In this document: one piece after another, positions 1 through 64,000 of the stretch
How positions within the stretch are numbered: position 1 is the stretch's first letter
How the letters are laid out: each line of letters starts with the position of its first letter
Assembly: GCF_000159235.2 (NCBI RefSeq)
Contig: NZ_ACGK02000001.1
Span: 682,001 to 746,000 of the forward strand
Reading direction: 5' to 3'
From: Fannyhessea vaginae DSM 15829
GTDB lineage: Bacteria; Actinomycetota; Coriobacteriia; Coriobacteriales; Atopobiaceae
DNA length: 64,000 nt
Notes under the pieces: model-generated
Told to the model about the DNA's origin: nothing
Database searches by the model: none
Seen by the model: the letters and a program-made list of their open reading frames with translations, nothing else
Made by a program: the position numbers and the translations under genes

Positions 1-1
1 C

Positions 2-688
2 GCTGGTAAAACAACTATTCTTAAGTTGCTGCGCGGACTTTTGGTTCCCCAATCAGGAAGCGTTTGTTATAAAGGCAAAGACATTTCACAACGTAGCGTT
101 GCTCAACTAGCAGGAGATATTGGTTTTGTCTTTCAAAATCCTGATGATCAAATCTTTGAATCAAGCGTCTTGCGCGAAGTTATGTTTGGGCTTATGCGTT
201 TGGGTATCTCTGAGGCTTCTGCACAAACGCAAGCGCGGAAAAGCTTAGAGCTTGTAGGGCTTGCTGATAAAGCTGATGTTAATCCGTATGATTTAGGGCT
301 TTGTGCGCGAAAACTTGTGTGTTTGGCTTCTATTTTAGCCATGGATCCATCGGTTGTTCTTTTAGATGAGCCAACAATTGCGCAGGATAGTAATGGTAAA
401 AAGATTCTTGCATCAATTATTAAGCAGCTCGTTTTGCAAAATAAAACTGTTATAGCGGTTCTTCACGACATGAATTTTGTTGCACAGGTGTTTGATCGCG
501 TGGTAGTTATAGACGATGGTCACCCCATTTTTGATGGTTCGCCGCGTGATGTTTTCTCGCGTAAAGACGTGCTTTCTCAGGCAAGCCTTGATCAGCCGCC
601 TGTTGTTAAGTTGTGCGAAGCACTTGGTTATTCAAAAACACTGCTTACTGCAGATGAATTTATAGCGCATTATCGCTCAACCTTTTGA
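2..688 (+). CDS. ECF-type ABC transporter ATPase (5' truncated by window)
   Basis: Reading is open from the first bases, so the true start lies left of the window. The visible part begins inside the Walker A loop (AGKTT). It continues with a Q-loop (FQNPDDQ), Walker B (VVLLDEPT) and an H-loop (VLHDM), the order of a CbiO/EcfA-type ATPase that powers uptake of vitamins or metal ions. The ABC signature, normally LSGGQ, reads LGLCARK, so this subunit may be the degenerate partner of an asymmetric pair. It ends in TGA just before a strong hairpin. The substrate cannot be told because the S and T components are outside the window. Family assignment is firm, substrate unknown. Confidence 0.85.
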   Translation, partial: AGKTTILKLLRGLLVPQSGSVCYKGKDISQRSVAQLAGDIGFVFQNPDDQIFESSVLREVMFGLMRLGISEASAQTQARKSLELVGLADKADVNPYDLGLCARKLVCLASILAMDPSVVLLDEPTIAQDSNGKKILASIIKQLVLQNKTVIAVLHDMNFVAQVFDRVVVIDDGHPIFDGSPRDVFSRKDVLSQASLDQPPVVKLCEALGYSKTLLTADEFIAHYRSTF

Positions 689-702
689 TTTTAAGTCAAT
701 AA

Positions 703-734
703 ACCCCCAAACGCACGTGTGTTCGTTTGGGGGT
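703..734. terminator. bidirectional terminator between convergent genes
   Basis: Perfect 11-bp inverted repeat, 703-713 (ACCCCCAAACG) with 724-734 (CGTTTGGGGGT), with a 10-nt loop. It lies between the end of the ATPase gene on the plus strand and the end of the permease gene on the minus strand, so it probably ends both transcripts. T-runs are poor on both sides. Confidence 0.7.
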
Positions 735-753
735 ACTTGGTATGTTTGTGTTG

Positions 754-2280
754 TTACACAATAGGGGAGATGCCACTAAAGTGCAGATAAAGTGATGCAA
801 TCGCTAAAACAATAACAGCTAATACAATAATTGCATCTTTAAGTCCGCAAAAGGCACGTTTGTGGTATTGATGTGCTCCCATGAGATAAAGCAAAATTCC
901 AGGTGCAAATAATACCGTGGTAATCATTATGCCTTTCCAGCCACATGTCCATACTAAGAAAAGCGTATATATGAAAGAAGCCGTACCAAAGAAACGTGCA
1001 ATTGATAGTCGAGGAGCATGTTTTTTGTTAAAGCCTTCCTTTTTCCAGCTTACTATCATGTAAAACGCTGCCGAGCATACATAAGGAATGAGAATGGTGC
1101 TCACAGCGCAGGCATAGAAGAATTGGTATGTGCCTTCCGACAGAAATGCAATGAGCAAAAACAATTGCATAACCGCAGCGCTCACCAATATAGTTACCAC
1201 GGGCGCATTGTTTTTGTTGGTACGTGCAAAACACTTAGGAAACGTTTGTCGCTTTGCTGCCTCAAATGGCGTTTCTGCACAGATGATGACATATCCTAAA
1301 AGCGCTCCAGCAAGTGAAAGACATACACCCAAATTTACGATAGCCGCGCCAATGGGACCAATTGCAATTTCTAAAACTCCTGCCATTGACGGGGTTGCAA
1401 GGTGAGCCATTTCTTCGCGCGGTACAATACCCATGCTTAAGAGCGAAATTAAGAAATATAAAACAAATACGCTGATAAAACCTAGTGAAGTTGCTCTGCC
1501 AACGTCTTTTACAAATTTAGCATGGCCCGAGATAACAACTGCAGTTTCGATACCAGTAAAAATCCAAACGAGTGAAATCATCGTTGATATGATTTGATCG
1601 GTGAGATTTGCGCCACCAGGTTCGCCCATAAAATTGCTAAAAAAGATATCGGGATTAAACTTGTTAAACATCAAAATGCTCACCACAAATAGTGCAAGCG
1701 GAACAACTTTTGCAATGGTGACTACAATGTTAATGCCAGCTGCCTCTTTAACGCCACGTGTGACAACATATGCTAAAACCCAGATAACAACGGATGCACA
1801 GATTACGGATAATAAATTGTTCCCATTGCCAAAGACAGGAAAGAAATATCCAAGGGCACCAAAAAACATAATTGCAAAGCTGACGTTAGATAAACATCCG
1901 CTAATCCAATATCCATATGCAGAGTTAAAGCCAACATAGTCGCCAAAGCCAGCTGCTGCGTACGCATAGATACCACCAGTTAGATCGGGACGAAGTTGCG
2001 AGAGACCTTGGAATGCTTTCATCAAACAAAAAACACCCACAAAGCAAATTGCCCAACCTATAATGACCGCTGCGGTATGAGCGCCACCTGCTGCTAAGTC
2101 ACCCATAAGAGAAAATATACCAGCGCAGATGGTAGAAGTAATAACCATCATGGTTAGACGAAAAAGACCCATTCCACCAGGATCAATTATGTCTTCGTTA
2201 GTGGTTTGCATGGCATGGTTTGCTAAAGCATGATGTCCAGCACCAGAAGAAGTATGAGAGCCCGAAGCATGTTTATTCAT
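754..2280 (-). CDS. ArcD-like amino acid antiporter (APC superfamily)
   Basis: Integral membrane protein of 508 residues with about 12-13 hydrophobic segments after a short polar, His/Ser-rich N-terminus. It has the early motif ICAGIFSLMGDLAAGG and the later ITGI-like helix of basic amino acid/polyamine antiporters; overall it most resembles arginine:ornithine exchangers. The ATG at 2280 is chosen because GGGAG stands 8 bases before it; an upstream ATG at 2325 has no such site. It lies downstream of, and on the same strand as, the dimethylarginase-like gene, which suggests it imports arginine or methylarginine and exports citrulline or ornithine. The substrate is inferred from context. Confidence 0.8.
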   Translation of the reverse strand: MNKHASGSHTSSGAGHHALANHAMQTTNEDIIDPGGMGLFRLTMMVITSTICAGIFSLMGDLAAGGAHTAAVIIGWAICFVGVFCLMKAFQGLSQLRPDLTGGIYAYAAAGFGDYVGFNSAYGYWISGCLSNVSFAIMFFGALGYFFPVFGNGNNLLSVICASVVIWVLAYVVTRGVKEAAGINIVVTIAKVVPLALFVVSILMFNKFNPDIFFSNFMGEPGGANLTDQIISTMISLVWIFTGIETAVVISGHAKFVKDVGRATSLGFISVFVLYFLISLLSMGIVPREEMAHLATPSMAGVLEIAIGPIGAAIVNLGVCLSLAGALLGYVIICAETPFEAAKRQTFPKCFARTNKNNAPVVTILVSAAVMQLFLLIAFLSEGTYQFFYACAVSTILIPYVCSAAFYMIVSWKKEGFNKKHAPRLSIARFFGTASFIYTLFLVWTCGWKGIMITTVLFAPGILLYLMGAHQYHKRAFCGLKDAIIVLAVIVLAIASLYLHFSGISPIV

Positions 2281-2308
2281 AAGACAACTCCCAAATTGAT
2301 TGAAGTAT

Positions 2309-2388
2309 ACAGCCGCTTTGTGCACTAGCGCAGCAGAACGCTGCAGCGATAACGCCTTGCACGCGCAAAAAGATGTCTGAGCGGCTGT
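2309..2388 (-). repeat. inverted repeat between dimethylarginase and antiporter genes
   Basis: A 9-bp perfect inverted repeat (ACAGCCGCT at 2309-2317, AGCGGCTGT at 2380-2388) encloses about 60 bases of GC-rich, foldable sequence, including CGCTGCAGCG. It would form an intercistronic stem in a minus-strand transcript. It may stabilise or process the mRNA; there is no T-run typical of termination. Confidence 0.4.
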
Positions 2389-2404
2389 AACTGATGTTTA
2401 GACT

Positions 2405-3181
2405 TTAGAAACGCAAAGACAGACAAGAAAGTCCGCCATCGAGTTTTCTATATTCAGAAGTGTCTACAACAATAGTTTTATATCCAGCATCTTGTACAGC
2501 TTTTAGAACGTTTGGATATCCTTCTGGAACAATTACGGTTCCATTCATCCAAATACAGTTTGCTGCATACGCTTCGTTTTCTGGAATTTGAATACGGTTA
2601 TAATCTTTAAAATCTTCTTTATCCACAAACTCGCCCGAAACAAGCATATTGTTGTCTTCAAGGTAATTAACGCCTGTTTTAAGGTGCAAAACGTGCTCAA
2701 GTGGAACTTCTGATCCACTTAGACCCCATGAATTAAGAATTTGAATAAATTGGCGAATTCCTTCTTCATTGGTACGAGCAGATTTTCCAACGTAAAAATG
2801 ATCGCCAACCATCATGACGTCTCCGCCGTCGATAGTTCCAGGAGCTTGGATGTGTTTGATATGGTCGTCATCAAAGAAACGTTTAAGAACGGGTTCAATT
2901 TCGTTTTTCTCGCCATTACGACTTGGAGCACCTGGGTTGGTAACAATTGCACCTTTTGAGGTAATAACACAAGGATCTTCTACAAAGCATGAGTCGGGAT
3001 ATTCTTCAAGAGCTGGAAGAACGGTTACATCAACGCCGCATTTTAAAAGCGCGTCAATGTAATTAGTGTGCTGAGCCATTGCAAGCTCCCAGTTTGGTTT
3101 TCCAAGTTCAGGAGCACTAGTAATGCCATCTACCATAGATTTTGCAGGACGACGAACAATAACATGTGTGAACTTAGCCAT
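2405..3181 (-). CDS. dimethylarginine dimethylaminohydrolase (DDAH) family amidinotransferase
   Basis: Protein of 258 residues in the guanidino-group modifying fold. Visible marks of the DDAH family are FVEDP, PGAPSR, TIDGGDV, HVLHLK with the catalytic His, and GGLSC with the catalytic Cys (about residue 253) near the C-terminus. DDAH hydrolyses asymmetric dimethylarginine or monomethylarginine to citrulline and an amine; related family members act on arginine. The ATG at 3181 has GAAAGGA in front of it, while the upstream ATG at 3259 does not, so the shorter form is preferred. It is followed by an ArcD-like antiporter on the same strand. The length is typical for bacterial DDAH. Exact substrate is unproven. 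Confidence 0.85.
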   Translation of the reverse strand: MAKFTHVIVRRPAKSMVDGITSAPELGKPNWELAMAQHTNYIDALLKCGVDVTVLPALEEYPDSCFVEDPCVITSKGAIVTNPGAPSRNGEKNEIEPVLKRFFDDDHIKHIQAPGTIDGGDVMMVGDHFYVGKSARTNEEGIRQFIQILNSWGLSGSEVPLEHVLHLKTGVNYLEDNNMLVSGEFVDKEDFKDYNRIQIPENEAYAANCIWMNGTVIVPEGYPNVLKAVQDAGYKTIVVDTSEYRKLDGGLSCLSLRF

Positions 3182-3428
3182 AACGTATCCTTTCTCATAA
3201 AGTTGTTGGCATGTTTTACTCGCTACGCTTGAGATGCAAATGTGCATACAAAGCGTCACGATATTTAACGCGATTATAAAGTGAGGGTAAAAATGTTCGC
3301 AAGAAAAATTAGGCGAAAATTTTGCGAACGGTTAGACGAAGCTTGGCAAGGTAACGATGAAGGATATTTTGGTTGCTATGGGGATTTAGTATTGTTGAAA
3401 TGTCGCTTACTACAATTTCAGCTAGAAG

Positions 3429-5930
3429 TTATTTTGGCGCGCTGCCAAAAAGCAAGAATGTCCCAGCATACACAGAGATCATAATCGCACATAGGGGAAT
3501 GATAAAACAGAAAGCAATAAATATACGATCATTTATAGATGTGGTACTTGTCCGTGCATGCGTCCTTTTACACGAGCCTCCAAATCCTCGCGCTTGCATT
3601 GCTTTTGCTAAGTTAACCGATCTTCTGATCGATAGGACAAAAAGTGCAAATGCTTGAGGAAAGAATGCTTTAACAGGACTTTTATCACCAATGCCTCGCG
3701 AACGACGTGCTGCACATAAAGCCGTCCAGTCTTCTTGCAGTACACCCAATAAGCGCATACCTGCAAGTCCTCCATATACAAAACGGTCAGGTAAATGAAC
3801 AAGTTGCGTCCAAGCATCTGCTAATGCTGTTGCGTCAATACCTATAACCGTAACAATGGATGGAACGCCTATTGCAAGAATACGGATTGCAGTTGCAAGT
3901 GCAAGCGAACTTGAAAGATCGCTGATATGAATAAAGCCCCAATCAAACCAAATTGCACCTCCACTTTTACCATAAAGCCACACTGCTAATGCAGAACTAG
4001 GTGCACCTATCCAAACAGGCCAAGAGAGTTTTATTACTTTACAAGGTTTTATGTTGATACACGCGCATGCAATAAAGTCAAGTATAAGCGCGCAAGTTGC
4101 AGATACCCAGTCCAGGGTAAAAAGTAAAGGGATTGCAAAAATGAGCGCACCAAACATGCGAGTTGCAGGATTAAGCGAGGCAAGAAAAGGAGAAACGCTT
4201 GAGGTTGGGATTTCTTCGGCGCGCTCGTTGACGTTAGTTACCTGTATCGACTGCGGAATACGCGACTTTTTTTGTGTTAATAGAATTGTGTGCGCGTGCA
4301 ATTTTTTGATTAAGAGTTTATCGTGGGTTACAACTACAATGCATATTCCTTGTGATTTGAGTTTCTTAAGCAATTTCACAATTTCTGTCCAGCACTTATA
4401 ATCTTGTCCATACGTTGGCTCGTCCAATATTAAAATTTTTGGTTGTGCCGCAAGAGCTGCAGCTACGGTAAGACGTCTTTTTTCTCCACCAGATAATGTG
4501 TATGGATTTGCTTGTTCATAGGAATCCAATCCAAACGTCTTTAAAAGTGTCCGCGCTTGTTCGCGTTGGTTGTATATATCTAATGTGGGAGAGCTTAACG
4601 ATACGCCAAGCATAACTTCATCTAAAACTGTTGAACGCGCAAACTGATGCTCTGGATTTTGAAATACATACGATATACGCCGAGCTAAATCCTTTGAATT
4701 CCATGTCAGGGGATTTGTTGTGTCAAGGCCTGCACATAATGATGTGTGTGCATGGAGTTCTCCGCATATAGGATTTAGAAGACCTGCGATTGTAAGCGCA
4801 AGTGTTGTTTTGCCCGTTCCGTTTTCTCCTATAAAAGCATAAGCTTCACCTGCGTGGAAGTCCATATTGATATGCGTTGCAATCGGTGTATCTGTACGCC
4901 CGATAGCTAGATTATGTGCGCTTAGTAAAAGCGGATGTGTTGTGTTTGCAGGGCATGTCTTGCTTGGCGTGCTTTGTAAGTGGGGTGCTATTGATGTCGT
5001 TGAGTTGCTCTCAAACAAATCTAAAGCAAACGATTGTTTTTGTTTATAAAACGATTGTTTTTGTTGATATACACGTGGTACCCAAATTCCTAAATCTTTC
5101 CAGGGTAAGTCTGTTCTAGAAAACACTTCATCAGGCGTTCCATCTGCCACGATAATGGTTTGGTTATCATCTTTTGAGCTTAAGATGGTAGATGTCGTCG
5201 TATGTAAGCGTTCGTGTGTTTTTTCATCATGAGTAAGATAACTCTTTTGCCCAAGAATAATAACCCTATTAACGATATCAAGCCAAGGTTGGATATGATG
5301 CTCCACGAGCATCATGGTTGCATTGGTAGTTTTAAGAACGTGGTGTGTTGCTGCAACTATTTGCTTTGTGCCCACAGGGTCTAGATTTGCTGTTGGTTCA
5401 TCTAACAAAAGTATCCGAGGCTGCATAGCAAGAGCTCCTGCAAGCGCAAGCCGTTGCATTTGACCTCCACTTAAATGCCCGGTATTGCGATGAAGTTGGA
5501 TATCCTGAAGCCCCACTTCTTGTAAGCATGTGTGTACACGTTTCCAAATTTCTGGTTTTTGAACGCCTAGGTTTTCGCATCCAAAAGCGACGTTGTCACC
5601 TAATTTCTCAAAAATCATCTGAGCGTTAGGGTCTTGCATAACAAGAGCTACATCGCCTCGTGCTTGGGCGAGAGGTTTATTGTCTATATAAATGGAGCCT
5701 TCACATATGCCGCCGTCATCGTCTTGTGTTTTTGCGGATCCGCTTGTATTGCCAATAAGCCCTGCTGCGCCTTCAAGAATGGTTGATTTTCCAATTCCTG
5801 ATGCGCCTAATAACAAAACACGCTCACCAGCATGAATGGTTAAATCCAAATTTCGTACGGCAAAATTGTTTCTGCATGCATGAGCATAACCCCATTTAGA
5901 AAAACGTAATGTAGCACGAGTGTCATTCAT
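3429..5930 (-). CDS. ykoDC: fused ECF ATPase-ATPase-EcfT protein (YkoD-YkoC fusion)
   Basis: One 833-residue chain with three modules. ATPase 1 (about 1-250) has Walker A GASGIGKST at 42-50, QDPNAQ, LSGGQMQ and LLLDEPT. ATPase 2 (about 335-560) has GENGTGKTT, FQNPEHQ, LSGGEKRR and LILDEPT. The C-terminal part (about 590-833) is an EcfT/CbiQ-type membrane subunit with the two cytoplasmic coupling motifs (AARRSRGIG and AMQARGFG). Together these make the whole energising module of an ECF transporter. It lies 33 bases downstream of a YkoE-type substrate component, so the system is predicted to import thiamine or its HMP precursor. YkoD is usually a double ATPase with YkoC separate; here they are one polypeptide. 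The start at 5930 has only a weak ribosome site. Confidence 0.88.
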   Translation of the reverse strand: MNDTRATLRFSKWGYAHACRNNFAVRNLDLTIHAGERVLLLGASGIGKSTILEGAAGLIGNTSGSAKTQDDDGGICEGSIYIDNKPLAQARGDVALVMQDPNAQMIFEKLGDNVAFGCENLGVQKPEIWKRVHTCLQEVGLQDIQLHRNTGHLSGGQMQRLALAGALAMQPRILLLDEPTANLDPVGTKQIVAATHHVLKTTNATMMLVEHHIQPWLDIVNRVIILGQKSYLTHDEKTHERLHTTTSTILSSKDDNQTIIVADGTPDEVFSRTDLPWKDLGIWVPRVYQQKQSFYKQKQSFALDLFESNSTTSIAPHLQSTPSKTCPANTTHPLLLSAHNLAIGRTDTPIATHINMDFHAGEAYAFIGENGTGKTTLALTIAGLLNPICGELHAHTSLCAGLDTTNPLTWNSKDLARRISYVFQNPEHQFARSTVLDEVMLGVSLSSPTLDIYNQREQARTLLKTFGLDSYEQANPYTLSGGEKRRLTVAAALAAQPKILILDEPTYGQDYKCWTEIVKLLKKLKSQGICIVVVTHDKLLIKKLHAHTILLTQKKSRIPQSIQVTNVNERAEEIPTSSVSPFLASLNPATRMFGALIFAIPLLFTLDWVSATCALILDFIACACINIKPCKVIKLSWPVWIGAPSSALAVWLYGKSGGAIWFDWGFIHISDLSSSLALATAIRILAIGVPSIVTVIGIDATALADAWTQLVHLPDRFVYGGLAGMRLLGVLQEDWTALCAARRSRGIGDKSPVKAFFPQAFALFVLSIRRSVNLAKAMQARGFGGSCKRTHARTSTTSINDRIFIAFCFIIPLCAIMISVYAGTFLLFGSAPK

Positions 5931-5963
5931 GTTGATGAGTGTGTAGAAATTCTTGTTACGATG

Positions 5964-6566
5964 CTAATGTTTGCGTACTTCGCGACCCGAAGCAAAGGAA
6001 TCTAATGCGCCAGTTTGGGCGAGTTTGAGGTAAAGGAACCACATAAGCAGTCCTGCAATGACAATACCAGATACAACTGACGATACAAGGTAGGTAACGC
6101 CATACTTACCCAAAATATCAATACCTTGAAAGTGTTTGATAAAGCTATATCCCCAAGCAGCCACACCTGTAAGAGCGCCCGATAAAAGCATGGTGTCTAA
6201 AGACCAGCGCTTATAGCAAAATATAGCAAATGCCAATTCTGCGCCCACGCCTTGAATGAGGGCAATAATAATAGTCGGAGCACCGCCCCATTGATTACCA
6301 AGCAATGCTTCCAAAACGCCTGCTACAAGTTCGGCGTAGATTGCTGCGCCAGGTTTTCTTACGATAACAGCACCAAGAGGCGCGGCAAACAAGAATAAGC
6401 CATTAAGCAGGCCGTTAAGACCAGGGAGCATACCATTAAGAAGATGGCTTGGAATTGACCAGCCAATAGCAATAAGCCAGTAAATAAGAGCGGAAACAAC
6501 GCCAATAACCGAAGCAACGGTAATATCAACAACACGCCAGCGTAAATTAGATGTTTCTTGTGACAT
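5964..6566 (-). CDS. ykoE: ECF transporter S component, YkoE family (thiamine/HMP)
   Basis: Membrane protein of 200 residues with about 5-6 hydrophobic helices. It carries the family marks VRKPGAAIYAELVAG, LGNQWGG and QGVGAELAFAI, which I recognise from YkoE proteins, the substrate-binding part of the thiamine/hydroxymethylpyrimidine ECF importer. The start has GAAAGG upstream. It is the first gene of a two-gene unit with the fused ATPase/EcfT gene. I looked for a TPP riboswitch in the leader and did not see the conserved CTGAGA and GAACCTGATC elements, so the thiamine assignment rests on family membership. Confidence 0.85.
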   Translation of the reverse strand: MSQETSNLRWRVVDITVASVIGVVSALIYWLIAIGWSIPSHLLNGMLPGLNGLLNGLFLFAAPLGAVIVRKPGAAIYAELVAGVLEALLGNQWGGAPTIIIALIQGVGAELAFAIFCYKRWSLDTMLLSGALTGVAAWGYSFIKHFQGIDILGKYGVTYLVSSVVSGIVIAGLLMWFLYLKLAQTGALDSFASGREVRKH

Positions 6567-6667
6567 ACAACTGCCTTTCTCATAAAGTTTATATGAGGGT
6601 GCGGCTTGAGAGCATGGTATTCACTGATCTTTTGCTGCGCTCATTTATCCGAGGTGAGTATACAACA

Positions 6668-6694
6668 CCGCATAGCGCTTTGTACGCTATGCGG
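6668..6694 (-). terminator. hairpin downstream of surface-protein gene
   Basis: Perfect 10-bp stem CCGCATAGCG (6668-6677) / CGCTATGCGG (6685-6694) with a 7-nt loop, between the end of the surface-protein gene and the start of ykoE. In the minus-strand transcript it is followed by TGTTGTAT, a weak T-rich tail. It is a probable terminator, or a terminator that partly reads through into ykoE. Confidence 0.5.
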
Positions 6695-6735
6695 CGGTAA
6701 TTAAAAATATTTTTCACGTTTTACATATGAAAATA

Positions 6736-8261
6736 TTACTTACGTGGTTTTGAGTGTTTTTTGAGTCCACATAAGCTTGTTAAGAAGCCTAATACCGACA
6801 ACGATCCTACAACTTGCGATGCTGCACCTGCATCAGAAGTTTGAGGCGTCATGTGTTTGTTATTATCTTTGATATTGTCTTGGTTATGGTTACCTTGTTG
6901 TTGATTGTTTTGACCGCCTTGATCATTTTGACCGTCCGTGGGTTGTCCAGGATTATGGTGTGGAGTTGGTGGAGTTGGTGGTTGCGGCGTGGGATCTTTC
7001 TTAAAGGTCCACGTTCCCACAAATGTTACATCGCTGGATATATGAGAAACATTTGATGTGTTCCAACCCGTAAAAGTCCAAGTTCCTTGTGCGTCTTTGT
7101 CTTTAACGGTTGTTGTAGCCAATTTATCTGCATTAACACTCGTGCTTTCGTATGCTTTTGTTGCAGTTGGCAAAAGCTTAGTTACACTCTTAGGCAAAGC
7201 CTGTTTTGCGTCTGTTCCATTTACAAATGAATAAGTTACGTTAAATTCCTTTGCACCACGGATATTGAATGAGACATCACCTAGGACATATCCTTTATCG
7301 CCCCACATAAGATTATCGCCATTAGGATTGGCGTAATACAATACCGACCATACTTTTCCGTCTTTGGTGTTCACAAAGGTAAAGGTATTATTCTTATGGT
7401 CAACAGTTCCAACGCTGTTCAGATATGCGCCGTTACCTTCGGTATCGTTATAAATGTCAAAATACAATGGCTTAGACGCGTCTTGACCACGCTTTGCCAC
7501 AACCTGGGTAAAACGATAGGGGATTGGCTGAGATTTTGATTTTTGGGGATTGTCTTTATCAGGAACGAGCACAACATCAGGCAAATGCTGTGCAACAAAA
7601 GGTGTGGCATGTTGAATATCTTGCATGTTTTTAGGTAAAATGCTCCAGTACTTTTTCAAGTCGAGCTTACTCAGGTCACCATTATCAACAATTTTTGTTA
7701 TCTTATTCCACCCAAAGGCTTGAGAGCCAATAGTTTTCAGCGTAGAGGGAAGCGTAACAGAGCTAATGTTGTTTTCTCTGAACGCAACAGCATCAATTTC
7801 TGTTACTCCCTCGGGAATAGTAACTTCGCCACTAATGCTGTTCCACCAAAATGCAGCGTACCCGATTTTTTTCAGTGTTGAAGGAAACGTTACGCTTTTA
7901 ATAAGTCCATCGTATCGCTTACTCGAATTAGAAAATGCTTGCCCATCAATTTCAGTGATACCTTCAGGAATAACAAGTTTGCCGCCCGATTTTTTGAGCT
8001 TCTCGATACCTGATGCCAACAGACCTCCTGGAGCTGTACCATCAGTTGATCTTCTATCAACAATTTTTGTGTCATCGTGCTCATCGAGGTAGAAGTCATT
8101 TTTTGTCCATACTATTGGATCTTGTTTTTGACTACGCAATTCTTGCTTAGATATCTGCTGGGGGGGGTTGTTTCAGTAGCAAGCGCAAGTGTAGATGGCG
8201 CAATGCACAGACCACACGTAATAGCAGCGATAACACATGATTTTTGTAATACTAAATTCAT
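6736..8261 (-). pseudogene. phase-variable LRR/SHIRT surface protein, out of frame at a C8 tract
   Basis: The ATG at 8261 has a good ribosome site (GAAAGG) and encodes a classic signal peptide (basic start, hydrophobic core, ending LALA). Five codons after the predicted cleavage site the frame meets eight C residues (8160-8167 on the plus strand as G) and then stops at 8114-8112 after 49 codons. The body of the protein, open in another frame from before 8139 to 6736, would join the signal peptide exactly if the tract had 6 or 9 C. The body has LRR_5/BspA-type leucine-rich repeats (first about 140 residues), a middle domain, a SHIRT-like domain (VTYSFVNGT to FVGTWTF), a Pro/Gln/Asn-rich stalk, and a C-terminal sorting-like signal (TPQTSD, hydrophobic stretch, KKHSKPRK). 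This is either an OFF phase variant or a sequencing or mutational indel. Confidence 0.85.
8160..8167 (-). repeat. homopolymeric C8 tract (G8 on plus strand)
   Basis: Eight identical bases within the coding start of a secreted surface protein, just after the signal peptide. Tracts like this slip during replication. The two halves of the gene are in frames that differ by exactly what one added C would correct. Confidence 0.9.
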
Positions 8262-8602
8262 GGTATACAACCTTTCGTATCTAATTATCGCGAAATAATG
8301 CTTTATTTATAGTAGTCGTATCCTTAAGAAATGTATACATAATTAAAAGATTATTAACGTAAAATCAATGTCTTTTATAACGAGGGAATTATTCCAGTAA
8401 GCATTTTGTTAAGCCTCCAGCTGTCGTCGGTGATAGTCAGACACCTTGTTAAAATTGTATTTTCAAATCAAGGGAGCGCTTATGAGACGCAACCTAAACT
8501 AAGGGCTATAAACTGTTCAAAACAAATTTTATGCGGCTCCCCAGTGTATTCTTGCAGGTAACATGCGTCACAAATGTGTATGGGTAACGAAACTATTCAT
8601 AC
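8262..8602. other. intergenic region, divergent promoters, no gene recognised
   Basis: AT-rich spacer between the surface-protein gene (leftward) and the maltodextrin operon (rightward). On the minus strand TACTATAAA is a plausible -10 for the surface protein. A TGTATACA palindrome sits at 8332-8339. A six-codon open frame (ATG near 8481, reading MRRNLN) and a weak GGGAGC/GCTCCC pairing are present between about 8472 and 8555. I do not recognise a known riboswitch or RNA here. Confidence 0.4.
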
Positions 8603-8638
8603 GCGGTAAGCGGTATAGGTTTAGCGGTAAACGGTATA
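8603..8638 (+). promoter_or_regulatory. 21-bp spaced direct repeats upstream of maltodextrin operon
   Basis: GCGGTAAGCGGTATA (8603 on) is repeated as GCGGTAAACGGTATA (8624 on). The copies start 21 bp apart, two helical turns, so a protein could bind both on one face. The position, about 60 bp upstream of the LacI-type operator, suits an activator site. The binding protein is unknown. Confidence 0.5.
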
Positions 8639-8691
8639 AAAAAGATTTTCAAGCTAATTCTTATCTCGACCACGTAAACTATAGGTAACAC

Positions 8692-8709
8692 TTTGGAAAC
8701 GTTTCCAAA
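8692..8709. promoter_or_regulatory. LacI-family operator of maltodextrin operon
   Basis: Perfect 18-bp palindrome TTTGGAAACGTTTCCAAA with the central CG typical of LacI/GalR operators. It lies 37 bp before the binding-protein start. The obvious candidate to bind it is the LacI-type regulator encoded as fourth gene of this operon; a CcpA-like global regulator is the alternative. Confidence 0.8.
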
Positions 8710-8745
8710 ATATTAGATGCCCTTGGGCGAGAGGAGTTGTGAGAC

Positions 8746-10089
8746 ATGCTCAATCGTAGGAACTTCATTAAGGCGGGTCTCGGTTTAAGCGCAGGTATGC
8801 TTGTTCCGTTTGCTGCAGGTTGTCAAGATGATAAGGCTTCTTCAGGCAAAAAAGGTGAAGCTAAAGGTCACGTATACTACCTTAACTTTAAACCAGAATC
8901 TGACGAGCAGTGGAAAGAGATTGCCGAGATTTATAAAGAAGAAACTGGCGTTGAAGTTACTGTTAAAACAGCAGCTGCAGGTCAATATGCTTCTACCTTA
9001 AAGTCTGAAATGGGTAAAAGCGAAATGCCTACGCTTTTCCAAACCAACGGTCCTGTAGGCTTAGCAGGCTCTATTGATTACTGTGCTGATTTGGATGACT
9101 CAGAAATCGTTAAAAACTGCACCAACGATGCATTTAAGCTTAAAGGTGACGACGGCAAGATTAAAGGTATCGCTTACGTAATTGAGAGCTACGGTATTAT
9201 CTACAACAAAAAACTTCTTGAAAAAGCTGGTCACAGTGCAGACGAAATCACCAACTTTGAGAGCTTCAAGAAGGTTGTTGAAGACATTACTAAGCGTAAA
9301 GGCGAGCTTGGCTTTAGCGCATTTAACGCACCAGGTATGGATAAATCTTCCGACTGGCGTTTTAAGACTCACCTTGCAAACCTTCCTATTTACTATGAAT
9401 ACAAGAAGGACAATATCCAATCTACTAAGGCTATTAAGGGTACTTACCTTGACAACTATCGTAAGATTTGGGATCTCTACATTAACAACTCAACTACAGA
9501 TCCAAGCCTTCTTACCACAAAAACCGCTGATGACTGCACCAATGAATTTGTAACAGGTAAAGCAGTATTTTATCAAAACGGTACCTGGGAGTACGAGAAG
9601 ATTCAAGACCTCGGCGATGAGAACTTGGGCATGCTTCCAATTTACATTGGTGTTGAAGGTGAAGAGAACCAAGGACTTTGCACTGGTTCTGAGAACTACT
9701 GGTGTGTTAACAAAAAAGCTAAACCTGAAGACGTTCAAGCAACTCTTGACTTTATGAATTGGTGCACCAACTCTGATAAGGGTGTTAAATGCCTTTGTGG
9801 TGGTAAGGAAGCTCTTCCTTCTGGTGCTAACGGTTGTGGCTTTACCATTCCATTTAAGAAGAATCTTGAAAGTGCTAACCCACTTGTTAATATTGCTAAC
9901 AAATATGTTGCTGATGGTAAAACTCCTGTTGACTGGTGCTTTGCAACTATGCCATCTGAAGAGTGGAAGAACGGCGTAGGTTCTGCATTGGTTGCATATG
10001 CTGCAGCTCAAAATGACAGCAACTGGGGCGCAGTTGTTAAAGCATTTGTTGACGGCTGGAAGACAGAAGCTGAAAAGGCTAAGAACTAA
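8746..10089 (+). CDS. malE: maltodextrin-type ABC transporter substrate-binding lipoprotein
   Basis: Family-1 solute-binding protein of 447 residues. The N-terminus has RRNFIK followed by a hydrophobic run and lipobox PFAAGC with Cys26, so it is probably exported (possibly by Tat) and anchored as a lipoprotein. The mature part has the usual pattern of carbohydrate binding proteins, including EMPTLFQTNG near residue 90 and a C-terminal WKNGVGSAL segment. The start has a GAGAGGAG ribosome site. It heads an operon with two permeases, malQ, glycogen phosphorylase and a MalK-like ATPase, which points to maltodextrins or other alpha-glucans as ligand. The gene symbol is by role; maltose specificity is inferred. 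Confidence 0.85.
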   Translation: MLNRRNFIKAGLGLSAGMLVPFAAGCQDDKASSGKKGEAKGHVYYLNFKPESDEQWKEIAEIYKEETGVEVTVKTAAAGQYASTLKSEMGKSEMPTLFQTNGPVGLAGSIDYCADLDDSEIVKNCTNDAFKLKGDDGKIKGIAYVIESYGIIYNKKLLEKAGHSADEITNFESFKKVVEDITKRKGELGFSAFNAPGMDKSSDWRFKTHLANLPIYYEYKKDNIQSTKAIKGTYLDNYRKIWDLYINNSTTDPSLLTTKTADDCTNEFVTGKAVFYQNGTWEYEKIQDLGDENLGMLPIYIGVEGEENQGLCTGSENYWCVNKKAKPEDVQATLDFMNWCTNSDKGVKCLCGGKEALPSGANGCGFTIPFKKNLESANPLVNIANKYVADGKTPVDWCFATMPSEEWKNGVGSALVAYAAAQNDSNWGAVVKAFVDGWKTEAEKAKN

Positions 10090-10154
10090 TAAGTCCTTAA
10101 AGCTCGTAAATGTGGCATTTATCACGTTTTAATTGTGATAGAGATGTAAGGGTT

Positions 10155-10184
10155 CGCGGAGGACATAGCACGTTGTTCTCCGCG
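10155..10184 (+). terminator. intercistronic hairpin between binding protein and permease genes
   Basis: Stem CGCGGAGGACA (10155-10165) with TGTTCTCCGCG (10174-10184), 11 pairs with one G-U, loop of 8, then TTTATT. It sits in the 124-base gap after the binding-protein gene. It probably acts as a partial terminator and mRNA stabiliser, giving more binding protein than permease, as in other sugar ABC operons. Confidence 0.65.
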
Positions 10185-10213
10185 TTTATTACATGTAAGG
10201 GAGGTTTGTTAGC

Positions 10214-11056
10214 ATGGAAAAGTCTATAAAGAAGTACTGGCTTATCTTTTTGGTACCAACTCTTGCTTCTTTTGCTATTGGTTTTGTTTTTCCGTTTATT
10301 ATGGGATTGGTTCTTTCCTTTACCCACTTTACGACTGTAACCGATGCAACTTTTAATGGCTTTGAAAACTATATTGATGCGTTCAGTGATAATTTATTCC
10401 AACATGCATTTTGGTACACTGCAGCGTTTGCGGTTGTTTCTGTCATCGTTATTAATGTTGTTGCGTTTGCGATTGCTATGGCGTTAACAGGAAAACTTAA
10501 AGGAACCAATATTTTCCGTACATCATTTTTTATGCCTAACCTAATTGGTGGTATCGTTTTAGGCTATATCTGGCAGCTTATCTTTAATGGTGTTTTACAA
10601 CAATACCAACAGACAATCAGTTTGAATGAATGGTACGGTTTTGTAGGTCTGGTTATCTTGGTTTCCTGGCAACAAATTGGTTACATGATGATTATTTATG
10701 TTGCCGGTTTACAATCAATTCCAACCGATGTTTTGGAAGCTGCACAAATTGACGGTGCCAATGCATGGCAGCGTTTGTGGAATGTTACTATTCCAATGAT
10801 GATGCCCTCCATTACCATTTGCTTGTTCTTGTCATTAACAGGCGGTTTCAAACTCTTTGATCAAAACCTTTCCCTTACGGCAGGCGAGCCGGCTCATATG
10901 TCCGAAATGCTTGCACTTAATATTTTTGATACGTTCTATGGCAGAACGGGCTGGGAAGGTGTCGGACAGGCTAAAGCCGTTGTGTTCTTCTTCCTTGTTA
11001 CTATTTTGGGTCTTATTCAGCTCCAAATTACCCGTAAGAGGGAGGTGCAACAATAA
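10214..11056 (+). CDS. malF: sugar ABC transporter permease, MalF-like
   Basis: Integral membrane protein of 280 residues with six predicted helices. The conserved cytoplasmic EAA loop is visible as EAAQIDGANAWQRLWNVTIP, which contacts the ATPase. It lacks the long N-terminal extension of enteric MalF and is of the shorter UgpA/LacF type common in Gram-positive bacteria. AGGGAGG precedes the ATG by 8 bases. The stop overlaps the next ATG by one base (TAATG), so the two permeases are translationally coupled and should form a heterodimer. Confidence 0.9.
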   Translation: MEKSIKKYWLIFLVPTLASFAIGFVFPFIMGLVLSFTHFTTVTDATFNGFENYIDAFSDNLFQHAFWYTAAFAVVSVIVINVVAFAIAMALTGKLKGTNIFRTSFFMPNLIGGIVLGYIWQLIFNGVLQQYQQTISLNEWYGFVGLVILVSWQQIGYMMIIYVAGLQSIPTDVLEAAQIDGANAWQRLWNVTIPMMMPSITICLFLSLTGGFKLFDQNLSLTAGEPAHMSEMLALNIFDTFYGRTGWEGVGQAKAVVFFFLVTILGLIQLQITRKREVQQ

Positions 11057-11895
11057 TGAAAGAAAGAAAAAGACTTTTATCTATTATAGGAACTGTTGTC
11101 TTTTCGATTTTCAGTATTGCGTGGCTTATACCTATCGTCATTATTGTAATGAACTCCTTTAAGAAAAAGAGCTTCATTCAATCCATACCTTTTGATTGGG
11201 TTACTCCTGAAACATTTGCCAAATTTGCTAACTATACGGCCGCACTTAGAAAATACCACTTACTGGATGCGGTTGGTTGGACAGTGTTAATAACCGTTGG
11301 CTCGGTAATTGTTATCCTCATTTGCACGTCAATGTGTGCATGGTATATTACCCGTGTTAAAAGCAAGGTAAGTAAATTTATTTATTTGCTCTGTGTATTT
11401 TCAATGGTTGTTCCTTTCCAAATGGTTATGTTTACGCTCTCCTTTACTGCAGACCGTCTACACCTCAATACTCCTTGGGGTATCATCATCGTATATCTAG
11501 GGTTTGGTGCTGGACTTGCGGTATTTATGTTCTGCGGTTTTGTAAAGAGTATTCCTGTAGAGATTGAAGAAGCTGCACTTATCGATGGTGCAAGCCCTCT
11601 TCGCGCGTTCTTTACGATTGTATTACCTATTATGAAACCAACCTACATTTCTGTTGGTATTCTTGAAACCATGTGGATCTGGAACGACTTCCTACTTCCG
11701 TATCTTGTTTTGGATACCAATAAATACAAGACTATCTCTATTGTTATTCAGTTTATGAAGGGTAGTTATGGTCGTGTAGACATGGGTGCTATCATGGCGG
11801 CACTTGTATTGGCTGTTATTCCTGTTATTGTCTTCTATCTTGCATGCCAGAAGTACATTATCAAAGGCGTTGCAGCTGGTGCTGTTAAAGGTTAG
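11056..11895 (+). CDS. malG: sugar ABC transporter permease, MalG-like
   Basis: Membrane protein of 279 residues with six predicted helices and the EAA loop EEAALIDGASPLRAFFTIVL near residue 175. The C-terminus ends in the typical KYIIKGVAAGAVKG of MalG-type permeases. It pairs with the preceding MalF-like protein and is expected to be driven by the MalK-like ATPase encoded at the end of the operon. It is one base overlapped with the upstream gene and only 5 bases from the regulator gene. Confidence 0.92.
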   Translation: MKERKRLLSIIGTVVFSIFSIAWLIPIVIIVMNSFKKKSFIQSIPFDWVTPETFAKFANYTAALRKYHLLDAVGWTVLITVGSVIVILICTSMCAWYITRVKSKVSKFIYLLCVFSMVVPFQMVMFTLSFTADRLHLNTPWGIIIVYLGFGAGLAVFMFCGFVKSIPVEIEEAALIDGASPLRAFFTIVLPIMKPTYISVGILETMWIWNDFLLPYLVLDTNKYKTISIVIQFMKGSYGRVDMGAIMAALVLAVIPVIVFYLACQKYIIKGVAAGAVKG

Positions 11896-11900
11896 TTTCT

Positions 11901-12923
11901 ATGAACATTAAGGATATTGCGCGGATATCGGGTTATAGCGTAGGAACGGTGTCTCGTGTCTTAAACAGCAGTTCAAATGTGAGCCAAAAAGCACACGATC
12001 AAGTTATGGGTGTGGTAGATAAGTATCATTTTGAACCTAATGCTAATGCACGTAGCTTAAAGAGAACCGATACCCATTCCATCGCAGTTATGGTTAAAGG
12101 TCGCTACAATCCTTTATTCGCCAATATCCTTGAAAAGCTTCATACGTACCTTGACATGCGCGGTGAAGATGTATATGTTGCATATTTGGACGAAGATGAA
12201 AACGAAGTGCAATTTGCGCTTCGGTATCAGAAAGCCCATAATCCGCGTGGTATAGTTTTTCTTGGCGGTGAGCTTGAGTATTTCAAGCAAGATTTTTGTC
12301 AAATTGTGTGTCCGTGTGTCGTAATTACCAATTCAACACAAACATTGCCTTTTACTAATTTATCGTGTGTTTTAACAAACGATGGGCAAGCGTCTTCGGA
12401 TATTGTTGACGTTTTGATTCAGGCACATCATTCAAAAATTGCAGTTATTGGAGGAAATCTTTCTCAAGGACAAATTAGCCTGAGAAGACTTTCGGGAGCT
12501 ATTAGAAGATGTGCACAAGCAAAAATACCTTTCGATATGAGTTTGCAGTATGAACCTTGCCATTTTTCAATGCGAGAAGGGTACGATGCCTTGCTTCGTG
12601 TTCTAAAACGTGTGCCCCAAACAACTGCGATTTTTGCGTTGGGTGATGTGATTGCGATTGGAGTTATGAGAGCTTTGCGTGATATTGGAAAGTCTGTTCC
12701 CCAAGATATTTCCCTTGTTGGTTTTGACGGTATTGAATCTTCTCAATTTTGTATTCCACGCCTTACAACAGTCAGACAGGATACAACACGTTTAGCTGAG
12801 AGGGGGGCAGCGATTTTACTGTCTATGATCGAAGGTACATCTCGAGGTAGTGTCTGTGAAATTGTTGACCATACTGTGTTAAAAGGTGAAACTGTTAAAA
12901 ATCTGTCTGAATTAGATAACTAG
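11901..12923 (+). CDS. LacI-family transcriptional regulator of maltodextrin operon
   Basis: Protein of 340 residues. The N-terminal helix-turn-helix (IKDIARISGYSVGTVSRVLN) is the standard LacI DNA-binding domain, followed by a hinge and a periplasmic-binding-protein-like effector domain. It is embedded in the operon right after the permease genes, so it is likely autoregulated. The palindrome at 8692-8709 fits its expected operator. The effector is probably a maltodextrin or derivative, by context only. Confidence 0.88.
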   Translation: MNIKDIARISGYSVGTVSRVLNSSSNVSQKAHDQVMGVVDKYHFEPNANARSLKRTDTHSIAVMVKGRYNPLFANILEKLHTYLDMRGEDVYVAYLDEDENEVQFALRYQKAHNPRGIVFLGGELEYFKQDFCQIVCPCVVITNSTQTLPFTNLSCVLTNDGQASSDIVDVLIQAHHSKIAVIGGNLSQGQISLRRLSGAIRRCAQAKIPFDMSLQYEPCHFSMREGYDALLRVLKRVPQTTAIFALGDVIAIGVMRALRDIGKSVPQDISLVGFDGIESSQFCIPRLTTVRQDTTRLAERGAAILLSMIEGTSRGSVCEIVDHTVLKGETVKNLSELDN

Positions 12924-12980
12924 CGTTATGATAGACATTTGTTTAGTGTTGGATGTTTGCTTGAAAGGAGAGAAGTCTTT

Positions 12981-14627
12981 ATGCGTTCTGCAGGAATTTT
13001 ACTGCCTATAACCGCTTTGCCTTCTCCTTATGGTGTGGGTACAATGGGTCAATCAGCTCGTGACTTTATTGATTTTTTGCACGATTCGTCTCAAACGTAC
13101 TGGCAGGTTCTCCCTATTGGTCCTACGAGTTTTGGTGATTCACCATATCAGAGTTTTTCTACCTTTGCAGGTAATCCTTATCTAATTGATTTGGATACGC
13201 TTATTGCTGAAGGTCTTTTAACTCAAAATGACGTTGATTCGGTGAAATGGGGTGCCGATCCTCAAAAGGTTGATTACGGTCTACTTTATAAAACTCGCTT
13301 TAATGTATTGCGTAAAGCAGTTAAAAAATTATGGGATGATCATACCTTTGAAGTTTCTCAATTTTGTAAACTTGAGCATTCCTGGTTAGATGACTATGCG
13401 CTTTATATGTCCTTAAAGGATGCAAATGACTCAAAGCCTTGGACTTCTTGGCCAGAGACTGTTCGTCTACGTGAGCCTCAAGCTTTAGAGCAAGCTCGTA
13501 AAAACTTATCAGCTGATATCAAATTTTGGCAAGGTGTCCAGTATTTCTTTTATAAGCAGTGGGGTGAACTTCACTCGTATGCTCATGACAACGGTGTTCA
13601 GATTATCGGTGATTTGCCAATCTATGTTGCAGCAGACAGTGTTGACACCTGGTCTCATCCAGAGCAATTTCAACTCGATGAGTTTAGATTGCCTACAGAA
13701 GTAGCGGGGTGTCCTCCCGATGGTTTTTCTGCAACTGGTCAACTCTGGGGAAATCCTCTTTTCAACTGGGATGTTATGAAAAAAGATGGATATTCATGGT
13801 GGCTCACACGTATTTCAGCGCAGTTTAGACTTTTTGATGTTTTGCGCATAGATCATTTCCGTGGGTTTGACTCATATTATGCAATTCCTTACGGTGCTCA
13901 AGATGCCTCAGGTGGTAGATGGCGAAAAGGTCCAGGTATTGCGTTCTTTAATCAACTTAATAAGAAGCTTGGTAAACGCAATATCATTGCTGAGGATTTA
14001 GGGTTTCTTACTCCATCAGTTATTAAACTTCTTAAAGATTCTACTTATCCTGGCATGAAAGTACTTGAATTTGGCTTTGATAGCCGCGATTCTGGTGGTA
14101 GAACCTATCAACCACATAATTATCCAAAAAATTGTGTTGCCTACGTTGGAACGCATGATAATAGCACGGCACTTGGTTGGTTTGAAAGTGTTGATAAAAA
14201 AGACGCTGATTATGCACGCAAATATTTGCATATAGCAGACGGTGAAAGTGTTGCATGGGCTGCTATGCGTGGTATTTGGTCATCTGTGGCCAACACTGCA
14301 ATCGTGCAAATGCAGGACGTTTTGGAACTTGATGATTCTGCGCGTATTAACGTTCCTTCCACCTTGGGCTCTAACTGGACATGGCGCTATAAAGCAGGTG
14401 ATCTTTCTGACAAACTTGCAAAACGCCTTAAAGATCAGATGTTCTTATATGAGCGTTTGAGCCAGGTTGATATACAAGCACTCGAAGAAGCCGAGGCTGC
14501 TCGTAAGGCTCGTGAGGCTAAGAAAACGTTAAAAGATTCGCCAGTATCTAATTCATCACAAGCTGTTTTAGATACTAGTGATGACTCTAAAAAACAATGT
14601 AAGTGTGGATCTCGAGGTAAAAAGTAG
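12981..14627 (+). CDS. malQ: 4-alpha-glucanotransferase (amylomaltase, GH77)
   Basis: Enzyme of 548 residues that disproportionates maltodextrins, releasing glucose and longer chains. GH77 marks are visible: LPSPYGVGTMG at the start, GDLPIYVAADS, DVLRIDHFRGF with the catalytic Asp, IIAEDLG with the acid/base Glu, and VGTHDN. The ATG at 12981 follows AAAGGAGAG; an upstream in-frame ATG at 12939 has none. The last about 45 residues are a charged, low-complexity tail ending in CKCGSRGKK that most MalQ lack. It works with the following phosphorylase to degrade imported or stored glucan. Confidence 0.93.
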   Translation: MRSAGILLPITALPSPYGVGTMGQSARDFIDFLHDSSQTYWQVLPIGPTSFGDSPYQSFSTFAGNPYLIDLDTLIAEGLLTQNDVDSVKWGADPQKVDYGLLYKTRFNVLRKAVKKLWDDHTFEVSQFCKLEHSWLDDYALYMSLKDANDSKPWTSWPETVRLREPQALEQARKNLSADIKFWQGVQYFFYKQWGELHSYAHDNGVQIIGDLPIYVAADSVDTWSHPEQFQLDEFRLPTEVAGCPPDGFSATGQLWGNPLFNWDVMKKDGYSWWLTRISAQFRLFDVLRIDHFRGFDSYYAIPYGAQDASGGRWRKGPGIAFFNQLNKKLGKRNIIAEDLGFLTPSVIKLLKDSTYPGMKVLEFGFDSRDSGGRTYQPHNYPKNCVAYVGTHDNSTALGWFESVDKKDADYARKYLHIADGESVAWAAMRGIWSSVANTAIVQMQDVLELDDSARINVPSTLGSNWTWRYKAGDLSDKLAKRLKDQMFLYERLSQVDIQALEEAEAARKAREAKKTLKDSPVSNSSQAVLDTSDDSKKQCKCGSRGKK

Positions 14628-14745
14628 GTTATGAACATCGGTTTACACTTGGGCAGGATTACAGGGCAATGTTGTTTTGAGTTTGCATGTCTTATATTTT
14701 CTACCAGTGTATCTTCGATGAAATAATTATAGGAGGTTGTAGTAG

Positions 14746-17007
14746 ATGAACTTTGAAGATAGAGTTCGCGAATTTTTAAGTCAACATAATGTGGCTCCCG
14801 AGGCAGCAACTGGCGAACAGCTTATGCAAGCATTGACAAGCGCTCTTCGCCAAATGCAGTTTGATGCGCCAAAAACACAAGGTAAGCGTAAACTGTATTA
14901 CTTTTCTGCTGAGTTTTTGGTAGGTCGTCTGCTTCGTGCCAATCTTATTAATTTAGGTTTGGTAGATAGAGCAGAGGCTCTTCTTCAAGGTTGGGGCACT
15001 ACTTTAGCCGAGGTTGAGGATTGTGAGCCCGAGCCTTCTTTAGGTAACGGTGGTTTGGGTCGTCTTGCGGCTTGCTTTATGGATTCAATTGCCTCTCTTG
15101 GATTGCCTGGAGATGGTGTTGGTCTTAATTACCATTATGGATTATTCCGTCAGGATCTTTCTCAAGGCTATCAGCTTGAAGAGCCTAATCCTTGGATTGA
15201 GCGTGAATCTTGGCTTTGTTCTACTCCATTTACTTTTGATGTTCCTTTTGCATTTGGTAATTTGCGCGCCAAGCTTTTTGACATTGAAGTACCGGGTTAT
15301 AAAAATGGTGTGGTAAATCGTCTACATCTTTTTGATGTCGAAAATCCAGCGCCTGCACCCGAACATGGTATTTCGTTTAATAAGAATGATATCGAGCACT
15401 GCCTCACTTCATTTTTGTATCCTGACGACTCTGATGAAGCTGGACGTCTTTTGCGCGTATATCAGGAATATTTCATGGTTTGTGCAGGTGCTCAACTTAT
15501 TCTTCATGAGATGGACGAAGCAGGTCATCCACTTGACCAGCTTGATAAGTTTGTAGCTGTCCACATTAACGATACGCATCCTTCTATGGTTATCCCCGAA
15601 CTTATTCGTCAGCTTGTTGCACGAGGTGTTTCGGTTGATAGAGCTGTAGAAATTGTAGAAAATACTTGTGCATATACCAATCACACTATTTTGGCAGAAG
15701 CTCTCGAAACATGGCCAATTGACTTTATTTCTCGTGTTGCACCTCAGCTTGTACCTATTATTCAAGACCTTGATCGTCGTGCGCGTCTTCGTACACAAAA
15801 CGAAAAGCTTGCTATTTTGGACAAGAATAATGTTGTTCACATGGCTCATATGGATGTTCATTTTTGTTGCAAAGTTAATGGAGTTGCCGCACTTCACACC
15901 AAGATTTTGGAAGAGTCGGAAATGCACGGCTTCTACCAGCTTTATCCCGATAAGTTTAACAACAAGACTAACGGTATAACTTTTAGACGTTGGCTTATGG
16001 GATGCAACCCCGATCTTGCCAATTTGATTACCCAAACCATTGGTGATTCATGGATTAAAGATGCATCTCAATTAGAGCGCCTTCTTGATCATGTTAACGA
16101 TGAAAATCTTCTGAACGCACTTGATGCTATTAAGACTTCTAATAAAAAACGTCTTGCTGCATGGCTTGAGAAAAAAGAGGGCGTTCAAATTGACACTAAC
16201 GCTGTTTTTGACGTACAAATTAAACGTCTTCATCAGTACAAGCGTCAGCAAATGAATGCTTTGTATGCTATTTGGAAATACCTTGATATTAAAAATGGAC
16301 ACATTCCTTCTCGTCCGTTGGTAATGTTTTTTGCCGCAAAAGCTGCGCCTGCATATATTCTTGCAAAGGATATTATCCATGTGTTGCTTTGCCTTTCAAA
16401 ACTCATTGCAAATGATCCAGCTGTTTCTCCTTGGCTTAAGATTGTTGTCATTGAAAACTATAATGTAACCGTTGCTGAACATCTTATTCCTGCGGCTAAT
16501 ATCTCTGAGCAGATTTCACTTGCTTCTAAAGAGGCTAGTGGTACAGGTAATATGAAGATGATGGCAAATGGTGCGCTGACCTTGGGTACGCAAGACGGAG
16601 CCAATGTAGAGATCGTAAATCTTGTTGGCAAAGAGAATGCGTATGAGTTTGGTCGCACCTCAGAAGAGGTTATTAAGCTTTACGCAACTAACGGTTATCA
16701 TCCTACCGACTTCTGGAAGGGAAGCGACATTGAGCGTTTGATCGACTTTATCGTTTCGCCTGAGATGCTTGCAATTGGTCAGTCAGAGAGCTTAACCCGT
16801 GTTTACAAGGATCTTTTGTCGCATGACTGGTTTATGACCTTGCTTGATATCGAAGATTACATCAAGACTAAGGAACAATGTCTTGCAGACTTTGAAGATC
16901 GTCACGCTTGGATTAAGAAAACGCTTATTAATATTGCTCATGCAGGGTTCTTCTCGTCTGATAGAACAATTGCAGAGTACAACCGTGACATTTGGCATTT
17001 AGTTTAG
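14746..17007 (+). CDS. glgP: glycogen/maltodextrin phosphorylase (GT35)
   Basis: Enzyme of 753 residues that releases glucose-1-phosphate from alpha-1,4-glucan. Family marks: LYYFSAEFLVGR, EPSLGNGGLGRLAACF, IHINDTHP-like VHINDTHPSM, and the PLP site EASGTGNMKMMANGAL with its Lys. The ribosome site AGGAGG lies 9 bases before the ATG. Length is slightly short of the 800-residue family norm because the N-terminus is brief. Co-transcription with malQ and a maltodextrin importer suggests use on imported oligomers, with storage glycogen as the alternative substrate. Confidence 0.94.
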   Translation: MNFEDRVREFLSQHNVAPEAATGEQLMQALTSALRQMQFDAPKTQGKRKLYYFSAEFLVGRLLRANLINLGLVDRAEALLQGWGTTLAEVEDCEPEPSLGNGGLGRLAACFMDSIASLGLPGDGVGLNYHYGLFRQDLSQGYQLEEPNPWIERESWLCSTPFTFDVPFAFGNLRAKLFDIEVPGYKNGVVNRLHLFDVENPAPAPEHGISFNKNDIEHCLTSFLYPDDSDEAGRLLRVYQEYFMVCAGAQLILHEMDEAGHPLDQLDKFVAVHINDTHPSMVIPELIRQLVARGVSVDRAVEIVENTCAYTNHTILAEALETWPIDFISRVAPQLVPIIQDLDRRARLRTQNEKLAILDKNNVVHMAHMDVHFCCKVNGVAALHTKILEESEMHGFYQLYPDKFNNKTNGITFRRWLMGCNPDLANLITQTIGDSWIKDASQLERLLDHVNDENLLNALDAIKTSNKKRLAAWLEKKEGVQIDTNAVFDVQIKRLHQYKRQQMNALYAIWKYLDIKNGHIPSRPLVMFFAAKAAPAYILAKDIIHVLLCLSKLIANDPAVSPWLKIVVIENYNVTVAEHLIPAANISEQISLASKEASGTGNMKMMANGALTLGTQDGANVEIVNLVGKENAYEFGRTSEEVIKLYATNGYHPTDFWKGSDIERLIDFIVSPEMLAIGQSESLTRVYKDLLSHDWFMTLLDIEDYIKTKEQCLADFEDRHAWIKKTLINIAHAGFFSSDRTIAEYNRDIWHLV

Positions 17008-17103
17008 TGTTCACGAACTTCGTGATACACTTAAATGCAGGTAATTGAGGGGATAATGGCATTACGCCGAACATATAAGGTGTGTTGATAGAAAGGATTA
17101 ATC

Positions 17104-18288
17104 ATGGCAGAGGTAAAGCTTCAGCATATCGAGAAAATTTATCCTAATACCGAGAAACAAAAGGGTGCTAAAAAGCATAAACATAACCTCAAAGTAACCG
17201 ACGAGGGTGTTGTAGCGGTAGAGGATTTTAATCTTGACATTGCTGATAAGGAATTTATCGTACTCGTAGGTCCTTCTGGTTGTGGTAAATCTACTACCTT
17301 ACGTATGGTTGCTGGTTTGGAAGAAATCACCCGTGGTGATCTCCTCATTGGTGGCAAACGTATGAACGATATTCCTCCTCGTGAGCGTGATATCGCTATG
17401 GTATTTCAAAACTATGCTCTTTACCCTCATATGACTGTTCGTGCGAACATGGAATATCCTTTAAAGCTTCGCAAGATGGATAAGGACCAAATTAAGCAAC
17501 GTGTTGATCAAGCTGCAGAAATTTTAGGTATTACCGAGTATCTTGATCGTAAGCCAAAAGCTCTTTCGGGTGGTCAACGTCAGCGTGTTGCTATTGGTCG
17601 TGCTATTGTTCGTGAGCCTAAAGTTCTGCTGATGGATGAGCCGCTTTCAAACCTGGATGCAAAGCTTAGAAACCAAATGCGTGCCGAGATCATTAAATTG
17701 CGCCAACGTATTGACACAACCTTTATTTACGTTACACACGACCAAACCGAAGCTATGACGCTTGGTGACCGTATTGTAATTATGAAGGATGGTATGGTTC
17801 AACAAGTTGGTGCTCCTCAAGAGGTCTTTGACCATCCTGCAAATCTCTTTGTTGCAGGCTTTATTGGTGTTCCTCAAATGAACTTCTATGATGCTCATTT
17901 ATATCTTGATGACGAAGGTAAATATGTTGTTGACCTTGCTGGTCATAAAGTTGTTTGCTCACCTGATAAACAAGAGAACCTTAAGAAACATAATGTTCAA
18001 CCTCAAGATATTACGCTGGGTGTTCGTCCTGAGCATATCGGTCTCTACGGTGAGGGCAGCGATATGATCGAGGGTAAGATCGAAGTTACCGAGCCTATGG
18101 GTTCAACGGTACACCTTCATGTTAAGGCTTGTGGTTCTGATACCATTATCATTGCGCAAACCGCAAAGCTTGAAGGAGAGAATCCTGCGAGCTTGCCAAT
18201 TGGTAGCCCCATTCAGTTTACCTTTGGTGGTAACGTTATGCACTTGTTTAGTAAAGAGAATGAAAAGAACTTGGAATTTGGTGCATAA
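17104..18288 (+). CDS. msmK: MsmK/MalK-type sugar ABC transporter ATPase
   Basis: Protein of 394 residues: an ABC ATPase domain (Walker A GPSGCGKST, Q-loop VFQNYALYPHM, signature LSGGQRQR, Walker B LLMDEP, switch VTHDQTEAM) followed by a C-terminal OB/TOBE regulatory domain (LGVRPEHIGLYG). It includes an unusual Lys/His-rich insert of about 20 residues just after the N-terminal IYPNTEK. No other sugar ATPase is seen in the window, so it should energise the maltodextrin permeases and could serve other importers, as MsmK does. It is the last gene of the operon, before a strong terminator. Confidence 0.92.
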   Translation: MAEVKLQHIEKIYPNTEKQKGAKKHKHNLKVTDEGVVAVEDFNLDIADKEFIVLVGPSGCGKSTTLRMVAGLEEITRGDLLIGGKRMNDIPPRERDIAMVFQNYALYPHMTVRANMEYPLKLRKMDKDQIKQRVDQAAEILGITEYLDRKPKALSGGQRQRVAIGRAIVREPKVLLMDEPLSNLDAKLRNQMRAEIIKLRQRIDTTFIYVTHDQTEAMTLGDRIVIMKDGMVQQVGAPQEVFDHPANLFVAGFIGVPQMNFYDAHLYLDDEGKYVVDLAGHKVVCSPDKQENLKKHNVQPQDITLGVRPEHIGLYGEGSDMIEGKIEVTEPMGSTVHLHVKACGSDTIIIAQTAKLEGENPASLPIGSPIQFTFGGNVMHLFSKENEKNLEFGA

Positions 18289-18310
18289 ACTGTCTTTTTA
18301 GACTCTGCGT

Positions 18311-18350
18311 ACCCACGATGTGTCTCGTATGCATCGTGGGTTTTATTTTT
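18311..18350 (+). terminator. rho-independent terminator of maltodextrin operon
   Basis: Perfect 10-bp stem ACCCACGATG (18311-18320) / CATCGTGGGT (18332-18341) followed by TTTTATTTTT. It ends the operon 22 bases after the ATPase stop codon. Confidence 0.92.
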
Positions 18351-18627
18351 GATAACAGACTTTTACTCTTATTGCCTAAATCACAGAATATTTATTTTTA
18401 TGTATACAAAATTCTGTTTACAAACAAACGATTAGTTTTTGTATTATTATGAAGTTTTCAATGCTAAATCCCTATAAGTTACAAAAAAGTTTGCTTTGGT
18501 GCACTTCATTTATTTAAAAAATATGTCTATATCCTTGCTAATTCATGCTATATTTAATGTATACAATCTTTTTAATGAATTATTTTTAAAGCGCATCTAA
18601 ATTGGCAAGGCAAAAGGGGAGTATACG
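18351..18627 (+). other. AT-rich intergenic region with two TGTATACAA sites
   Basis: No gene is seen. The region is AT-rich and carries TGTATACAA twice (18401-18409 and 18558-18566), about 157 bp apart, a palindromic core also present upstream of the surface-protein gene at 8332. It presumably contains the promoter of the following unknown gene. Confidence 0.35.
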
Positions 18628-19080
18628 ATGGAGCGTTTAGAGTTTTCTGCACGTTGCAACTGTATTGGGTTTGATGCATATGTTCTTGCAAAGCAGATGT
18701 CTCTCTCGGTTGATAAAACTCGTCCTTGGTTTGATATGAATTGGAATGCCGAAGTTCCTGCAACTGCTGTCTTTACACTTACTAAAGCAGAACAGATACA
18801 TTTTCAGGTTATTAAGTCTGCGCTCGCTCTTATCCATCAAAAAACAAATGGCATTGCTCATGGAAAGACAATTAAACTGCCGTATTGGGCAAACCAGAGA
18901 AAATATGATAGTTTGCATAAGGATGCACAACCTTGTGATTATCGCATCGCAAATGCGCGTTTAGTTGCGCTTGCGCAGATATTATCGCAGGAAGGATTTG
19001 ATATTCAGTGGGTACAACCGCAAGAACAGTTTGCGTACGTTATCTCGGGAAATACATTAACTGCTGATGTACGCTTCTAG
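18628..19080 (+). CDS. hypothetical protein, 150 residues
   Basis: I do not recognise this protein. It is soluble-looking, with no signal peptide or membrane segment, mixed alpha/beta in character, and with three Cys residues, two near the start (CNC, residues 10-12) and one at about residue 104. The ribosome site AAAGGGGAG precedes the ATG. It stands alone: a terminator lies upstream and about 390 bases separate it from the phosphate transporter. The stop codon falls inside the first copy of a 36-bp tandem duplication. Confidence 0.7.
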   Translation: MERLEFSARCNCIGFDAYVLAKQMSLSVDKTRPWFDMNWNAEVPATAVFTLTKAEQIHFQVIKSALALIHQKTNGIAHGKTIKLPYWANQRKYDSLHKDAQPCDYRIANARLVALAQILSQEGFDIQWVQPQEQFAYVISGNTLTADVRF

Positions 19081-19142
19081 GGTGTTGTGCTTCGAATATA
19101 ACTTATACGCTTCTAGGGTGTTGTGCTTTACATATAACTCAT
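19071..19142 (+). repeat. 36-bp tandem duplication at 3' end of hypothetical gene
   Basis: Two adjacent 36-bp units, 19071-19106 and 19107-19142. Their first 22 bases (ACGCTTCTAGGGTGTTGTGC and TT) are identical; the rest differs at a few positions. The first unit includes the last codons and stop of the upstream gene, so the second is a duplicated gene end, now non-coding. Confidence 0.85.
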
Positions 19143-19471
19143 GTGAACAAGCTTCCATCATGTCATCAATTTAATCTTTGGTAGATCCTTTGATGTAGAA
19201 AATGTATAGTTTTATTAATCGGTGAACGGTCGCATTTTTCGGTAAATACATGTGAAAATAGATTTGCTTATAGATTTTCGTATGACTTATTTGTAATTGC
19301 CCACGAAGGTGCTTAATAGAGTCATATGGTATCTCTAAGTGTATCGTGCTTGTTTCAAAGATGAGTCTCTATTGATTTTTGTCTTGAGCACATCTTGCAA
19401 GATTTGGGGCATGCTTAGTTGTATAGATCTTGCTGAAATGGGCAACACAACGAGGGAAAGGAATCAACTTC
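19143..19471 (+). other. leader/promoter region of phosphate transporter gene
   Basis: No gene is seen in these 329 bases. Loosely repeated GGTGAAC / GGTAAAT / TGTGAAA elements near 19221-19258 might be a regulator site, but they do not match a Pho box well enough to call. A ribosome site GGGAAAGGA (19454-19462) precedes the GTG start at 19472. Confidence 0.3.
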
Positions 19472-20521
19472 GTGATTAGTTTCCAACAATTTCTTGGAAT
19501 GCTTCAGGTTAACCCCTTTTTAGCAATTGTTGTTGTACTTGTTTTAGGAACAATTTTTGTTAATGGAGCAACGGATGCGGCAAACGCTATCGCAGAGCCT
19601 ATAGGCACGCGGTCTATCAGCGTTAATGCCGCTATTTTTATGAGTGTTGTGTGCAACTTTGTTGGACTTGTGGTTATGAGCTTTATCTCCACTGCTGTTG
19701 CAGACACCATGAGCGGTATGGTCAATTTTGGCGGCGATACCCATGCAGCTCTTATTGCATTAGCGGCTGCAACCGTAGGTATTGTGGCTTGGGGAGTGGG
19801 AGCCTGGGTTTTTGGTATACCAACGTCTGAGTCTCACGCTTTAATTGCTGGTCTAACTGGTGCTGCATTGGCGGTCTCAGGAGATTTAAGCGGCGTTAAT
19901 ATGGGGGAGTGGATGAAAGTAGTCTACGGCCTCATTTTTTCTTCAATCGCTGGTTATGCTGCTGGTTGGGTTGTTGTCAAGATTATCCGCAATGCGTGTC
20001 GCAATGTGGATCGAAGACGAGCCGATGAAATTTTTGGTCGCCTACAAGTAATAGGTGCTGCGGGAGTTGCTCTTATGCACGGTGCTCAAGACGGTCAAAA
20101 ATTTATGTCCACTGCAATGTTGGCAATTGCCCTATCGGCAGGTATGCAGGCTAGTGACCTCAATGGATTTCCATTATGGATTGAAGTTCTGTGCGCTTTG
20201 ACGATGGCTATAGGTACAGCAGTTGGAGGTAAACGCATTATTAAAAAAGTTGGCATGGAAATGGTACAGATGGAAAAGTACCAAGGTTTTGCCTCTTCGG
20301 TTTCGGCTACGGTATCCTTATTTGTGGCAACGCTTACAGGTCTTCCAGTTTCCACAACACATGCAAAAACTGCTGCAATTATGGGGGCTGGTGCTGCTAA
20401 AGATGTGCGCAGCGTTAACTGGGCTGTTGCAAAAGAAATGGTTTACACATGGGTGTTTACATTTCCTGGTTGCGGCATTATTGGATTTGTTCTTGCTAAG
20501 CTATTTTTACTGGTTTTCTAA
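19472..20521 (+). CDS. pit: inorganic phosphate transporter, PiT family
   Basis: Membrane protein of 349 residues with about 10 helices. The two PiT signature repeats are visible: NGATDAANAIAEPIGTRSIS near the N-terminus, and GAQDGQKFMSTAM near the middle, with PTSESHALIAGLTG and LPVSTTHAKTAAIMG as the paired inner motifs. It takes up phosphate (or metal phosphate) with a cation. A GTG start at 19472 is preferred because GGGAAAGGA lies 9 bases before it. It is followed by its DUF47 partner, a standard pairing. Confidence 0.93.
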   Translation: MISFQQFLGMLQVNPFLAIVVVLVLGTIFVNGATDAANAIAEPIGTRSISVNAAIFMSVVCNFVGLVVMSFISTAVADTMSGMVNFGGDTHAALIALAAATVGIVAWGVGAWVFGIPTSESHALIAGLTGAALAVSGDLSGVNMGEWMKVVYGLIFSSIAGYAAGWVVVKIIRNACRNVDRRRADEIFGRLQVIGAAGVALMHGAQDGQKFMSTAMLAIALSAGMQASDLNGFPLWIEVLCALTMAIGTAVGGKRIIKKVGMEMVQMEKYQGFASSVSATVSLFVATLTGLPVSTTHAKTAAIMGAGAAKDVRSVNWAVAKEMVYTWVFTFPGCGIIGFVLAKLFLLVF

Positions 20522-20630
20522 GTGTTTTCGCATTTGTGCATGAAGTTCGGCGCAAAGTTTGTCTCGTATTGTCTATGTTGGTAACTGATTATTTAATTTG
20601 GTTTACTACGTATGTAAAGGAGCTCATATT

Positions 20631-21263
20631 ATGGGTCGCATAAAAAAAGAGGACGTTTTTTATACCTTGTTTAAAGATTTTGCAAAAGACATCACTAAAG
20701 CTGCAGAGGATTATGCAAAGTTGTTACATGACTATCCTACAACTGTTAACCTCATTCCTTTGATGAAATTACATGAGGTGCATTGCGACGAACATGTTAA
20801 GAAGATTATGGCAGAGTTATATTCTTCGTTTATTACACCTTTTGATCGTGATGATATCTCTGATTTGGCTCTTCGTATGGACGATATTGTAGACTCAATG
20901 GAAGGCGTTGCGATTCGTCTTGAACTTTTTAATACGTCTGGAAGTCGAACAGAAGCAACTCAGCTTGCTGATTTAACTGTTTGTGCAGCAAAAGAGATCG
21001 AAAAGATGATCACTTGTTTGCCCGACTATAAAAAGGATAAACAAGCTTTAACCCATTCTATTGAGGTTGGTCATATAGAAGATGAGGGCGATACTGTTTA
21101 TGAAAGTGCTTTGTATCGTCTGTTCCACGACGAAGATCTTCCTGACGCGCGCCGTGGACATGTTGTTTCCTGGCTTCGTCTTTTTGATCGTATGGAGAAC
21201 ACGCTCAATGCGTGCGATAGAGCGGCTGGTGTGGTAAGAAACGTTATCATGAAAAGCGCGTAA
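20631..21263 (+). CDS. DUF47 family PhoU-like protein (Pit accessory)
   Basis: All-helical protein of 210 residues of the DUF47/PhoU-like family. Visible features are the N-terminal DVFYTLFKDFAKDI, a central HEVHCDEHVKKIM segment and DDIVDSMEGVAIRLE, where acidic residues bind metal in PhoU relatives. Genes of this family usually sit beside pit and are thought to control phosphate uptake. The ATG at 20631 follows AAAGGAG, and the in-frame ATG at 20598 has no site. It is the second gene of the unit and ends at a strong hairpin. Confidence 0.9.
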   Translation: MGRIKKEDVFYTLFKDFAKDITKAAEDYAKLLHDYPTTVNLIPLMKLHEVHCDEHVKKIMAELYSSFITPFDRDDISDLALRMDDIVDSMEGVAIRLELFNTSGSRTEATQLADLTVCAAKEIEKMITCLPDYKKDKQALTHSIEVGHIEDEGDTVYESALYRLFHDEDLPDARRGHVVSWLRLFDRMENTLNACDRAAGVVRNVIMKSA

Positions 21264-21332
21264 TTGCATGAAAGCAATCGATGCTTTTTGGTCGTATAAA
21301 GAATCTTGCTATTCGTTTAGAATTTACACGTA

Positions 21333-21372
21333 AAAAAGTTCCATAAAGCTCTTATGCTTTATGGAACTTTTT
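21333..21372 (+). terminator. rho-independent terminator after DUF47 gene
   Basis: Perfect 16-bp stem AAAAAGTTCCATAAAG (21333-21348) / CTTTATGGAACTTTTT (21357-21372), loop of 8. The U-run is built into the stem, so it works on both strands. Confidence 0.9.
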
Positions 21373-21421
21373 GTCCTATACTCCGCTATGCTGGCGTGTA
21401 GACACTTGTGTACGGGTGTAG

Positions 21422-21492
21422 ATGCAGACGTCTATGCAGACGCAGATGGGGGGGGCAGGAGTGCATGCGCGCGGGCAGGGGTGCTTGCGCGA
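21422..21492 (+). repeat. GC-rich repeat patch with a G8 tract upstream of alanine symporter
   Basis: The 476-base gap 21264-21739 has no gene after the terminator. It contains ATGCAGACG twice (21422, 21435), eight G in a row at 21448-21455, and an imperfect 20-bp tandem repeat (21453-21472 and 21473-21492, about 17 of 20 the same). This is much GC-richer than its flanks. A TACAAT -10-like element follows at about 21560. Confidence 0.7.
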
Positions 21493-21739
21493 CATTGTTT
21501 CAAGGTTACTTTCTTATTAATTATCTCGAACAATCTCGGATTGTTGTTCATAGATGATACAATACCCATCAAGTTTTATAGAGCTTCGAGCGTGTAAACC
21601 GTTCCAAGCGCGCAAAGCTTTTTGGTTGAAATGTAAGAAAAGCTTTCCACGCACGCAATGTTTTCACGTATGACCGTCGTTTGTACCAAGCTCATTCATA
21701 GCGTTTAGTTCCTGTAGACTTTTGGAGACGAGGTAGACT

Positions 21740-23236
21740 ATGAACTCACTCATTGCACTTACCGATGCTATAGATTCGTACATGTACTCGTATCTTTTAG
21801 TATTTCTTTTGATCTTGTCTGGGGTGTATTTTTCGATTCGTACGCGTTTTGTACAGTTTAGATTGCTTGGCGATATGTTTTCTGTGTTGCTGGAAAAGCG
21901 CCACGTCGACGGTCAAGAAGCGGTATCTTCCTTTCAAGCGCTTATGGTCTCCACAGCGTCTCGCGTGGGTACGGGAAATATTGCAGGCGTTGCTACAGCC
22001 ATTGCCACAGGTGGTCCAGGCGCTGTATTTTGGATGTGGATCATGTCGTGTATTGGCGCCGCGTCTGCGTTCATCGAGTCTACGTTAGCGCAGGTGTGGA
22101 AAGTGCGTGGCGACGAGGGAGAGTTTCGCGGAGGCCCTGCGTACTACATTAGTCAAGGGCTTGGAATTCACTGGCTTGGCGTTATTTTTGCAATTTCGCT
22201 TATCCTTTGTTTTGCCGTAGGGTTTAACGGGCTTCAGGCATACAATTTGAGCTCGTCTTTTGAGTACTTCATTCCCCAATTTAGGGAATCCCACGCTGAT
22301 TTTGCGATTGCAACATTGCTTACGGTTACGACAGCGATGATTATTTTTGGTGGAGGCAGACGGATTGGTATGTTGTCTTCCATCATTGTGCCGCTTATGG
22401 CACTTGTGTACCTAGGCTTTGCCGTTGTCTTAACCGTGTTTCGTTTTAGCGATTTGCCGCGCGTCTTTTCGCTTATTTTTGCGTCGGCGTTCGATTGGCA
22501 ATCGATTTTTGGTGGGTTCATGGGGTCAACCGTTGTTATTGGTATTAAGCGTGGTCTTTTTTCGAACGAAGCGGGTATGGGGTCAGCGCCAAATGCTGCA
22601 GCAGCGGCTTCGGTATCACATCCCGCAAAGCAAGGTCTCGCGCAAACCCTTTCGGTTTTTATCGATACAATTGCAATTTGTACCTGCAGTGCTATGATCA
22701 TTCTTCTCTTTTATGTCAGCGGATCGCCAGAGAAACTCAATGGTATGCCGCTTGTGCAGGCAGCCGTCCAAGCAGCGGTAGGAGAAGTAGGCATTTATGT
22801 GATAACCTTCGCTATCGTCGCGTTTGCCTTCTCGAGTATTATTGGTAATTATTTCTACGCGGAAAGCAACATCAAGTTCATCAAAAATAATAAAGTTGTG
22901 CTCTTCCTCTTCCGCATTCTTTGTTGTATTGCTGTGTTTATGGGTGCACAGTCGAGTTTTGATCTCGCATGGAACGTCTCGGACATTCTCATGGGCATCG
23001 AAGCTATGATCAACATCATCGCGATCCTTCTCTTGGGTAAATGGGCTATAGCGGTACTTGTGGACTACCAAGAGCAAAAGAAAAAAGGACTCGATCCGGT
23101 ATTTGTGGCGAGTGATATTCCTGGCTTGCCTGCATGTGAGTGTTGGAATGCACCGCGCGAAAAACTTGAGCATATGGAGCACGCTCAAGCTAAAGAAGCA
23201 TACAAACAGCTTTCAGATGAATTGCTTCGCGATTAA
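21740..23236 (+). CDS. sodium:alanine symporter, AGCS family
   Basis: Membrane protein of 498 residues with about 10-11 helices. Family marks: TASRVGTGNIAGVATAIATGGPGAVFWMW in parts near residue 75 onward, EFRGGPAYYI, and GLFSNEAGMGSAPNAAAAA. It imports alanine or glycine with sodium. The ribosome site GGAGACGAGG precedes the ATG. By eye the gene uses more GC-ending codons (CTC, GTC, GCG) than its neighbours and is preceded by a GC-rich repeat patch, which may mean later acquisition. The C-terminus is a charged tail of about 50 residues. Confidence 0.92.
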   Translation: MNSLIALTDAIDSYMYSYLLVFLLILSGVYFSIRTRFVQFRLLGDMFSVLLEKRHVDGQEAVSSFQALMVSTASRVGTGNIAGVATAIATGGPGAVFWMWIMSCIGAASAFIESTLAQVWKVRGDEGEFRGGPAYYISQGLGIHWLGVIFAISLILCFAVGFNGLQAYNLSSSFEYFIPQFRESHADFAIATLLTVTTAMIIFGGGRRIGMLSSIIVPLMALVYLGFAVVLTVFRFSDLPRVFSLIFASAFDWQSIFGGFMGSTVVIGIKRGLFSNEAGMGSAPNAAAAASVSHPAKQGLAQTLSVFIDTIAICTCSAMIILLFYVSGSPEKLNGMPLVQAAVQAAVGEVGIYVITFAIVAFAFSSIIGNYFYAESNIKFIKNNKVVLFLFRILCCIAVFMGAQSSFDLAWNVSDILMGIEAMINIIAILLLGKWAIAVLVDYQEQKKKGLDPVFVASDIPGLPACECWNAPREKLEHMEHAQAKEAYKQLSDELLRD

Positions 23237-23327
23237 CAAAGGGCTGCGCGAAACGTGTCACGCATGTGGTCGCTTGCAGTAGGAACAGGTGCCCGCGCGA
23301 AACGCTAGCCGCATGCCCGTATAATAG

Positions 23328-23360
23328 CACGCGCAAAAGAGTATTTTTGCGCGTGTTTTT
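23328..23360 (+). terminator. rho-independent terminator after alanine symporter gene
   Basis: Stem CACGCGCAAAA (23328-23338) / TTTTGCGCGTG (23345-23355), 11 bp, followed by TTTTT. Confidence 0.9.
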
Positions 23361-23512
23361 GGGATATAACTCTATTAGTACCACGTGTACAACATCCTAG
23401 ACGCTACAACATTACAAATAAACATATATGCTTATCATTAATTGTGTAAAAAATCCAGTAATAATAGCATGTTTGCTTACAGACAAAGACTTATTATGTG
23501 TAATAGAATTTA

Positions 23513-24478
23513 TTAAGCACTCTCGCCTGAAAGCAAACTAACCGGAAGAAAATATCCATCTGGAGAGACGCTTTCCCCCTGTATTTTTTTAATCAATAAA
23601 TCAACGAGAACTTGGGCAATTTCGGGTAATGGCTGTTTAATGGTTGTAAGGTAAGGGTAGTATTGCTGGATAAATGACGTGCCATCATAACCGATGATTT
23701 TTAGATCATCGGGAATTGAAATCTTGAGTTGTTGTGCAATTTTAATAACAAGAATAGCTGTCAAATCGTCTGATGTAAAAATAGCATCTGGTTTTAACTG
23801 CGATAAAGTTGTTTTGATCTCCATTTCTTTTCGTACGGAAGATAAATCACTTGGTATATTAACAATGTGTGCATGTGGAAGAATAGAAGCAAAGCCTGCA
23901 TGACGCAAACCTGTTGGTGAGTTTGAATTATCATTTCCTGTAATCATGACAAATGAACTTGCGCCAGTCTTCTTAAGAGTCTGCGCAGCAAGAATGCCAC
24001 CCGCATAATTATCGGAGGATACAACAGGTATATTAGGCGATAGATTACGATCAAAAGAAATAATAGGTGCAGAGACTCGATTGTAATCTTTTATACCCAG
24101 GTTATGGCTCCCCGAAATAATGCCATCAACTTGATTTGCTTCGAGCATTTCTAAGTATTCTCGTTCTTTTTGCGGATCGTGCTCGCTATTACAAATTATG
24201 CATTTATAGCCATTTGTGAACAGTTCTTGCTCAATAAGGTCAATGAGTTCAGCATAAAATATATGACCAATCTTTGGAAAAATAAGACCTACTAGCTTGG
24301 TTGATTTGCCTTGTAGGCTTCGTGCAAGATTGTTTGGCTTATAGCCTAGAGTTCGCATTGCTTCATTAACTTTGCGAATAGTCTTTTCTGAAAGATAACC
24401 CTTTTTATTGATTACACGAGAAACGGTTGTTGCACTTACACCAGCAATTTTTGCAACATCAGTAAGTTTTGTAGCCAT
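23513..24478 (-). CDS. scrR: LacI-family sucrose regulator
   Basis: Protein of 321 residues with the N-terminal helix-turn-helix LTDVAKIAGVSATTVSRVIN and a sugar-binding effector domain (VGLIFPKIGHIFYAELIDL onward). Its start overlaps the end of the hydrolase gene by 20 bases, so they are co-transcribed leftward. It is placed to control both this unit and the divergent PTS gene through the operator near 26139. The effector is probably fructose or a sugar phosphate; this is inferred from ScrR homologues. Confidence 0.88.
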   Translation of the reverse strand: MATKLTDVAKIAGVSATTVSRVINKKGYLSEKTIRKVNEAMRTLGYKPNNLARSLQGKSTKLVGLIFPKIGHIFYAELIDLIEQELFTNGYKCIICNSEHDPQKEREYLEMLEANQVDGIISGSHNLGIKDYNRVSAPIISFDRNLSPNIPVVSSDNYAGGILAAQTLKKTGASSFVMITGNDNSNSPTGLRHAGFASILPHAHIVNIPSDLSSVRKEMEIKTTLSQLKPDAIFTSDDLTAILVIKIAQQLKISIPDDLKIIGYDGTSFIQQYYPYLTTIKQPLPEIAQVLVDLLIKKIQGESVSPDGYFLPVSLLSGESA

Positions 24479-25910
24479 AATCTAATTCGTAGTATGTTCC
24501 TGTGATGTTTCCGTTAGTTGTAATTCCGTTGTGGCGTGAATATGGAAACACACGTCCAGAAAATACCTTTTCTCCTTTATTTATAAACATTTCAAAAACG
24601 GAATTATCAATAAAAATATTAACAGTCGTCGCTTGGTTGTCAATAAAACATGTTCGGGTGCTGCCATATTCTTTTGCAAATTCTTCTCCAACACCGCTAC
24701 GGTCAACCTTAACGCTATTATGCTTTATGTCAAAAGTTAGGGTAAGGCCTTTTCCGTCTTCATCAGCAAAAAGTGTAATTACGTTCGTACTGTTGGCTTG
24801 TAAATGAACCTCTAATTCATAGCAGTTGTTTGTCTGTGCAATATTACAAAGAGGTTTTTGTGATACGCGTAATTCTTTAATAGAAGAAACTGGATACTGA
24901 TACAATTTCCCGTCTTTGATCCTAAGTTCTTTTACTAGTGATAAGATTCCTTGATAATTATAGCGATCAGTTGGATATGAAGTGTCTGGTAAGCCTATCC
25001 AACTTATTGCAAGGACGCGATTATCTTCTGTATTAAATGCTTGCGTAGCATATATATCAAATCCCCAATCAAGGAGTTGAGGCTGAGAGATAGAAGTTAT
25101 ACGAGACTTTTCTGGTATAAATGATGACCCTATTTTATATACATTCGGATAGATATTTTTGTATGAACACACATCTTTATCTAATCCTTGTGGGCAATAT
25201 ATAAGCACAGGGACTTGATCTACAAAAACCAAATTAGGACATTCAATCATATATGAGGTATAGTCATTGGAAAAATCAAGTTCGCCGACCTTTTCCCAGG
25301 TACCATAATCATTTTCATGAGACTTATATAACTGTATAGTTCCTTGACGCTTTATTGTTTGTGCACCAATAACTGCATAATATTGGTTATGGTACATAAA
25401 TATTTGTGGGTCACGAAAATGATCCGTAGTATCCATAGGCTGGTTAATGAGTGGAGTTTTCAATTTTTTCAAATGGCCTTGTTTATCTATGAGAGCACCT
25501 AATTGATAGGTATGGCGCTTCCACTGGCGATCGCGCACATTTCCCGTATAAAAAATAAAAAGATTATCTTTTATTTGAAGCGCAGACCCCGAATATGCAC
25601 CATGGCTATCAAATTTTGTGTCAGGTAAAATCTTTAAACCTGTTGGTGAAAAATGAACAAGGTCATCGCTTTTAAGTTGTACCCAGGATTTTAAACCATG
25701 GGTTGCACCAAATGGAAAATGTTGATAAAAGACAATCCATGTGCCATTAAAATAACAAAAACCATTAGGATCGTTGAGGAGCCCCGTTGACGGTTCAATA
25801 TGGTAATTAGCACGCCATGGTGATTGATTGACACGTTTTTCTATTTCGCAAAGTTCTTCATGGGACCATTGGTCATAGTGTTTATAGGAAAGTTCGCGTG
25901 TCCATTTCAT
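24459..25910 (-). CDS. scrB: sucrose-6-phosphate hydrolase (GH32)
   Basis: Enzyme of 483 residues that splits sucrose-6-phosphate into glucose-6-phosphate and fructose. GH32 catalytic motifs are all present: LLNDPNGF (nucleophile Asp), FRDPQIF (transition-state Asp) and IECPNLV (acid/base Glu), followed by the C-terminal beta-sandwich (VFEMFINKGEKVFSGRVFP). No signal peptide, so cytoplasmic, fitting a PTS-imported substrate. The ribosome site GGAGG stands 8 bases before the ATG. It is divergent from the PTS gene. Confidence 0.93.
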   Translation of the reverse strand: MKWTRELSYKHYDQWSHEELCEIEKRVNQSPWRANYHIEPSTGLLNDPNGFCYFNGTWIVFYQHFPFGATHGLKSWVQLKSDDLVHFSPTGLKILPDTKFDSHGAYSGSALQIKDNLFIFYTGNVRDRQWKRHTYQLGALIDKQGHLKKLKTPLINQPMDTTDHFRDPQIFMYHNQYYAVIGAQTIKRQGTIQLYKSHENDYGTWEKVGELDFSNDYTSYMIECPNLVFVDQVPVLIYCPQGLDKDVCSYKNIYPNVYKIGSSFIPEKSRITSISQPQLLDWGFDIYATQAFNTEDNRVLAISWIGLPDTSYPTDRYNYQGILSLVKELRIKDGKLYQYPVSSIKELRVSQKPLCNIAQTNNCYELEVHLQANSTNVITLFADEDGKGLTLTFDIKHNSVKVDRSGVGEEFAKEYGSTRTCFIDNQATTVNIFIDNSVFEMFINKGEKVFSGRVFPYSRHNGITTNGNITGTYYELDYGYKTY

Positions 25911-26242
25911 GTTCTAGTCCTCCAATTCTTTATGTATGTAACATCATAAAATCTTTTAAAGGTCAATAAAGAATTACTATTAAAACTACAAAATATGATA
26001 TACGCTTATCAGATAGAACTTCTAAACATAATCCTTTTGGCTAGGGATTGATAGCCGTATGAAATGCAACTATAGTACACAAAAATAGATATGTCTCGAT
26101 AGATTATGAATCTAAGTTCACAAAACAATATCAATATACTAAACGTTTGACATATATATTATGAAACGCTACCATACGTAAATAAGTAAATGTAGTACTT
26201 AAGAGCTTTTGTCATGCTGTTGAATACGAGGTGATCTTTGCC
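25911..26242. promoter_or_regulatory. divergent control region of sucrose locus with LacI-type operator
   Basis: AT-rich spacer of about 330 bases between scrB and scrA, no gene. CTAAACGTTTGA at 26139-26150 contains the palindrome AAACGTTT with the central CG of a LacI operator and is the likely ScrR site. A half-site like GAAACGCT follows at about 26163. Both promoters must lie here; I cannot place them with confidence. Confidence 0.6.
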
Positions 26243-28132
26243 ATGAACAATCATGAAATTGCAAAGCAGGTTATAAGTGCCCTTGGAGGACCAAATAATA
26301 TTGAGTGTGTAACACATTGCGCAACACGTTTAAGGGTTATGGTGCATAATGCTGACATAATAGATCAAGCCAAGCTTGAATGCATAGACAAGGTTCAGGG
26401 CTCTTTTTTCAATTCAGGGCAATATCAAATAATTTTTGGCACTGGTACTGTTAATAAAATTTACGACGAAGTTGTGTCACTTGGATTGCCAACTACATCT
26501 GAAAAAGATATGAAAGCTTTGACACAAAAGCATGCCAATCCGATTCAACGAGGTATACGAACCTTTGGAGATGTGTTTGTCCCCATCATTCCAGTTATTG
26601 TGGCAACTGGTCTCTTTATGGGTGTTCGTGGGTTGCTCAACGCACTTGGACTGTCGCTTCCCGCAGACATTAACACCTATTCTCAGATATTGACCGATAC
26701 AGCATTTGTTATTTTGCCTGGATTGGTTGTATGGTCAACATTTTGCGTTTTTGGAGCAAGTCCGTCTGTTGGCATTGTTCTGGGTATGATGCTTGTTTCA
26801 GGATCTTTGCCTAACGCATGGGCGGTCGCTTCTGGCGGTGAAGTACATGCTATGCAATTTTTTGGATGTATTCCTGTTGTTGGATTACAGGGATCAGTAT
26901 TGCCTGCTTTTATCATCGGTGTTATTGGTGCCCATTTCGAGAAATTTATTCGAAAAATGGTACCCGATGTGCTTGATCTTTTGATCACTCCTTTTACTAC
27001 GCTGTTAGTTATGTCTATATTAGGGTTGTTTATAATCGGTCCTGTTTTTCATCTTGTTGAGACATATATACTTGTTTTTACAAAAACTGTGCTTAATTTA
27101 CCGTTGGGCTTAGGAGGACTATTAATCGGTGGTGTTCATCAATTAATCGTGGTGTCTGGGGTTCATCATATTTTTAATCTTTTAGAGGTCCAATTATTAG
27201 CAGCTGATCATGCAAACCCTTTTAATGCGATTATTACAGCTGCAATGACCGCTCAAGGCGCTGCTACCGTGGCTGTAGGTGTTAAAACACATAATTCTAA
27301 ACTAAAAACTCTGGCTTTCCCAGCAGCTCTTTCGGCATTCCTAGGAATTACAGAACCAGCTATTTTTGGTGTGAATCTTCGTTTTCGCAAGCCGTTTTTC
27401 CTTTCATTGATCGCGGGAGCGTTAGGTGGTTGTTTGGCATCAAACCTTGGTTTAGCTGGGACTGGAAACGGAATCACTATTATCCCTGGTGCAATGTTGT
27501 ACATTGGTAATGGACAATTACTTCAATATATTCTCTTAGTTTTTGTGTCGTTCGTGCTAGGTTTCATATTAACGTATCTATTTGGGTATGAAGATGAGGA
27601 CTATTCCACCTCAACGGATTCTCATGTATCCGATGATAACAACACATGTAATAATATACAAAAACAGACGATTGACAATATACAAATTCTCAAAACCCCT
27701 ATTAGCGGAAAAGTGATAAATCTTGAAGATGTAGCCGATCCTTGCTTTTCAAAGGGTCTGATGGGTCCAGGTGTGGCTATTGCACCATCAGACAGTACCG
27801 TTTATGCGCCATCTGATGGGGTAGTAACTGTTGTTTCAGACACGGGGCATTGCTATGGAATGAAGACAGATCAAGGAGTTGAAATTCTTATACATATTGG
27901 TATAGATACGGTTTCAATGAATGGCGAAGGCTTTAACTCAAGAGTTTCTCAAGGTGATAAAGTTTGTGCAGGTGATATATTAGGAACATTTGATTCACAA
28001 AAAATTGTATCTTGCGGGTTAGATAACACCACAATGGTTATTATTACGAACATGGATAGTTATCATTCTTTTACCGTGTTAGCTAACGGCACTATTGGGA
28101 AAAATGAAAACATCATAGAAATAAAACAATAA
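26243..28132 (+). CDS. scrA: PTS sucrose-type EIIBCA transporter
   Basis: Protein of 629 residues with the order EIIB-EIIC-EIIA. The EIIB domain (first about 80) has the phosphocysteine Cys26 in THCATRLR. The EIIC domain (about 100-450) is membrane-embedded, with ITEPAIFGVNLRFRKPF. The C-terminal EIIA domain (about 490-629) has the phosphohistidine in ILIHIGIDTV. It imports sucrose as sucrose-6-phosphate for the divergent hydrolase. The ATG at 26243 is preferred over the GTG at 26231, because GAGGTG then sits at a normal distance. Other beta-glucoside or trehalose PTS are similar, but the GH32 and fructokinase neighbours favour sucrose. Confidence 0.9.
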   Translation: MNNHEIAKQVISALGGPNNIECVTHCATRLRVMVHNADIIDQAKLECIDKVQGSFFNSGQYQIIFGTGTVNKIYDEVVSLGLPTTSEKDMKALTQKHANPIQRGIRTFGDVFVPIIPVIVATGLFMGVRGLLNALGLSLPADINTYSQILTDTAFVILPGLVVWSTFCVFGASPSVGIVLGMMLVSGSLPNAWAVASGGEVHAMQFFGCIPVVGLQGSVLPAFIIGVIGAHFEKFIRKMVPDVLDLLITPFTTLLVMSILGLFIIGPVFHLVETYILVFTKTVLNLPLGLGGLLIGGVHQLIVVSGVHHIFNLLEVQLLAADHANPFNAIITAAMTAQGAATVAVGVKTHNSKLKTLAFPAALSAFLGITEPAIFGVNLRFRKPFFLSLIAGALGGCLASNLGLAGTGNGITIIPGAMLYIGNGQLLQYILLVFVSFVLGFILTYLFGYEDEDYSTSTDSHVSDDNNTCNNIQKQTIDNIQILKTPISGKVINLEDVADPCFSKGLMGPGVAIAPSDSTVYAPSDGVVTVVSDTGHCYGMKTDQGVEILIHIGIDTVSMNGEGFNSRVSQGDKVCAGDILGTFDSQKIVSCGLDNTTMVIITNMDSYHSFTVLANGTIGKNENIIEIKQ

Positions 28133-28232
28133 TGAGTGTGACCATACTTACTTACGATAGTTGAATTTTACAGTACAATACATGTAATACTCTAACTAAA
28201 GTTTTGGAAAATTTAGCATTAAGAGGTGTCTT

Positions 28233-29141
28233 ATGACAGAATTCTATGGGAGTCTTGAAGCAGGTGGAACCAAGTTTGTGGTGGCTATTGGCAACAAACA
28301 AGGAGATATTATTGAACAAGAAAAGATTCCAACCACAACACCTAAGGAGACTATTGACAATGTCATTGTCTTTTTTGCAAAGTTTAAAGATTTAAAGAGT
28401 ATAGCGATAGGCTCGTTTGGTCCTATTGATCTTGACACAGCGTCAGAAACATATGGTTTTATAACTAATACTCCAAAGCAGGGTTGGAAAAACGTTAATC
28501 TTGTTGGTTTGCTTAAAGATGCGTTACATGTACCCATTTACTTTACAACAGATGTTAATAGTTCTGCATATGGTGAGGTTTTTGCACGCAATAGGGCAGG
28601 GCAATTTATAGAAAACCTTGTTTACTTTACCGTTGGGACAGGTGTTGGCGCAGGTGTTCTTCAACGAGGAGCGTTTATTGGTGGGGTTGGCCATCCAGAA
28701 ATGGGACATGTATATGTTGCAAAGCATCCAACCGATATACAAAATGACTTTAAAGGTGTTTGTCCTTTTCATACTGGTTGTCTTGAAGGCCTTTGTTGTG
28801 GACCAAGCCTTGAGGCTCGTTGTGGTGTTGCCGGAGAGAATTTAAGCGGAGATAATCCCGTATGGGATATAGAGGCATATTATCTTGCACAGGCGGCAGT
28901 TCTTGCAACAGTCTCATTTCGTCCAGACATGATTGTTTTCGGTGGTGGAGTTATGGCTCAGCCTCATATGCTTAGTCGCGTAAACAGAGAATTTCAAAAG
29001 CTTTTGAATGGGTATATCTCTATTCCAGATAATCACGATTATATTGATGTACCGTATGTAAAAGAAAATGGATCCGCTACTTTAGGTAATTTCATACTCG
29101 CGCAAAACATATTCAGTTCTTGTAGTCATGACCGTTACTGA
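28233..29141 (+). CDS. scrK: fructokinase (ROK family)
   Basis: Enzyme of 302 residues that phosphorylates the fructose released by the hydrolase. ROK features: N-terminal phosphate loop LEAGGTKFVVAIG, GTGVGAGV, and the zinc-binding signature HPEMGH followed by CPFHTGCLEGLC. AGAGGTG precedes the ATG. It lies 100 bases after the PTS gene and completes the sucrose pathway. It ends with no obvious terminator before the tRNA. Confidence 0.92.
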   Translation: MTEFYGSLEAGGTKFVVAIGNKQGDIIEQEKIPTTTPKETIDNVIVFFAKFKDLKSIAIGSFGPIDLDTASETYGFITNTPKQGWKNVNLVGLLKDALHVPIYFTTDVNSSAYGEVFARNRAGQFIENLVYFTVGTGVGAGVLQRGAFIGGVGHPEMGHVYVAKHPTDIQNDFKGVCPFHTGCLEGLCCGPSLEARCGVAGENLSGDNPVWDIEAYYLAQAAVLATVSFRPDMIVFGGGVMAQPHMLSRVNREFQKLLNGYISIPDNHDYIDVPYVKENGSATLGNFILAQNIFSSCSHDRY

Positions 29142-29320
29142 TACGTGTTGTCTTTTATGGACTGTCTATTAGCGGATGAGTACAATGGTTGCGCCTATGC
29201 TATTTCTAGGATTAGCAGGTGTTTTGATAGCTTCTTCTAGCTTGGTCTGCATTTCAATTTTTAAATTGTGGAGTTTAACTACTGTTTGCACATATTTATA
29301 AGAAATATTCAAATTACACT

Positions 29321-29348
29321 TTGACATTCCTTCTATTTTTGTTATAGT
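29321..29348 (+). promoter_or_regulatory. promoter of tRNA-Phe
   Basis: TTGACA at 29321-29326, 16-bp spacer, TATAGT at 29343-29348. A strong sigma-70-like match, 33 bases before the tRNA. Confidence 0.8.
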
Positions 29349-29380
29349 AAACAAGCTTGCTTTTTTGGAAGTAGCAACGT

Positions 29381-29456
29381 GGCTGGGTAGCTCAGTTGGT
29401 AGAGCAGGGGACTGAAAATCCCCGTGTCAGGGGTTCAATTCCCTTCCCAGCCACCA
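29381..29456 (+). tRNA. tRNA-Phe (GAA)
   Basis: Complete cloverleaf of 76 bases: acceptor GGCTGGG/CCCAGCC, D-loop GTAGCTCAGTTGG, anticodon stem GGGGA/TCCCC around loop CTGAAAA with anticodon GAA at 29414-29416, T-arm with GGTTCAATTCC, and an encoded CCA end. A T-rich run follows at once. Confidence 0.98.
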
Positions 29457-29789
29457 GTTTTTTTCTCCTTTTTTTACATAATCTACCAGCGCAAATGCGA
29501 ACATTTTAATACGTAAAAATTCATCAATTGCGTTAAGTGTTGCAAAGTGTGAAAAAGCGTGTTTAACTGGTGTGACAGGTTGTGACCGATACACCAAAAA
29601 ATTCTCATGTGACAAAAATGTGACAATTTTTATATGTATAAACAGCCTATAAATCACTAAATTTATCGACTATATCTGCCGCTTTAAACATGTTCGCTGG
29701 ATGTGTATGCGACTTTTCTTAAAGTATTATCTAGATATCCCTGATATAACTCTTGCGCTTCAGGACAACACATTCAGGAGAATCTATAT
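29457..29789 (+). other. non-coding region with four TGTGAC repeats
   Basis: No gene is seen in these 333 bases; the open frame crossing the tRNA on the minus strand is an artefact. T-runs at 29458-29476 end the tRNA transcript. TGTGAC occurs at 29571, 29581, 29608 and 29619, two pairs with 10- and 11-bp spacing, as expected for a dimeric response regulator. An untracked small RNA could start after them. Confidence 0.35.
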
Positions 29790-29828
29790 AAAAAAGAGCT
29801 CCATGCCGCAGTGTTGCCACGGGGGGCT
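29790..29828 (-). terminator. third terminator-like hairpin downstream of deacetylase
   Basis: In the minus strand an imperfect stem (AGC and CCGTG with CATGG and GCT) is followed by CTTTTTTATA. Weaker than the two hairpins before it. Confidence 0.4.
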
Positions 29829-29838
29829 AGTTTCGGTA

Positions 29839-29882
29839 TAAAAAATAGGTGAATGGGCGGGCTTAGTCCACCGAACACCTAT
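29839..29882 (-). terminator. second terminator-like hairpin downstream of deacetylase
   Basis: In the minus strand ATAGGTG (29882-29876) pairs with CACCTAT (29851-29845); an inner stem GGTGG/CCGCC stacks on it; TTTTTTA follows. It looks like a full intrinsic terminator, about 70 bases after the first one. Confidence 0.6.
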
Positions 29883-29947
29883 CAACTTTAATATACTACA
29901 GATAGGTGCGCATGCAAACACATACAGACGGCAAGCATAAAATCGTG

Positions 29948-29987
29948 AAAAATAAGCCCACGGCGTCTCGAGTGAGTCAGCGTGGGC
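29948..29987 (-). terminator. first terminator downstream of deacetylase gene
   Basis: In the minus strand GCCCACG pairs with CGTGGGC (29981-29987 with 29956-29962), followed by TTATTTTT. It lies about 60 bases after the deacetylase stop codon. Confidence 0.75.
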
Positions 29988-30048
29988 ATTATCAACTTTC
30001 ACTGTGCTTGCCACCCGTGCCACAGCGTGCACAAACGCCCTAGACTAC

Positions 30049-31581
30049 CTATGCAAGTTCGGTAGGCCATACACAATCGTCGGGCATAGTTGCAGATCCA
30101 TCGGCAATATCAGAAGGAATTGAGCTATCCGACTTCATAAGTTCTTGAATACTTACGATCTTAAAGCCATTTGCAATAAGCTTATCCAAGATTTGAGGAA
30201 GTGCTTCTAGGTCTTGATCGCGCTTTCCGCCACCGTCATGCATCAAAACTACGCTACCAGGTGTAACATTTTTTAACGCGCCATCAATAATTTTGTTCAC
30301 ACCAGGCTGCTTCCAGTCAAGCGTATCTTGCGTCCATAATATCTCGGATGATACAATGCCTTGGCTATCGAGCCATGTCTTAGTTGTAAAATCGCCATAA
30401 GGTGGTCTAAACATTGTAGTTGTAATTCCAGTTGCCTCTGAAAGCGATTCTTTCACTTTACTAAGTTCTTCACGTAGCTGATCGGGCTTTTTCTTGGATA
30501 AAAGTGGATGCGTATAGCTGTGTCCAGCAATATAATGCCCTTCGTCCAGTACCTTCTTAGGCTGCTCTTTCATGTTGTCAACATTTTGACCGATGTTAAA
30601 GAACGTAGTTTTAATCCCTCTATCAGACAAAATCTTAAGGTATCGATCGGTATAAATGCTCGGACCATCATCAAACGTAACAGAAATGAGCTTTTCTCCG
30701 TTATCGGGCTTAATATTCTGCCCGTGAATGATACAATTCTGCACTTCTTGAATTACATCGCCATCTGCGGTGATACCAGACTCTTTACCAGTTCGAATTT
30801 CTTTTTTACCGACTTTTCCCCATTGTGCAACATAGCGTACCGTTGCCCATGCTACACCTGTTGTTGCAAGCTTTGGCTGGGTTTCTTCAATTTGTACGTC
30901 GTAGTCTTCCATGCGATTGTTACCGTTGGCGAAGTTTACATGCTCGCCACCAGCCACATGCCAATTGGCAAATTCTTTTTCGTCAAGGTCATTGTCATCT
31001 ATAGAAACACTATAGGGATAGCCTTGCGCATTTTGCAAAACACTACCGTCAACTGCAATGTAATTACCTGGCTCAACAGAAAGACCTGCTTGCTTATACA
31101 AATCGCCTAGTGTTGCTCCTGGACGAACTGATATCTTTTGGTCATTAACATAGACATCAACTTTACGTTGCAACCAGGCGGCTAAGCCCGCAACAACCGC
31201 TGCCGCACCTACACATCCCCAGATAAAGCGTCTTCTGGTTACGGGAGCTTTTTTGTACGCTTGTGCTGCATACGCAGCGCTTGGTTCTACAAGCTCGGTA
31301 AGTACACCGCGATCGCTATCAACAGAATTTCTTTTATAGTGGCTCATTACATCAAGTGGCGCTTCAACATGATTAGAAAAAGAGCCAAAGGTAGTCTGTG
31401 TATCCTGATTAGTATAAGATGCTGGTTCACCGCTATTATCTACTACATCTGTAGGCTTTTCATGAATTGTATCTTGATGATAAGCTTGCTGCTGCAACTC
31501 TTTTTGCTCTTCCTGTTTGACAAAAGATGCTGCATGACGAGGGTGTGAATGTTTACTCTGCATACGTTTTCCAATGGACAT
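30049..31581 (-). CDS. membrane-anchored polysaccharide deacetylase (CE4, PgdA-like)
   Basis: Protein of 510 residues. The first about 115 are a polar, Gln/His/Ser-rich cytoplasmic tail, then RRRF and a membrane helix (about 119-136). An extracellular part with a DUF348-like segment (VDVYVNDQKISVRPGATLGD) follows. The C-terminal NodB domain has the CE4 motifs in order: TFDDGP, HSYTHP (metal His pair), RPPYGD, DTLDW and LMHDG. It probably removes acetyl groups from cell-wall GlcNAc, giving lysozyme resistance. The long cytoplasmic tail is unusual for PgdA. It is monocistronic, with tandem terminators downstream. Confidence 0.88.
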   Translation of the reverse strand: MSIGKRMQSKHSHPRHAASFVKQEEQKELQQQAYHQDTIHEKPTDVVDNSGEPASYTNQDTQTTFGSFSNHVEAPLDVMSHYKRNSVDSDRGVLTELVEPSAAYAAQAYKKAPVTRRRFIWGCVGAAAVVAGLAAWLQRKVDVYVNDQKISVRPGATLGDLYKQAGLSVEPGNYIAVDGSVLQNAQGYPYSVSIDDNDLDEKEFANWHVAGGEHVNFANGNNRMEDYDVQIEETQPKLATTGVAWATVRYVAQWGKVGKKEIRTGKESGITADGDVIQEVQNCIIHGQNIKPDNGEKLISVTFDDGPSIYTDRYLKILSDRGIKTTFFNIGQNVDNMKEQPKKVLDEGHYIAGHSYTHPLLSKKKPDQLREELSKVKESLSEATGITTTMFRPPYGDFTTKTWLDSQGIVSSEILWTQDTLDWKQPGVNKIIDGALKNVTPGSVVLMHDGGGKRDQDLEALPQILDKLIANGFKIVSIQELMKSDSSIPSDIADGSATMPDDCVWPTELA

Positions 31582-31615
31582 TTTTACACACTTCTTACAA
31601 TATGGTTACAAACAA

Positions 31616-31638
31616 TATAGTATCTAAAAGGTACTATA
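31616..31638. promoter_or_regulatory. inverted repeat between divergent deacetylase and ilvE
   Basis: TATAGTA (31616-31622) and TACTATA (31632-31638) form a 7-bp inverted repeat. Each arm contains a -10-like TATAGT/ACTATA, so it may mark back-to-back promoters or an operator. Confidence 0.4.
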
Positions 31639-31725
31639 GTAAGACAAATAGAGGATATACACCTCTTATATTACTACCCGTAAGTTTAGCGTTGTATTGA
31701 TATATAGAATAGGAGTTTATATAAA

Positions 31726-32766
31726 ATGCATAAGAAAAATTTGGATTGGTCTGCGCTCTCATTTTCGTACAAACCCTGCGATTATAGTTATGTATCAAAC
31801 TATAAAGACGGAGCTTGGGACGAGGGCTGTCTTACAACACAGCACAGCCTTACTATCTCGGAATGTGCTGGTATTTTTCATTATTGTCAAGAGGTTTTTG
31901 AAGGGCTCAAAGCTTATTCAACAAAGGATGGCCGCGTTGTTTGCTTTAGACCCGATCAAAATGCACAACGCATGAGTGATTCTGCAAAGCGTCTGTGCAT
32001 GCCTTCATTTCCTCAGGAGCGTTTTGTAGCAGCAGTTGAGGAAGTTGTTCGTGCAAATGCTGCTTGGATTCCACCTTTTGGATCTGGGGCTACGCTTTAT
32101 ATTCGTCCATTTATGATCGCAACTGGTGACGTAATAGGTGTTAAGCCTGCAGATGAATATCAATTCCGTATTTTAGTAACGCCAGTAGGTCCATACTATC
32201 AAGGTGGCGTTAAGCCAGTTCGCGTACGCGTGCCAAAATATGATCGCGCAGCGCCTCATGGTACTGGAAACATTAAAGCAGGTCTTAACTATGCTATGAG
32301 CATGTATCCATCAGTTGAGGCTCATAGCTTAGGTTTTGCCGATAACATGTACCTTGATCCTCAAACACATACCTTTGTAGAAGAGTCAGGCGGCGCAAAC
32401 TTCCTGTTTGTTGATGCGCAAGGACATCTTATTGTTCCTCAATCGGCAACTGATTCTATTTTGCCTTCTATTACCCGTAGATCATTAGTTGATGTTGCAG
32501 AAAAACTTCTTAACATCACCGTTGAAGAGCGTCCGGTGCGCTTTGATGAAGTTCACAATTTTGTCGAGTGCGGTATGTGCGGTACGGCAGCTGTTATATC
32601 ACCTGTTGGTGAAGTACAAAATGGGGAAGAAACCATCGTATTTGGCGCAGGCATGAAAGAAGTTGGACCCGTTATGAAGCTTCTTCGTAAAACGCTTACC
32701 GACATTCAGTCATCAGAGCGTGAAGATACCTTTGGTTGGGTTCATGAAATTACTCTTGAGGTATAA
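31726..32766 (+). CDS. ilvE: branched-chain amino acid aminotransferase
   Basis: PLP enzyme of 346 residues (fold type IV) that interconverts Leu/Ile/Val and their keto acids. Family features: HYCQEVFEGLKAYS, the Lys region GTGNIKAGLNYA, EESGGANFLFV, and the late GTAAVISPVG. The length is typical of the longer BCAT group. The ribosome site AGGAG precedes the ATG. It is 50 bases before hisS and may be co-transcribed. It stands apart from other ilv genes, so it may serve degradation as much as synthesis. Confidence 0.93.
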   Translation: MHKKNLDWSALSFSYKPCDYSYVSNYKDGAWDEGCLTTQHSLTISECAGIFHYCQEVFEGLKAYSTKDGRVVCFRPDQNAQRMSDSAKRLCMPSFPQERFVAAVEEVVRANAAWIPPFGSGATLYIRPFMIATGDVIGVKPADEYQFRILVTPVGPYYQGGVKPVRVRVPKYDRAAPHGTGNIKAGLNYAMSMYPSVEAHSLGFADNMYLDPQTHTFVEESGGANFLFVDAQGHLIVPQSATDSILPSITRRSLVDVAEKLLNITVEERPVRFDEVHNFVECGMCGTAAVISPVGEVQNGEETIVFGAGMKEVGPVMKLLRKTLTDIQSSEREDTFGWVHEITLEV

Positions 32767-32816
32767 TAAGCAACGTTATAGTTTGTCCATATACTGATGG
32801 TAAAAGGATGATGATT

Positions 32817-34127
32817 GTGGCACAAAGGATTCAAGGAACAGAGGATTTGTACGGCGACAACATGCGTGCATGGAACTTTGCACTTACCTGTGCGGCTGAG
32901 CTTTTTAATACGCATGCGTTTGACATGATAGAAACTCCTGCGCTCGAGCAAGTTGATACATTTGTTCATGGTATTGGCGAATCTTCTGATGTTGTGCGTA
33001 AAGAAATGTTCAGAGTTTTTTCTGGCGCTTTGTTAGAAAACCTTTTAAGCTCTCAATCTGAACAGCATCTTAAACCTAAGCAGCGTATGGCACTTCGTCC
33101 CGAAGGAACCGCGGGCGTTGTACGTGCTGTGGTTGAACACAATCTTATTCCACAAGGTGCTTCTCCGCTTAAAGTTTGGTACGGTGAAGCAATGTTTCGT
33201 GGCGAGCGTCCTCAAAAAGGCCGTCTTCGTCAGTTTCATCAAATAGGTTGTGAATGGTTGGGCGCCGATGATCCATGTGCTGATGCCGAGTGCATTATGA
33301 TGCTTATGGAATTTTACACGCGCATGGGTTTTGAGCCCAACCAGCTTGTTTTACATATCAACTCTATGGGCGATCAAGCTTGTAGGCCAGCTTACCGTGA
33401 ATCTGTTCGTGCTTTTATTAAAGATCACCAAGACCAGATGTGCCCAGATTGTCTTGAGCGCGCAACTATTAATCCTTTGCGTGCGTTTGATTGTAAAAAT
33501 GAGCATTGTCATGAGATCATGTCCGATGCTCCTCTTGCAAAAGATAATCTATGCGCTGAGTGCAAAACTCATTATGAACGTGTTAAAGCGTTTCTTGATG
33601 AGGCACATGTTGCCTACGTTGAGGATCCCACACTTGTCCGTGGACTTGACTATTACACGCGCACCGTTTTTGAAATTGAATGTCCGCAAGCACACGTTGG
33701 TTCCATTGGTGGCGGCGGTCGCTATGATGGACTGGTTGAGCTCGAAGGAGGCCGTCCTACCTGTGGTTTAGGTTGGGCGCTTGGCTTTGAGCGTATGATT
33801 TTGGCACTACAAACATTTGGCACACAGCCATGGAAAACTACCCCTGCTTGTGTGTATGTTGCCTTTACTTCTGACGCCGAGCGCATGTATGCGTTTAATG
33901 TTTGTGCGCAACTGCGACAAGCAGGCATTCGTACCGAATCCAATTATCAAGGGCGTTCTCTTAAGAGTCAGTTTAAGCAAGCCGATAAATTAGGTGCTCG
34001 TTTATGTGTAGTCATCGGCGAGCATGAAACTCAAAATCAGTCGGTTACGGTGCGCGATATGCAAACGCATGAGCAAACAGAAATTCAATTAACCAATCTT
34101 GTTTCCCAGCTTACGGCAAAACTCTAA
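32817..34127 (+). CDS. hisS: histidyl-tRNA synthetase
   Basis: Class II synthetase of about 436 residues. Motif 2 (RPEGTAGVVRA and the nearby FRGERPQKGR), the His-binding LVRGLDYYTRT, motif 3 (GLGWALGFERM) and the C-terminal anticodon-binding domain are all present. It also has a Cys-rich insert (CPDCLE, CAEC) seen in many bacterial HisRS. The GTG at 32817 is preferred since AAAGG lies 8 bases before it; ATGs at 32808 and 32811 would overlap that site. aspS, its usual neighbour, is not next to it. Confidence 0.93.
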   Translation: MAQRIQGTEDLYGDNMRAWNFALTCAAELFNTHAFDMIETPALEQVDTFVHGIGESSDVVRKEMFRVFSGALLENLLSSQSEQHLKPKQRMALRPEGTAGVVRAVVEHNLIPQGASPLKVWYGEAMFRGERPQKGRLRQFHQIGCEWLGADDPCADAECIMMLMEFYTRMGFEPNQLVLHINSMGDQACRPAYRESVRAFIKDHQDQMCPDCLERATINPLRAFDCKNEHCHEIMSDAPLAKDNLCAECKTHYERVKAFLDEAHVAYVEDPTLVRGLDYYTRTVFEIECPQAHVGSIGGGGRYDGLVELEGGRPTCGLGWALGFERMILALQTFGTQPWKTTPACVYVAFTSDAERMYAFNVCAQLRQAGIRTESNYQGRSLKSQFKQADKLGARLCVVIGEHETQNQSVTVRDMQTHEQTEIQLTNLVSQLTAKL

Positions 34128-34163
34128 CGAGTGCGCGTGCTGCAATATGTGCGTGTTGAATGG

Positions 34164-34541
34164 CTATGCATTACCCAATGCATAGCCTAAGTAAGCTACC
34201 ATAAATATTGCCACGACTGTTATGAGCGCCGAGTAGACAAGCGCCATAACTGTTATTGCAAAGTATATGGTCTTCCATACGATAGTTAAGATGCGCTGTC
34301 GTGTATTCACTGGTTTATGAGCTTGTGTATCGTCTTTTTGAGCTAGGTTTTGATAAACTTTGATTCCTATCGAAATTGCAAGCAAGATATACGCAACACA
34401 GTTAACGCCAATAATAACATAGAGTACGTCGAATGTTGGTAGAGCTAGTGAAAACGGTAAAAATTTAAAAGAGATTACTGCAAGCATTAAGATAAGAGAT
34501 AGAGCATGTAAGACTTGCGATATGCGTGTAAGATTTTTCAT
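34164..34541 (-). CDS. small membrane protein of unknown function
   Basis: Protein of 125 residues with four predicted membrane helices and a short polar loop (residues about 68-85, AQKDDTQAHKPVNTRQR). I do not recognise a family. GAAAGGTCAGAG precedes the ATG. It converges on hisS and diverges from the dipeptidase gene. Its last codons form a perfect 11-bp hairpin (34162-34172 with 34177-34187, loop ACCC), which may double as the end signal for both convergent transcripts, though no T-run follows. Confidence 0.7.
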   Translation of the reverse strand: MKNLTRISQVLHALSLILMLAVISFKFLPFSLALPTFDVLYVIIGVNCVAYILLAISIGIKVYQNLAQKDDTQAHKPVNTRQRILTIVWKTIYFAITVMALVYSALITVVAIFMVAYLGYALGNA

Positions 34542-34613
34542 CTCTGACCTTTCTATGTCTTTTGATACACGTACAGTATACTATAGCTAAATTGTTACAT
34601 GAGAGGAGCGGCT

Positions 34614-36038
34614 ATGAGACACCATAGTGCCTGTACCACCATTTTAGTAGGGAAGAAAGCTTCTATTGACGGTTCAACCATGATCGCGCGTAACGATGAT
34701 ACGTTTAGACCCATTACGCCGCAAAAGTTTATTATTGAACCTGCACGTACAAACGACAAAGGAAAAATCTTAAAGTCTTGGCTTAATAAATTTAGCATGG
34801 AGCTTCCACCTGATGCTGATAGAGTTCCTGCAGTTCCTAATGTTGATTATAAAAAGTGTGGTTATTACGATGAAAGCGGAATCAACCAGCATAATGTTTG
34901 TATGTCGTGTACCGAGTCTACCTACGGCAATTCTCGTACACTTGCATTTGATCCTCTTGTTCGCGATGGTTTAGATGAAGACTGCATGCAAACCGCCGTG
35001 CTTCCCTATATTACCTCGGCTCGTCACGGTGTTGAATATTTAGGTTCGCTCATAAAAAAGTATGGTAGCCCTGCAGGTAATTCGGTGTTATTCAGTGATA
35101 AAGATGAAATCTGGTACATGGAAATTGTAACAGGTCATCATTGGGTTGCGCAGCGTATTCCCGACGATTGCTATGCTGTTGCTCCTAACTGCGTTTCTAT
35201 TGAGTGCGTTGATTTTGACGACCCCGACAACTTTATGTACAGCGAAGGGATTCGCGAATTTGTGGATACACATCGTCTTAATCCTGACCGTAGCTGTTGG
35301 AACGTGCGTCATATTTTTGGTACCGCAACCGATGAGGACAGGCATTACAATACCTCTCGTACGTGGTATGTTCAAAAATACCTCAATCCCGAGCGTACCC
35401 AAGATCCTGAAGATTTTGATCTTCCGTTTATATCTCGTGCGCAAAAGCTTATTACGCGTGAGGATATTCAATTTTTGCTGGGATCGCATTATCAAAACAC
35501 TCCCTACGATCCACTAGGTCATGGTGCTGATGCTGATAAACATAAGTTTCGTCCCATTGGCCTTAACAGAACTCAAAATGCTCATATCTTGCAGATCAGA
35601 AACGACGTTGCAGGGGATAGAGCAGCAATTATGTGGCTTTGTATTGGAGGACCTACCTTTACGCCGTTTATTCCATTTTTCACTAATATGAATGATACTG
35701 ATGCTTCGTTCAAAAACACCAGCATGACGTATAATGCGCGCGACGCATGGTGGTATTACAAATCGCTTGCTGCGCTTGTAGAGAGCCATTATGCTCACTT
35801 TGCAATGCCAAATGCTGCGTATCTTGATGAGCTTAATCGTTGGTATCGTGCGCGTGTTGAAGAAATTATTGAGCAGAGCCGTAATCTGACGGGCGACGAG
35901 TTAACAGCGTTTTTGACAAAAGAGAATCAAAAGACTGTTGCACATACACGAAAAGAATCCGAAAAGCATATGGGCGAGTTGTACACTCAGGCTATTTTGC
36001 TGTCGAAGCTTACGTTTAAGATGGATGCTAATTTATAG
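34614..36038 (+). CDS. pepD: C69 family dipeptidase (PepD-like)
   Basis: Protein of 474 residues of the N-terminal-nucleophile family C69. The short propeptide (MRHHSA) ends before Cys7 in CTTILVGKKAS, the predicted catalytic residue after self-processing; IARNDD follows. Other family marks are SCTESTYGN and IMWLCIGGPTFTPFIPF. It hydrolyses dipeptides in the cytoplasm, fitting a peptide-consuming lifestyle. The ATG at 34614 follows GAGAGGAG; the ATG at 34599 would overlap that site. Confidence 0.92.
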   Translation: MRHHSACTTILVGKKASIDGSTMIARNDDTFRPITPQKFIIEPARTNDKGKILKSWLNKFSMELPPDADRVPAVPNVDYKKCGYYDESGINQHNVCMSCTESTYGNSRTLAFDPLVRDGLDEDCMQTAVLPYITSARHGVEYLGSLIKKYGSPAGNSVLFSDKDEIWYMEIVTGHHWVAQRIPDDCYAVAPNCVSIECVDFDDPDNFMYSEGIREFVDTHRLNPDRSCWNVRHIFGTATDEDRHYNTSRTWYVQKYLNPERTQDPEDFDLPFISRAQKLITREDIQFLLGSHYQNTPYDPLGHGADADKHKFRPIGLNRTQNAHILQIRNDVAGDRAAIMWLCIGGPTFTPFIPFFTNMNDTDASFKNTSMTYNARDAWWYYKSLAALVESHYAHFAMPNAAYLDELNRWYRARVEEIIEQSRNLTGDELTAFLTKENQKTVAHTRKESEKHMGELYTQAILLSKLTFKMDANL

Positions 36039-36078
36039 GCTGATTTTGTTGATGCCTTGTCTTAGGAATTCGTGTAAG

Positions 36079-36105
36079 CGGCTCCTGCAAAACGGGAGCC
36101 GTTTT
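36079..36105 (+). terminator. rho-independent terminator after pepD
   Basis: CGGCTCC (36079-36085) pairs with GGAGCCG (36095-36101), followed by TTTT, 40 bases after the stop codon. Confidence 0.85.
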
Positions 36106-36286
36106 GCTGTCGCCACGATAAACCCCGTACATGGTATTTATGTTTCTGATAGGTTACTAATTATATTTTATGTACGACTTTGCAAAAACACATGGTATTA
36201 CTGTAATAACAAATTTCGAATTCCTTCGCCTCAAGGGTGGGGCGTTTTCAAAGTGTTAGTGTTTTCGGATTTGTGGTGAATCGTTT

Positions 36287-36310
36287 CGCAATACCTTTTA
36301 AGGTATTGCG
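36287..36310. promoter_or_regulatory. 24-bp palindrome at the Trp-leader promoter
   Basis: CGCAATACCTT (36287-36297) and AAGGTATTGCG (36300-36310) are a perfect 11-bp inverted repeat around TT. It runs into a -35-like TTGCGT (36306-36311); TATGAT (36330-36335) is the matching -10 with an 18-bp spacer. It could be an operator, giving repressor control on top of attenuation. Confidence 0.55.
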
Positions 36311-36387
36311 TAACATGTTCGCGAATGTGTATGATAGTACAAGTTCTTAAAAACTTGATGCTGCACTATAACCTAAAGGAGGTTGCC

Positions 36388-36474
36388 ATGCTTGCTCAAA
36401 CTACGCTTGTTGCGTCTGCTTCTAACAATTCTTCTGTACAGGCATGGTGGTGGCAATCTTTAGCTAAGTGTTAA
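36388..36474 (+). CDS. Trp leader peptide with three consecutive Trp codons
   Basis: Open frame of 28 codons, ATG at 36388, preceded by a very strong ribosome site (AAAGGAGG, 7 bases before). Codons 20-22 are TGG TGG TGG, in the context AWWWQSLAKC, with the stop TAA at 36472-36474. Three Trp in 28 residues placed just before an antiterminator/terminator pair is the classic layout of a Trp attenuator leader. Too short for ordinary gene finders. The downstream genes encode a TrpP-like ECF importer rather than trp biosynthesis. Confidence 0.9.
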   Translation: MLAQTTLVASASNNSSVQAWWWQSLAKC

Positions 36475-36536
36475 TTACTCTGAAGTATTGCTGATTTTTG
36501 TATAAGGCTTTCGGAGTAATTCTGAAAGTCTTTTTT
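36473..36536 (+). promoter_or_regulatory. Trp attenuator: alternative antiterminator and terminator hairpins
   Basis: Antiterminator: AATTACTCTGAA (36473-36484) pairs with TTCGGAGTAATT (36510-36521), 12 bp with one G-U. Terminator: AAGGCTTTC (36504-36512) pairs with GAAAGTCTT (36524-36532), running into six T (36531-36536). They share 36510-36512, so only one can form. A ribosome stalled on the Trp codons (36445-36453) leaves the first arm free and favours read-through; a ribosome that reaches the stop codon covers that arm and lets the terminator form. Confidence 0.88.
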
Positions 36537-36612
36537 ATTTACATTTCTTTATACGTTTTTTATCAAATATATCTATGCTCTAAGCATGTTGATATCCATG
36601 AAAGGACTTATT

Positions 36613-37242
36613 ATGTCATACGAACAAGCTCAAGAATTAAACACTCAAAACACTCAAAACACTGTCAATCCTTTTGAAGAAATTACGAGCGATGTATCAC
36701 AAAATGCAACTCCTCACCACGCGCTTTCAATTTCGTCGCTTATTTTGACCGCTGTGCTTTTAGCCGCAGGTTGTATTTTGGATTTAACCGTTGCAAAGTC
36801 TTTGGCAATTACGGGAATTCAGCCCGAATTTGTTATTGCGTCGTTTTGCTTAAGTATTTTGTTACTTAAACCTAATATAGTTCAGGGCATTATTATTGGC
36901 GCACTTGCTGCAACGCTTATTCAGCTCAATACGTCAATTCCTGGTCTTGAGTATGCATGCGATATTCCTGCCTCTGTTTGCATGACTCTTATGACGCTTG
37001 CCTATACTCATATGTTTGGCCATATACGTAATTCAAAGCTTGATCTATTTCCCTTTATTTTAACGTTTGTTACCACTCTTATTTCTGGAGGCATCTTTGC
37101 AACTGTTGCAACACTTGTATTCTTGCACCTCGAACTTGGTGCCGCTTTGGTAATGGCTCCAATTGTAATTGGAACTGCGTTTGCAAATGGACTTGTGGTT
37201 GCCTTGCTGTATCAGCCTCTTAAATTGGTTTTGCACAAATAA
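36613..37242 (+). CDS. trpP: ECF transporter S component, TrpP-like (tryptophan)
   Basis: Membrane protein of 209 residues: a polar N-terminus of about 35 residues, rich in Asn/Gln/Thr, then about 6 helices. The pattern resembles TrpP tryptophan-transport S components, as I recall them (ASFCLSILLLKPN, QGIIIGALAATLIQLNTSIPG). The ATG at 36613 is preferred: AAAGGA lies 7 bases before it. It is followed by a double ATPase and an EcfT gene, so the three genes make a complete ECF transporter. The Trp attenuator just upstream is strong independent support for the substrate. Confidence 0.82.
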   Translation: MSYEQAQELNTQNTQNTVNPFEEITSDVSQNATPHHALSISSLILTAVLLAAGCILDLTVAKSLAITGIQPEFVIASFCLSILLLKPNIVQGIIIGALAATLIQLNTSIPGLEYACDIPASVCMTLMTLAYTHMFGHIRNSKLDLFPFILTFVTTLISGGIFATVATLVFLHLELGAALVMAPIVIGTAFANGLVVALLYQPLKLVLHK

Positions 37243-37400
37243 CATCCAAACAATTCTGCATGTGACAATCATGCGTGAGAATCTTGGTAAAAATTGTTAT
37301 ACTGACAAAAGAGCAGCGTACAAAGCGCCTATGGTGAAGTATGCTTAAAAGACAAGTTAAACTGTCTAAACGTTTTCATTGACTATAAGGGAAAGGGCAT

Positions 37401-39362
37401 ATGCGCGAAGATAAATCAATACCACGTTATGATGATACGCAAGATGTGCCTCATGCATCTCAGCTTATGCCACTTATCTCTTTTAAGCATGTAAGCTTTA
37501 CGTATGCAACGCAGCAGAATTCGCAAGCCGATATTGCGCGCTCTACCGCTCGTACAAAATCAACTGCAGATGTTTCCGCTGCTCGTTTGCCCCAGCAACA
37601 AGTTTGTGCGCTTAAAGACATAAATACTTCCATTTATGAAGGTGAATTTGTAGGAATTATTGGCTCCACCGGAGCTGGTAAAACGACCTTAGCCTCGCTG
37701 ATGACAGGAGCTATACCTCATCATTTTGCTGGAACATTAAGCGGTAGCGTTATGATTTACTCAAAAGAATCGAAAACGCTCTCGCTTACTCAAATTGCAC
37801 GATATATTGGCTCTGTTATCCAAGATATTGATGCTCAAATGGTTGCGAGCAATGTTGAAGACGAGCTTTTGTTTGGTCTTGAAAATTTTGGAATTCCTCA
37901 CGATGAAATTTATTCACGTATGGATGAGGCTTTGCGTGCGGTAGGCATTTTAGACTTAAAATATCGTGATATAGACACACTATCGGGCGGACAAAAGCAA
38001 AAAGTTGCCATTGCTGCAATTTTGGCGCTGCGTCCGCGCGTTATGATTTTAGATGAGCCAACGTGTGCGCTTGACCCAGTTTCTTCCGAGATGATTTTTT
38101 CAATTCTTTGTGACTTAAATGCAACATACGGAATTACCATAGTGGTCATTGAGCAAAAAGTTGCACTTTTGTGCACGTATTGCCGTCGTTTGCTTGTGCT
38201 GTCACAAGGTGAGCTCTGCTTAGATGCGCCTATTGACGAAGCACTCAAGCAACGCGAACTTTTGGATTCGGTAGGAATTAACTATCCGCGTACTACGCGC
38301 CTGATCCAAACGCTTCGTGCGCGCGGTTTGAATGATTCAAGTACGTCGCATCAAATAATGCCGGTAAGTGTTACCGATACCGTGCAGGTACTAGACGATA
38401 TGCTTTCGTCTGTTCCTTCGCAATCATTTGTGCACGATATGCACCAACCGCTTTCAGACGATATTATTGCGCGTATGCATACATCTTCGTCACAACCCAC
38501 GTGTATATCGCGGCAGGTACAAGATCGCTCAAAGACTTTGGCTTTTGAACATGTTTCGTTTTCGTATGCTGGCGCTCAAGAAACGCTAAGTGATATCTCG
38601 TTTTCACTATATCCTGGAGAGCTTGTTGCACTTGTTGGACAAAATGGAGCAGGTAAGTCAACTATTACCAAGCTCATTAATGGTCTTTTGCGTCCGCGCA
38701 CGGGAACAATTTCTTTGTGCGGTACCTCCACACAAAACATGCCTGTAAGCAAGCGTGCGCGTTTTGTTTCTACGCTTTTTCAAAACCCCGATTATCAGCT
38801 TTCAAAACCAAGTGTTCGAGAAGAAGTTGCGTTTAGCTGTTTGTTAGTTGGAATCGAGAAAGATAAAGCGTACGCTCGTGCCGATAAGGTTATTGATGAG
38901 TTAAATCTTGATCCCTCTGCCAGTCCTTTTATGCTTTCGCGCGGTCAGCGTCAGATGGTGGCGCTTGCAGCAACCATGGTAACCCGTCCGCGATTATTGC
39001 TTTTGGACGAACCAACGTGTGGCCTTGATTTTGTTGAGTGTCAACGTGTAATGGAGCATGTGGTACGTTTGCAACAAACGGGCTGCGCCGTTCTTATGGT
39101 ATGTCATGACATGGAAGTTGTGGCCGATTACGCTACGCGTCTTATGGTTATAAGTGAGGGCAAACTTCTTGCAACAGGGGATATGCAAAGTATTTTCTCC
39201 CAAGAATCTCTTTGCAGCCAAGCTGCAATTTCTCCTTCTCAGCTGGCAAGTGTGGCACATGGCTTAGTAAACAAATCATGGACGGTTTGTACCAACTGTT
39301 ATACACAAGAGTTGCTGTTAGAAGCATGTGCTCTAAAACACAACCGCACTCAAGGAGTGTAG
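37401..39362 (+). CDS. ecfA: fused double ATPase of ECF transporter
   Basis: Protein of 653 residues joining two ECF ATPases. The first has Walker A GSTGAGKTT (about 88-96), signature LSGGQKQK and MILDEPT. The second has GQNGAGKST (about 412-420), LFQNPDYQ, a variant signature LSRGQRQM, and LLLDEPT. About 100 residues of low-conservation linker separate them. It powers the TrpP-like component with the EcfT encoded next, whose ATG follows this stop by one base. A 158-base gap to trpP holds a TTATACT element, perhaps a second promoter that would escape attenuation. Confidence 0.92.
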   Translation: MREDKSIPRYDDTQDVPHASQLMPLISFKHVSFTYATQQNSQADIARSTARTKSTADVSAARLPQQQVCALKDINTSIYEGEFVGIIGSTGAGKTTLASLMTGAIPHHFAGTLSGSVMIYSKESKTLSLTQIARYIGSVIQDIDAQMVASNVEDELLFGLENFGIPHDEIYSRMDEALRAVGILDLKYRDIDTLSGGQKQKVAIAAILALRPRVMILDEPTCALDPVSSEMIFSILCDLNATYGITIVVIEQKVALLCTYCRRLLVLSQGELCLDAPIDEALKQRELLDSVGINYPRTTRLIQTLRARGLNDSSTSHQIMPVSVTDTVQVLDDMLSSVPSQSFVHDMHQPLSDDIIARMHTSSSQPTCISRQVQDRSKTLAFEHVSFSYAGAQETLSDISFSLYPGELVALVGQNGAGKSTITKLINGLLRPRTGTISLCGTSTQNMPVSKRARFVSTLFQNPDYQLSKPSVREEVAFSCLLVGIEKDKAYARADKVIDELNLDPSASPFMLSRGQRQMVALAATMVTRPRLLLLDEPTCGLDFVECQRVMEHVVRLQQTGCAVLMVCHDMEVVADYATRLMVISEGKLLATGDMQSIFSQESLCSQAAISPSQLASVAHGLVNKSWTVCTNCYTQELLLEACALKHNRTQGV

Positions 39363-39363
39363 T

Positions 39364-40119
39364 ATGAATACGATTCTTTCTTATCACGAAGGTAAAACGC
39401 TCCTTCATCGTGCAAATCCACTTTCAAAACTTGTTTTAGCAATGAGTGTAGTTATAGCTGCGTTTATTACATCAGATTGTCGCGCACTTGTGGTACTTGC
39501 ACTTCTCATTGTGCTTACGATGTATTCAGCACATATTTTATCAGCACTGCGCTCTTTGCTCAAAGCTATTTTGATTTTATCCTGTGTTATGTTTTGCCTT
39601 CAAAGCATGCTTAATCAAGGGGGAACACATCTGTTTTTATGGATAACAGATGCAGGACTCATAAGTGCCTTGCGCGCGGCGCTTCGGCTCTTTTGTTTTG
39701 CTTTGCCGCTGGTAAGTATGCTTTCGGTTACTAAATTAAATGATCTTGCTAATGCCTGTGTTGCTTATCTGCATATTCCTTATTGTTATGCATTTACTAT
39801 TACAACTGCTATTCGCTTTGTTCCTATCTTTGCGTACGAAATGACGCAAATCAGTGAAGCTCAAATGGCGCGTGGTGTTCAATTTGATACACCCAATCCG
39901 TATAAGAAACTCAAGCTCATGATGCCACTCATTATCCCGCTTTTGGTTTCATCGGTACGCAAGGCCGATATGTGTGCTTTAGCGGCAGAGCAGAGGGGTT
40001 TTTATCTACGTACAGCACAGAGTTCATATAAAACGTATCCGTTCTTACCTCAAGATGGTGTACTTTTTCTCGTTTCTTTTATTTTAATTGCCGCTGCCTG
40101 CGCTTTTTCGTTACTATAA
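39364..40119 (+). CDS. ecfT: ECF transporter transmembrane component EcfT
   Basis: Membrane protein of 251 residues with about 5 helices. The two coupling motifs that contact the ATPases are visible: QMARGVQFD and AAEQRGFY, variants of the usual ARG pair. The start lies one base after the stop of the double ATPase gene, so translation is coupled. It completes the Trp-type ECF importer. Confidence 0.9.
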   Translation: MNTILSYHEGKTLLHRANPLSKLVLAMSVVIAAFITSDCRALVVLALLIVLTMYSAHILSALRSLLKAILILSCVMFCLQSMLNQGGTHLFLWITDAGLISALRAALRLFCFALPLVSMLSVTKLNDLANACVAYLHIPYCYAFTITTAIRFVPIFAYEMTQISEAQMARGVQFDTPNPYKKLKLMMPLIIPLLVSSVRKADMCALAAEQRGFYLRTAQSSYKTYPFLPQDGVLFLVSFILIAAACAFSLL

Positions 40120-40147
40120 AAAGGATGTTACTTTTTAAGGAGGGCGT

Positions 40148-41617
40148 ATGGCAACCAATACTTTTACCGATTTGTGCCACATCTTTGTTAAAGGTGGAGA
40201 TGGCGGTGCGGGTTGTATGTCGTTTCGTAGAGAAGCATACGTCCCTAAAGGCGGCCCCGATGGCGGTGATGGAGGAGAAGGCGGAAGCATTATACTTCGT
40301 GCAAAGACGTCGGTTTCTTCTTTAGTTGCCTTTAGGTTTAAACATCATTTTAGAGCCGAGCGTGGAACACACGGTCAAGGTGCTCGTAAACATGGAAAAG
40401 ACGGAGAGTCTCTTATTTTAGATGTGCCAGTTGGTACCGTGGTAAGAGAGCTTGATCCAAAAACTATGAAGCCACTCTATACGCTGGCAGATCTTACTGT
40501 TGATGGACAAGAGGTTGTTGTTGCACAAGGAGGACATGGCGGCCGCGGTAATATTCACTTTGTGACATCTGTTCGACGTTCTCCTGCTTTTGCCGAGAAA
40601 GGCGAGCCTGCACAGGAACATTGGATTGAACTCGAAATGAAAGTTATGGCCGATGCTGCGCTGGTTGGTATGCCCTCGGTTGGAAAAAGTTCGCTCATTG
40701 CGCGCTTAAGCGCTGCGCGTCCAAAAATTGCTGATTATCCGTTTACCACGCTTGTTCCAAATCTAGGAATGGTTCGTGCTGCCTCAGGTTATTCTTTTGT
40801 TGTGGCCGATGTTCCTGGTTTAATCGAAGGTGCAAGTGAAGGAAAGGGCCTTGGTCATCAGTTTTTACGTCATATAGAACGCAGTGCGCTCATTTTGCAT
40901 GTTGTGGATATAACTGGTGGTCTTGAGAGTCGCGATCCTGTGTTAGATTATCACACCATTAATAACGAACTAGAAGCTTATGCCCCCGAGCTAAGCCAGC
41001 GCCCTCAAATTGTGCTTGCAAATAAATGCGACATGCCCCACAACACTCAAGCTCTTGAAGAACTTAAACGTCTCGCTCTTGCCGCAGGTCATAGCTTTAT
41101 CGAAGTTTCAGCACTTACAGGAAAAGGTATCGAGACACTTAAAAATGTTTGTGCTTCGCAAGTTTATGAATTACGAAAAGAGCTTCATACTCAAACATTA
41201 AAAGACGCCGAACGCACACAAATTGAGACTCAAAAAGTTCGCTACGAGCTTACACGTCGTGAAAATATGGTTCACATAACACAAGAATCAACAGGTATAT
41301 GGCGTGTGAGCGGAACTCGTGTTGAACGTATGGTTGTTCAAACTGATTGGGAAAATGATGAAGCAGTTGTGTATCTACAACATCGTTTTGATCGAATTGG
41401 TCTTGAAGAACGCCTGATGAAACATGGTGCAAAGCCTGGCGATGAAATACGTATCCTTGGGTATTCATTTACCTTTGAAGGAGCAGATACACTCACAGAT
41501 GACGAAAATGACATGCCTTGTGATGCTACGTCTATCGACACTGCATTGGTTGTTGAAGAAGAAGATTCAGTATCAGCTGACACATCTTTCTCCACGCCAG
41601 ATGTACCTTCTGTATAA
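40148..41617 (+). CDS. obgE: GTPase Obg (CgtA)
   Basis: Ribosome-associated GTPase of 489 residues. Three domains: the Gly-rich Obg fold (FVKGGDGGAGCMSFRREA to about 160), the G domain (GMPSVGKSSL, switch DYPFTT, DVPGLIEGA, NKCD) and a C-terminal OCT domain (about 350-430). A Ser/Asp-rich tail of about 55 residues follows. The ribosome site AAGGAGGG precedes the ATG. It helps 50S assembly. obgE-proB-proA-nadD is a common actinobacterial order, but rplU and rpmA are not upstream here. Confidence 0.95.
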   Translation: MATNTFTDLCHIFVKGGDGGAGCMSFRREAYVPKGGPDGGDGGEGGSIILRAKTSVSSLVAFRFKHHFRAERGTHGQGARKHGKDGESLILDVPVGTVVRELDPKTMKPLYTLADLTVDGQEVVVAQGGHGGRGNIHFVTSVRRSPAFAEKGEPAQEHWIELEMKVMADAALVGMPSVGKSSLIARLSAARPKIADYPFTTLVPNLGMVRAASGYSFVVADVPGLIEGASEGKGLGHQFLRHIERSALILHVVDITGGLESRDPVLDYHTINNELEAYAPELSQRPQIVLANKCDMPHNTQALEELKRLALAAGHSFIEVSALTGKGIETLKNVCASQVYELRKELHTQTLKDAERTQIETQKVRYELTRRENMVHITQESTGIWRVSGTRVERMVVQTDWENDEAVVYLQHRFDRIGLEERLMKHGAKPGDEIRILGYSFTFEGADTLTDDENDMPCDATSIDTALVVEEEDSVSADTSFSTPDVPSV

Positions 41618-41669
41618 AGCCAAAATGTTGCGCGTAAAGAATAAGGATATCTCATAAAGGAGCGTTGAT

Positions 41670-42794
41670 TTGCAAGATATCTTTGAAGTCTCAGATATTT
41701 ATGTCATAAAAATAGGTTCATCTACCTTGGTTGATGCAACGGGCGAGGTGGATACTGCATATATCCAAAAGCTTGCTGATGATATTGCGGCATTTAAAGC
41801 TGCAGGTAATCATGTGATTGTAGTTTCATCTGGTGCCGTTGCCGCAGGTATGAAACGTTTGCATATGCACGTGCGCCCAAGCGATATTCCTTCTCTTCAA
41901 GCTTGCGCAGCAGCTGGCCAGGCACTTTTAACCGAGGCATATGCCCAAGCACTTGGTGCCCACGGCATAAGTGTTGGACAAGTTTTACTTACGCGCCATG
42001 ATGTGTGTAGTAGAGAAACGTATCTTAATGCTCGAACTACCATAGGAACGCTTCTGCATTTAGGCGCAGTGCCTGTGGTAAACGAGAATGACACGGTTTC
42101 GGTTGCCGAATTTACGTTTGGAGATAATGACACTCTTGGTGCAATTGTTGCTACGTTGGTTCATGCTGATGCCTATATTATTTATACCGATGTCGATGGT
42201 TTATACACCGCAAATCCTGCAACCGATTCAAAAGCGCGTCATATAGATACGGTTCACAAGATCACTCCCGAGCTTATTGCTTGCGCTACAGGTTCGGTGT
42301 CAGGCGTTGGTACCGGTGGAATGTCTACTAAGCTTTATGCTGCGCGCGCGGCTCTTGCAGCAGGTATTACCACCATTATTTGCAACGGTCATCACACCTA
42401 TTCACTTGACGATATTGTCAAAAATCGCGTTTCTCAAACGCGCTTTGTTCCAGAATCTACGCATACTCCCGAAAATGCTCGTAAGCTCTGGATAGGCATT
42501 GCCGAAATTCCACAAGGAAGCGTTACGGTTGATGCAGGAGCAAAGCAGGCGCTCATCAAAGACGGTGCATCGCTTTTGCCAGTTGGTATACGCGAAGTTA
42601 AAGGCACGTTTCATGCAGGTGATGTTATTAGCGTGCGCGATGAGCACTCTTCGTTAATCGCCCGCGGCATAAGCAAGTATTCTTCTGATGATCTTTGTGT
42701 TTCAAAAGGCTTAAAACTCGATGTTATTGCACGTTTTATGCCCCAAAAAGCAAATATTCCTGTGATACATAAAGATGAGCTCTTGCTGTTTTAA
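41670..42794 (+). CDS. proB: glutamate 5-kinase
   Basis: Enzyme of 374 residues, first step of proline synthesis. It has the amino acid kinase domain (IKIGSSTLVD, VVSSGAVAAGM, NENDTVSVAEFTFGDND, GVGTGGMSTKL) and a C-terminal PUA domain (about 285-370). The start is TTG at 41670 with AAAGGAG in front; no in-frame ATG lies nearby. Followed by proA. Confidence 0.94.
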   Translation: MQDIFEVSDIYVIKIGSSTLVDATGEVDTAYIQKLADDIAAFKAAGNHVIVVSSGAVAAGMKRLHMHVRPSDIPSLQACAAAGQALLTEAYAQALGAHGISVGQVLLTRHDVCSRETYLNARTTIGTLLHLGAVPVVNENDTVSVAEFTFGDNDTLGAIVATLVHADAYIIYTDVDGLYTANPATDSKARHIDTVHKITPELIACATGSVSGVGTGGMSTKLYAARAALAAGITTIICNGHHTYSLDDIVKNRVSQTRFVPESTHTPENARKLWIGIAEIPQGSVTVDAGAKQALIKDGASLLPVGIREVKGTFHAGDVISVRDEHSSLIARGISKYSSDDLCVSKGLKLDVIARFMPQKANIPVIHKDELLLF

Positions 42795-42859
42795 TTCTAC
42801 ACGTGTAAAACATCTATAAACTAATGATAAGCCTGCTTACATTTAGAAATGAGGTCACC

Positions 42860-44128
42860 ATGTCAGAGGCACTTGATAAAGCTCGTTTGGCGCATAGTGC
42901 GTCCAAAAGCATGCGACAAGCTTCTTTGAGTCAAAGAAATCATGCACTTACCATCTGCGCAAAGCTTATTGGAAGTTCTTCCGATGAAATCTTACGTGCT
43001 AATAATAAAGATCTTGAGCGCGCACGCGCCTGCAATCTTCCTCAACCTTTGATAGATCGTTTGCTTTTAACGCCTGAGCGCTTAGATGCAATGAAAAGTT
43101 CGCTTCTTCAAATTGCGGCTCAAAGTGATCCCTTGGGTCAAATTCGTAGTGGTCACACCCTTGAAAACGGAATACAAATGCAGCAGATAACAGTTCCTTT
43201 AGGGGTAGTTGCTATCATTTATGAAGCACGTCCAAATGTAACTGTCGATGCTTTTGCACTTTGTTTAAAAAGCGGAAATGCATGTATTCTCAAGGGGGGT
43301 TCTGCCGCTCGCGAATCGTGCAGTATACTTGCGCGCGTGTGTCAACAAGCGCTTGCTCAAGCAGGACTTCCTCAAGATGCAGTTCAATATATAGAAAGTA
43401 CCGATCACAGCGAAACAGAAAAACTTATGGGCGCACGTGGGCTTGTCGACGTTCTTATTCCTCGTGGAAGCGCGCGCCTTATACAATCTGTGGTTCGTCA
43501 TGCACAAGTTCCAACCATAGAAACTGGGGTGGGGAATTGTCATGTATATCTTCATAAGTCACTTTCTAGCAAAGAAGCCATCTCAAATGCTGTTTCGGTA
43601 GTAGTTAATGCAAAAACGTCACGTCCTGGAGTTTGTAATGCTGCGGAATCGCTTTTGGTTGATACTTGTGTCGCGCCCGAGCTTTTACCACCAGTGTTAC
43701 GTGCGCTTGCCGACCGCAGCGTAGAGCTTGTGGGAGATGCACGTGCAATTCAAATTGCACAAGAATGTAACATAGCTATGCAGCTTGCAGACGAAAAAGA
43801 TTGGGCAACGGAATATCTTGATCTTAAAATGAGTGTGCATTGTGTTGCCGATATTGATGAGGCAATTGATCACATTAACCGTTATGGAACTGGTCATTCT
43901 GAAGCGATTCTTGCACAAGACTATAATGCTTGTCAGAAGTTCCTAACGTTGGTTGACGCGGCTGCGGTCTATGCAAATGCGTCTACGCGCTTTACCGATG
44001 GTGGCGAGTTTGGATTAGGCGGAGAAATTGGCATTTCTACGCAAAAGTTGCACGCACGAGGCCCCTTTGCCGCAGCTGCACTTACCACTACTAAATATAT
44101 TCTACGCGGACAAGGACAAATTCGATGA
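42860..44128 (+). CDS. proA: glutamate-5-semialdehyde dehydrogenase (gamma-glutamyl phosphate reductase)
   Basis: Enzyme of 422 residues, second step of proline synthesis. Aldehyde dehydrogenase fold with IYEARPNVTVDAF, LKGGSAARES, VIETGVGNCH-like TIETGVGNCHVY, the catalytic Cys in SRPGVCNAAES, and GGEFGLGGEIGISTQ. The ATG at 42860 follows GAGGT; the upstream ATG at 42824 has no site. Its stop overlaps the nadD start (ATGA). Confidence 0.94.
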   Translation: MSEALDKARLAHSASKSMRQASLSQRNHALTICAKLIGSSSDEILRANNKDLERARACNLPQPLIDRLLLTPERLDAMKSSLLQIAAQSDPLGQIRSGHTLENGIQMQQITVPLGVVAIIYEARPNVTVDAFALCLKSGNACILKGGSAARESCSILARVCQQALAQAGLPQDAVQYIESTDHSETEKLMGARGLVDVLIPRGSARLIQSVVRHAQVPTIETGVGNCHVYLHKSLSSKEAISNAVSVVVNAKTSRPGVCNAAESLLVDTCVAPELLPPVLRALADRSVELVGDARAIQIAQECNIAMQLADEKDWATEYLDLKMSVHCVADIDEAIDHINRYGTGHSEAILAQDYNACQKFLTLVDAAAVYANASTRFTDGGEFGLGGEIGISTQKLHARGPFAAAALTTTKYILRGQGQIR

Positions 44129-44970
44129 ATTCTGCAGAAGAAAGCGCAGCTCAACATTCTATGCTGCCTGATGATAGGAGCGTTCGTTCTCTGCATGAAC
44201 AACATGTTGTAGCTCATTGTAATTATCCTGCTTCTTTAGATAAGCTCACGCCCTCAGAAATTGCCTATCTTAATGCCGAGCACGCACTGTGCGATTTACC
44301 TGACCTTGGCCAAGATAGAGATAAAACGTATCGATTAGGCATTATGGGCGGTACGTTTGATCCCATTCACCATGGACATCTTGTTGCAGCCGAAACGGCG
44401 TATGATGAACTTAATTTGGATCTTGTCCTTTTTATGCCTTGTGGGTCTCCTGCGTTTAAGCAAGACCGTCATGTTGCAACTGCAGAAGATCGCTATGCGA
44501 TGGCAATCCTTGCAACCGCTGATAATCCTCACTTTTTGGTTTCTCGTTTTGAGATCAATCGTGCAGGTATTACCTATACCGCCGATACGCTGCGTTTGCT
44601 TCGCGCTTTTTACCCTGATAATGTAGAATTCTTTTTCATTACGGGTGCAGATGCTATTGCAAATATTATCTATTGGCATGATGCGCATAAAATTTCTTCA
44701 TCTTGTCACTTTGTTGCTGCAACGCGCCCTGGTTACGATCTACGCAGCGCACAGCGTCGCATAGAGGCATCAAATCTTCACTTAGACATACGCTATTTAG
44801 AAGTTCCGGCGCTCTCAATTTCATCAAGCTACCTGCGCGAACGCGTGCAGCATCAACGCTCACTGAGGTATCTTACGCCTGATACGGTTACGGGTTATAT
44901 TCATAAACATCTTTTGTACGGGGCGAATATTCGCGTGTATAAGCATATGGATTCTGATAAAGATTTATAA
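44125..44970 (+). CDS. nadD: nicotinate-nucleotide adenylyltransferase with N-terminal extension
   Basis: Protein of 281 residues making deamido-NAD. The nucleotidyltransferase motif GIMGGTFDPIHHGHL begins at about residue 73, with the later LSISSSYLRERV. The first about 70 residues are an extension with no recognised domain; family members are usually about 190-220 long. The ATG overlaps the proA stop (ATGA), and no better start is seen between, so the extension looks real. rsfS, usually next in this cluster, is missing. Confidence 0.9.
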   Translation: MNSAEESAAQHSMLPDDRSVRSLHEQHVVAHCNYPASLDKLTPSEIAYLNAEHALCDLPDLGQDRDKTYRLGIMGGTFDPIHHGHLVAAETAYDELNLDLVLFMPCGSPAFKQDRHVATAEDRYAMAILATADNPHFLVSRFEINRAGITYTADTLRLLRAFYPDNVEFFFITGADAIANIIYWHDAHKISSSCHFVAATRPGYDLRSAQRRIEASNLHLDIRYLEVPALSISSSYLRERVQHQRSLRYLTPDTVTGYIHKHLLYGANIRVYKHMDSDKDL

Positions 44971-45034
44971 ACTTTAGATTACGTTATAACTTTTATCTTC
45001 TTTATGTTGGCGTACATGCTATCATGTACATAAG

Positions 45035-45340
45035 GCGATGATAAGGACGCGTCTTTTGCTCACTTGCCTTATAGAGAGTAACGGTAGCTGGAACGTTATA
45101 GGCAATGCAATAAGATATCACCTTTGAGCTGTGGTTCAAACAAAACTTTACATGCATATGTCACGGTTAAAGTTTTTAGTAGATGCCACCGTGTATGACA
45201 GACGACACATGTCAACCGAGTAAAGCGGAGTAAGATTTCTGCTCGCTGGGTGGTTTAATCGAAGTGCTTATAACGCTTATAACGCTTGTAATGCGTGTTA
45301 TCTACGCTTCGTCCCAGCAAGGAGGGACGGGCGTTTTTTT
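45035..45340 (+). promoter_or_regulatory. T-box riboswitch (Ile) before ileS
   Basis: Leader that senses uncharged tRNA-Ile. Stem I elements: AGAGAGTA (about 45073-45080) and GCTGGAAC in the distal loop; specifier ATC at 45117-45119 followed by the usual A and then TTTGAGCTG. T-box sequence GGGTGGTTTA at 45248-45257 with the TGGT that pairs with the tRNA end. Antiterminator: GCTGGG (45245-45250) with CCCAGC (45313-45318), plus CGAAG with CTTCG. Terminator: ACGC with GCGT and CGTCCC (45310-45315) with GGGACG (45324-45329), then seven T. The two structures exclude each other. Confidence 0.93.
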
Positions 45341-45390
45341 ATGCCGTGTGTACGGTTAAAACGTTCGATACGACATGAAAGGATTTTCAC

Positions 45391-48198
45391 GTGGCTAACG
45401 AATATAAAAGCTCTATGAATTTACCAAAGACCTCTTTTGCCATGCGTGCGGGCCTTGCACAAAACGAGCCAAAACGTCTTAAAATGTGGGAAGAAAATCA
45501 TGTATATGAGCTTTTGCAGGCACAAAATGAAGGTCACGATAAGTTTGTGCTTCATGATGGACCTCCCTATGCAAATGGTCCCATTCATTTGGGTCATGCA
45601 CTCAATAAAATCTCAAAGGATATTATCAATCGTTACTGGTCGATGCGCGGATTTCAAACGCCGTTTATTCCTGGTTGGGATTGTCATGGTCAACCTATTG
45701 AGCATAAAGTTGAACAAATGCTTGGAACGCAAAAGTTTAACCAGCTCTCAACTGCTAAAATTCGTGAGCTTTGTCGTAAAATGGCTGTTGAACAAGTTGA
45801 TACCCAGCGTCAGGGATTTAAGCGTTTGGGCGTTTTGGCAAAGTGGAATGATCCTTATTTAACCTATACGCACGACTACGATGCTACTGATATTGAGATT
45901 TTCAAAAAAATCTACGACAAAGGATCAATTTATCGCGGTAGAAAGCCTGTTCATTGGTGTATGTACTGTCACACCGCATTGTCAGAAGCTGAAATTGAAT
46001 ATGGTGATGAGATTTCGCCCGCTATCTTTGTTCGTTTTGCTATGAAGAGCGTTCCAGCTGGTCTTGAGGCTTACGCCGATAATTTATGGGTAGACATTTG
46101 GACAACCACTCCGTGGACGCTTCCAGCAGATGACTGTGTTATCTTGCACCCCGAAGCTACCTATGTTGGCGTTTTGGTTGACGGTCGTTGTGAGCTTATG
46201 GCCGAGGCTCTTGTTAAAAAATGTTGCGAAAAATTTGGTTATGATTCCTATGAATTAGCACGCGATGCCCAAGGAAATACCTGGCGTGGAACGGGTACTC
46301 AATTGCAGGGTAATACCTATCTTTTGCCAATTTTTGGTGAGCAGGGTGAAACTGGTGTATTTATTTACGCAGACTATGTAACGCTTGATGATGGTACCGG
46401 TGTTGTTCACTCAGCTCCTGGACACGGTGTGGACGACTATATTGCAGGTTGTAAGTTTGGTGTGCCCGTTGTTATGCCAGTGGATGATAACGGCTGCTTT
46501 TATGAAGGAGATGGCTTGGGTACGGGAGGACCGTTCTCGGGCATGAATGTAAACGATGCTAATCCTTGTGTTATTGATTGGCTTACTAAACGTCATACTC
46601 TTATCCTTCATGAAGATATATCACACTCGTATCCTCACTGTTGGCGTTGTAAAAAGCCCGTTATCTTTAGAGCAACTGATCAGTGGTTTGTTTCGATGGA
46701 CCAAACTAACTTGCGCAAACAAGCAACTCAAGAACTTGCCCATGTTACCTTTTATCCTGCTCATGCTGCTCGTCGTATTGGTACCATGGTTGAAGGTCGA
46801 CCCGATTGGTGTATTTCTCGTCAGCGCAACTGGGGTGTTCCAATTCCTGCTTTCACCTGTAAGGATTGTGGTGAGCTTGTACTTAATGATGCAACGCTTG
46901 ATAAAACAATCGAACTCTTTAAAAACTGTGGCTCAGATGCCTGGTTTACACAAGATCCGCAAGACTACTTAGGTGATGCGTGCGTATGTCCTGCGTGTGA
47001 ATCTCACAACCTTCAAGCAAATAAAGACATTTTGGACGTATGGTGGGATTCAGGAGTTTCTCATACGGCCGTGTGTAAACATCGCCCAGAGCTGCAATTC
47101 CCTGCAGATATGTATTTGGAGGGATCAGATCAGCACCGTGGTTGGTTTATGAGCTCACTTATGACTTCTGTTGGTGCCTATGGAATGGCTCCTTATAAAT
47201 CTGTTGTTTCTCAAGGCTTTACCTTAGACGGACAGGGTAGAAAGATGTCCAAGAGCTTGGGTAATGTTATTGATCCAAACAAAGTTTGTGCTACGCAAGG
47301 TGCTGATATCATTCGTTTGTGGGTCGCCTCTGTTGATACTTCTGTTGATGTGTCGTGCGACGAAGAGATATTAAGCCATGTGGGCAATGCTTATCGTCAT
47401 TTCCGCAATACCTTTAGATTCTTGTTAGGTGAGCTTGAGGATCAGTTTGATCTTGCAACAGATGGCTTGGCATTTGATGACCTCAGCGATTATGATAAAT
47501 GCGTTCTCACGCGTATGTGCGAGGTTCACAATCAAGTTACTCAAGCGTATCAAGATTATAAGTTTAATCAGGTGTATCGTACGCTTTATGATTACGTAGT
47601 AACTGAGTTGTCTCAAGGCTATCTCAACGCTACCAAAGATCGTGTGTATTGTGGTGCAACTACTGGCCTTGAGCGCAGAAGTGCGCTTACAACCTGGTCA
47701 TATCTTCTTGCCATGCTTGTTCGTGATTTGCAGCCTATTTTGGTATTTACCTGCGATGAAGTTCTTGAGCACATGCCCCAATCGCTTCGCGAGGGAAAGA
47801 CTTTTGCAGCACTGCTTTCTTGGTTTAGTGCTCCTGTTGACGAAAAACATATGGCAACATATCTTCCTGCATACAAAGCACTTGTTCAAATCCGTAACTC
47901 ATTTACCAAGGCATACGAGCGCGCACGTGAAGATACATCGTTTGAGGAAAACACTACGCAAGCAACACTTGCTCGTATTTCGCTTACGCTGGATATGAAA
48001 AAAGCTCTTGAAGTGGTACCTCATCTTGATATTGCAGAGGCTTTGGTGTGTTCTGCCGTTGAACTTTCTGATGGCAAGGATTTGAGCTGTAGCGTTGTTC
48101 AGGCAACAGGCGAAAAATGTCCGCGTTGTTGGAATTGGCGACATCTTGAATCTGATGGCTTGTGTTCTCGTTGTAGCAAAGTTATGGGTAACTTATAA
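45391..48198 (+). CDS. ileS: isoleucyl-tRNA synthetase
   Basis: Class I synthetase of 935 residues. HIGH motif as PIHLGHAL, editing domain with the WTTTPWTLP region, KMSKS in GRKMSKSLGNV, and a C-terminal zinc finger (CPRCWNW and CSRC). GTG start at 45391 with AAAGGA upstream. Controlled by the Ile T-box in its leader. lspA and rluD follow, a usual order. Confidence 0.96.
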   Translation: MANEYKSSMNLPKTSFAMRAGLAQNEPKRLKMWEENHVYELLQAQNEGHDKFVLHDGPPYANGPIHLGHALNKISKDIINRYWSMRGFQTPFIPGWDCHGQPIEHKVEQMLGTQKFNQLSTAKIRELCRKMAVEQVDTQRQGFKRLGVLAKWNDPYLTYTHDYDATDIEIFKKIYDKGSIYRGRKPVHWCMYCHTALSEAEIEYGDEISPAIFVRFAMKSVPAGLEAYADNLWVDIWTTTPWTLPADDCVILHPEATYVGVLVDGRCELMAEALVKKCCEKFGYDSYELARDAQGNTWRGTGTQLQGNTYLLPIFGEQGETGVFIYADYVTLDDGTGVVHSAPGHGVDDYIAGCKFGVPVVMPVDDNGCFYEGDGLGTGGPFSGMNVNDANPCVIDWLTKRHTLILHEDISHSYPHCWRCKKPVIFRATDQWFVSMDQTNLRKQATQELAHVTFYPAHAARRIGTMVEGRPDWCISRQRNWGVPIPAFTCKDCGELVLNDATLDKTIELFKNCGSDAWFTQDPQDYLGDACVCPACESHNLQANKDILDVWWDSGVSHTAVCKHRPELQFPADMYLEGSDQHRGWFMSSLMTSVGAYGMAPYKSVVSQGFTLDGQGRKMSKSLGNVIDPNKVCATQGADIIRLWVASVDTSVDVSCDEEILSHVGNAYRHFRNTFRFLLGELEDQFDLATDGLAFDDLSDYDKCVLTRMCEVHNQVTQAYQDYKFNQVYRTLYDYVVTELSQGYLNATKDRVYCGATTGLERRSALTTWSYLLAMLVRDLQPILVFTCDEVLEHMPQSLREGKTFAALLSWFSAPVDEKHMATYLPAYKALVQIRNSFTKAYERAREDTSFEENTTQATLARISLTLDMKKALEVVPHLDIAEALVCSAVELSDGKDLSCSVVQATGEKCPRCWNWRHLESDGLCSRCSKVMGNL

Positions 48199-48244
48199 CG
48201 ACTTGTACAACGTGCAATTTTTAAGGTAATTTGTAAAAATATAT

Positions 48245-48274
48245 GCGCTCAATTTGTACGTTCAAGTTGAGCGC
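48245..48274 (+). terminator. hairpin after ileS
   Basis: GCGCTCAA (48245-48252) pairs with TTGAGCGC (48267-48274). The T-run (CTTTTT) is displaced by about 6 bases, so termination may be partial and lspA may be read through. Confidence 0.5.
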
Positions 48275-48308
48275 AGCGTGCTTTTTGCGATAAAGAAAGG
48301 ATTCGTGT

Positions 48309-48812
48309 ATGACAAAACAGAGCTCAAAACAACAGGGCTTGAGTTTGCCTTGTTTGGTAACTCTGTTTATATGTTTTGCTGTGTTGGTCAGCATTGATCA
48401 GTTGAGTAAATGTATCGTAAGAGATCAGTTACCTCTTTTTGCGAAGCGTCCTTTCCTAGAAGGAATTATTGAGTTTTATCACGTAGAAAATAGTGGCGCC
48501 GCCTTTAGTTTTGCCGAAGGCGCTCGTCCGTTTTTTGTCATATGTGCACTTGTGACTCTTGTTGTTATCTTTTACTATCTCATACGTAAATGCACCGATC
48601 TTTATCTTGGGCGTACATTAATGCTTATCGCTGCAGGCGCTTTAGGCAATTTACTAGATAGACTCATATTTCATACCGTATGCGATTTTTTTGCAACACA
48701 GTTTATATCGTTTCCTATTTTTAATATTGCCGACATATATGTAACGCTTGGTGCATGTGGGCTCTTTGTTTATTCTTATGTTGTCTCTCGAAATCAGGCG
48801 CACGATGAGTGA
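48309..48812 (+). CDS. lspA: lipoprotein signal peptidase (signal peptidase II)
   Basis: Membrane aspartyl protease of 167 residues with four helices that cleaves prolipoproteins. Motifs ENSGAAFSF, GALGNLLDRL and FNIAD hold the catalytic Asp pair. GAAAGGA precedes the ATG. It overlaps rluD by 8 bases. It would process the lipobox of the maltodextrin-binding protein among others. Confidence 0.94.
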   Translation: MTKQSSKQQGLSLPCLVTLFICFAVLVSIDQLSKCIVRDQLPLFAKRPFLEGIIEFYHVENSGAAFSFAEGARPFFVICALVTLVVIFYYLIRKCTDLYLGRTLMLIAAGALGNLLDRLIFHTVCDFFATQFISFPIFNIADIYVTLGACGLFVYSYVVSRNQAHDE

Positions 48813-49821
48813 AACGCATATTCAACTTTTAGTTACTCCTCAACATGATCGCATGCGACTTGATGCTTTTTTGTCAACTTGTTCAGAATTAGGCGCACGT
48901 AATGCGTGTGCGCACCTTATTGAACAGAGAAAAGTTGAAATTAATGATACGCTTGCTTTGTCTAAATCAGAGCGTGTTCGTATGGGCGATCGTATCTGTG
49001 TTGCTCAACAAATTGATAATACGTCTTCATCTCATATCATGCCTAATGCTTCTATTCCTTTGGATATTCGTTATGAGGATGACTATTTGTTAGTTATTTC
49101 AAAGCAAACGGGTTTGGTATGTCATCCTTCTCCTGGTCACGTTGATGACACACTTTCTAATGCCTTAGTAGCGCATTGTGGATACGAGCATTTAGGATTG
49201 TTGCAAGGAGATGATCGTCCAGGCATTGTTCATCGTCTTGATATGGATACAACTGGTTTAATGGTTGCTGCAAAAGACAACACCACCCAGCAAGCACTGC
49301 AAGATTTAATTCGGCTGCGTGTATTTGACCGTCGCTATATTGTATTGGTGCAAGGCTATGTTACGCCTGATGAAGGCACTATCACAACTGGTATTGCGCG
49401 TTCTAAAAAAAATCGTCTTAAAATGTGCATAAGCAAAGATCCTGCTTCACGAGAAGCTATTACAACGTTTAAAACGCTTGAACGATTTGAGGCGGGCTCA
49501 AAAGACGATGGTTATTCGCTGCTTGAGTGTCATCTCTATACGGGAAGAACGCATCAAATTCGTGTACATATGCGCTACGTTGGTCATAGTGTTGTGGGAG
49601 ATCCGCTCTATGGAAGAAAAGGCGATGCGCTCAATCAAGGATTGCAACGGCAATTTTTACATTCGTGGCGTATGTCATTTGACCATCCTATAACGCATGA
49701 ACATCTTCAATTTTGCGATAAGCTTCCGTCCGATTTATCCGAGGTTTTAGCGCGGCTTCAACCTCAATCAATGGGAAGGACTGCACAAGGTGAGCGCATA
49801 TGTGCTGAACTTAAGCTCTAA
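48805..49821 (+). CDS. rluD: RluD-family 23S rRNA pseudouridine synthase
   Basis: Protein of 338 residues with an N-terminal S4 RNA-binding domain (about 15-80) and a catalytic domain with HRLDMDTTGLMVAAK (catalytic Asp) and YTGRTHQIRVHM. The ATG at 48805 lies inside the end of lspA (8-base overlap), which suggests coupled translation. The exact target uridine is not determined by sequence alone. Confidence 0.92.
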   Translation: MSETHIQLLVTPQHDRMRLDAFLSTCSELGARNACAHLIEQRKVEINDTLALSKSERVRMGDRICVAQQIDNTSSSHIMPNASIPLDIRYEDDYLLVISKQTGLVCHPSPGHVDDTLSNALVAHCGYEHLGLLQGDDRPGIVHRLDMDTTGLMVAAKDNTTQQALQDLIRLRVFDRRYIVLVQGYVTPDEGTITTGIARSKKNRLKMCISKDPASREAITTFKTLERFEAGSKDDGYSLLECHLYTGRTHQIRVHMRYVGHSVVGDPLYGRKGDALNQGLQRQFLHSWRMSFDHPITHEHLQFCDKLPSDLSEVLARLQPQSMGRTAQGERICAELKL

Positions 49822-50006
49822 GTAGTTTTGTATCTTGTGCAGATCTAGGTCTTTTTACTTCTTTTGCAATTATTTTAAAAACTCGTAACTTTTGACTTTT
49901 TGGGTGCGTATAGCTCATTATTTACGCTACTATAAATATACAAACTCGTTTGGTCATGTATATCCATTGCCTATGGGTTTACATAAGGATTTGGGAGTTA
50001 GACTAT

Positions 50007-51305
50007 ATGAATTTAACTGCGCTTGGAATAACGCCTATCGTTATTTTTAACGGTGTTGTTTGGTTCTTCTTTACGTTTGCTTATTTTTATCAAATTGTCT
50101 ACTTAATTCGCGTTATGTTCAAAGGCGATGTTGTTCTTCCTCAAGCAAAAAAGCACCATCGATATGCATTTGTAATTCCTGCCCATAATGAGGAGTCTGT
50201 TGTTGGGAATCTAGTTACCTCGATTCTTTCTCAAAAATATGAAGGCACTATTGATTGCTATGTAATTGCAGATGCTTGCACCGATAAAACGTTTGAACGT
50301 GCGCAAGCTGCAGGCGCTATTACCTGGGCACGTAATGACCTTGTTCGTAAGGGTAAAAGTTGGGTGCTCGATTATGCATTTAACCGAATTTTAGACGAAA
50401 AACCCGACGCGTATGATGCGTTCTTTATTATGGATGCAGATAATATTTTGTCGCCTAATTACGTTGAGATTATGAACCAGGCTTTTGATGCGGGTTATCT
50501 TGTGTGTACCAGTTATAGGAATTCTAAGAATTTTGATTCAAGCTGGATTAGCTCGGCATATGCACTTTGGTTTTTGCGCGAAGCCAAGTTTTTAAATAAT
50601 GCTCGTATGATGCTTGGAACCAGTTGCGCAATTTCGGGCTCGGGTTGGATGGTAGCAGTTCCTATTATTCGTGGTATGCATGGTTGGCGTTTTCATACAC
50701 TTACCGAAGACATTCAATTTTCTACCTTTTGTTGTGCTCACGATATTCAAATTGGATATGCGCCTGCAGAGTTTTTTGACGAGCAACCTATCACCTTTAA
50801 AGCGTCATGGACACAACGTATGCGCTGGACAAAGGGTTTTTATCAGGTATTTTTCTCGTATTTCAAGAATTTGGTACACGGTATTTCGCATAAACGTTTT
50901 TCCTCGTATGACATGCTTATGACTGTGGCACCAGGAATGATACTTACGCTTCTCTCGTTTTTTGTGAATGCGGCTTATCTTATTGTTGGAGTCTTAAGTC
51001 ATGGTTTTATAGCAACAACTGCTGAACTCGCTATGTGTATAGCTTCACTTTTTGTTACATTTTTATCAATGTATATAACGTTTTTTGTCTTGGGAGTTAT
51101 TACAACTATTTCTGAGAGAAAACACATTCATTCACATAAGAAGTGGCGTGTTATTGCAAATATGTTTACGTTTCCGCTTTTTATGATGACCTATATTCCA
51201 ATTACGGTTGCTGCTTTGTTCAAAAAAGTTGAATGGGTGCCTACCAAACATGATATTGCAGTTAATTTTGATCAAGTGATGAGTGAAGGAACACAGAACA
51301 TATAA
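50007..51305 (+). CDS. membrane glycosyltransferase family 2
   Basis: Protein of 432 residues. N-terminal helix, cytoplasmic GT-A domain ([17 protein letters not shown] metal site, TEDIQF, and QRMRWTKG, the QxxRW motif of processive enzymes), then about four C-terminal helices. It resembles synthases of surface polysaccharide or glycolipid such as IcaA/BcsA-like proteins. No polymer partner genes are adjacent, so the product is unknown. GGGAG precedes the ATG at 50007. Confidence 0.87.
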
Positions 51306-51360
51306 ATTGCAAAGGTTTGCAAAGGTGCTACAATCTATACAATTTAAGGTATAAGCGGAT

Positions 51361-51385
51361 GTGTTGTTTATCTTATCAACAACAC
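51361..51385 (+). promoter_or_regulatory. hairpin in guaB leader
   Basis: GTGTTGTT (51361-51368) pairs with AACAACAC (51378-51385), loop of 9, about 78 bases before the guaB start. TACAAT elements (51328, 51339) are possible -10 boxes. No purine riboswitch core is seen; it may be an operator or a stability hairpin. Confidence 0.4.
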
Positions 51386-51463
51386 ACAACGCAAAGAGCA
51401 ACACATGTATCGTTTCAAGCGGTATATATTACAGTACAGGATGTCGAGCCAAAGGAGATTGGG

Positions 51464-52978
51464 ATGGCTAAATTTTTTGAGGAAGAATCGCATACATTTT
51501 CGGAGTATTTGCTGGTACCAGGATATTCCTCAAGTAAAAACATTCCGTCTAATGTTTCGCTCGAGACGCCTCTTGTACGCTATGCAAAAGGTGAAAAGCC
51601 TTCTATTACCATGCATATTCCTATGGTTTCAGCTATAATGCAGGCCGTTTCTGGCCCTCGTCTTGCTATTGCACTTGCGCAAGAAGGGGGCATTTCTTTT
51701 ATTTACGGTTCTCAAAGTCCCGAGAATGAAGCACAGATGGTACGTGAGGTTAAAAGTTACAAAGCTGGTTTTGTCATTTCTGATTCCACGCTAACTCCTG
51801 ATATGACGCTTGCTGATGTTTTGGAGCTTAAAGAGCGTACTGGTCATACCACCATGCCTGTTACCGAAGATGGTACTCCTACTGGTAAATTCTGCGGTAT
51901 TGTCACATCTCGTGATTATCGTGTGTCTCGTGACGAGCCGCAAAAGCCTGTGCGTGAATTTATGACCGCAGCATCTGATTGTATAACGGCAAACGCACGC
52001 ACGTCGCTTAAAGAGTGCAATGATATTATCTGGGAGCAAAAAGTTAATCAGCTTCCTATTGTTGACGATAACGGTAATCTTGTTTCTTTGGTATTTCGTA
52101 AGGATTATGATTCTCATAAATCTCGTCCAGATGAATTGCTTGACGAACACAAACGCTATATCGTTGGTGCAGGTATTAATACACGCGACTATGCACAGCG
52201 TGTACCTTTGCTTATAGACGCTGGGGCAGATGTATTGTGCATTGACTCATCTGAAGGTTTCTCTGAATGGCAAAAGCTCACTATTGATTGGATTCGCGAG
52301 CACTATGGTACCAGTGTAAAAGTTGGTGCTGGAAATGTTGTTGACGCTGCTGGATTTAGATATCTTGCTGATTGTGGCGCCGATTTTGTTAAAGTTGGGA
52401 TCGGCGGCGGTTCAATTTGCATTACACGCGAGCAAAAAGGTATTGGCCGTGGTCAAGCTTCTGCCTTGATCGATGTTTGTCGTGCTCGCGATGAGTATTA
52501 CGAGCAAACAGGTGTGTATGTTCCTGTATGTTCTGACGGTGGTATTGTCTACGATTATCATATGACACTTGCGCTTGCGATGGGTGCTGACTTCCTTATG
52601 TTGGGTCGTTATTTTGCACGTTTTGATGAAAGCCCAACACGTCGTCTTAACGTAAACGGATCCTATGTTAAAGAGTATTGGGGCGAAGGCTCTGCTCGTG
52701 CACGCAACTGGGCACGTTACGACTTAGGCGGTAAAAAGAAGGCTTTGTCATTTGTTGAAGGCGTTGATTCATACGTTCCTTATGCTGGACCACTTAAAGA
52801 TAACGTTGAGGGATCGCTTACAAAGGTACGCTCTACCATGTGCAACTGTGGTGCACTAACGCTTGCTGAGCTTCGTGATAAAGCACGTATTACGCGCGTT
52901 TCTGCAACGTCATTGGTAGAAGGTGGCGCTCACGATGTTATGTTAAAAGACTCAAATTCCGATATGAACTTTAGGTAG
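51464..52978 (+). CDS. guaB: inosine-5'-monophosphate dehydrogenase
   Basis: Enzyme of 504 residues, first committed step to GMP. TIM barrel with a CBS pair inserted at about 95-215. Catalytic Cys319 in [12 protein letters not shown], where most bacterial enzymes have GPGSICTTR; flap and C-terminus as [10 protein letters not shown] and VEGGAHDVM. From memory it is strikingly like the Tritrichomonas foetus enzyme, including the same number for the catalytic Cys. AAAGGAG precedes the ATG at 51464. It is followed 11 bases later by leuS. Confidence 0.94.
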
Positions 52979-52989
52979 GGAGAGCCTCT

Positions 52990-55647
52990 ATGTCACAAAA
53001 TTCTCAGACTGCTCACGAGATTCCTGTTTACGACGCAGCACAGATCGAAACTAAATGGCAAAAAGTTTGGGAGCAAAACAAGAGCTTTGCTACCGATACT
53101 AAAAAAGATTGTCCTAAGAAATATGTGCTTGAGATGTTCCCTTATCCTTCTGGTGATTTGCATATGGGGCACGCACGTAATTACACCATAGGTGATGTAA
53201 TGGCACGACAAGCGCGTATGCGTGGATTTGATGTTTTGCATCCTATGGGTTTTGATGCGTTTGGTCTACCTGCAGAAAACGCTGCTATCAAGCATCATAC
53301 CGAGCCTTCTACGTGGACATATTCTAATATCAACCAGGCAATTTCTACTATGAAGCGCATGGGATTTTCCTACGATTACCAGCGCATGTTTAACACCTGC
53401 GATCCAAGTTATTACACCTGGGGTCAGTGGATGTTTATTAAAATGTGGGAAAAGGGATTAGTCTATCGTGGAAATTCCTTAGTAAACTGGTGCCCTGTTT
53501 GTAAAACTGTTCTTGCTAATGAGCAGGTTATCAACGGAAAATGCTGGCGTTGCGACACAATCAGCCAAAAAAAGAAGCTTTCACAATGGTATTTTAAAAT
53601 TACCGCTTACGCTCAAGAGCTTCTTGATGATCTTGATACGCTTACTGGTTGGCCAGAAAATGTTATTTCTCAACAAAGAAATTGGATTGGCCGCTCTGTT
53701 GGTACCGAGATCGATTTTTCTGTTCTTGCCACCTGCGATAGCGACAAGCTTGCAAGCGAACAAGCGGAATTTATCACCGATGAGCAGCGTTCTTCTTTGG
53801 GTGAGCTCGAAAAACTTACGGTATTTACTACGCGTGCAGATACGATTTATGGTGTATCGTTTTTGGTACTTCCTCCCGAAAGTGAAGTTGCTGCAAAATT
53901 AGTTCAAGGAACTGCTTACGAAGAGGAGTTTCTTAAACTGAAAGCTGCTACCGAAAAAATTTCTGCTGTTGATCGTCAAGGTTCTCACCGCGAAAAGAAT
54001 GGTGTATTTACTGGTCGATATGCCCTTAACCCTGTTAACAATCGCCTGGTACCTATTTGGATTGCCGATTATGTCTTAAGTGATTATGGAACTGGTGCTG
54101 TTATGGGTGTTCCATGCGGCGACCAGCGCGATTTTGATTTTGCTCAAAAATATAATCTTGAGATCGCGCCTATCATTTGCTCTAAAGATGACGCTCTCTA
54201 CGATGAGCTTTGCTGTGAAAAAGAGCTTAAAGTGCGCCATGTCACGTGGGATCAGGCAATGGAAGCTCAAGGTTATCTTGTGCAATCGGGCCCCTTTACG
54301 GGAATGAAAGGTGGTAAGCATTCTCAAGCCGAGGAAGCCATTACCGAGTATCTTACCAACAAGGGTTGCGCTCGTAAGACTGTTCAATATCGCCTGCGTG
54401 ACTGGCTTATTTCTCGTCAGCGTTATTGGGGAAATCCAATTCCTATGATTCATTGTGACGCATGCGGTGATGTTGCGGTTCCCCTTAAAGATTTGCCTGT
54501 TTTATTGCCTAAACATTTAAATCTTGAGAATGGCCAAACGCTTGCCGATTCAAAAGAATTCTATGAAACTACCTGTCCAAAATGCGGAAAGCCTGCTCGA
54601 CGCATTACCGATACGATGGATACGTTTACCTGTTCAAGCTGGTATTTCCTCAGGTATTGTGATCCTCATAATACTGAGCTTCCTTTCTCAAAAGAAGCCG
54701 TTGAGCGTTTTATGCCGGTAGATAACTATATTGGCGGTATCGAGCACGCTATTTTGCATCTTTTGTATTCGCGTTTTTGGACAAAAGTTATGCGCGATTT
54801 AGGCCTATGCTCCATTGACGAGCCGTTTACTAATCTTTTGTGTCAGGGTATGGTTCGCGATGAACATGGCGATACGATGAGTAAATCTAAGGGTAACGTT
54901 GTGCCACCCTCAAGTGTTATTGAACCATTTGGTGCTGATACCTTGCGTTTGGCGATTTTGTTTATTGCGCCGCCTGAGAAAGATTTCGATTGGGATACCG
55001 AAGTTGTTCAAGGCACTAATCGTTTTCTCAAACGTGCATGGCGTCTTGCTTGGCAATTTGTTTTTGCTGCGCGCGATGCAGGTCTTAGCACAACCATAGT
55101 TCCTAACGATTCTGTTTTGGAGCACACAAACCTTACTCACGCTGAGCAAGAGCTCATTCGCGCGCTTCATACGCTTGGTCTTAAATGCACGCGTGACTTT
55201 GATAAAAATCAATTTAACACTGCAATTTCTGCAATTATGGAGTTGGTTAACGCTGCGTCTAAGTGTTTTGTAGATCAACATGAAACGCTTAATCCTCATC
55301 TTGCACTGCGTTTGGCACATGATATTGTTTTGCTGCTTGCTCCTGTGTGTCCGCATTGGGCTGAAGAAATTTATCAGCAGGCATTTGTTGATACTTCAAA
55401 GCCCTTTGATTCGATTTATGACGCTTCCTGGCCTGTGTTTGATGAGCAGCGTACAAAACAATCTCGCATCGAAATTGTTGTTCAAATCCAAGGTAAAGTG
55501 CGTGGCCATGTAGAAGTTGATGCTGATGCTTCTTCTGAGGTTATCCAACAAGCAGCTCTTGAAAGTGTTGCCGCTCAGCTTGAAGGAAAAACGGTGAAAA
55601 AAGTAATCGTGATTCCTCATAAACTGGTAAACATTGTTGCTTGCTAG
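52990..55647 (+). CDS. leuS: leucyl-tRNA synthetase
   Basis: Class I synthetase of 885 residues. HIGH motif in PSGDLHMGHARNY, editing domain with TTRADTIYGVSF, a zinc-like CPKCGKPARR segment, KMSKS as TMSKSKGNVV, and the C-terminal LeuS domain. AGGGAGAG precedes the ATG. Eleven bases after guaB, so probably co-transcribed; no T-box here. Confidence 0.96.
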   Translation: MSQNSQTAHEIPVYDAAQIETKWQKVWEQNKSFATDTKKDCPKKYVLEMFPYPSGDLHMGHARNYTIGDVMARQARMRGFDVLHPMGFDAFGLPAENAAIKHHTEPSTWTYSNINQAISTMKRMGFSYDYQRMFNTCDPSYYTWGQWMFIKMWEKGLVYRGNSLVNWCPVCKTVLANEQVINGKCWRCDTISQKKKLSQWYFKITAYAQELLDDLDTLTGWPENVISQQRNWIGRSVGTEIDFSVLATCDSDKLASEQAEFITDEQRSSLGELEKLTVFTTRADTIYGVSFLVLPPESEVAAKLVQGTAYEEEFLKLKAATEKISAVDRQGSHREKNGVFTGRYALNPVNNRLVPIWIADYVLSDYGTGAVMGVPCGDQRDFDFAQKYNLEIAPIICSKDDALYDELCCEKELKVRHVTWDQAMEAQGYLVQSGPFTGMKGGKHSQAEEAITEYLTNKGCARKTVQYRLRDWLISRQRYWGNPIPMIHCDACGDVAVPLKDLPVLLPKHLNLENGQTLADSKEFYETTCPKCGKPARRITDTMDTFTCSSWYFLRYCDPHNTELPFSKEAVERFMPVDNYIGGIEHAILHLLYSRFWTKVMRDLGLCSIDEPFTNLLCQGMVRDEHGDTMSKSKGNVVPPSSVIEPFGADTLRLAILFIAPPEKDFDWDTEVVQGTNRFLKRAWRLAWQFVFAARDAGLSTTIVPNDSVLEHTNLTHAEQELIRALHTLGLKCTRDFDKNQFNTAISAIMELVNAASKCFVDQHETLNPHLALRLAHDIVLLLAPVCPHWAEEIYQQAFVDTSKPFDSIYDASWPVFDEQRTKQSRIEIVVQIQGKVRGHVEVDADASSEVIQQAALESVAAQLEGKTVKKVIVIPHKLVNIVAC

Positions 55648-55790
55648 TTTTTTGGATGGCTGAACCCTTGTTCGTTTATTGCCTTGGTGCTTTTGTACTG
55701 CGTTTGCGTGCTGTCGTATGTAAACGTGCATATGTTGTGGTGATACGTTTGTTGTGCTACACTGAACGTAAGTTATTTTGACTTTTGTAA

Positions 55791-55822
55791 GGAAGTAAGG
55801 TTTTTCGACCTTGCTTCCTTTT
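55791..55822 (+). terminator. terminator/attenuator between leuS and rimP
   Basis: GGAAGTAAGG (55791-55800) pairs with CCTTGCTTCC (55809-55818), followed by TTTT. It separates leuS from the rimP-nusA-infB operon, or attenuates read-through into it. Confidence 0.75.
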
Positions 55823-55861
55823 AATATGAATCGGTTATATGCTGTGTGGTGAGGAGTGCAC

Positions 55862-56332
55862 GTGAGCTTAGAAGATATTCAGACAACCTTGCTCAAGGCT
55901 TTGGAAGAAGCAGCTACGCCAAGAGGCATTGATATTGTTGATGTTGAACTAGCGGGAACGCGAACAGCTCCGGTTATTCGCTTGCGTATCGACCATCTTG
56001 ATGAGACTTTGCCTACTATTACGCTTGACGAAGTTGCCGCTCAAAGTGAATGGATTAACGAAGTTCTTGATAGTCTTGATCCAATTGACTCCTCTTATAC
56101 GCTGGAGGTTTCATCTCCTGGTCTTGCACGTCCTCTTCGTCGTATTCACGATTTTGAACGTTTCTGTGGTCAAGAGGTAGAACTTGTCACGCGAGCACTT
56201 GAAGGACGCAAACGTTTTACTGGTAAGCTTTCATCTGTTGAAGGCAATACATTTACCCTCATTGTTGACGGCCAAGATATGACGTTTACGATAGATGACG
56301 TAAAGTCGTGCAAAATTAAACCTACATTTTAG
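55862..56332 (+). CDS. rimP: ribosome maturation factor RimP
   Basis: Protein of 156 residues that assists 30S assembly. RimP marks: GIDIVDVEL, LEVSSPGLARPL, and the C-terminal SH3-like domain. GTG at 55862 is preferred because GAGGAG lies 5 bases before it; the GTG at 55856 overlaps that site. First gene of the nusA-infB operon. Confidence 0.92.
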   Translation: MSLEDIQTTLLKALEEAATPRGIDIVDVELAGTRTAPVIRLRIDHLDETLPTITLDEVAAQSEWINEVLDSLDPIDSSYTLEVSSPGLARPLRRIHDFERFCGQEVELVTRALEGRKRFTGKLSSVEGNTFTLIVDGQDMTFTIDDVKSCKIKPTF

Positions 56333-56407
56333 TTTTACATCGTACAAGCAGGCTAGTTTACATAAAGTATAAAAGGCGCTTTTCGCCTTTGTTGAAAGGA
56401 TTTACAT

Positions 56408-57652
56408 ATGGCATCGAACATGGTAGAAGCACTCATTGATATTTGCCAAAAAACTCATTTAGATGAGCTTTATATTGTTGATCGACTCGAACAAACACTT
56501 GCTAAAAATTATGCTGACATTTTACATCTTGAACATGGAGCACGTGTTACTATCGATCGTGTTACTGGTAAAGTGTATGTGTATGAGCTTATTCCCAAAG
56601 GCGAGCCCGATCCTGAAACAGGGGAGTACCAAGACTTTGATGAGCGCGATGTAACGCCAAAAGAAGCAAGTCGTTTAGTTGTACAACATACTAAGCAAGA
56701 ACTTGCCGAAATTATCCGCAGTGCTGGTCGTCAGCAAATTTTTGAAGAGTTCTCAAAGCGCGTTGGTGATCTTATCACCGGTACTGTTTTGCAAACTACC
56801 TCAGATTTTGCCATTATTAAAATACGTGATGGCGTAGAGGCAGAGCTTCCTTATTTTGATCCTCATCGTTATCCTGACGAACGAAATGAGCGTCCTGCTA
56901 ATGAGCACTATGCCCATAATCAGCGTCTTCGTGCTTTAATCGTTGAGGTTCGTGATCCTCACGCTAATCAGCAGCAAATTAGAGGCGAGCGTCAGCGTCC
57001 ATCCATTGTTGTGTCACGTACACACCCCGATCTTATTTCACGTTTGTTTGAGCTCGAAGTTCCTGAGATTTTTGATGGTGTTGTTTCAATTGCATCTGTT
57101 GCGCGTGAACCGGGCATTCGTTCAAAAATTGCGGTAAGCTCCACAGATCCTCATCTTGATCCAGTTGGTGCATGTGTTGGTCCTAAAGGATCGCGTGTAC
57201 GCACGGTGGTTTCAGAGCTTCGAGGTGAGCGCGTTGATGTTGTTATGTGGAGCGATGACCCTGCAATCAATGTTGCTAATGCGCTTTCGCCTGCTAAAGT
57301 ATCGCGTGTTTTAGTTGATAAAGAAAATAATTATGCTACCGTGATTGTTCCTGACGATCAGCTTTCCTTAGCGATTGGTAAAGAGGGACAAAATGCTCGT
57401 TTGGCTGCGCGTCTTACGGGCATGCATATTGACATCAAAAACGAAACACTTGCAGCCGACATTTTACGCGATCTTAAGAAAGCACCTCAGTCCGTTGACA
57501 AAGACGGTGACTATCGCTGCGAATTTGTGAGCGACGATAAAGGTCAATGCCGCAATGTTGCTCGTCCGGGTTCTAGGTATTGCCGTCTTCATGAACAACT
57601 TGCCTCGGGCGCTCAAAGCGATTTTTCCGATGATCCAGATTCACTCATTTAG
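56408..57652 (+). CDS. nusA: transcription factor NusA with C-terminal Cys/His tail
   Basis: Protein of 414 residues: N-terminal RNA polymerase-binding domain (1-125), S1 (about 130-200), two KH domains (about 205-345; [10 protein letters not shown] and [14 protein letters not shown]). The last 49 residues are not standard NusA: Cys371, Cys381, Cys392 and His395 form a C-x9-C-x10-C-x2-H pattern that could bind zinc. ylxR, often between nusA and infB, is absent. GAAAGGA precedes the ATG. Confidence 0.94.
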
Positions 57653-57703
57653 TGCGCGGCTTTCCCTCGAAATCCGACACAGCCCCCAACGAAAGGTGTT
57701 TAT

Positions 57704-60442
57704 ATGGCAAAAACCCGCGTACATAACCTTGCTAAAGATTACGGAATGTCAAGCAAAGAGATGCTTGATCATTTAGCTCAACTTAAGATTCCTGTTAAAA
57801 GCGCTTCTTCTACGATCGAAGATGCATATATCTCTATTATTAAAAAAAGCTTGCAGCCTATTTTAGAAGCACGTGCTGCCGAGATCGAAGCCAAGAAGCT
57901 TAAAGCCGAGCAAGAGCGCGCTGAAGAAGAAAAGAAGGCCGAGCAAGCTGCGGAAAAACAACGTCTCGAAGCCGAAGCTCGCCGCGAAGCAGAGCGCAAA
58001 GAAGAAGAGAAGAAACGCAAAGCTGCCGAAGCGGCTCGTAAGCGTGCAGAAGAAGAAGCTGCAGCAGCTAAGGCGCGCCTTGAAGCAGAGCAAGAGCGCA
58101 CACGTGTTAAAGACACCGCGCCTCGTGCAACTTCTGGTTTTTCCAGTCTTTTAGATCAGATTGCTCAGCAAGAGGTGGTTTTACAAGAAAATCTTGAGCA
58201 AAAAAAGAAGAAGGCGGAGCATAAAAATGCTAAAAATGCCAAAAGTGCTCATAAAACTTCTGTAGTGGCTGCGCCTTCGTCTTCACACGAAAAAACACAT
58301 ACCGCGTCTGTGGCTCCTCACCTTTCATCAGCAGAGGCACCAACTCGTGGAGACTCTGCCGATACGCCTCATAATAAGCGTCGTCGTAATTCATCTCATA
58401 TGTCTAGAGACGACATGGATTATAACGATTCAGAGCAGGGGCGCTCTCGTAAGCAAAAACGCGGACGTCGTCAGGAGTCAAGCGAAGAAGATCGCTATTC
58501 TCGCATGGCGCGTGAAGCTGCGGCCTATAGTCATGCGCGCGTGTTCGAAGAGGCGCGCGAGGCTGTTGAAGAGGCAAATCGTGCCTCTACGGGTCGTCGT
58601 AAAAAGCGTAAAGAGCGTAGACAGCAACAGGCAGAGCAGGCTGCAGAGCAGCAGAAGATTCAACAGGCTCTTGCTAACGATCAAGACATATCTCAACTTG
58701 ATACTATTAAAGTTCCGCAAGGTTCTACCGTTTCTCACTTGGCAAAGTTGTTAAACGTTAATGCTAACGATATTATTAAGCGCTTATTCTTGCTTGGTTC
58801 TCCTTTAACGCTTACCGAGTCTATGTCTGATGATCTTATTGAACTTGTTGCTGATGATATGCACCGCGATATTAAGATTATGACCAAAGAAGAAGAAAAT
58901 ACCTTCTCATTCTACGATGATCCTAAAGACCTTAAACCTCGTCCTCCCGTAGTTACCGTTATGGGTCACGTTGACCATGGTAAAACCTCGCTTTTGGACG
59001 CTATTAGGCACACAGGCGTTGCATCTGGCGAAGCAGGCGGTATTACACAGGCAATTGGTGCATCTCAGGTTCGCATCAACGGCCGTACGATTACCTTTAT
59101 TGACACACCTGGTCACGCTACATTTACGGCAATGCGTGCGCGTGGTGCTAAGGTTACCGATATTGTTATCCTTATCGTTGCTGCCGATGACGGTGTTATG
59201 CCCCAAACGATCGAGTCTATTAACCACGCAAAAGCTGCAAATGTTCCTATTATCGTTGCGGTTAACAAGATAGATAAACCTGGTGCCGACCCCAATCGTG
59301 TTCGTCAAGAGCTTACCGAGCATGGTGTTATCCCTGAGGACTGGGGCGGAGATAACATGTTTGTTGATATCTCAGCTAAAAAACACATAGGCATTGATAC
59401 GCTGCTTGAGTCTGTTTTGCTTGAGGCCGATGTGTTAGAGCTTAAAGCCAATCCCGATACCTTTGCTTCGGGTAATGTTTTGGAAGCAAAACTTGATCGC
59501 GGTCGTGGCTCTGTTGCAACGCTTTTAGTTAACCGAGGAACCCTCCATGTTGGTGACGCTATTGTTGCAGGTCTTACCTTTGGTAAAATCCGCGCTATGA
59601 TTGATCCGCGTGGAAATAATGTAGAAGTTGCTCGTCCATCCGATCCTGTTGAGGTTCTTGGTTTGCAAAGCGTACCTGGTGCAGGTGATGAATTCCGCGT
59701 CTTTTCTGATGAGCGTGATGCTCGTGCGTTGGCTGAACAGCGCCAGCTTAAAGCACGTATCGAAGAGCAAAATCGTGTTCGTCACGTTACCCTTGAGAAC
59801 CTCTTTGATACCATGGCAGCCTCCGATGTTAAAGAGCTTAATCTCATTATCAAAGCTGATGTTCAAGGTTCTATTGAGGCACTTCAAGATTCGCTCGACA
59901 AGATGGATCAGTCTGAGGTTCGACTTAATACCATTCACTCGGCTGTTGGTGCAATTTCAGAAACCGATGTTGTCTTAGCAGACGCTTCAAATGCAATTAT
60001 TATTGGATTTGGTGTTCGTCCCGAAGCTAAAGCACGCGCAGCGGCTGAACGTCAAGGTGTTGAGATTAGAACGTATAGTGTTATTTACAAAGCTATCGAA
60101 GATATTGATGCCGCACGTATTGGTATGCTTAAGCCAACCGAACAAGAGGTCCAAAGTGCAACTATTGAGGTTCGAAGCACCTTTAAGGTTCCAAAAGTTG
60201 GTATCGCTGCTGGTTGTATGGTCGAAGAAGGCGAAGTTCACCGTGATGACTTATGCCGTTTGGTTCGTGACGGTATTGTTGTCTACGAAGGTAAGCTTGC
60301 ATCCTTGCGTCGTTTCAAAGATGATGTTAAATCTGTTAAAGCAGGATACGAATGCGGTATTGGTTTAGATGGATTCCAAGATATTCACCCTGGTGACACT
60401 ATTGAATCTTATCGTATTGAACAAGTTGCTCGTACAGAGTAG
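57704..60442 (+). CDS. infB: translation initiation factor IF-2
   Basis: Protein of 912 residues. N-terminal IF2N domain, a long Ala/Glu/Lys/Arg-rich coiled-coil segment (about 60-130) and a basic linker (about 200-315), a second IF2N-like domain (about 340-390), then the G domain ([23 protein letters not shown]) and domains II-IV. CGAAAGG precedes the ATG. rbfA follows after 6 bases. Confidence 0.96.
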
Positions 60443-60448
60443 GTAGGT

Positions 60449-60832
60449 ATGAAACAAAATCAGCAATCACGCCATATTAACCATATTGCGCGTGAGAAAC
60501 TTGCACATATATTGCTTTTTGATATAGCAGATCCCAATTTATCGCTTGTAGTGGTGAGCGATGTTGAGGTGTCGGTTGATAAGTCACTCATGGTTGTATA
60601 TGTAAGTTGTGAGAGTTCTCGCTATGAAGAAGTCCAGCGTGGTTTTGCGCGTGCAAAAAGCAGGATTAGACGTCTGCTTGGTCACGCGCTTGACTGGCGC
60701 GTAACTCCTGCGCTTGTGTTTAAGATTGATACCACAGCCGATCAAGCCGAGCGTATTAGTCAGGCTTTGCAGGATGTACCCAAAACGATCCACGTTTCTA
60801 AGGATGAGTTTGGCTATCCCATAGAAGAATAA
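60449..60832 (+). CDS. rbfA: ribosome-binding factor A
   Basis: Small KH-fold protein of 127 residues needed for 30S maturation. The N-terminal INHIAREKLAHILL and the VYVSC / RRLLGHALDWRVTPALVFKID segments match RbfA. Six bases after infB, in the standard operon order. Confidence 0.92.
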   Translation: MKQNQQSRHINHIAREKLAHILLFDIADPNLSLVVVSDVEVSVDKSLMVVYVSCESSRYEEVQRGFARAKSRIRRLLGHALDWRVTPALVFKIDTTADQAERISQALQDVPKTIHVSKDEFGYPIEE

Positions 60833-60928
60833 TTGAGCTTCTAGATGAGCTGCTTATGTATGCGGCATGTAATCTGAGCTTGTGGTTTATAACATAGATT
60901 CTTAAGAAACGTAAGGAGTTCATCTGTC

Positions 60929-61945
60929 ATGAGTGACAAAGAACTATCTCATAAAATGCAGGTATTTGCTGCATTAAAAGAACTAGTGGAAAAGAGCCAA
61001 ACAATTGCAATTTGTGGCCATACATCACCTGATGGTGATGCATTAGGTTCTGCTTTGGGATTAGCTTTAGGTCTTAGATCGCTTTTTCCTGATAAACATA
61101 TTGTTAATCTTTTAGCTGATTCAGTTGATCCTGGCCATATTTATAGCTTTTTACCAGGTATTTCTCAAATGGTACACGCAGGTGATTATGCCGAGACGCC
61201 CGATCTTATGATCGTTGTAGATCTAAGTGTTTCGCATCGTCTTAATGACGCACAGGCCGTGCTTAAGCGTGCGCACGCAACAGCTATTCTTGATCACCAT
61301 CCCTGTGAGCATCCGTTTGGTGATGTGTCCTACATTAAGCCTGATGCGGCTGCTGCAGGTGTTGTGATCTTTGATTTCTTGCGTTATTTGGGCGTATCTA
61401 TTACACCCGATATTGCTCAGAATCTCTTTTGTGCGCTTATGACTGATACAGGAAGGTTTCAATATCAAAATGCTAATCCCGAGGCGTTTGAAGTTGCGTC
61501 TCAGTTGGTCAATTTTGGTGCCGATCCATCAGTTGTTTCGCTGAATATTTATCAAAACGCTTCCTTAGGTTATCTTCATCTTAAAGCGCTTGTTATGGGG
61601 CGTATCACCTGTTTTTGTAATGGAAAAATTGCATATAGTTACGCCACGCGTGCCGACTATGTCCGTTTTGGTGTTTCTTTGGAAGAAAGCGAAGGCCTTG
61701 TTGATGCCGTTCGCTGCACGTCAGGTGCCGAAATCGTACTTTTCTTAAAAGAAGTTTGCGACGCTACTATTCGTGGAAATCTTCGTTCTAAATCAGAGAT
61801 TGATATATCTGGTGTTGCTGCTTCTTTTGGCGGAGGAGGCCATAAAGCAGCTGCTGGATTTACCATTGACGCATCTTTGGATGAAGCATTTTCGCTTGTT
61901 CTCCCTAAGTTGCAAGAGCTCATAACTCAGAAAGAGTCCTTATGA
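60929..61945 (+). CDS. nrnA: DHH/DHHA1 phosphoesterase (nanoRNase/pAp phosphatase NrnA-like)
   Basis: Protein of 338 residues. DHH motifs in order: GHTSPDGDALGSA, VDLS, LDHHPCEH and MTDTGRFQYQN; C-terminal DHHA1 with GGGGHKAAAGF. It degrades very short RNA and 3',5'-pAp. GTAAGGAG precedes the ATG. Its stop overlaps truB (ATGA). Standard rbfA-nrnA-truB-ribF order. Confidence 0.92.
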   Translation: MSDKELSHKMQVFAALKELVEKSQTIAICGHTSPDGDALGSALGLALGLRSLFPDKHIVNLLADSVDPGHIYSFLPGISQMVHAGDYAETPDLMIVVDLSVSHRLNDAQAVLKRAHATAILDHHPCEHPFGDVSYIKPDAAAAGVVIFDFLRYLGVSITPDIAQNLFCALMTDTGRFQYQNANPEAFEVASQLVNFGADPSVVSLNIYQNASLGYLHLKALVMGRITCFCNGKIAYSYATRADYVRFGVSLEESEGLVDAVRCTSGAEIVLFLKEVCDATIRGNLRSKSEIDISGVAASFGGGGHKAAAGFTIDASLDEAFSLVLPKLQELITQKESL

Positions 61946-62889
61946 AGCGAGGCCAAAGCGGTATCAATTGTTTAATTGCGCTTCATAAGCCCAAAGGCAT
62001 AACATCTCATGACTGTATCAATGTTTTACGTAATATATTGCATGAGCGCCGTATCGGTCATGCTGGAACGCTTGATCCTTTAGCTGATGGAGTCTTGCTT
62101 ATAGGTATTGGACAGGCAACTCGTCTTTTATCCTATATTGTTGGTCACGATAAAAGCTATGAAGCCTCTATTACCTTTGGACAGCAAACTACCACTGATG
62201 ATACCGAAGGTGATATTTGTGCCTCTTCCTTGGTTCCTGCTTGTGTTGAAGATGCATCGTATGCACAGCGTGTCCTTCGTCACTTCACAGGGCAGATCCA
62301 ACAAGTGCCACCAGCTTATAGTGCCATATCGCTTGGAGGTATTCGTGCCTATAATGCGGTTCGACAAGGTACACCGCTTGATCTTTCGCCTCGTTCTGTA
62401 TGTGTGTATAAGGCAGAGCTTAGCGATATTACATTTGAACCCTCTACACATGCACCTATATGGCATGTACATTTTTGTGTATCAAAAGGCACGTATATTC
62501 GTTCTCTTGCGCGCGATATTGGCTTGTATGCACAAACACACGCGCATCTATCGGCACTTGAGCGATCTTCTTCGGGTAGTATTACCATAGCTGATTGTAT
62601 TACCTTAGATGAACTTAAAAAAGAATCCTTGTCGTCACTTACCAATAGGATACTTAATCCCTTTGATGTTATTGACGCTGCACGTTATATGCTCGGTGAT
62701 ACCGATTTAGTTGATATGTCTTATGGCAGGTCGTTGACAATTCGAAAAAACTGTCTGAATGATTGTGCAAATTCTCAACTTGTGGGCTGTGTGTACCAAA
62801 ATAAACTTTATGGTATCTATGAGCGCAAAGATGATAAGCTTATATGCAGAACAAACATGTTGAATGGCGTTTCGGGTGTAACATGGTAG
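61942..62889 (+). CDS. truB: tRNA pseudouridine55 synthase
   Basis: Protein of 315 residues. Catalytic GHAGTLDPLADGVL with the Asp, KPKGITSHD at the start, and GTYIRSLARDIG. The ATG overlaps the nrnA stop by 4 bases. The ribF start lies inside its 3' end (7-base overlap). Confidence 0.94.
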   Translation: MKRGQSGINCLIALHKPKGITSHDCINVLRNILHERRIGHAGTLDPLADGVLLIGIGQATRLLSYIVGHDKSYEASITFGQQTTTDDTEGDICASSLVPACVEDASYAQRVLRHFTGQIQQVPPAYSAISLGGIRAYNAVRQGTPLDLSPRSVCVYKAELSDITFEPSTHAPIWHVHFCVSKGTYIRSLARDIGLYAQTHAHLSALERSSSGSITIADCITLDELKKESLSSLTNRILNPFDVIDAARYMLGDTDLVDMSYGRSLTIRKNCLNDCANSQLVGCVYQNKLYGIYERKDDKLICRTNMLNGVSGVTW

Positions 62890-64000
62890 TGTCTTCTCAG
62901 CGCAACATAAGCTTTGATAGCAATGACGTGCTTGCGTGTGCAAATTTTACTTCTTACGATGTGTCATTAGCCAGCATATGTGAAAGCAGCTCTATATATC
63001 CGCAGGTACTTTCAACATACCAGCGGCTGGTACAAGATGGCATTACGCTTTATGTTGCTCCTCATGTTGCGTATACTTCACGCACGCCGTCTTGTGTTGC
63101 CTTTGGTGTTTTTGACGGTTTTCATGTAGGACATCAAAGACTTCTTCACAAAACTCTTGAAAGCGCACATGCACATAATCTTACCTCTGCGGTTGTTACC
63201 TTTGATCCCGATCCATCGTCTGTACTTCACTCGCAAGCGCCTGCGTCCTGTGCTCTTGATTTGGATGCTTGCCTGTTAACAACTAAACAACGTTTAGAGC
63301 TTATTGCACGCACCCATGTTGACCTTATTGTTGTGGTTGCTTTTACACCAGCACTTGCAAAGCTTGAGTATCAAAAATTTCTTACTGATGTTGTTATGAA
63401 ATGTCTTGCACCTCGTATTATTCATGTAGGTGCCGACTTTAAAATGGGATATCGTGGTCAGGGCGATATTGCCGCACTGCGTGCTTTTGGTTCGTTGCAT
63501 GATATTGATGTTTTTGGTCATGGGCTTGCTGTTGACAACGAAGTGGTTATTTCTGCAACGTTAATTCGTACGCTTTTGCAAAACGGCGATATAGATCTTG
63601 CAACAAGGTATCTCACACGCTTTTATTCCTTATCGGGAAAAGTTATTCATGGAAGGGGAAAGGGTAGTGGCTTTGGTTTTGCAACTGCAAATATTCTTTG
63701 TCAAGCAAATCATTGTGTTCCTCAACCTGGTGTGTATATGGCATGTGTTGTTTGTCAAAACCATATCTATCCAGCTGCAGTAAATGTGGGGATCTCTCCA
63801 ACCTTTTCTTCCGAAATTTATGAGAATGAGCAAGGCAAGGTTCAAGATAATCTCCAAAACAACGCCCAAAATGGTTCCCAAGACAACGTTGAAAAGACGA
63901 CCCATGATTCAAGGAGGCGCCTTTTATCACGACAGGGATTTTTAGAAGCACATTTGTTAGGATTTACAGGCGATATATACGGCCAAACTGTTGATGTTAT
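62883..64000 (+). CDS. ribF: riboflavin kinase/FAD synthetase (cut by window end)
   Basis: Open from ATG 62883 to the window end, at least 372 residues. An N-terminal stretch of about 65 residues precedes FGVFDGFHVGHQRLL, the FAD synthetase nucleotide-binding motif; VVTFDPDPS follows. The riboflavin kinase domain begins at SLSGKVIHGRGKGSGFGFATAN and has VNVGISPTF. Between that and EAHLLGFTGDIYG lies an insert of about 40 residues rich in Asn, Gln and Asp that family members lack. No stop is seen within the window. It overlaps truB by 7 bases; GTG 62889 is an alternative start. Confidence 0.9.
   Translation, partial: MVVSSQRNISFDSNDVLACANFTSYDVSLASICESSSIYPQVLSTYQRLVQDGITLYVAPHVAYTSRTPSCVAFGVFDGFHVGHQRLLHKTLESAHAHNLTSAVVTFDPDPSSVLHSQAPASCALDLDACLLTTKQRLELIARTHVDLIVVVAFTPALAKLEYQKFLTDVVMKCLAPRIIHVGADFKMGYRGQGDIAALRAFGSLHDIDVFGHGLAVDNEVVISATLIRTLLQNGDIDLATRYLTRFYSLSGKVIHGRGKGSGFGFATANILCQANHCVPQPGVYMACVVCQNHIYPAAVNVGISPTFSSEIYENEQGKVQDNLQNNAQNGSQDNVEKTTHDSRRRLLSRQGFLEAHLLGFTGDIYGQTVDV

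Follow-up and report, generated by a model that had tools for sequence, protein, structure and literature searches.

A tryptophan-codon leader with a predicted attenuator precedes a TrpP-like ECF importer operon in Fannyhessea vaginae and its relatives

Organization of the importer locus

The analyzed stretch of Fannyhessea vaginae DNA (64 kb, hereafter the window) contains three adjacent genes of an ECF-type importer, preceded by a short open reading frame. The features are listed below by window position.

36330-36335, forward strand: TATGAT, conceivably a -10 element; absent from the promoter-scan matches
36375-36382, forward strand: Shine-Dalgarno sequence AAAGGAGG of the leader open reading frame, 5 nt 5' of the ATG
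36388-36474, forward strand: leader peptide open reading frame MLAQTTLVASASNNSSVQAWWWQSLAKC, 28 aa plus TAA, with the stop at 36472-36474
36445-36453, forward strand: three adjacent Trp codons TGGTGGTGG, putative ribosome stall site
36613-37242, forward strand: TrpP-like S component (trpP), 209 aa
37401-39362, forward strand: fused EcfA1-EcfA2 ATPase, 653 aa
39364-40119, forward strand: EcfT, 251 aa

The 28-codon frame, its ribosome site and the three adjacent Trp codons, as reported in the initial annotation, were confirmed. A scan of both strands of the window found no other WWW mini-ORF that has a ribosome site. Elsewhere than before an S gene, two WWW mini-ORFs were found on both strands of 799,219 bases from relatives and 11.5 kb of the window. 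The Rfam scan of the window returned a single match over the gathering score, a tRNA, and no leader or attenuator family above it. No relatives of the window were found in the viral_contigs scan.

The ATPase matches TIGR04520 with 390 bits (cut-off 315) and TIGR04521 with 388 bits (cut-off 330), and EcfT matches PF02361 (CbiQ) with 85 bits (cut-off 25), its score of 52.8 bits for TIGR02454 lying under the cut-off of 111.8. The S protein of the window did not match PF17099, and no Pfam family was retrieved for it even at an E of 10. It shares 56-58% identity with Gardnerella homologues, many of which carry PF17099 (TrpP), and this family is matched by 9 of the 21 members of the S-protein alignment (best E 4.9e-8). 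Its predicted structure displays the ECF S-component fold. These matches agree with the earlier description of the downstream genes as a TrpP-like S component, a fused double ATPase and EcfT. ECF transporters are reportedly the subject of work by Rodionov from 2009. The S, A, A' and T genes are adjacent on one strand, which corresponds to the arrangement of group I (dedicated) ECF transporters, and would be read as a single transcript; a promoter-like site is found at 37275-37303, ahead of the ATPase gene. The protein family and the regulation described below point to tryptophan as the probable ligand of the S component.

Mutually exclusive stems in the leader RNA

Three stems are predicted from the last Trp codon onward, ahead of trpP.

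36452-36492, forward strand: stem 1:2; outer part 36452-36463 with 36480-36485 and 36487-36492, inner part 36467-36470 with 36476-36479
36473-36521, forward strand: antiterminator 2:3; 36473-36486 with 36507-36508 and 36510-36521
36504-36536, forward strand: predicted intrinsic terminator 3:4; 36504-36515 with 36521-36532, T6 at 36531-36536

The fold energies of the antiterminator and the terminator are -15.1 kcal/mol (z -3.55) and -14.0 kcal/mol (z -5.46), respectively, and none of 200 shuffles was equally low in either case. The two structures cannot coexist because the paired bases 36507-36508, 36510-36515 and 36521 are common to both; the mutual exclusion of an antiterminator and a T6 terminator, claimed at the outset, is thus borne out by the shared bases. 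When both stems are folded as one (36470-36540) the result is less striking (z -2.80), and the whole window leader up to 36521 is not more stable than its shuffles (z -0.88, with 35 of 200 equally low). The leader stop abuts region 2, the 5' arm of the antiterminator at 36473-36486, the footprint of a ribosome at this point being assumed.

Stem 1:2, mainly 36452-36463 with 36480-36492 (fold energy -12.8), is a third stem that had been overlooked in the initial annotation. It shares bases with the final Trp codon as well as with region 2.

Conservation and covariation in relatives

A Trp-codon leader precedes the first S gene of the operon in 78 of 79 related loci (WWW in 77 and WW in one); the remaining locus, in which no leader was found, has just 256 bases of upstream sequence. 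The leader scan extended beyond 700 nt and thereby took in operons that begin with an additional S gene. In all 78 cases, a U-tailed hairpin lies 3' of the leader. The complete S-A-A'-T set is present in 76 of the 79 loci; L031, L039 and L078, in which it is incomplete, are located at contig ends. A second S gene occurs in 28 of the 79 operons, and in the S-gene tree, which took in 73 of the 139 extracted S rows, one of the two copies in these operons sits on a separate branch. The residues flanking WWW, itself the search criterion, differ between leaders, and this variation is counted toward Trp specificity. The Gly-Arg codons of the relatives, together with the leader stop, fall within the 5' arm of the antiterminator. 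The presence of the same leader-hairpin-importer arrangement in gut and vaginal relatives argues that the leader and stems very probably constitute a real switch that would raise uptake when charged tryptophan tRNA is short.

The earlier reading of the Trp codons and stems is upheld by their conservation in 78 of the 79 loci, stem 1:2 covarying strongly and stem 2:3 modestly within Coriobacteriia. For stem 1:2, the fit of each sequence to its own partner, as compared with the partners of other species, was reached in 0 of 10,000 permutations with all sequences, for which the 3' segment of ten Gardnerella loci was hand-set six bases earlier, and in 2 of 10,000 with Coriobacteriia alone, a test that excludes these ten loci. 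The stem is weak in some loci, such as L015, L022, L042 and L044. The antiterminator likewise fits its own partner better than foreign ones, although the signal is weak in Coriobacteriia (97 of 10,000 permutations), and its own pairing is clearly below the mean of foreign pairings in two of 54 representatives (L035 and L056) and slightly so in L034. When compared with shuffles of the 5' region, the 2:3 duplex is unusual (at most 5 of 100 equally low) in no more than 13 of the 79 sequences; in G+C-rich genomes, much of the pairing reflects composition. The RNAalifold consensus retained the terminator stem only.

Further targets and exchange with a T-box

An attenuator model, R1, was built from 61 of the 79 loci and is, therefore, not independent of them. 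R1 matches at least 71 of 197 Coriobacteriia genomes, of which 68 carry the S gene; these counts are lower bounds, as stricter filters were used and scoring covered 20 candidates per genome. A weak match at L126 was dropped, no leader being present there. In 10 genomes, a leader of the same kind lies 5' of a TrpB-like gene, and in two it lies 5' of an NSS-type transporter gene. No WWW leader was found before the trp genes of the two genomes in which these are readable (L161 and L163).

Among the 25 TrpP-bearing Coriobacteriia genomes that lack an R1 match, 22 have a T-box core on this operon, with TGG at the likely specifier in every case, as judged by eye on the basis of a single Rfam alignment. 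RF00230 did not exceed its gathering score in any of these 25 loci, and was matched in one at a relaxed threshold (56.1 of 93 bits, E 1.7e-11). The three loci without a T-box core are L137, where about 390 bases upstream were searched, and L151 and L153, which display a hairpin and no leader. A search of as much as 1,500 bases upstream found no T-box core in any of the 79 leader loci. In L155, a mini-ORF with WW rather than WWW, located 475 bases before the S gene, is followed by the T-box sequence and was taken as a chance occurrence. The T-box, named initially as a usual control of Trp transporters, probably controls this importer in most of the genomes that lack an R1 match, to judge from the core and its TGG, and it seems that T-box and attenuator, both sensors of tRNA-Trp charging, have been exchanged on the same operon.

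Tryptophan synthesis and gene transfer

Of the 93 genomes that carry the S gene, 86 lack trpC (PF00218); among the 104 that do not carry it, trpC is missing from 43. In the closest Atopobiaceae genome (G003, locus L015), trpC is present next to several trp-like genes, so an auxotrophy behind uptake need not hold for the organism of the window; the association of the importer with Trp auxotrophy is accordingly no more than a trend. In the tree, the S protein of the window groups with those of Gardnerella, inside Atopobiaceae, which suggests that the importer operon and its switch may have moved together between genera.

Proposed mechanism and alternative explanations

Taken as a whole, there is every likelihood that expression of the ECF tryptophan importer is set, via tRNA-Trp charging, by a ribosome-mediated transcription attenuator. 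The initial prediction that Trp uptake is tuned by translation of a Trp-rich leader finds support in the conserved leader, the stems and the S-component fold. With ample charged tRNA-Trp, the leader ribosome would pass the three UGG codons, reach the stop at 36472-36474 and cover region 2, whereupon the 3:4 terminator at 36504-36536 would form and transcription would stop before trpP. If charged tRNA-Trp runs low, stalling of the ribosome at 36445-36453 would leave region 2 free to form 2:3, which would block the terminator and allow transcription of the S-A-A'-T operon. Without a translating ribosome, 1:2 would form and the terminator would again be left free. The mechanism is that of classical trp attenuation; as far as our searches show, what is new is uptake as its target and the spread of such attenuators.

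The leader and terminator might be real and the substrate a relative of tryptophan, such as indole, kynurenine or 5-hydroxytryptophan, or the operon might serve several S components. This explanation, which we consider unlikely, is consistent with the second S gene in 28 of the 79 operons, one copy of which has its own branch, and with the promoter-like site ahead of the ATPase gene; a study testing the TrpP of this group was not found in the literature searched. It is opposed by the PF17099 TrpP homology, by the regulation of the same operon by what appear to be Trp sensors of two unrelated kinds, and by the strong avoidance of trpC-bearing genomes by the operon.

The partly conserved tail of the leader (NWWW-R-...-GR) in most Coriobacteriia would suit a TnaC-like arrest peptide, in which residues of the nascent chain arrest the ribosome in response to free tryptophan rather than to uncharged tRNA. 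However, this tail differs in the window, in Gardnerella and in the leaders before TrpB-like and NSS genes, and the conserved Gly-Arg codons and stop coincide with the 5' arm of the antiterminator and are thus explained at the RNA level. Stalling at high Trp would, moreover, shut the terminator off amid plenty, the wrong sign for an importer. We consider such a peptide very improbable. Still less credit is due to the view that the small ORF is incidental and that the leader, like the 'trpB motif' (RF04312), is a riboswitch that binds a ligand or an RNA to which a protein binds. The RF04312 match placed over 36452-36541 of the window is weak (19.8 bits versus a gathering score of 59, E 2.6), none of 10 further loci was matched at an E of 0.5 or less, and a ribosome site with WWW in 77 of 79 loci is not incidental. 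In PMC11109978, moreover, the motif is assigned to Firmicutes and Fusobacteria.

Relation to known systems

The TrpP proteins of Firmicutes (PF17099) are under TRAP or T-box control. The S component described here belongs to the same protein family, as indicated by the 9 of 21 aligned members that match PF17099, but is adjoined by a dedicated fused ATPase and EcfT, and an attenuator replaces TRAP or the T-box. T-box leaders (RF00230) likewise read tRNA charging, but bind the tRNA directly and have no leader ORF. A comparable exchange of sensing systems between orthologues, involving T-box and leader peptide, is described for hisS of Firmicutes in PMC2965389; here, by contrast, a complete importer operon is concerned, inside a single class of Actinomycetota. 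The accessible text of PMC1262725 describes ribosome-mediated trp attenuators of the trp operons and trpS of Corynebacterium and Streptomyces. These actinobacterial attenuators share with the present one a short ORF with double or triple UGG and an antiterminator overlapping a GC-rich terminator with a U-tract, but target biosynthesis or trpS, whereas the leaders reported here precede an ECF importer and, elsewhere, a TrpB-like gene or an NSS-type transporter. That text does not contain the word 'transporter', and Coriobacteria are not named in the accessible portion of its genome list. Among the CC-licensed PMC literature matches listed, no title on an attenuated importer was found. The 'TrpP' of C. 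glutamicum, compared with SdpI in the accessible part of PMC11995493, whose authors exclude Trp transport, was rejected as the same protein and taken as a name clash.

We lean, by a narrow preference, toward regarding the WWW attenuator of Coriobacteriia not as a copied biosynthetic trp leader but as the sensor for a regulon of scavenging genes (ECF TrpP importer, NSS-type transporter and stand-alone TrpB-like enzyme). In a sister lineage it would have taken the place of a Trp T-box on this operon, or given way to one, and it would have moved with the importer from a Fannyhessea-like member of the Atopobiaceae into Gardnerella. The locus very probably carries the textbook trp attenuator over from synthesis to uptake, and such leaders are widespread among host-associated Coriobacteriia and in Gardnerella, the majority of which have no trpC. 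With operon and signal the same and the sensor different, the two lineages provide a clean pair for asking why T-boxes and leader peptides are swapped. The data also point to a tryptophan uptake route common to Gardnerella and a vaginal neighbour, in a setting where host-driven tryptophan depletion matters. The leader may further be used as a marker by which orphan S components, and likewise TrpB-like enzymes, can be linked to tryptophan.

Leader and competing hairpins

Upstream of the predicted tryptophan importer operon, which consists of trpP (encoding a TrpP-like ECF S component, S), fused ATPases (A-A') and EcfT (T), the window carries the following features:

36388–36474, + strand: leader ORF MLAQTTLVASASNNSSVQAWWWQSLAKC with TAA stop (sequence)
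Five bases 5' of the leader ATG, + strand: ribosome site AAAGGAGG (sequence)
36504–36532, + strand: terminator hairpin, with T6 (terminator scan, folding)

The first two entries bear out the initial annotation, which had claimed a Trp-codon leader with a ribosome site. The leader TAA adjoins a 14-base arm that pairs with 36507–36521 on folding, and the 36504–36532 hairpin is the sole + strand terminator-like site that the scan listed after the leader and ahead of trpP. Folded alone and compared with shuffles, the antiterminator (stem 2:3) gave −15.1 (z −3.55) and the terminator (stem 3:4) −14.0 (z −5.46); the two are exclusive in folding, in agreement with the earlier claim that they cannot coexist. 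Folding added a third stem, 1:2 (−12.8), which involves the third Trp codon and some bases of region 2. On these folds, the window leader is predicted to have three mutually exclusive states, resembling a textbook attenuator. Taken as a whole, 36388–36521 folds in an ordinary manner with respect to shuffles (z −0.88).

The window, with a G+C content of 42%, is probably Fannyhessea-like. A 10-bp inverted repeat, GCAATACCTT-TT-AAGGTATTGC, lies at 36288–36309, closely 5' of a possible −10 element, and may act as an operator or form a hairpin; its core has a single copy in the window and was not seen in the 200 bases 5' of the leader of L015, the locus of the nearest Atopobiaceae relative. Immediately 5' of the attenuator, 34599–36038 encodes a C69-family dipeptidase (599 bits, cut-off 250), through which peptides could serve as a further amino-acid source. 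The promoter scan, which yielded fewer promoter-like sites than shuffles did, located one with TG ahead of the −10 at 37275–37303, after trpP and before the ATPase gene; separate transcription of the ECF module from this site is possible.

Conservation and covariation in relatives

One genome scan provided 79 distinct relative loci, drawn from the best 80 of the 107 stretches confirmed. The leader 5' of the operon's first S gene has three adjacent Trp codons (WWW) in 77 of them and two (WW) in L044; L027, with only 256 bases upstream, is undecidable. The operon, with one or two S genes, is complete in 76 of the 79, the remaining three lying at contig ends. The Trp codons are kept and the arrangement is general among these relatives, the two points that the initial annotation had referred to related genomes. 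A U-rich-tailed hairpin follows all 78 leaders and that of the window, 21 to 38 bases past the stop. Elsewhere, the 799,219 bases of these loci together with 11.5 kb of the window contain only two WWW mini-ORFs. Two S genes stand behind the same attenuator at 28 of the 79 loci (e.g. L002, L012, L024); one copy falls mostly on a separate tree branch and perhaps has another ligand.

Covariation was assessed under permutation by pairing the 5' arm from a given species with the 3' arm of that species (own) and with those of other species, shared ancestry being uncorrected. For stem 1:2, the own mean of −14.00, vs −12.27, was reached by none of 10,000 permutations (63 distinct of 79); after removal of the window, L015 and Gardnerella it was −14.25 vs −13.32, reached by 2 of 10,000 (55 distinct of 67). 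For the antiterminator, none of 10,000 was as low among 54 representatives of the 79, a set that mixes groups of differing base composition; the same removal gave 97 of 10,000 (54 distinct of 67), and 13 of 79, no more, stand out against shuffled 5' regions. The proposed covariation is thus found for stem 1:2 and is weaker for the antiterminator. The antiterminator 5' arm comprises the leader Gly-Arg codons, the stop and the following bases (GGTCGA..GAGTC), which explains why leader tails look alike within Coriobacteriia; its 3' arm consists of the 5' arm and loop of the terminator.

Trp attenuators of Actinobacteria were predicted in 2005 for trp operons and trpS (PMC1262725); the window attenuator would share their mechanism and differ in its target, an ECF importer. 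Among the openly licensed publications listed, none was found to deal with leader-peptide attenuation of an ECF importer, or with such an attenuator in Coriobacteriia. We rate the predicted mechanism as classical, the target as apparently new and the distribution as informative.

Distribution and trp genes

A covariance model of the attenuator region (R1), built from 61 of the 79 loci with the terminator stem as its only consensus structure, had matches in 71 of 197 Coriobacteriia genomes; the S profile had them in 93 and trpC (PF00218) in 68, the counts being taken as one 197-genome sample with agreeing handles. The S gene is present in 68 of the 71. In the other three, the leader lies 5' of a TrpB-like gene (G068, G093) or an NSS-type transporter (G167). 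Altogether, a TrpB-like gene follows a WWW leader in ten genomes (a single protein was scored with TIGR01415, giving 549 bits against a cut-off of 518.85; the other nine have 81–90% tblastn identity), and a sodium-dependent (NSS-type) transporter does so in two (one assigned by NF037979, the second by 97% identity). At locus L118 the TrpB-like gene reads as two ORFs of 202 and 245 aa and may be interrupted. Locus L123 carries a yjdF/azaaromatic riboswitch (5352–5452; 61.9 bits, over gathering) ~4 kb from the attenuator.

trpC was found in 7 of the 93 S genomes vs 61 of the 104 S-free genomes (Fisher p 6e-15, uncorrected for shared ancestry and genome completeness). The L015 genome has trpC and a trpE-G-D-C-F-B-like run, so the window organism need not be an auxotroph, and G162, with R1 and trpC, has trpE to trpA (gene names read by eye from translations, trpC by PF00218). 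The WWW leader is absent from the trp regions of both and from the trpC region of G119; the importer would, therefore, be the attenuated unit even in these genomes with trp genes.

A probable T-box in place of the leader

In none of the 25 S-bearing, R1-free genomes was a WWW leader found 5' of the operon; L155 has the single WW mini-ORF, at −475. Of the 25, 22 have a T-box core (AAAGGTGGCACCGC or GAAGGTGGCACCGC), all with TGG at the likely specifier, positioned from the Rfam alignment of L140; the core is present in none of the 79 leader loci (L027 and L069 with short upstream sequence). In the one locus tried, the Rfam T-box match was under gathering (56.1 of 93 bits, E 1.7e-11). The T-box-bearing genomes are inferred to be Eggerthellales. 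The sensor thus seems to differ by lineage on one operon, a T-box in one and a leader peptide in another, resembling the exchanges described, for hisS among others, in PMC2965389. L151 and L153, from genomes with trpC and with S genes that group with Atopobiaceae, have neither leader ORF nor T-box core 5' of trpP; a GC-rich hairpin there is possibly a decayed attenuator.

Proposed transfer into Gardnerella

In the S tree, built from 73 rows (midpoint root; L015 branch long; some T-box rows the same gene read twice), the window S joins Gardnerella (99/96) and next L015 (99/98). All three are nested in a 21-row set (100/98) whose named rows are otherwise Atopobiaceae, except L018, filed under Coriobacteriaceae. 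The simplest reading is that operon and attenuator moved together into Gardnerella. Named Bifidobacteriaceae loci among the best 80 of 107 stretches are Gardnerella or 'Bifidobacteriaceae bacterium' NR021 and NR047. The sample of 151 Bifidobacteriaceae genomes contains eight strong S matches and one marginal; trpC was found in none of the eight strong-S genomes and in 7 of the 14 further Bifidobacteriaceae examined.
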